32,244 nucleotides of DNA from Mycoplasmopsis felifaucium ATCC 43428. GTDB lineage: Bacteria; Bacillota_I; Bacilli_A; Mycoplasmatales; Metamycoplasmataceae. The notes below the pieces were generated by a model that was not told where the DNA came from, made no database searches, and was given only the letters and a program-made list of their open reading frames with translations. The translations under genes and the position numbers were made by a program. How positions within the stretch are numbered: the stretch's first letter is position 1; each line of letters starts with the position of its first letter. Shown piece by piece: positions 1 through 32,244 of the stretch. Where the stretch lies: assembly GCF_000687775.1 (NCBI RefSeq), contig NZ_JHXS01000011.1, positions 1 to 32,244 on the forward strand. Reading direction: 5' to 3'.

Positions 1-168
1 GCTGAAGGAACTACAACAGATCAACCTACAACAGGTGAAACTACTACAACACCAGTAGAAACTAAAGATCAAGAAGAACCTAAACAATCTGAAGGAACTA
101 CAGATGGTGCCCAAACTTCTCCAGAAAATTCAAATAGTTCTACTTCAGCAGTAGCAACAACAGCTTAA
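1..168 (+). CDS. C-terminal fragment of a Thr/Glu/Pro-rich protein (partial, 5' end outside window)
   Basis: Reading frame 1 is open from the first base to a TAA at 166-168, giving 55 residues. The segment is low complexity, dominated by Thr, Glu, Ser, Pro, Gln and Asp. It contains two EGTT units and runs such as GETTTTPVET, and it has no hydrophobic stretch. Such tails are common on mycoplasma surface proteins and lipoproteins, but they also occur as disordered ends of cytosolic proteins. The family cannot be identified from this piece. The gene converges with the lipoprotein gene at 203-1375 and shares a bidirectional terminator with it. Confidence 0.7.
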   Translation, partial: AEGTTTDQPTTGETTTTPVETKDQEEPKQSEGTTDGAQTSPENSNSSTSAVATTA

Positions 169-176
169 ATCAATCA

Positions 177-204
177 AAAAATAGCGACTAAAATCGCTAT
201 TTTT
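177..204. terminator. Bidirectional rho-independent terminator
   Basis: A perfect 11-bp stem, AAAAATAGCGA (177-187) with TCGCTATTTTT (194-204), encloses a 6-nt loop. The stem itself supplies a U-tract on either strand. It lies just after the stop of the plus-strand partial gene and overlaps the stop codon of the minus-strand lipoprotein gene, so it can end both transcripts. Confidence 0.85.
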
Positions 205-1375
205 ATTCATAATCTGAAATTATCCTTAAAATTTTGTTAGCAAGTATATTAAGCTTATCTAAATCATTTTTTCAAAAATTACCAAATTTTTTTGGATTAT
301 TTGAATTAACAATAATTCTTAATTTAAACGTATCAAAGTTTTCAAATAAAGAATTATTGAAAACACTAAAAACTTCTAAAAGATCTAGTGAGTCAACTAC
401 TTTATTTTTTTTATCTAAAACTAATAGAACTAAATTGGAATCATAAGTTTTCTTGACAAAATTTGCTGTTTTATACAGTTTTTCAAAAAAATCAGCAACC
501 TTTTTTACTCTATTAGGTTTTCAATTTATTTGATCAGTTCCTTCCAGAATTTGCGGAGCAATAGAAGCATTTCATTCATTTCATAGGTTATATAATGCAT
601 GCGTATGATAATTTTGACCCTCAATATTTTTGGGGTTAAGATTTTCATAATCAATATCTATCTTTGTTGAATCATAATATTTATTATTATAGTCTTGCAA
701 CATTTCAGAATACTTTGTTTTAATATCATTAATAAAATTAATTTTTAGAATTTTTTTATTGCTTGAATTATTAAATAATGGATATCCTACATACAGGTTA
801 AAAATTTCGTTAAATTCGCCATAAATAGATGAACTAGGATTTTGCAAACCTTCAACATAATCACTAATTATTAAATTAATTTCATTATTCAAAGCTTTAA
901 TATAAGTTAGCTGAGTTCTAATATTGATATTATCTGTTGCATTAGAAAGCTCATTTTGAATATTTATAATTTTATTATCAAAAAACTTGTAATCGTTTAC
1001 TTTTAGCTCTGTGAAATTGTTGTTTTCATTAAAACCTAATTTAATTGAATAAACAAAATCATTATTTTCCTTTAAATCCAAATAATCACCGTATTTATGT
1101 ATAAATTCGTCTCAAGCATTTGTGATGTTTTTAACTGTTTTATAGTTATTTAAGTAAAACTTTTGATAATTTTCAGAATTAGACACAAACTTTATAACAT
1201 TATCAAAAGCGTTTTTATAATTATTATACGCTTCGTGAATTTCTTTAGAATATTCTGTTTCAAAAACTTTTTGAGTATTATAAAAACTTCCTAATTTACA
1301 AGAGGAAGATAGTACTGGTAAAGCTGTAGCAGATAATATTAAGACAGCAGATAATATTCTAAGTTTTTTATTCAT
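203..1375 (-). CDS. Predicted lipoprotein of unknown function (390 aa)
   Basis: The protein starts with a typical mycoplasma lipoprotein signal: positive MNKKLR, a hydrophobic core (about residues 7-22) and a lipobox ending LSSSC, so Cys26 should be the lipidated residue. The mature part is rich in Asn, Lys, Asp, Tyr and Phe with no catalytic motif I recognise, and should be displayed on the outer face of the membrane. The frame crosses several TGA codons read as Trp, the first after residue 87, and ends at TAA 203-205. The ATG is 2 nt after the rluB stop, so the gene is the last of the long minus-strand operon. It ends on the bidirectional terminator. A role as adhesin, transporter-associated protein or antigen is possible but not shown. 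Confidence 0.85.
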
Positions 1376-1377
1376 AA

Positions 1378-2115
1378 TTATTTGTTTTCAGTTTTTAAAT
1401 TTTCTTCATTATTTTTAATTATTAATTTTAAATCTTTTAACTCTTTTAAAGTTAAAGGTCTATAAGCTCCCTCTGGAAGTTTTTCAGAAGTAAGATTAGC
1501 ATAACTAATTCTTTTAAGCGTTAGAACTTCCTTATTTAAAGCTTTAAAAAGTTCTTTAACGTGATGATATGAACCAACGTGTAATGTCACTAAATAACTT
1601 TTAGTATCAACTTGATCAACAATTTGATGTGACATTTTGCCGTTAACTATAATTCCTTTATTGATTTGTTTGAATTCAGGCAAAGTTAATGGTTCATTGA
1701 TTCTAACCCTATAAGTTCTTTGAATTTGATATTTTGGGTGAGTTAATTTATTAACCAACTCTAAATCATTTGTTAAAAGTAATACTCCGGTTGTGTTATA
1801 GTCCAATCTTCCAACAGGAACTATTCTTTGATCAGTATCAATTAGATCTACTACCGTGGTTCTTTTCAAAGGATCTTTAGCAGTTGAAATTGTTTTTTTA
1901 GGCTTGTTTAAAAGGTAATACACAAAATTTGGCTTATCTAAATTGATGATCTTATTATTTACTTTTATTTCATCATTAACGGTTGCTTTATCACCAAGTT
2001 TAGCTATGTTGTTATTGATTTTTACAAGACCTTTTTCAATCATAGTTTCAACACTGCGACGAGAAGCAATACCAGCTTGAGCTAATAATTTTTGAATTCT
2101 AATTAATTCTGCCAT
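1378..2115 (-). CDS. rluB: rRNA pseudouridine synthase, RluB/RsuA family (245 aa)
   Basis: The protein isomerises a specific uridine in rRNA to pseudouridine during ribosome assembly. Residues 1-60 form an S4 RNA-binding domain (IRIQKLLAQAGIASRR). The catalytic domain follows, with the family motif GRLDYNTTGVLLLTND; its Asp is the catalytic aspartate of the RsuA group. KAL and KLPEGAYRPLT near the C-terminus also match RluB-like proteins. I chose the ATG at 2115 because MAELIRIQKLL matches the usual N-terminus; another ATG 15 nt upstream lies within the preceding gene. RluB (23S, helix 80-90 region) and RsuA (16S) are hard to tell apart by eye, but RluB is the usual Gram-positive and mycoplasma form. 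The gene sits 2 nt after nadD-yqeK. Confidence 0.9.
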   Translation of the reverse strand: MAELIRIQKLLAQAGIASRRSVETMIEKGLVKINNNIAKLGDKATVNDEIKVNNKIINLDKPNFVYYLLNKPKKTISTAKDPLKRTTVVDLIDTDQRIVPVGRLDYNTTGVLLLTNDLELVNKLTHPKYQIQRTYRVRINEPLTLPEFKQINKGIIVNGKMSHQIVDQVDTKSYLVTLHVGSYHHVKELFKALNKEVLTLKRISYANLTSEKLPEGAYRPLTLKELKDLKLIIKNNEENLKTENK

Positions 2116-2117
2116 TA

Positions 2118-3212
2118 TTAATTCATCCATTTCTTATAGATTTTCAGTTGTTCATCATCAAATTGAACACCTTTTTCTATATTGTATTCATAAGCTCTTT
2201 TAACTACTTCTTTAAAACCTAAATCAAAGTCAGACATTACTAATTTTCTAAGTTTTTGAACTCCTTCAAAAGCTCTTCCGTCGCAAATTTTATCAGCTAT
2301 AAAAACTATTTTATCTAAGATACCAAGATCATTATTTAAAGTTGTATGAACAAGAATTGAATTATAAATTTCAGCATTATTATTCATATAGATATGTTTT
2401 ACTCATAAAGCACCACAAGTTTGATGAAGTTTATGTTTTGGATAGATGTTTTTATTATAACCATTTAAACCGAATTGTACTATGAAACTACGTGATTCGT
2501 CTTCTGATAATTCTTTGCAAACATCGTGAAATAATCCTGCATAATAAGCATCTCTCGCATTATATTTAACTGTTTTGGCTAATTCAGCCGCAAATTCAGC
2601 TGCAGCTACACAGTGTTTTGCTCTTTTGGCAGATAAAACAGAATGAATAATTTCTTTAGCGTACAAGAAATTGCATCCTATATATTTATTTACATTTTCA
2701 GAAGCAAAATGTAAAACACCTTCTCTAACTGCAGTAGATGATTCTTCAAAAATTGGATTATTTATTAGCAACATATTATATTTCTTAGCATTCATTTTGT
2801 TGAAATTTTTACTTCTTTTATATACAACAAATTTTGCACTCTGACTGATTTCATCAGCATATTCTCATTTATTAAATTTAGAAACAAGATCAGAACCCAT
2901 AATGAAAAATAGTTCATCATTTGGATATTTTTGTTTGAAATATCTAATGGTTTCATATGTATAACTAACACCGCCTCTTTTAATTTCAAACATAGATACT
3001 TCAGCATTACCATTAAATTTTTCTAAGGCTAAATTTAACATATTAACTCTATGTTCAGCTGAAGCTACTACCTTGTCTTTTTTAAATGGACTTGATGCAG
3101 TAGGTATAAAAAATATTTTGTCTAATTCAAGTGTTTTATAGGCATATTCTGCAATTTTGATATGCCCATTATGCACAGGGTTAAAAGATCCTCCAAATAA
3201 TCCTATTTTCAT
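2118..3212 (-). CDS. nadD: Fused nicotinate-nucleotide adenylyltransferase (NadD) and HD-domain YqeK-like hydrolase (364 aa)
   Basis: The N-terminal half is NadD, which joins ATP to nicotinate mononucleotide in NAD synthesis. It has the nucleotidyltransferase motif GGSFNPVHNGH (about residues 7-17) and the C-terminal SSTAVR motif (about 158-163). The C-terminal half is an HD phosphohydrolase like YqeK (Ap4A hydrolase): a His at 200, the HD pair at 229-230 in LFHDVCKEL, and GILDKIVFIADK further on. Two TGA codons, after residues 115 and 270, are read as Trp and no stop separates the halves. In Bacillus these are adjacent separate genes (nadD, yqeK); the fused form is known in mycoplasmas. The ATG overlaps the dinB stop in TAATG, and the ribosome site AAAGGAG lies inside the end of dinB. 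Confidence 0.92.
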
Positions 3213-4459
3213 TATTCTCCTTTACGTACAAGGTCATCTTGTATATATCTACTTTGTATATTTTTCCTAACTTTTTCTCTTGAATATTGATAACCTGTTT
3301 TAAGCGCTTTTTGTTTCAATTTAATATTTACATCTTTAATTATATTATTTATTTTGCATTCTTTTGTATCATCACTGTTTTCAAAAATTGTGAGCTGTTT
3401 AAAACTGTCAAATTCATTTTCTAAATTATTAAGTCTAACACCAATACCTTTAATAGGGTTTTCATTTCAAGATTTTTCAAATAAGTTAACTGCAAAATCA
3501 TAAATTTTGTTTTCATCATTAGTAGCATAATTCAAAACATTTTGCTTTGAAAATCAATTTCCGTTAGTATTTCTTATCACGATAGAAACAGTTTTAGCAA
3601 GCATATTCCTATTTTGAGCTCTTTTTGCAACTTTAAAAGATAAATTTTTCAAAATCTGATAAATGTCAGCTCTTGTATCAAGTTCTAAACCCGCAAATGT
3701 AACTTCATTACCAATACCTTTTAAATCATTATGCTTATAATCTAATTTATCATTCCCTTCACCATTAGCATCTAAAATATATGAAGATGTTCTATCTCTA
3801 AAAATTTTGTATAGCTCGACATCATTTGGATTTTTAGAAGCTAAATCACCAACATTATTTATATTAAGTTTTTGCAGCTTTTTACTAGTTGATTCACCAA
3901 TCCCAAAATAATCTTTAACTGGTAATGAATGAATAAATTTAACTACATCCTCAAATGTATCTATATAAGTTAGGCCAAAGGGTTTATTAATATCTGTAGC
4001 CATTTTTGCCATTCACTTAGTATGCGAAATCCCTATTGAAACAGGCAAATTAAAAAAATCTAAGATAGCTTGCTGAATTTCAAAAGCAAGTGGCAACGGA
4101 TTTTTATTACCAACTAAATTACTAACATCAAGTCAGCATTCATCTATTGAATAAACCTCAATATTTTTTGTATAAACTCTTGAAATATACTCAAAAACTT
4201 GATTAGAAAGCGAAATATATAAATTAAAATCAGGTTCAATAAAAATGGTTTTTGGTTCTATTCTTTCAACCATATATTTAGGTTGTCCTACTTTAACTTT
4301 TTTTCGCTTTAGTTCATAGGAAACACTTGAACAAATCGCAGCAGAATGATTGTGTGCTATTGCAATTGGTTTATTTTTAAGTGCTGGATTAATTGACCTA
4401 TGAGCACTTGCAAAATAAGAATCAAAGTCAATATGAAATATGATTTTATTATTTTTCAT
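3212..4459 (-). CDS. dinB: Y-family DNA polymerase (DinB/ImpB/UmuC type, 415 aa)
   Basis: This is a translesion DNA polymerase that copies past damaged bases. The N-terminal palm has the first metal-binding segment HIDFDSYFAS and the second at YSIDECW-LD, supplying the Asp and Glu of the catalytic site. The DNA-binding helix-hairpin-helix segment is around DYFGIGESTSKKLQKLNI, and the little-finger domain follows. The chain passes four TGA codons as Trp. The usual Glu after FAS (as in FASVE) is replaced (FASAH), which is worth noting although the two metal sites look intact. The ATG overlaps sufU by 11 nt and the stop overlaps nadD by 1 nt, so translation is probably coupled. No SOS operator is apparent. 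Confidence 0.88.
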
Positions 4460-4877
4460 TTAAAAGTTTTTCTTTTAATGGTCTTAATAACATTAAGACA
4501 CAATTTAATCTGTTGTAATGTTGTTTAACATTTTGAAACACAGCTAACTCTCCTAAATTATTTAATTCAAGTTCGTCAATTATATTTCCATTTATCAAAT
4601 TTCCGTATTTTGAAACAAAATTAGGAAACTCAGAAAGATCCATACCCTTTAAATATGAACATAATATATCTGTTGAAGCTATAAAAAAAGCACAACCAGA
4701 ACCATTGAAGGCAATATCCATTATTTTATTATTTTCAACAGTAAATTCAAATTCAAGATAATCTGCACATGATTCTCCATATTTGACTATTTTATTCGTA
4801 ATTTCTGCCTTTTTGAAAGCAGGATTCAAATAGTGACTCATTATAATATCACGCTTTTCATTATTACTAAAAGACAA
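4449..4877 (-). CDS. sufU: Iron-sulfur cluster scaffold / sulfur-transfer protein, SufU/IscU-like (142 aa)
   Basis: SufU accepts sulfur from the cysteine desulfurase encoded just upstream and passes it into Fe-S cluster assembly. The three conserved Cys positions are present: Cys37 in GESCADY (usually CGD), Cys62 in GSGCAFFIAS and Cys126 in NRLNCVLML. The start is TTG at 4877, supported by an AAAGGAGG ribosome site about 8 nt upstream inside the end of sufS. An internal ATG (Met13) would cut into the conserved helix IIMSHYLNPA. It overlaps sufS and dinB by 11 nt each. No sufB, C or D gene is in this window, so the pair may serve a minimal Fe-S pathway or tRNA thiolation. Confidence 0.9.
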   Translation of the reverse strand: MSFSNNEKRDIIMSHYLNPAFKKAEITNKIVKYGESCADYLEFEFTVENNKIMDIAFNGSGCAFFIASTDILCSYLKGMDLSEFPNFVSKYGNLINGNIIDELELNNLGELAVFQNVKQHYNRLNCVLMLLRPLKEKLLNEK

Positions 4878-6015
4878 GGAAACTACCTCCTTTTTTAAGT
4901 AAATCTACTAATTTATCAATATCACTTTTGTTGTTATATGGAGCTAACGAAACCCTTACATATGAACTATTAAGTTTAATATTTTTTAAATATTGTGCAC
5001 AAAAAACTCCAGATCTAACATAAACATCGTTTTGACCTAAATAATGAGCGATATCCTGAGAATTATACTGTCCAATGTTAAACAAAATAATATGGTCTGT
5101 TTGATTTGAATAAATTGTTATATTTTCAACTTCTGAAAGTTTTTTGTAAGCATATTCGCTTAAATTAGATAAGTATTTTTGTACTTCGTTATAATGAATA
5201 TTTTTAGCAATATAATCAAGTGAAGCATTAAACATATAAATACCAGCAAGGTTTAGAGTTCCAGGCTCAAACATTTTAATTCCACACTGTAATATTACAT
5301 TACTATTATTATCAATATTCGCTATAGCACCACCTCCAAAAATTGAAGGGGTTAATTTATTCAATAATTCTTCTTTAATAATTAATGCCCCGAGGCCTGT
5401 TGGCCCATACATTTTATTAGCACTAAAAGCAATCACGTCACAATTTTTTAATGAAACTTTTTCAAATGATATGGCTTGAGCAGCATCATTTATTAATATT
5501 GTATTGTATTTTTTGGCTGTTTTATAGAGCTTTTCATCAAATTTAATATTAAAATTATTATTTATTTGTGCGTATGCTACTATTTTGGTTTTTTCATTTA
5601 TAGCATTAATAAGATCTTCATCAACAACAACTTTTGCTCCAGTTTCATTCGCAATTTCAACTCAAGGAGCAAAATTTGATGAATGGTTATAAGGGCTCAA
5701 CAAAATTTCATCACCAGGCTTCAAGAAACCTTTTAGCATAGATGCAATTCTATTAAGAGAATCAGTAGTGCCTGAAGTGTATATTACTTCTGAAGGGTTA
5801 GCATCCACTAATGAAGCTATTTTGCTTCTCACATCATCAACAACTTTTGAAATTTTTACACCAATAGGGCTATCTGATGTTCTTGTGCTTATAGAGTTAT
5901 TTAAGTAAAAATCATTAGATGCTTCAATAGCAGCATTGGGTTTTAACACTAATGCTGCACTATCTAAATAAGTTATATTTTTTAATATATTGAAGTCTTC
6001 TCTAATGTTTTTCAT
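4867..6015 (-). CDS. sufS: Cysteine desulfurase, SufS/class V aminotransferase family (382 aa)
   Basis: A PLP enzyme that removes sulfur from L-cysteine as an enzyme-bound persulfide, leaving alanine. Visible motifs are the N-terminal ITYLDSAA, the phosphate-binding YTSGTTDSLN, the PLP-ring Asp in ILINDAAQA, the Schiff-base Lys in AFSANKMYGPTG and the active-site Cys in VRSGVFCAQ. The family usually has RxGHHCA; the His before the Cys is Phe here. One TGA is read as Trp (NFAP-W-VEIAN). The gene follows pip by 2 nt and overlaps sufU, its expected partner. Confidence 0.92.
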
Positions 6016-6017
6016 AA

Positions 6018-6992
6018 TTAAACAGATTTAGCTTTTAAAACATCTCTTATATGATCTGTTATCTTAACTAAACGCTCTGTAGTCCCTACCTCTCTTTGTG
6101 TATGTCCAGCGTCATGAATATAATATAATTCAGATTTTTTTAATTTTTTATGTAATAAATATGCATCTATTGGTCAACAAATTAAATCGTATGAACCGTG
6201 AACAATATATGTCGGAATATTTTGAATTTTTTTAACATTTTTTAAAATGTAGTTTTCTTCTATAAAACTATTATGATAGAAATAATGGTTTTCAATTAAT
6301 GCTATTTCGTAAATACCTTTTAAATCCTCATTTTCATTAAATTCATTATCTTTCAATTTAACGTTAATAGATTCTCATCTAGCTCATTCAACTAACGCCC
6401 TGTGTTTAACATCAGGATCAGGGTTATTCATTAGCTCATGGTATGCGGCTACCATATTTCTTCTTTTTCCTTTTGGAACTGTTTTATAGTATCTTTCAAA
6501 CTCAATAGGATTAAAATAATTTGATCCAGATTGATATAACCAGTTTATATCTTGTTTTCTAACCAGAAAAACACCCCTAAGAATTAAATTATTAACTTTT
6601 TCGGGATGGTTTATTGCATAAATTAACGATAAAGATGAACCTCAAGAACCACCAAATAAACTTCACTTTTCAATGTTTAAATGTTTTCTAATCATTTCCA
6701 TATCTTCAACTAAAAACATTGTTTCATTATTTTCTAATGACATTGAAGGTTTACTGTTTCCACATCCTCTTTGGTCAAATAAAACTATTTTATAGAATGA
6801 TGGATCAAAATAACGTCTACATGGTTTGCTTGTTCCGCCACCTGGACCACCGTGAACATATAAAATAGGTTCTCCATTTGTATTCCCACAAACTTCATAA
6901 TATATTTCGTGTAATCCGTCTCTAGTTTTTAAATATCCACATTCATAAGGTTCTATTTCAGGATAAAGCAAATCTAAATATCTTTCAGCCAT
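6018..6992 (-). CDS. pip: Proline iminopeptidase (prolyl aminopeptidase, alpha/beta hydrolase, 324 aa)
   Basis: The enzyme removes N-terminal proline from peptides in the cytoplasm, useful to an organism living on imported peptides. The oxyanion-hole segment VHGGPGGG is near residues 47-54, the nucleophile elbow GGSWGS comes just after the first TGA-encoded Trp, the acid is in VHGSYDLIC, and the His is in HDAGHTQRE. The N-terminal half also has LFDQRGCGNS, typical of Pip. The frame crosses several TGA codons and ends at TAA 6018-6020. A GGAG ribosome site overlaps the glyA stop 8 nt upstream. Confidence 0.93.
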
Positions 6993-7000
6993 TGATACTC

Positions 7001-8266
7001 CTAATATTTAGTAATTATTGGAAACTCTTTTGAAAGTAATTTAACTCTTTTAATAAGTGTATTTTTTTCAGCTTTGAATTCTCTATATTGAGTTGAAAAT
7101 TTATTGTAATTTTGCAAAATTGTGTGAATAATATCTGCTAATTCTTCTCATTTTGTAAACTGTCTTGATGTCATAGCAGCAACACCAATTCTAATTCCAG
7201 AAGCTACCGAAGGAGATAATGGATCAAATGGAACTGTGTTTTTATTAACAGTAATATCAAAATTACCTAACATTGTTTCAGCTTCTAGTCCAGTAATTCC
7301 ATATGTTTTTTGGACATCAATAGTAAATAAATGGTTATCAGTACCACCTGTTACAATATGTACACCTTTATCTAAAAAGGCTTTTGCAAAGGCTTTTGAG
7401 TTATTTACAATATTTTTTGCATACTTTTTAAATTCAGGTTTTAATGCTTCTCTAAAGGCAACTGCTTTTCCTGCGATAACGTGAAATAATGGGCCTCCTT
7501 GATAACCAGGAAAGACTCATCTGTCAACTTTTTTAGCAATTTCAGGATCATTTGTCATAATAACACCACCACGAGCACCTCTTAAAGTTTTATGTGTTGT
7601 GGAAGTAATTATGTCAGCATATTTTACAGGTGAAGGATGAACTCCGCCGACAATTAAACCCGCAATATGAGCTATATCTGCCATTAATTTTGCACCAGAA
7701 GCATCTGCAATTTCTCTAAATTTTGCAAAGTCAATTTCTCTTGGATATGCTGAATAGCCACAAATAATAACTGCAGGTTTTTCTTTAATGGCTAGTTCCT
7801 TGATTGCTTCATAATCTAGATATCTATTTTCATCAACATCATATGAAACAGATTGGTAAAAAATTCCACTAAAACTTACCTTAAAACCGTGTGTTAAGTG
7901 CCCCCCTGAAGATAAACTTAACCCCATAATTTTATCGCCCGGTTTAGCAACAGCTGCTAATGCAGCAGCATTTGCAACTGATCCAGAATAGGGCTGCACA
8001 TTAGCAAATTTAACACCAAAAAGTTCCTTGAGTCTATTAATAGCTAAATTTTCAACTATATTAACATTTTCACAGCCACCATAGTATCTTTTACTTGGGT
8101 ATCCTTCACCATATTTGTTTGTAAGAATACTACCTGTAGCTTTTAAAACATCTTCACTAACATAGTTTTCTGATGCGATTAATTCTATATGAGTATTTTG
8201 CCTTTTAACTTCTGAGTTAATTGCGTTTTGGATTTCTATGTCTTCTAATTTAATTTTTTTATACAT
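7001..8266 (-). CDS. glyA: Serine hydroxymethyltransferase (421 aa)
   Basis: A PLP enzyme that interconverts serine and glycine and charges tetrahydrofolate with a one-carbon unit. Motifs include [25 protein letters not shown], the PLP-contacting [12 protein letters not shown] and the Schiff-base Lys in [13 protein letters not shown]. The C-terminal part continues over a TGA read as Trp ([15 protein letters not shown]) and ends at TAG 7001-7003, giving the usual family length. AAGGAG at the end of pheT precedes the ATG. It lies between pheT and pip in the operon. Confidence 0.95.
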
Positions 8267-8275
8267 ATCTACTCC

Positions 8276-10456
8276 TTAATTATTGAAGTGATTATTAATT
8301 TTTTGAATTTGATTATCCGTGCCAACAATTCTTAACGTTACATTTCTGTATTCACCATTTTCATAGTTGTCAATTTGTATAATTTCAAAACATTCTGAAA
8401 TATACTTAATCTCATCTATTTTTGATTGAATAGCTTCTTGTTTAAGTATTTTAAATGTAATATCAACTGATTTAAGTGGATTAGAATCATATGAATTAAA
8501 TTGAATATTTTTATGTTCTTCAATATTCATAAACTCAGCTACTCATAAATCAGCCTGCGAAATTAACGGGTGAACTTTTCCTAATCAACCTATAAAATTG
8601 CCTTTAAATAAAATTTTAGCCGAAACATTTGGATGAATCAATTCATTATCTTTAAAAGGAACAAACTCAAGTTCTAGTGTATTTAAGAAATTACAGATAT
8701 CGAGTTTCATTTGATCAAATGTTTTAACATTAGAAACTAAACCATAAACAAAATTATTGTAGTTTATCATACCCATTTCAAAGAAATTAATATTTGTCAT
8801 TTTTCTTTTAATATTATAATCAGCCGATTCTAGCATAGATGTAATAATTGAATTTCTAACAACTTCACGCTCTTTTGACACAAATGTTTGAAGCTCAACC
8901 GATTTATCAAAATTGAATGGATTTAACTTATTTAATTCTTTGCTTACTAATGTAAATGTTCTAATTTCTGAATAGCCTATTGCTCTAAGTCAATTTTTGC
9001 CATTACCTACGTGATTAATTTTGAAAGGTTCTAAGAAAGGCATTATTTGTTTGAAATTAGAATATCCATAAAATCTGAAGTATTCTTCAATAATATCTTC
9101 ATAATTTTCTATATCTGTTCTATATGTAGGTGCAACAATTCTGTTTTTGCTAAAAACAAAGCCTAATTTTTGTAAAGTTGCTTCAACATCTTTAAAGATT
9201 TTTAAATCTTTTAATTCACAGTTTGCGTATACAGCTAATTTTCTTCTATTTTGTAATACTGCAGTACCTTTTTTAATTTTAGGTAAATTAATAATTTGAC
9301 TTGTCAATTGTTTATCTTGGATTAATTTATTTTTAAGATAAAGCATTCCGTTATAGCACATGAATGAATTAATACCTTTACCACCTTGAATTGATGAAGC
9401 AGAATCTAATTTGATTTCTTTTGAAGCATGTCTAACTTTTAGTGAATTAAATACACCAAGTTCAAACAAAATTTTGTCTGTTTTATCTGTTACACAGCTA
9501 TTTTCACAACCCATAACTGATGCTAAAGAGATTACTTTTTCAGCATCTTTAATAGCTAAAACATTATTAACTTCAACAGTTTTGCCACCTAAAATTTCTA
9601 CATTACCACTAAAATTTTCACAAGTAATTTTTCCTTTAATTTTTCCAGAATCATATGCGTGTGCAGGGGCACCAGTCATAATTAAGACAAGATTTGTAAT
9701 ATCAATTGAATAAATTCCTTTAGCTACAACATTATGCTTGGCTAAGAATAAAATATCTTGCAATGAAGTCTTTTTATTTTTTAAATTACATTCTAAAAAT
9801 GAAAGTTCTTTCGCCTCATTTTTAGAAGCTTTGAATTTGGATTTAAAAGAATTATTGTTTATAAGATTTTTATAAGTTGGCCATTTAAAATCAACTCCAT
9901 AATATGCAGCTAATTCTTTAGCTAAAATAAAGTAAGAGTTAGCATCTGGTCTATTTGCACTTGTTGTAATATCTAAAATATAATCATTTAAACCTAGATA
10001 ATCCATAGGATCCATATCTAATGTTATTTTTTTATCATCTAGCAAAATAATACCATCTGGGTCAAAAGGGAGATTTTCTGATTTATATCCTAGTTCATAA
10101 TATCCTGCCATCATCCCTTCAGAAACTATTCCACCCATTTCTTTGTTCGTTATTGTAATATCTCCGATTTTTGAGTTAACAGCAAAAATAACTGTAAAAT
10201 AGTCTTTTTCAGCATTTTGGGCAGTTGTTTGGATTACTTTTATCCCTTCCGCAGTTTCTAATGTAACTACATGTAAGGTTTTACTATTTGGATTTCTTTT
10301 TACATCAATAATTTTTGCGAATTTGATTCCAGAAACATTAGAAAATTTTGAAATTGATTCTACTTCATAGCCTAAATTATTAATATCTTTTTCAATAGAA
10401 AGATCAAGAGTTTTACTAGGCATTAATTTATTTAATTCTTTTAGTGAAATTAACAT
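8276..10456 (-). CDS. pheT: Phenylalanyl-tRNA synthetase beta subunit (726 aa)
   Basis: This is the large subunit of the alpha2-beta2 enzyme that charges tRNA-Phe. Domains in order: an EMAP-like tRNA-binding domain (about residues 40-150, GIKFAKIIDVKRNPNSKTLHV), the B3/B4 editing domain (about 200-360, with TGAPAHAYD), B5 and the catalytic-like fold, and an FDX-ACB anticodon-binding domain in the last 85-90 residues. Three TGA-Trp codons join the pieces. The editing domain has lost several conserved residues: the usual motif DASHRYERGVD reads DSASSIQGGKGIN here. An AGAAAGGAA ribosome site precedes the ATG. The gene is separated from pheS by ung, which is unusual. Confidence 0.95.
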
Positions 10457-10457
10457 T

Positions 10458-11118
10458 TTATTCCTTTCTTAAACTAAAGTCTATAGAGTTATTAAATTTT
10501 TCATTGATTCTTTTAAAAATGTGTGAATCCTTAAAACTTTTATTAGTTTTTGAGTATCCTAAAGGTGATGGATGAGAAGTTTTTAAAATTCTATCATCAC
10601 TTATTTTATTTTGTGAAATTACTTTTTCAACTGTTTTATAGGCATCTTTGCCTCATAAAACAAATATAAATTTATCATTTATTGAGGCTAGATAATTTAG
10701 TACATTATTTATAAAAATGCTTCAACCAAAATTTTTGTGGCTATTAGGTTCATTTTCATTAACTGTAAGTGTGGCATTTAAAAGCAAAATTTTTTGTTTA
10801 GCTCAATGTTCTAATTGAAAAGTTTCAAGTTCAATATTTGGATAATCTTTTTTAAGTTCTTTGAAGATATTTTGCAAACTTTTGGGACATTTCGAATCAT
10901 AAGTGCTAAAAGCTAATCCATCAGCTTGATTTGGTAAATAATAAGGATCTTGTCCAATAATTACAACTTTAGTTTCTTCTGGTTCAAAATAATTAAAACA
11001 TCTGAAAATATTCTCTTCGCAGGGATAAACATTTTTGTGTTTTCTTTGTGCTTCAATTTTTTCATTCAACTCTATAAAATAGCTCTTTTTGCTTTCGTTA
11101 AGTATAAAATCTTGAAAT

Positions 11119-11129
<11 letters not shown>
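10458..11129 (-). CDS. ung: Uracil-DNA glycosylase, family 1 (223 aa)
   Basis: The enzyme excises uracil from DNA, the first step of base-excision repair. The water-activating loop is [17 protein letters not shown] (GQDPYH in most homologues, so His is replaced by Tyr). The uracil-specificity Asn is in LLLNATLTV and the leucine-intercalation loop is [12 protein letters not shown] is read as Trp at ...QLEH-W-AKQK and later. I chose ATG 11129, within the end of pheS (11-nt overlap), rather than a TTG 6 nt further up. The stop lies 1 nt before pheT. Its position splits pheS from pheT. Confidence 0.93.
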
Positions 11130-12084
<955 letters not shown>

Positions 12085-12085
12085 C

Positions 12086-13297
12086 TTATTCTCCTTTTAT
12101 TTTTTGAATTTCTTCATAGTATGTAGATATCTTTAATACATCGTTATCTGATAGTTCAAAGAATCTTTCATTTTTTATTTTGTTAGGCAAATAAATCTGT
12201 TTTACAACCGCTTTAGCAAAATCATGAGGATATTTATAATCAATACCATAACCTAGTTTACTTGCAGATTTATAATGACTATCTCTTAAATGTTTAGGAA
12301 CTTCATATACGTTTCCATTATTTAAAAAGTCTTCTGTTTTAGTTATCGCTTTATAAACTGAATTGCTCTTACGAGCTAATGCAACCATAATAATCGCATA
12401 ATAAATGGGTAAATTAGCTTCTGGGAAACCTAACTGTTCTACATCTTTAAAAGCTGTATGAACTTTTTGTGGTAATGTTGGATCTGCTAATCCAACATCT
12501 TCATATGAACAACATAAAAGTCTTCTAAAAAGACCTTGGAAATCACCCGTTTTTAGAATTAAAGCCCCATAATATAAAGCTGCATCAACATCAGAACCTC
12601 TTAAAGATTTATGAAAGGCAGATAAATTATTATAATGTGCACTTGAATTAAAATCACTATAAAATGTCATGTTTGGCAAAATCTTCTTAATATCTTCCAA
12701 AGAAATTTCACCCTCTTCTTTTACTAATGCAAGCATTTGTAAATTGTTTAAACAAGATCTATAATCACCATTTGAAATCTTTACAAACTGCTTTAAGGTA
12801 TCGATATTTAAAATTAGTTTTGGAAAATACTTCTTAAGATTTTTTTGAATACCTGAATATAATTCTTCTTCAGTAAGCTTATTAAATTGTAATATTTGCA
12901 TTCTACTTCTTAAAGCCGGATTAACTCTAAAATAAGGGTTTTCGGTAGTTGTAGCATAAATAATTACTTTATCATATTCAAGATATGAAAGCAAAATATC
13001 TTGTTTATCTACGTTTAACCTGTGAATTTCGTCAATGATGACAACTTCATTTTCTTGCAATAATTTTATAAGCTCATTTTTAGTTCCAACACTGGCATTA
13101 AAAGTATCGTGTTTTAAACCTAAATCATTAGCTAGAGCATTAGCAGTAGATGTTTTACCGGTACCAGCTTCACCAAAAAAGATAAAACTACTTAAGATTT
13201 TGTTCTTTGCGACATTCTTAAGTAAATTTATCGTATTAGTTTGGCCAATAATATCATTTAATGTTTTTGGTCTCAATTCATTAGCTAAATTTTTCAC
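12086..13297 (-). CDS. rarA: Replication-associated recombination protein A, AAA+ ATPase (403 aa)
   Basis: A member of the RarA/MgsA/WRNIP1 clamp-loader-like ATPases acting at stalled replication forks. Walker A is GEAGTGKT (about residues 43-50), Walker B is VVIIDEIHR, sensor 1 lies in YATTTENPYF, and the C-terminal oligomerisation part includes YYGALILKTGDFQGLFRRLL and VPKHLRDSHYKSASKLGYG, typical of this family. It contains no TGA codon. The start is GTG at 13297; no strong ribosome site precedes it, and a TATAAT at 13321-13326 would give a very short leader. It is the first gene of the 13-kb operon and ends 1 nt before pheS. Confidence 0.93.
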   Translation of the reverse strand: MKNLANELRPKTLNDIIGQTNTINLLKNVAKNKILSSFIFFGEAGTGKTSTANALANDLGLKHDTFNASVGTKNELIKLLQENEVVIIDEIHRLNVDKQDILLSYLEYDKVIIYATTTENPYFRVNPALRSRMQILQFNKLTEEELYSGIQKNLKKYFPKLILNIDTLKQFVKISNGDYRSCLNNLQMLALVKEEGEISLEDIKKILPNMTFYSDFNSSAHYNNLSAFHKSLRGSDVDAALYYGALILKTGDFQGLFRRLLCCSYEDVGLADPTLPQKVHTAFKDVEQLGFPEANLPIYYAIIMVALARKSNSVYKAITKTEDFLNNGNVYEVPKHLRDSHYKSASKLGYGIDYKYPHDFAKAVVKQIYLPNKIKNERFFELSDNDVLKISTYYEEIQKIKGE

Positions 13298-13320
13298 TAC
13301 TTAATTTTAATGCAAAAAGC

Positions 13321-13326
13321 ATTATA
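13321..13326 (-). promoter_or_regulatory. Candidate -10 box for the rarA operon
   Basis: A perfect TATAAT on the minus strand lies 23 nt upstream of the rarA GTG, in the only sizeable gap ahead of the 12-gene run. No convincing -35 box stands at the right distance. Transcription from here would leave a leader of only about 16 nt. Confidence 0.4.
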
Positions 13327-13371
13327 TTTATATAAAAATTAAAAATTCCCAAAAATAATAAAAAATAAAAA

Positions 13372-13392
13372 AGTATAAGTGAAACTTATACT
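13372..13392 (-). terminator. Rho-independent terminator of dnaK
   Basis: AGTATAAGT (13372-13380) pairs with ACTTATACT (13384-13392) around a 3-nt loop. On the minus strand the hairpin is followed by a T-rich tract (TTTTTTATTTTTT). It lies 8 nt after the dnaK stop. Confidence 0.85.
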
Positions 13393-13400
13393 AATTTATA

Positions 13401-15215
<1,815 letters not shown>

Positions 15216-15240
15216 TTATAATTATTATTTTAGCACAGTT

Positions 15241-15267
15241 TTAGCAGTCTCATAATAAAAGTGCTAA
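15241..15267 (-). promoter_or_regulatory. CIRCE heat-shock operator upstream of dnaK
   Basis: On the minus strand the half-sites are TTAGCACTT and GACTGCTAA, separated by exactly 9 nt, close to the CIRCE consensus TTAGCACTC-N9-GAGTGCTAA (one mismatch per arm). A TATTAT that could serve as a -10 box lies in the spacer (15252-15257). CIRCE is bound by the repressor HrcA, which is not encoded here. A further half-site-like TTAGCACAG sits at 15230-15238. Confidence 0.88.
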
Positions 15268-15371
15268 ATTTTTTTAAATATTTTTGGATTAAGTTTTGCG
15301 TCTAATTTTTACCAATATAAATGGATAAATAATATATATAATAATAAATATAAATCTATATAAGGAGCCAA

Positions 15372-17087
15372 ATGTTGATAAAAGGTATAGGTTCTTCAAG
15401 AGGCATTTCAATTGCTAAAGCTTTTGTAATTGAAAATTTAGATGAAAAGTCTAAATCACAAGTTAAGTCAGTTGAATATGAAGTTAAATTATTTAAAAAA
15501 GCAACTAAAAAAGTCTGTGAATTAATTCAAAATATTATAGATTCAGTAGATAACAATGAATCAAAAGCAATTTTTCAAAGTCATTTGCAAATCGCTAAAG
15601 ACCCTATTTCACAGGCGGAAATAATAAAATCAATAGAAGATAATAACACATCAGCTTTTTATGCTACTCTAAATTATTATAAAAAGCAGGCTGGCTCACT
15701 TTCAAAATTAGATGATCATTATTTAAAAGAAAGATCAACCGATATTCTGGATGTTTTAAACTCCTATATTAAGGTTTTTAATAAAAAACAAGAGAGAATT
15801 GACTTAAGTAAAATTGACCATAACGTTATTATAGTTGCATCAGATATAACTCCTTCGCAGACAATAAAAATGAATTCTAAATTTATTAAAGGTTTTGTTT
15901 GCGTAAGAGGCGGAACTACTTCACATAGTTCAATTTTAGCTAGAAGTTTAGGAATTCCAAGTGTTGTAGGATGCAATAATTTATTCAACGAAATTAAAAC
16001 TGGAGATCTTTTAATAATTGATGGTTCTAAAGGTGATGTGATAGTTCATCCAAGCGATGTAGATATTGAAAATTATGAACACTTAAAAAGCGAGTACAAA
16101 TCTTACTTGAATAATTTAAGTAAGTTTATAAATAAACCAACAATTTCAAATGATGGCTATGAATTTAATTTATATTCAAATATTAGTAATGTTAGTGAAG
16201 CTGAATTAGCCTATAAAACAGGTTCGGAAGGAATTGGGTTATTCAGAACTGAATTTATTTTTATGAATTCTAACATACTTCCAAATGAACAATCACAACT
16301 AGAAATTTATAAAAAAGTAGTTCAATTGTCAAACGGAAGAAAAACAATTTTTAGAACGCTGGATATTGGAGGAGATAAAGTTATTAAGTATCTAAACCTT
16401 CCAGTTGAATTTAATCCTTTTTTAGGTTTACGTGGTACTAGATTACTTTTAAGTGAACAATATATAAGTATTTTAAAAACTCAACTAAGAGCATTAATAA
16501 GAGCGTCTGAATTTGGTTCAATATCAATAATGTTTCCAATGATTTCATGTGTAAGTGAGATAATTAAACTTAGAGAAATTTTCAAAGAATGCTACAAAAC
16601 AGTGTTTTTAGATAATAGTAAAATTGCCGATATTAATAATATTAAGCTTGGAATAATGATTGAAACGCCAGCGGCTGCCTTAAATTCACATAATTTAGGA
16701 AAATACACTGATTTTATGTCTATTGGTTCTAATGACTTAATTCAATATACTATGGCTGCCGACAGAGATAATGAAAGTGTTAACTATTTATATCAATCGC
16801 TGAATCCTGCTGTTTTAAAGATGTTCAAAGAAGCGATTAAAGGGGCAAATAAGAATAATATTCCAATAAGTATATGCGGTGAAATTGCAGGAAATAGAGA
16901 ATTAATTCCAATTTTAATTGGTTTAGGAATGAAACAATTTTCAATGAATAATAATTGTATTCTAAAAATTAGAGAGTTAATAAGCAAACTAAATACAAGT
17001 GAACTTGCAGATATCGCTTTGAAAGCTTTGAAATTAGAAGACGAAAACGAAATAAAAGACTTACTTTTACATAATCTGCCTATTTAA
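15372..17087 (+). CDS. ptsI: Phosphoenolpyruvate-protein phosphotransferase (PTS enzyme I, 571 aa)
   Basis: Enzyme I takes phosphate from phosphoenolpyruvate and passes it to HPr, starting sugar uptake through the PTS. The HPr-binding N-domain is followed by the phosphorylated His185 in GGTTSHSSILAR, then the PEP-binding barrel with EGIGLFRTEF, FRTLDIGGDK, SIGSNDLIQYTMAADR and the catalytic Cys502 in ICGEIAG. The length matches the family and no TGA codon occurs. AAGGAG precedes the ATG. It is divergent from dnaK and convergent with pyk; both ptsI and pyk proteins consume PEP. Confidence 0.97.
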   Translation: MLIKGIGSSRGISIAKAFVIENLDEKSKSQVKSVEYEVKLFKKATKKVCELIQNIIDSVDNNESKAIFQSHLQIAKDPISQAEIIKSIEDNNTSAFYATLNYYKKQAGSLSKLDDHYLKERSTDILDVLNSYIKVFNKKQERIDLSKIDHNVIIVASDITPSQTIKMNSKFIKGFVCVRGGTTSHSSILARSLGIPSVVGCNNLFNEIKTGDLLIIDGSKGDVIVHPSDVDIENYEHLKSEYKSYLNNLSKFINKPTISNDGYEFNLYSNISNVSEAELAYKTGSEGIGLFRTEFIFMNSNILPNEQSQLEIYKKVVQLSNGRKTIFRTLDIGGDKVIKYLNLPVEFNPFLGLRGTRLLLSEQYISILKTQLRALIRASEFGSISIMFPMISCVSEIIKLREIFKECYKTVFLDNSKIADINNIKLGIMIETPAAALNSHNLGKYTDFMSIGSNDLIQYTMAADRDNESVNYLYQSLNPAVLKMFKEAIKGANKNNIPISICGEIAGNRELIPILIGLGMKQFSMNNNCILKIRELISKLNTSELADIALKALKLEDENEIKDLLLHNLPI

Positions 17088-17108
17088 TAGATTAATACAT
17101 CAAAAATT

Positions 17109-17126
17109 ACTAGAGCATGCTCTAGT
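17109..17126 (+). terminator. Rho-independent terminator of ptsI
   Basis: An 18-nt perfect palindrome (ACTAGAG-CATG-CTCTAGT) is followed directly by TTTTT on the plus strand, 22 nt after the ptsI stop. Confidence 0.88.
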
Positions 17127-17140
17127 TTTTTATATAAAAA

Positions 17141-17160
17141 GATATCACTTTCGTGATATC
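17141..17160 (-). terminator. Rho-independent terminator of pyk
   Basis: GATATCAC and GTGATATC form an 8-bp stem around the loop TTTC. On the minus strand it is followed by TTTTT. It lies just past the pyk stop and back to back with the ptsI terminator. Confidence 0.88.
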
Positions 17161-17176
17161 TAAATTATTGTTTGAA

Positions 17177-18610
17177 TTAGAATTTCATTTCTGTCATGCT
17201 TTCGTTTTCAACAACTAAAATTCTATCGCCTTCTTTAATTCCATATGGAGCTAATGTTTCAAGAGCAACTTTTTTGTCTTGTTTAATTAAGTCAAAGTAT
17301 TTTTTAGAATCTAATGATACCCAAACACTTGATGTAACACCAAATTCACCAATTAAACTTTCATCGTTAACAATACCAACGATAATTGTATTTGGACGGA
17401 ATTTAGCAACTTCTTCAAGTAATTTACCAGTTCTTGAAAGAACAACAGCGAATTTGTAGTCTCCAAAACGAGTTCTGTTTGCTACTTCATAAGCAATTCT
17501 TGCACGTTTGTTTTGTGCTGGGTTTGATTTTCTTCTTATTTCTTCTAGTTGAATGTCGTAGTATGTTTTGTCATAGAATTCCATTTCAGCACGTTTGTTG
17601 ATGTTTGTCATCGTTAAAACAGATTCAACAGGGTATGAACCTGAAGCACTTTCGCCAGATAACATTGTAGCGTCAGCACCTAATTCGGTAGCATAGTAAA
17701 CGTCTGTAACTTCAGCACGTGTTGGGTGTGGGTTATTTTCCATTGAGTCAAGCATTTGTGTGGCAACAATAATTGGTTTACCAGCTTCACGACATTTTCT
17801 GATCATTACTTTTTCAAAATAAGGAACATCATAATAAGGAATTTCTAAACCTAAGTCACCACGAGCTACCATAATACCATCAGAAGCTTGGATAATTTCA
17901 TCTATATTTTTAATCCCTAAGTGGCTTTCAATTTTTGAAATAATTTTAATATTTTTGCCACCATTTTCGTCTAAAAGTTGTCTTAAATCGTTTACGTTTT
18001 GGGCACTATTTACGAATGATGCAGCGATGTAGTGAACACCAACTTTAATACCAAATTTAACATCGTCAATATCTTTTTGGCTTAAAAATGGTAATGAGAA
18101 ATCAACGCCAGGCAAGTTAATTCTTTTGTTTGTTTTAAGTTTGTGAGCGTTTAATGTTTTTGCTACAACAAATCCTTTTCCAACTTTTGTAACGATTGAT
18201 GTTAATTTACCATCATCAAATAAAATTACGTTTCCTTCTTTTAAATCTTTTGACATATCGTATGAAACTGTAACTTCGTCTGCTGTACCTTCAAATTCTT
18301 TATATTCTTTTTCAGTTGTGTAAATTTTAATTTCGTGATTTGCTGGAATTACTTGAGCACCATCTTTCATAGCACCTAAACGAATTTCTGGACCTTTTGT
18401 ATCAAGCATTAATGATACTGGCAAGTGCATATCTTCTGAAACTTTCTTAGCTAATAAAAATTTATTTAAGTGTTCTTCGTGTGAGCCGTGACTAAAGTTA
18501 GCACGAACACATGTTGCACCGCCTTCAACAAGTGCACGAAGAGTGTTGTAGTTATCACTTGAAGGGCCAATTGTAACAACTAATTTACTTCTTTTGTCTG
18601 TTAAATTCAT
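17177..18610 (-). CDS. pyk: Pyruvate kinase (477 aa)
   Basis: The enzyme makes ATP and pyruvate from PEP and ADP, the last step of glycolysis. Motifs are VVTIGPSS near the N-terminus, LMLDTKGPEIR, the active-site KIESHLGIKNIDEI, SDGIMVARGDLGLEIP, QMLDSMENNPHPTRAEVTDV and GADATMLSGESASGSYPVE. The C-terminal regulatory domain is present, but the extra PEP-utilising domain of Bacillus Pyk is absent. TATGGAGGAT precedes the ATG, and a possible -10 (TATAAA) lies at 18635-18640. The 158-nt region between this gene and the next one (18611-18768) otherwise holds only AT-rich DNA and a terminator. Confidence 0.97.
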   Translation of the reverse strand: MNLTDKRSKLVVTIGPSSDNYNTLRALVEGGATCVRANFSHGSHEEHLNKFLLAKKVSEDMHLPVSLMLDTKGPEIRLGAMKDGAQVIPANHEIKIYTTEKEYKEFEGTADEVTVSYDMSKDLKEGNVILFDDGKLTSIVTKVGKGFVVAKTLNAHKLKTNKRINLPGVDFSLPFLSQKDIDDVKFGIKVGVHYIAASFVNSAQNVNDLRQLLDENGGKNIKIISKIESHLGIKNIDEIIQASDGIMVARGDLGLEIPYYDVPYFEKVMIRKCREAGKPIIVATQMLDSMENNPHPTRAEVTDVYYATELGADATMLSGESASGSYPVESVLTMTNINKRAEMEFYDKTYYDIQLEEIRRKSNPAQNKRARIAYEVANRTRFGDYKFAVVLSRTGKLLEEVAKFRPNTIIVGIVNDESLIGEFGVTSSVWVSLDSKKYFDLIKQDKKVALETLAPYGIKEGDRILVVENESMTEMKF

Positions 18611-18743
18611 ATATCCTCCATATTTTTAATTATTTTTATACATTTAATGTATTACTATCATTATTTTAAATAAAAAAATAATTGCTTACATAAATAAATT
18701 TAATTAAGATATGTCATAAATGGTATTGTTTCCATAAAAAAGC

Positions 18744-18759
18744 CTCATCATTGGATGAG
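18744..18759 (-). terminator. Terminator after the pta-ackA-coaD-engB operon
   Basis: CTCATC (18744-18749) and GATGAG (18754-18759) form a 6-bp stem. On the minus strand it is followed by GCTTTTTTATGG, 9 nt after the stop of the 501-aa membrane protein. Confidence 0.75.
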
Positions 18760-18768
18760 ACAATTAAA

Positions 18769-20274
18769 TTATTTTATTTTAAAGCCTGAAAGTTCGACAA
18801 TTCCAATATATGGAGCAGTATTTGAGTTTTTTAATCCAATTTGAAATGCAACTTTAATTTTGCCTTCTGTTTCATTTTTATCAATGATTGGAGTTCCAAA
18901 TTCAGCATTTTCTTTAGAAATTCCTGTGTTAGTAAAAATTGAATCATTAGCATCTTTAATCACGTAATATGAAAGTTTTAAATTATAAGGAGCTTCAGAA
19001 ATTGCTACATCATTTTTAAAGAAAATGTTTAAATTATTGAAATAACCATTTGAAGTATTAACGTGGTGAGAATCAGTTGAAGAACCGTATGAGTTAAACT
19101 GTAATGAACTAATTAAAACATTTGATAAGTCAACACCAGGAAGTGGCCCCATACTTACTAATTCACCTAGTTTTTTAAATTTATAGTAATAGAAGTCATA
19201 TTCATAAATTTGTTCTGTAGGAATTTTTAATTCGTATGATGAGTTTAAATCTTTTTCATTAGATAAAACAGCTTCAGAAATATATGTTTTTACGTAGAAG
19301 TGAAGTTTTAACTTGTCTGCACCATCAACTTTTTCAATTCAGATTGGCATTTCTTGATCTATCGTGAATTTTGGAGCGTGCTTATCTAATGTGTTAACAG
19401 TTTTTGAAATATAGAAAACACTATTAAAAGCTGAATGAGCTTTTTCTATTTCTTCCTGTGAAACAGGCTTTTTGGTTGGAATTTTATTTGTTAATTGTTG
19501 ATAAGAATCACTTAATAAATTATCAATTGAATTATATCCACCCTGCACATTATAATCACCTTTTAAATAAAGATTTCTAATTGATGATCTTAGTTCAAAT
19601 TTATGCATACCGGGATTATAAAACTTGATAAATTCATTAGCTAATTCTGACGGATTATCCTTATTTATAGTTTTGAAGCCTTTTATAGAATAATCAACAA
19701 ATTGTCAAGTAGGTTTACGTTTAGAAATTTCGGTTGAGGTTGTAGCGGGCGATGAGACTGTATCTGTTTTCTTTTCAAAGTAAACTCTAAGAACTAACTC
19801 CCCAGTAAAATCATTTGCAAATGAGTGATAATAAAAGATGTAATCATTTTGAAAATTCTCAAGTGAAATTCCTTCTTTAAAATTAATTAGAGTAAATTTA
19901 TTAGTAATTTCGTGAGCGTTCTTTTTCACAATTGAATTTCAATATGAACTATTATCAACTAAGGCAGGTTCTTTAGTTTGGTTATCAGAATAATTAACAT
20001 AGTATGAAGCGTAAGCAAATTCACTTGCAAAATGATTTTTAATTTCAAATTTTGGTGCATCTTCAACAACTAATTCGTCGTTTTTCATAGATGAATTAGT
20101 TTGAATATCTTCTTTAGCATAGGGGCTAACATCAAATTTTAGCGATTTTGCCTGTAAAATAACATTATTCTTGTTATCTTCATATTTTTTATTGAGAACA
20201 AACAAAGCAACAGGAACACTTGCTGCTACAACAGCAACTCCACCAAGTAAAATAATTTTTGATTTTGTTTTCAT
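18769..20274 (-). CDS. Membrane-anchored protein of unknown function (501 aa)
   Basis: I do not recognise the family. The N-terminus MKTKSKIILLGG starts an uncleaved-looking signal anchor (about residues 7-27). No Cys follows, so it is not a lipoprotein. The remaining 470 residues look like an exported ectodomain, rich in Asn, Lys, Tyr, Phe and Ser. The C-terminal part (FQIGLKNSNTAPYIGIVELSG) looks beta-rich, and the middle contains a helical, charged segment (KKPVSQEEIEKAHSAF). The frame joins four segments across TGA codons read as Trp. AAGGAG precedes the ATG, 34 nt downstream of engB, and the gene is last in its operon. Surface or cell-envelope roles are possible but unproven. Confidence 0.8.
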
Positions 20275-20308
20275 ATTTACTCCTTATTTTTAATCCAATA
20301 AAACAGAG

Positions 20309-20890
20309 TTATTGGTAAAAAATTGTGCCAATAAATTCAATTAATTCATCAATGTTAATTTTTTTCTCACTAGAAACCAAGAAGGCTTCCGTGTTTTCTT
20401 TAAAAAGATTATCGCTTAAATATTGATTGTGTTTTTTTATTAATTGTGATTTTTCCTTTTGGTTCAACTTGTCTATTTTAGTGTAAACAACGTGAAAGTC
20501 TCAATTTAAGGTTTTTAAAAATTCAATAGTTTCCAAGTCAAGCTTTGTTATACCAGCTCTGGAATCAATTAGTAAAAAAATAACTTTATTATTTGGTTCA
20601 TATTTTAAAAAATCTTTAATACATTTATTCATATGCTCAATTTTGTCTTTAGACAATTGAGCATAGCCATATCCAGGAAAATCCACAATATAGTTATTAT
20701 CTTCGTTAAAGTAGTTAATTAATTGTGTTCTGCCGGGACGTTTAGAAACGTATGATATATTTTGCCCAATTAATGCATTAAGTAATGAACTTTTGCCAAC
20801 GTTAGAACGCCCTCAGAAACATACTTGAATATTTGTTTTTTCATTAAGTCATGAAGATTTTTCTAAAACTGATTTTACGAATTTTCACAT
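20309..20890 (-). CDS. engB: Ribosome biogenesis GTP-binding protein EngB/YsxC (193 aa)
   Basis: A small GTPase needed for late assembly of the large ribosomal subunit. The G1 loop is GRSNVGKSS, the switch I Thr is in [13 protein letters not shown]3 is [10 protein letters not shown] and G4 is TKIDK. The start ATG at 20890 is followed at once by TGA (M-W-K-F), so the gene is easily missed under the standard code. It overlaps the coaD end by 16 nt and ends at TAA 20309-20311. Confidence 0.93.
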
Positions 20891-21315
20891 TTTTTTAATT
20901 TCTCCATATGTCTTACTAAAGTAGAAGAGTATTCTATTTTGTCATAATCAGGAACGATTAAAACTGTTTCGAGTTCTGGATTTAACAAATTATTACCAGC
21001 CGCTAACTGTAATTCATAATTGTAATCAATATCGTTTCTAGCAGATCTAATAATAAAATTTGCACCGTTTTTTTTGGCAATGTTTGCTGTCAAATCATCC
21101 TTATTTATAGATACAAACACATTTTTGAAGTTTTTTAATTCATTTTTGACATTTAGATATCTTTCATCAATATTATCTAGGTTTTCTTTATCTGGATTAA
21201 TTGAAACAACTACATGTATTTCATCAAAAATTCTTAAGGCTTTTTTCAAAACCGATAAATGTCCCAAATGAAAAGGATCAAATGAACCAGGATATAAAGC
21301 TACTTTTTTACTCAT
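20875..21315 (-). CDS. coaD: Phosphopantetheine adenylyltransferase (146 aa)
   Basis: The enzyme adenylates 4'-phosphopantetheine to dephospho-CoA, the penultimate step of CoA synthesis. The nucleotidyltransferase motif is [12 protein letters not shown] near the start, and the C-terminal YSSTLVRHM matches the ISST(x)VR signature. I chose ATG 21315, which opens [14 protein letters not shown] and follows the ackA stop by 4 nt; the earlier in-frame ATG lies inside ackA. It overlaps engB by 16 nt. Its place next to pta and ackA links CoA supply to acetyl-CoA use. Confidence 0.93.
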
Positions 21316-21319
21316 ATTA

Positions 21320-22510
21320 TTATTTATATAGTTCAATTGCGTGTTTTGCAATCATTAGTTCTTCGTTTGTTCTAATTACGAACACTTTAACTTCAGATTC
21401 AGGAGTTGAAAGTTCAATATAGTCTCCGAATGGTTTATTGTTTAATTCCTTATTTATAGCGATTTTAGCAAAATGTAAATTGTCAATTACTTGTTCTCTC
21501 AAAGTTGGGGTATTTTCACCAACGCCGGCTGTAAATACAATAGCATCAACTTTTCCTAATTTATTTGCGTATGAAGCTGAATAATCAACTATTCTTTGGC
21601 AGTATAAATCAAATGCAAATTTAGCCTTTTTATCACCAGATTCAATAGCTGCTGTTATATCTCTTAAATCACTTGAAATTTCAGAAACCCCAAGCATACC
21701 AGATTGTTTATTCAATGTATTGGTTCATTCATGGATATCCATACCAGTTTGATTCATAACGAATTCGTGAATTGAGGGATCAATATCGCCCGAACGAGAA
21801 CCCATCATAATACCAGCTAAAGGTGTAAGACCCATAGATGTATCAAATGATTTATTTTCCTTAACCGCGCATAAAGAAGCACCGTTGCCAATATGTAAAC
21901 TTAAAACATTAACTTTCTCTTTGTTTAATAATTCTTGAACCTTTAATGTAATAAATTCATGGCTTATTCCGTGTGCTCCATATCTTCTAATTTTGTATTT
22001 ATTGCTGATTTGTAGCGGTATTGGATAAATTGCATTCACATCAGGAATTGTGGTGTGGAATGCTGTATCAAAGTCAACAGACATTTTGGCTTCAGGCATA
22101 ACTTTTTGGAATGCTCTCATAGCTTGCACTGCACCTGGATTGTGCAAAGGAGCATAAATTTTGGCTTTTTCTATTAAATCAATCTCATGATTTGTTAATT
22201 TAACAGTTTTTGTAAAATATGGACCGCCGTGAACTACTCTAAAACCAATTAATTGAATTTCTTTAGGATTTTCAATAATTTTAAGTTCTTCAAGCATTTC
22301 TAAAACATGCTCTACTGCAATTTTATGATCTGGAAGTGGAACTTCTCTTACACTTTTATCACCATTAAATTTAATTGTAATAATTCCATTGCCTTCAAGA
22401 GTAATTCTTTCGGCTAAACCACTTGCAATTACATTTAATTTTTCTTTATCAAGTAGTTGAAGTTTAATTGAACTACTACCCGCATTAATAACTAAAACTT
22501 TTGAATTCAT
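21320..22510 (-). CDS. ackA: Acetate kinase (396 aa)
   Basis: The enzyme transfers phosphate from acetyl phosphate to ADP, the main substrate-level ATP step after pyruvate in fermentative mycoplasmas. It carries the signatures [10 protein letters not shown] at the N-terminus, [33 protein letters not shown] and [19 protein letters not shown]. One TGA is Trp (DIHE-W-TNTL). It follows pta by 9 nt. Confidence 0.97.
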
Positions 22511-22519
22511 ATATACTCC

Positions 22520-23467
22520 TTATTTTGTTTGCATCGCTGTAATTAAAATTGTATTAAGGACATCATCAACAGTGCTTCCTCTAGATAAATCATTAACAGG
22601 CATTTTAACACCAGTAATAATCGGACCAATTGCACCAAAATTTCCTAATCTTTGGGCAATTTTATAACCAATATTTCCAGCGTTTAAATCAGGAAAAACT
22701 AAAACATTTGATGGTGAGTTGTAAGAATCGTGTTTATACTTTAATTCTCTTACTTTTAAATCTAAAGCAGCATCTAATTGAATCTCTCCAATCGCATTTA
22801 ATCCATCATATTCTTCATTGAATTTTCTACATGCTTCACTAATCATTTGTGTTTCTGGTGTAACTGCAGAACCATCAGTCGAAAAGCTTAAAAAGGCTAA
22901 TTTAGGTTCAATGCTAAACGACTTCGCAAAGGATGCAGCATTTTTAGCGATATCAACTAACGCATTTAATTCAGGTTTTGGATTTACTGAAATGTCAGTG
23001 AAAAAGTATGTCTCGTCATTTTTATGCATAATCATCACAGATGAAATGGTCTTAATTCCTTCTTTTGGGCCGATTGTTTTAAAAGCAGCTCTTAAAATAT
23101 CAGCAGTTGAGTAATTTAGACCACCAACAACTCCGTCTACTTCTTTTGTTGCTAAAAGCATCATTGCATAAAACGGTCTAGTTTTTAAAAGTTTTCTAGC
23201 AGTTTCAATAGTATCTTTACCTTTTCTGATTTCAACATATTTATTTGCTAATTCTTCTATTTTGTCAGAGTTTTGGTTCATATTTATAATATTCAAACCA
23301 TCTGTATTTTCAATTTCTTTTTCAACAAGTAGAACAATATTAAGATTTTTATACTTCTTAGCTAGAATAGCAGCAGAAATAGCTCTAGGATCATCTCCAT
23401 CAATTAATAAAATAGTCTTATTTTCAAGTTTTTGAACTTCAGTTTCTAATAAACTTAAAAAATTCAT
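22520..23467 (-). CDS. pta: Phosphate acetyltransferase (315 aa)
   Basis: The enzyme converts acetyl-CoA and phosphate to acetyl phosphate, the substrate of AckA encoded next. Recognisable parts are MMLLATKEVDGVVGGLNYSTADILRAA, SSVMIMHK, FFTDISVNPKP, AFLSFSTDGSA, GEIQLDAAL and FPDLNAGNIGYKIAQRL. The protein is the short single-domain form. The ATG has a strong ribosome site (TGGAGGTGAA), and a promoter with good -35 and -10 boxes lies at 23513-23542. Confidence 0.96.
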   Translation of the reverse strand: MNFLSLLETEVQKLENKTILLIDGDDPRAISAAILAKKYKNLNIVLLVEKEIENTDGLNIINMNQNSDKIEELANKYVEIRKGKDTIETARKLLKTRPFYAMMLLATKEVDGVVGGLNYSTADILRAAFKTIGPKEGIKTISSVMIMHKNDETYFFTDISVNPKPELNALVDIAKNAASFAKSFSIEPKLAFLSFSTDGSAVTPETQMISEACRKFNEEYDGLNAIGEIQLDAALDLKVRELKYKHDSYNSPSNVLVFPDLNAGNIGYKIAQRLGNFGAIGPIITGVKMPVNDLSRGSTVDDVLNTILITAMQTK

Positions 23468-23512
23468 TTCACCTCCATTAAATCCTGTTATTAATTTAAT
23501 TAATATTAATTA

Positions 23513-23542
23513 ATTATATTAAATATAAATTAATGTTTTCAA
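23513..23542 (-). promoter_or_regulatory. Promoter of the pta-ackA-coaD-engB operon
   Basis: On the minus strand TTGAAA (23537-23542) and TATAAT (23513-23518) are separated by 18 nt, close to the sigma-A consensus. It lies about 46 nt upstream of the pta ATG. Confidence 0.7.
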
Positions 23543-23575
23543 AATTAATCTATAGATGAAATTGTTGCAACAAAA

Positions 23576-23592
23576 AAGCTCATTACGAGCTT
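23576..23592 (-). terminator. Terminator of the thioredoxin gene
   Basis: AAGCTC (23576-23581) and GAGCTT (23587-23592) pair around a 5-nt loop, with TTTTTT on the minus-strand 3' side. It overlaps the thioredoxin stop codon. Confidence 0.75.
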
Positions 23593-23905
23593 AGTTATTT
23601 TTTTCTACAACTTCTTTTAATTCTTCATATGGCATATATCCTGCACCATTAAAGACTTTTTTACCATTTTTATAAACAAATCAAGTAGGAATCGACATAA
23701 CTTGAAATTCTCTAGAAAGTGTTTTGTTATCGTCAACATTTACTCTATAAACGTTTACATTGTCGTTTTGTGCTATTTGTTCTAAAGAATTTTTAAACAT
23801 TCTACATGGAGGACATCATAAAGCGTGGAAAACTAAAATATATGTGCTTTGATCTTTATTTTCAATTTCATTTTTGTATTCTGATTCAGTAATTTCTCTA
23901 AACAT
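23591..23905 (-). CDS. trxA: Thioredoxin (104 aa)
   Basis: A small cytosolic disulfide reductase. The active site is ALWCPPCRMF, with the first Trp of the motif encoded by TGA; the family consensus is WCGPC, so Gly is Pro here. The cis-Pro loop is VMSIPTWFVYKNG, where Trp is also TGA, and NGAGYMPYEEL follows. The TGA codons split the gene into pieces under the standard code. AAAGGAG precedes the ATG and TATAAT lies at 23940-23945. Thioredoxin reductase is not in the window. Confidence 0.93.
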
Positions 23906-23939
23906 TGGAATCTCCTTTTAGTTTGATATTAATAATTAA

Positions 23940-23945
23940 ATTATA
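23940..23945 (-). promoter_or_regulatory. Candidate -10 box for thioredoxin
   Basis: A perfect TATAAT on the minus strand lies 34 nt upstream of the trxA ATG and after the gyrB terminator. The -35 region is weak. Confidence 0.5.
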
Positions 23946-24000
23946 TGAAAAAGTTTTATTTTTACATAAAAAAATATTAAAAAAGCGTTTTTTATAAAAA

Positions 24001-24020
24001 ACAAGGAATTTAATCCTTGT
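24001..24020 (-). terminator. Rho-independent terminator of gyrB
   Basis: ACAAGGA (24001-24007) and TCCTTGT (24014-24020) form a 7-bp stem around a 6-nt loop. On the minus strand it is followed by TTTTTTATAAAAAA. It begins 6 nt after the gyrB stop. Confidence 0.88.
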
Positions 24021-24026
24021 GTATTA

Positions 24027-25991
<1,965 letters not shown>

Positions 25992-26015
25992 TTATATATA
26001 AATATATATTTTATT

Positions 26016-26024
26016 ATTATAACA
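26016..26024 (-). promoter_or_regulatory. Extended -10 promoter of gyrB
   Basis: TGTTATAAT on the minus strand is a perfect TATAAT with the TGn extension. It lies about 40 nt upstream of the gyrB ATG. No clear -35 box is visible. Confidence 0.6.
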
Positions 26025-26138
26025 ATTTTTAAAATTACCCGACATAAATAAATGTGTAAATGATTACATATTTTTTTATATACTGCAGATATTCTTTAGA
26101 CAAGAATAGAATAATATATGAAAATAATAATAGTAATT

Positions 26139-26147
26139 TGATACAAT
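26139..26147 (+). promoter_or_regulatory. Candidate extended -10 promoter of the YitT-family gene
   Basis: TGATACAAT on the plus strand matches the TGnTATAAT pattern with one mismatch. It lies 58 nt upstream of the ATG at 26206. The 229-nt divergent region between gyrB and this gene holds both promoters and otherwise only AT-rich DNA. Confidence 0.45.
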
Positions 26148-26205
26148 AAATATGCAAATAAGCGTATTTATTACGTTTTTTTATTATATTTACGTAAGGA
26201 GGTTT

Positions 26206-27825
26206 ATGAAAGATAAAAATGAAATTAATTCTTCTAAAGCTTGTGAAAAACAGCTGGATAAAGAAATCGTTAATGAACTTTATCCTAATGTTGAAGATTT
26301 AGAAAAGAAAAAAGAAAAAGTTACAAACTTAAGAATTGATGATGTACTTAATGAACGCATTAAAATCTCAGAAGAAAAAGCTGAACATTATTCAACTGAA
26401 AGTAATAATTCTTTAAATAATAGCGATGGGAGTTTTAATAAAACAATTGTAGGTCCTCATAGATCTAAATTATCTCAACATGATTTGAAAATCGCAAGAT
26501 TTCAAGCTCTAGAACATCATGAGCACGAAAACTTGCTAAAAGACGAAAACAATAATAATAAGCCTGTTGTTGGAAGAAAAAATACAAGATATAAATATAC
26601 AAAAATTTCTAACTTTGTTTTAAGACTTTCTCGTTTTTATGCCTTAATGCCATTTTGAAAATTGGGCTTGATTACAGCAGGATTGGCAATTTTATTTGGT
26701 ATCGTTGGTATCTTCTTAGTTAAGAACCCTGGTATCTATAACTTTGGTTTAGCAGCCTTCGGTCAAGCTACATCAAAGATTACAATGACATTCTTAAGAA
26801 AATTCCCTGAAATTTCTAAGCCTGTTTATAACGCAATTGACCAGTCAATGTTCTGGATTTTGTACCTTGTATTAAGTATTCCAATTTTCTGATTTGGGTG
26901 AGTAAAACTTGGAAGAAATTACACCGTTTTAACCTTAGAGTTCTTGGTTATAAGTAGCTTTGTTTCAGCTGGATTAGGACAAATTCCTGCTTTAACAAGT
27001 TGAACATTATTTGGAACATTCAACCACCCAGAAATTACTGCAGAAATTAAAAATGCTGTTGCAACAGTAAATAACTGAAGTGATGGTAGCAAGGCTCACT
27101 TGCTTTCATTATTACCATTACAATGAAACTATGGCGGCCCAATTATTGCACAAATTATTTATGCAGTTGTTTATGGTATTCTTCTTGCTTACTTCTTTGC
27201 CGCTATTGCAATTATCGGTGGATCTGCAGGTGTAACGGGAATTATTGGAGAATACGTATCAGTCTATAAACAAAAGAATTTCGGAACAATTAACGGTTAT
27301 ATCAACTTAATAATAATCTTTGTCAGCGTCATTATTGGTAACTATGTTCCAGGTAGCATTATTGCTGGCGATTTCAAAAATACAGTCGACTCTTATGCCT
27401 ACAACAATTTAAGTTTAACAGATCAAGAAACAATTAGAACAATAGCTAAATTACAATGAAACACAGAATTATACTTCTCGCCTAACTTTGTTTCAACATT
27501 TATCTGTAACTTTGCTTTTGTTGCTTACTTGGATAAATTGTTCCCAAGATTTAAAATTGTTCAATGTAAAGTTTATACACATAATATGGATGCTATTAAA
27601 GAAGCTATTATCAGCGATGAAAAAACAATCAATAGCTTTACAATCCAAAAAGGTGAAGGTGGCTACTCAGGTTCTAAACTTAAAGTACTTTCATCTATTA
27701 CACTATACAGACAAGTGCCTCGTTTAATTAAGAAAATTAGAGAAGTTGATGATGAAGCTTTAATTACAGTTTCTGATGTTGCTTCTGTAGATGGTAAAAT
27801 ATATATTCCTAGAGATAAATTCTAA
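26206..27825 (+). CDS. YitT-family multi-pass membrane protein (539 aa)
   Basis: The start is ATG 26206, directly after TAAGGAGG; an earlier in-frame ATG (26152) has no ribosome site. Residues 1-145 are hydrophilic, charged and probably disordered, with HEHEN and Lys/Glu-rich runs. A Trp encoded by TGA (W151) opens the membrane part, which has about six hydrophobic segments (first GLITAGLAILFGIVGIFLV) and long polar loops. The last 60 residues (about 478-530, with KGEGGYSGSK and KIREVDDEALITVSDV) match the DUF2179 domain found at the end of YitT proteins. Usual YitT proteins have 280-300 residues, so the N-terminal extension and enlarged loops are notable. The function of the family is unknown; transport is an inference. 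Confidence 0.85.
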
Positions 27826-27844
27826 TATCAGCATTGCTGATATT
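27824..27844 (+). terminator. Terminator of the YitT-family gene
   Basis: AATATCAGC (27824-27832) and GCTGATATT (27836-27844) form a 9-bp stem around a 3-nt loop, followed by TTATTTTT. It overlaps the stop codon. Confidence 0.85.
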
Positions 27845-27947
27845 TTATTTTTAAACTATAAAACAGCTTTATTAATTTAATAGAAAAATGTACCTGTTTA
27901 TAAATAAATTTAATAAAATAATAATATAAATTTAGTAGGAGGATAAT

Positions 27948-28208
27948 ATGAGAACAATGTTAGATATTACAATTGACTACACACTTAAAAATTGTTCAAA
28001 CAATAATTATGTAGAGTTCAACGAAATTTTTGATGCAGTTGAAAATGAATTAAGATACAAATGAGAAAAAGAAGCAGAAGAAAAAGAAGTTGATTATAGC
28101 AAAATCCGTATTAATAAAATTGGTGAATTATATCGTTTGTTAACGGTAGATTCAAGATTTGAAAGAAATTCTGATGGTTTATGAACCACAAGAGAAGGTT
28201 TTGAATAA
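27948..28208 (+). CDS. rpoE: DNA-directed RNA polymerase delta subunit (86 aa, HARE-HTH domain)
   Basis: A small accessory subunit of Gram-positive RNA polymerase that promotes recycling and selectivity of the enzyme. Only the N-terminal winged-helix (HARE-HTH) domain is present: MRTMLDITIDY at the start, YVEFNEIFDAVENELRYKW, and the diagnostic IRINKIGELYRLLTVDSRF and RNSDGLWTTREG at the end. The acidic C-terminal tail of Bacillus delta is missing, apart from a short run of Glu in the middle. Two Trp codons are TGA, which breaks the gene under the standard code. TAGGAGG precedes the ATG. The stop is 1 nt before the fba ATG, an association I have seen in other mycoplasmas. Confidence 0.9.
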
Positions 28209-28209
28209 G

Positions 28210-29085
28210 ATGATAATAACTAATAATTTAGTTAACGCCAAAGAACTTGTAAATAAAGCAAAAAATGCAAAATACGCTGTGCCACATATAAATATTAATA
28301 GCTTACTATGAGCAAAAAATGTTCTTGAAGCGGCTCAAGAAGAAAATAGTCCTGTTATTATTGGAGCTAGCGTTGGGGCTATAAAGTATATGGGTGGTTT
28401 TAGTACTGTTGCTAATGGGGTAATCTCTCTAGTTAATGATTTAAAAATTACTGTTCCAGTTGCTCTACATTTAGACCACGGAAATTATGATTCTTGTTTT
28501 AAAGCTATTGATGCTGGTTTTACATCGGTAATGTTTGACGGTTCATCAATGACTTTTGATGAAAACTACAGTAAAACAGCCGAAATAGTAAAATATGCAA
28601 AAGATTATAATGTAAGTGTTGAAGCAGAAGTCGGATCTATTGGCGGCCAAGAAGATGATATGATCTTTATTGGAGAGTTAGCAAGTTCAGAAGAAGCTTT
28701 AAAAATGCAAAATTTAGGTATTGATTTCTTAGCTGCAGGAATTGGCAACATTCACGGGCCTTATCCTGAAAATTGAAAATCATTAAATTTTGATAAATTG
28801 AAAGAGCTTAATAAGGCTTTAAACATTGGATTAGTATTACATGGTGGAAGTGGAATACCAAAGGATCAAATTAAAAAAGCGATTAAAAATGGTGTTGCTA
28901 AAATTAATGTAAACACAGAATTACAACTGTCTTTTTGCGATGGATTAAAAGAATTCATTCTTTCTGGCAAAGTGAATGAAGGAAAGAATTACGACCCACG
29001 TAAATTATTAAAAGACGGTTTTGATAACATTAAAAAAACTGTTAAAGAAATAATCCACGAGTTTGGTTCATCTAACAAGATCTAA
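28210..29085 (+). CDS. fba: Class II fructose-bisphosphate aldolase (291 aa)
   Basis: A zinc enzyme that cleaves fructose 1,6-bisphosphate to the two triose phosphates in glycolysis. The N-terminus includes YAVPHININ. The metal ligands are in ALHLDHGNY, VEAEVGSIGGQEDD, GIGNIHGPYP and LVLHGGSGIP, and the phosphate-binding end is GVAKINVNTELQ. Two TGA codons are read as Trp (LL-W-AKN and PEN-W-KSL). The gene starts 1 nt after rpoE, with no ribosome site of its own, so it is probably translationally coupled. The 3' end (SNKI-stop) is nearly repeated 60 bp downstream. Confidence 0.96.
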
Positions 29086-29090
29086 TTTTA
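29070..29090 (+). repeat. Direct repeat, copy 1 (3' end of fba)
   Basis: ATCTAACAAGATCTAATTT here covers the last codons and stop of fba. Copy 2 starts at 29130 and differs by one inserted T in its first 19 bases. Each copy is itself made of two ATCTAA units. Confidence 0.75.
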
Positions 29091-29093
29091 TGG

Positions 29094-29111
29094 AGAAAGT
29101 ATATACTTTCT
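29094..29111 (+). terminator. Terminator of rpoE-fba
   Basis: AGAAAGTATATACTTTCT (29094-29111) is a perfect palindrome, 9 nt after the fba stop, followed by TCATTTTATTTTTTTCT. Confidence 0.75.
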
Positions 29112-29129
29112 TCATTTTATTTTTTTCTT

Positions 29130-29150
29130 ATCTAATCAAGATCTAATTTA
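29130..29150 (+). repeat. Direct repeat, copy 2 (duplicate of the fba 3' end)
   Basis: ATCTAATCAAGATCTAATTT repeats the end of fba with one extra T. It lies between the fba terminator and the nuclease gene, 60 bp from copy 1. Confidence 0.75.
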
Positions 29151-29161
29151 AATAATAAAAT

Positions 29162-29740
29162 ATGTTCAAAATATTATTAAATAACAGTTTAATTACGACA
29201 GCTGCATTTAGTATAGTTTCTGTTTCTTGTTTAAACAAGAATGATTCTTACTTTAAAACTTATGAAATTAAGTCTAATATAAATGTTATTGATGGCGATA
29301 CTATATCTTTTTGAGAAAACGGACAAATAGAATCATTAAGAATATTTGGCATAGATTGCCCAGAAACAAAGAAAAATAATTATCAAAAACTTGCAAAATT
29401 TGAGAATCTTTTTGCAAATAAAGCAAAAGCATTTTTGAATAATCAAATTTTACGTAAAAATCTGTTTTATAGATATATAACAACAGACAAATATAGTCGT
29501 AAAGTTGGTCAATTATTTTATTATTACAATAATGAGCAGATAGATGTAGGATTAGAAATTGTCAGAAATGGACTGGCAAGAGTTAAATATATAAACATAG
29601 ATAAGAAAGATATTTTTACCGTAAGGGATGCAGACTTAAAAGAATATTTTTATAAGTTAAAAGAAAATGAAAATTTTGCAAAGAGAAACAATCTTAACAT
29701 ATGAAGTTATAATCAATCCTTAATTTTTAGCAAACAATAA
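29162..29740 (+). CDS. Thermonuclease-like lipoprotein, staphylococcal nuclease family (192 aa)
   Basis: A probable surface-exposed nuclease that degrades host DNA/RNA to supply nucleotides; mycoplasmas cannot make these de novo. The signal peptide ends in the lipobox VSC (Cys23). The SNase fold shows NVIDGDTISF (metal-binding Asp residues), SLRIFGIDCPETKK (catalytic Arg, Asp and Glu; the usual Thr is Cys) and TTDKYSRKVGQLF (second catalytic Arg), then VRNGLARVKY. All core catalytic residues seem present. TGA is Trp twice. No ribosome site is seen before the ATG, and the start could lie further along only by losing the signal peptide. It converges with the restriction-enzyme gene. Confidence 0.88.
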
Positions 29741-29774
29741 ACTATAAAAATAATTATTTTAATGATGATAAAAA

Positions 29775-29793
29775 AATGCCAAAATTAGGCATT
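29775..29793 (-). terminator. Terminator of the restriction-modification pair
   Basis: AATGCC (29775-29780) and GGCATT (29788-29793) pair around a 7-nt loop, with TTTTTTTATC following on the minus strand. It lies 33 nt after the restriction gene. A palindrome AAAATAATTATTTT at 29747-29760 may be a weak terminator for the nuclease gene on the other strand. Confidence 0.75.
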
Positions 29794-29826
29794 AAAGTTT
29801 TAGATTTCAAAATCCAAATAATTGAG

Positions 29827-30803
29827 TTATTTGATAAAGTCTTTAATTAATTTTTGGAAGCCTTGACTATTTAAAAAATAGTTATGCTTATTTTTATCTA
29901 AGATATTCACTAAGTTTGTATATTGTGAAATAACTTTAGGTTCTTTTTTAGCTGAACTAAATTTTCTAAAATAGTTACCTGCTAAACAAGAAACATAATG
30001 TACATTTTTGGATACTTCTGCAAAACTAATAAATCGTATTAATTCATTTATTTCTGCATTTTGTGAACCACCAGATCCATTAGTTAATTTGTGTTCAACA
30101 ATAAAAATTTCATTATTGATTTTTATTAAAAAGTCAGGATTCTTAAAATCATTTATGGATCTGAATTCAAATTTGACATTATTAACTTCTAAAAAATTGT
30201 TAAAAATATCTAATTGACCCTTATCAGGCAGAATATAACATAATTTTGTTGACAATAGTGTTTGAATGGAATTAGCTTTTTGGAAGTCTAACGATACTAA
30301 AAAACTTTCAACTTTTTCAATTCCAGTTTTTCCTTTTCTCCTACTTGAAGACATATCGGAATTAACTTGTAAAATTAGATCACTATATCCGTGAGATAAA
30401 TATAAATCATGTCTATAAGCTATATAATAATCAAGAAATTGTTTCATAATATTTCGCTTATCTAGTTGATTCATATTATTCTTTTCATTCATATATGTAT
30501 TGTATGAATATCCTAATACTTGTAGATAAGCACAAAAGGCAGAATAATTGATCATTGGAGTATTTTCAACTAAGTTAATGATTTTAACGATAATTTTTTC
30601 AGAAACAGCCGAATCAATCATTTGATCTAAACAAAGCGTTTTATAGGTGCTAATATATTCAATAAGTTTATGGTTTACTTTCATCAATTCTGTAGAATTT
30701 AAAAATTTATTTTCAGTTATAACCAAAACACCTTTAGAATTTTCTATATCAAAAAGTTGATCGCTATTTTCAAACTAAAATCAAAATACCATCTGTTATT
30801 CAT
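29827..30803 (-). pseudogene. Type II restriction endonuclease gene with an apparent 5' frameshift
   Basis: The body of the gene is one open frame from 30774 to the TAA at 29827-29829, 315 residues, with a PD-(D/E)xK nuclease motif: NPDFLIK, then FIVEHKL, with PD and ExK 12 residues apart. It contains no Trp. The best start is ATG 30803, overlapping the methyltransferase stop. This reads MNNRWYFDFS and then runs out of frame to a stop at 30744. The nuclease frame itself has a TAG at 30775-30777, so no ATG leads into it until inside the gene. One extra T in the TTT at 30772-30774 would join the two halves into a 325-residue protein (…DFSFENSDQLFD…). A TTG at 30726 could give a 299-residue product lacking the first 26 residues. 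Activity is therefore doubtful. The recognition site cannot be read from the sequence. Confidence 0.75.
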
Positions 30804-31800
30804 TTTCAAAATCCTTTTTAGAGTTAACAGTTATATAGGCTTGTTCCATTATTGCTCTTGCTAATTTAAAATCTAGCCTTCGTCTCCTGATGCCTTTTTT
30901 AGTATTACCTTTAAAAGGAGTTAATAAAATATCGTCAGATTCTCCTCTCAAGTGAAATAAAATTTTGTTGCATTCATCTATAAAACAGGCTTTTTTATTA
31001 TTTGGTATATTTATATTTATCAACGAAAAATGTCTTGAAGTATGCTTTATTTTATTACTTCAATCATATTTAAAATTTTCTTTATAGTCAAAATGAATAA
31101 ATTTTTTATCGTCAGTACTATCAACAGCTCTTAAACCGAGTCATCCACTAGAATCATTAAAAATTATTCTCACAGAATTATTTGGATTAATTCTTAAATT
31201 AAAAATTTCTTTTAGTGTCCCTACCAATAAGTCATTTTTGTAAATTTTTATATCAGTAAATTCTTTAGGTATATTATCAAAACATAATACACATACAGGA
31301 TTTTCAGTATCTAAGAATGGGTTTTCTTCTAAAACAGTAACAGAGGAAAGCAAATGTTTTTTCTTGAATGAAGAATTAATAAATGACTCAGGAACAATAA
31401 CAACTACATAGTCTTGAGCTTCTAACATTTTATCAAGTGCAATTAGATATAAGTCATCATATAATGAATTGTTGAAATATTTAGATAAATCTAACTTTTT
31501 TCTTGTTGCAGATTGCTTCGCAAGATATGGAGGATTGGTTATTATAAACGCATTATCAATATGTGGAATTTTAACGAGAGAATCATTTTTATTTCACTGT
31601 AGGCTTTCATCAATATCTAGGCCAATAATATTTTTGATATTTAAACTTTTTTGACATACATTTAATAAATCACCACCGCCAGCAAAAGGATCATAAGCGA
31701 TACTGCAGTTTGACCTTTTAATAAAATCAATAATTTGTGGTTTCAACCAAACAGCTTCTTTTGTAAAAAATTGTCCTAACGTCACTTTTTTAACAGACAT
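30796..31800 (-). CDS. Type II DNA adenine-N6 methyltransferase (334 aa)
   Basis: It probably methylates adenine in the recognition sequence of the adjacent nuclease and so protects the chromosome. The order of motifs is that of the gamma class (M.TaqI-like): GQFFTK (residues 9-14, motif X), DPFAGGGDLL (37-46, SAM-binding motif I) and TNPPYLAKQ (NPPY at 89-92, catalytic motif IV). The C-terminal half should hold the target recognition domain, with IRRRRLDFKLARAIMEQA near the end. Three TGA codons are Trp. AGGTAGG precedes the ATG. The gene is intact and its stop overlaps the first ATG of the nuclease gene. Confidence 0.88.
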
Positions 31801-31820
31801 TTTTAACCTACCTTAAATTC

Positions 31821-31849
31821 AAGATTACAATCTTAGCAATTAAATTATA
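31821..31849 (-). promoter_or_regulatory. Promoter and dyad upstream of the methyltransferase
   Basis: TATAAT on the minus strand (31844-31849) lies 43 nt upstream of the ATG. Between them a dyad AAGATT-AC-AATCTT (31821-31834) sits just after the expected transcription start. It could be an operator or an RNA hairpin; its role is not shown. Confidence 0.45.
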
Positions 31850-31892
31850 GTTATATATTTAAATAATATAAATTTATGATTTAAATTGTTTG

Positions 31893-31939
31893 TTAGCCAG
31901 CTAAAATTCTTCATTAAACTTAATGAATAAATATTTATT
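31893..31939. repeat. Cluster of short inverted repeats between 5S rRNA and the methyltransferase
   Basis: Three dyads follow one another: TTAGC-CA-GCTAA (31893-31904), TTCATTAA-AC-TTAATGAA (31910-31927) and AATAAATATTTATT (31926-31939). The last is next to T-tracts on the minus strand after the 5S gene and may help end that transcript. The others have no obvious role. The 160-nt gap (31801-31960) has no gene. Confidence 0.55.
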
Positions 31940-31960
31940 TCATAAAAAAAGTAATAAAAA

Positions 31961-32064
31961 AAGCGGCTCCCTATTCTCCCATCTCTGGTACCTTCGGCAC
32001 TAAAGGGCTTAACTACTGAGTTCGGAATGGATTCAGGTGGTCCCCTTCGCTATTACCACTGATA
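31961..32064 (-). rRNA. rrf: 5S ribosomal RNA
   Basis: The minus strand carries the conserved 5S segments CATTCCGAACTCAG, AGTTAAGCCC, TTTAGTGCCG and GGGAGAATAGGGAGCCGC. The outer helix pairs AGTGG at the 5' end (32056-32060) with CCGCT at the 3' end (31962-31966). Ends are approximate by a few bases. T-tracts (TTTTTTTATTACTTTTTTT) follow the 3' end and probably terminate transcription. No 23S 3' end is visible in the 180 nt upstream. Confidence 0.93.
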
Positions 32065-32107
32065 TTAATATTACACCATTTTTGATTAATACAAAATATT
32101 TTTTTAA

Positions 32108-32113
32108 ATTATA
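32108..32113 (-). promoter_or_regulatory. Candidate -10 box upstream of 5S rRNA
   Basis: TATAAT on the minus strand lies about 44 nt before the 5S 5' end, downstream of the hairpin cluster. The -35 position (GCGGAA) is poor, so the 5S could instead be part of a longer rRNA transcript. Confidence 0.3.
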
Positions 32114-32157
32114 AAATGCAAAAGTGAGGTTCCGCCTAAAACGATAAATAATAAAAA

Positions 32158-32174
32158 TCTATTTTAATAATAGA
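32158..32174 (-). terminator. Possible terminator upstream of the 5S gene
   Basis: TCTATT (32158-32163) and AATAGA (32169-32174) form a short stem. On the minus strand it is followed by TTTTTATTATTT, so it could end a transcript that enters from beyond the window edge. Confidence 0.5.
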
Positions 32175-32217
32175 CTATTGCTTAGAAAGCAATAGAAAAG
32201 ATTGCCTTATAAGGCAA
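32175..32217. repeat. Two tandem hairpins upstream of the 5S gene
   Basis: CTATTGCTT-AGA-AAGCAATAG (32175-32195) has a perfect 9-bp stem, and TTGCCTTATAAGGCAA (32202-32217) is a perfect palindrome. They sit beside the terminator-like stem at 32158-32174. They may be processing or termination structures of an upstream rRNA or other transcript. The rest of the segment to 32244 shows no gene. Confidence 0.6.
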
Positions 32218-32244
32218 AAAAAGATGAATTTTTTAATGAATTTT

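Follow-up and report, generated by a model that had tools for sequence, protein, structure and literature searches.

The analysed window was contig C11 in its entirety (32,244 bases), part of a draft genome of 765 kb in 37 contigs, which was translated with genetic code 4 and has Mycoplasmopsis primatum, M. gallinarum and M. iners as congeners. On the minus strand, a 5S rRNA gene (32063-31958) was found to be followed by a gene for a predicted N6-adenine DNA methyltransferase (30796..31800, 334 aa) and by a nuclease gene. A terminator-like hairpin with a T tail was present 3′ of the nuclease gene (29775..29793, minus strand), and three such terminator-like sites were found in the region against 0.6 expected from shuffles. 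The pair has fructose-bisphosphate aldolase and thermonuclease-lipoprotein genes as neighbours (window 27948-31800), and the methyltransferase of G095 (L019) was found to sit between the same two genes without a nuclease.

The methyltransferase was found to occupy a full-length open reading frame (31800-30796) containing motif I (DPFAGGGD) and motif IV (NPPY), in agreement with the first-pass annotation, which had described it as intact. It scored 27.6 bits against the Pfam profile Eco57I (PF07669; cut-off 25.3), was called MTase_II by PADLOC, and shared 57-67% identity, from end to end, with the methyltransferases that accompany intact nucleases. From the profile match and the NPPY motif, the protein is predicted to be an Eco57I-type N6-adenine methyltransferase.

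The start codon of the nuclease gene (ATG 30803-30801) shares the last 8 nt of the methyltransferase reading frame and is preceded, at about 8 nt, by a ribosome-site-like AAAGGA stretch. The two genes were found side by side in eleven loci with an intact nuclease, and the pair that had been proposed from the overlap of ATG 30803 with the methyltransferase stop is conserved there. The locus is read as a type II restriction-modification pair, the methyltransferase followed by the nuclease, encoded by overlapping genes.

The nuclease gene was found to be divided between two reading frames, as had been claimed earlier. The zero frame opens at ATG 30803 with MNNRWYFDFS, reads MNNRWYFDFSLKIAINFLI over 19 codons and ends at TAG 30746-30744 (30744..30803, minus strand). 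The body of the nuclease lies in the shifted frame, which is open from 30774 to 29827 (315 codons, minus strand) directly behind TAG 30777-30775; when these bases were shuffled 2000 times, an open frame of this length never arose. The body contains the predicted nuclease site PD-(X)12-EXK (P213-D214 ... E227-H-K229 in P0001 numbering), of which the P, D, E and K residues were invariant in 12 homologues, and the PD-ExK site named by the first-pass annotation was thereby upheld. The motif, together with the mixed alpha/beta core and fold modelled for an intact homologue, places the protein among the PD-(D/E)XK nucleases.

The homologues were collected by a family search, after which genome contigs were scanned with the methyltransferase alignment (17 loci); a scan of the contigs with a single nuclease sequence gave no loci, and no nuclease homologues were found in plasmids, phages or viral contigs. 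Eleven complete homologues, each beside the same methyltransferase, were found to start with the equivalent of MNNRWYFDFS and to continue in a single uninterrupted frame, with nearly invariant N3 and S10 residues that are both present in the zero frame of the window. When a decapeptide profile was built from 13 homologous N-termini, the window sequence being left out, this decapeptide scored best among the 613 ATG decapeptides of the window (9.8 bits, the next 4.2), and the N-terminal match to the intact homologues marks ATG 30803 as the true 5′ end of the gene. The first-pass annotation had pointed to homologues with a start corresponding to TTG 30726 and no N-terminal segment as evidence that would speak against its reading, and none was found among the 11 complete homologues.

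The distance from the start codon to the conserved INYS residues was 84 codons in 6 of the 11 intact homologues and one base shorter in the window, and, measured against every intact homologue, the nuclease gene therefore carries a net -1 frameshift. Any net -1 change between the two stop codons, the body-frame TAG 30777-30775 and the zero-frame TAG 30746-30744, rejoins the frames, so that the lesion lies within the interval 30747..30774 (minus strand); homology most likely narrows it to about codons 10-13. The runs within the interval are TTT, AAAA and TTTTT, the T5 being the longest. The loss of one T from TTT 30774-30772 had been proposed earlier; the net -1 shift near codon 10 is retained from that proposal, but the TTT is not a unique position, and the adjacent AAAA is an equally good candidate for the lost base. 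The open, complete nuclease gene of a functional type II system is absent here owing to the frameshift, and the locus was therefore classed as a broken system and not as a working one.

Reversible slippage in the T-run had also been suggested, and repeat tracts are known to switch restriction-modification genes in mycoplasmas (PMC9465063; PMC10305163). However, the runs at the lesion comprise just 3-5 nt and are ordinary among the 387 A/T runs of at least 5 nt in the window; no long simple-sequence tract of the kind that marks a phase-variable contingency locus was found. Runs of such length occur everywhere in the genome, and reversible slippage is therefore not indicated. Programmed -1 frameshifting was rejected, since no canonical slippery heptamer was read in frame at the lesion and the predicted RNA fold there was no better than that of shuffles (z 0.25). 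The homologues, moreover, are read without any shift, and both ON/OFF switching by slippage at a short A/T run and a programmed shift are considered very improbable.

The body of the nuclease was found to be otherwise undecayed. Of 38 positions that do not vary in the other sequences, it was changed at only 1, much as its intact peers are, and the catalytic residues were kept; in the insertion-split copy of M. gallinarum, 17 of 65 invariant positions were changed, as counted in a smaller alignment. The undecayed body implies that the lesion is recent or that a product is still made from the gene, and a shortened working protein or an assembly error would also fit it.

A shortened protein would arise if a ribosome that ends at TAG 30744 restarted at TTG 30726 to give an active or weakly active product of 299 residues (29830..30726, minus strand), which would lack the first 26 residues and with them the N-terminal helix. 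The TTG lies 18 nt past the stop of the short frame, a spacing that suits reinitiation, and is preceded by AAAGGTG; the body is without visible decay, and L006 shows poor conservation of the N-terminal segment. The AAAGGTG letters, however, merely encode K-G-V and are identical in the intact L003, the N-terminal segment is kept in all homologues, among which N3 and S10 hardly vary, and the helix at the N-terminus was modelled with confidence (pLDDT about 85) for an intact homologue. The restart is accordingly regarded as unlikely. Still less probable is that the shifted gene represents a tolerated, 'attenuated' state, in which reinitiation at TTG 30726 would yield a little shortened nuclease and a mild restriction would be held under selection.

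If the shift were an assembly or sequencing error, the nuclease gene of the strain would be intact and the system would cut normally. The undecayed body and the 37-contig state of the draft are in favour of such an error, and the quality of the assembly was checked by comparing 629 kb of the window genome (G000) with the reading frames of G095, by which about 256 kb of coding sequence was aligned. Besides the nuclease gene, one credible frameshift was found in G000, in a gene read from its sequence as CorC/HlyC-like (L050 15407-16548, G000 C3), whereas the reciprocal check gave about 10 in G095. This second frameshift, an apparent -1 shift at an AAAA run as at one of the candidate positions in the nuclease gene, may mark a real pseudogene or an assembly error, and it counts to that extent in favour of an error at the nuclease gene as well. 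Another frameshift candidate, L118, was dropped because it reads a different gene in antisense, and Pfam scans of the window revealed no truncation of a housekeeping gene. From the observed rate, about 0.4% of genes as long as that of the nuclease would be expected to contain an error; only short runs occur at the lesion, and losses of the nuclease are frequent in the family. As the assembly is clean by this measure, an assembly error is judged unlikely, though slightly less so than the restart at TTG 30726.

The reading preferred here, and held to be probable, is that of a type II pair struck by a recent net -1 shift. The frameshift, around codons 10-13, would allow only 19 codons of the nuclease gene to be translated and leave the upstream methyltransferase untouched. 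The cell would then most likely still methylate its own sites and no longer cut unmethylated DNA, and the methyltransferase, with its sites methylated but not cut, would act as a solitary enzyme.

In many relatives with a retained methyltransferase, the nuclease is repeatedly broken or missing. In M. gallinarum, the homologous nuclease gene was found to be split after about codon 80-85 by an ICE-like insertion of about 25 kb (L039 6001-7317, L007 1501-2235 and L046-L047; G085 C6:126574-153638), the methyltransferase being intact; as read at its junctions, the insertion is bounded by an 8-bp target duplication ATACTAAA and has the ends GGAAG...CTTCC. A metagenome-assembled genome labelled Lachnospiraceae (L037 4778-5750) was found to contain a nuclease homologue with two stop codons and a frameshift next to an intact methyltransferase, and L045 contained fragments of both genes. 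The methyltransferase was present and the nuclease was not detected in G095, G088 (M. iners), G018, L031, L032, L038, L040 and L044. A tree of 22 methyltransferases, many branches of which are weak, required a separate change for each of three broken cases. Shorter proteins, about 200-250 aa in length and with weak similarity to the C-terminal region of the nuclease, were found in L008, L009 and L010, where they adjoin divergently oriented methyltransferase homologues of 33-36% identity and constitute a related restriction-modification group.

The type of the enzyme was approached through profiles and a structural model. Two of the nuclease homologues matched the Tsp45I profile (PF06300), of which only L030 exceeded the curated cut-off (26.5 against 25 bits), and L010 nearly reached it; the window protein and most homologues were unmatched by this profile. 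The matches fall on the same C-terminal PD-ExK region, with the profile covered in its C-terminal part only. The structure predicted for an intact homologue (mean pLDDT 75, pTM 0.58) was matched best by BstEII (PDB 9ibq; Z 9.6, with 255 residues or almost the entire chain covered), at an rmsd of 9.5 Å and 12% identity, with no match in sequence. BstEII was the sole chain with Z of at least 8, and the fold matches included several restriction nucleases; a sequence search of the PDB gave no match, and Foldseek by itself yielded no hit with E below 0.001. The cleavage sites of Tsp45I and BstEII are GTSAC and GGTNACC, respectively, so that a recognition site with a GTNAC core (Tsp45I/BstEII type) is a reasonable guess, which the model and the profile suggest as a lead only. 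In G000 (observed/expected 0.80; L048-L063, L104-L120) and in G095 (0.77; L064-L103), GTNAC was found to be rarer than every other palindrome of its class, which was not so in the genomes with an intact pair (G027 1.07, G093 0.97, G033 0.88).

The loss of restriction with retention of modification is already known in mycoplasmas, and the case in the window is well supported but ordinary. In Mycoplasma agalactiae, an indel within a mid-gene poly(A) region disrupted hsdR (PMC9465063); that locus likewise has its restriction gene hit by a small indel and its methylation retained, but belongs to a Type I system. Solitary Type II methyltransferases have been described in mycoplasmas such as Metamycoplasma hominis (PMC10305163), and these are likewise without a working nuclease, whereas the window still contains a nearly intact nuclease gene. 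The methyltransferase of the window is most likely on its way to becoming a solitary enzyme and caught early in that course, the nuclease having apparently been broken by a single small lesion without further decay. Together with its relatives, in which intact, mobile-element-split, decayed and absent nucleases were found, it forms a small series on the ways in which mycoplasmas lose restriction and keep modification, and this series bears on the openness of mycoplasma genomes to foreign DNA.
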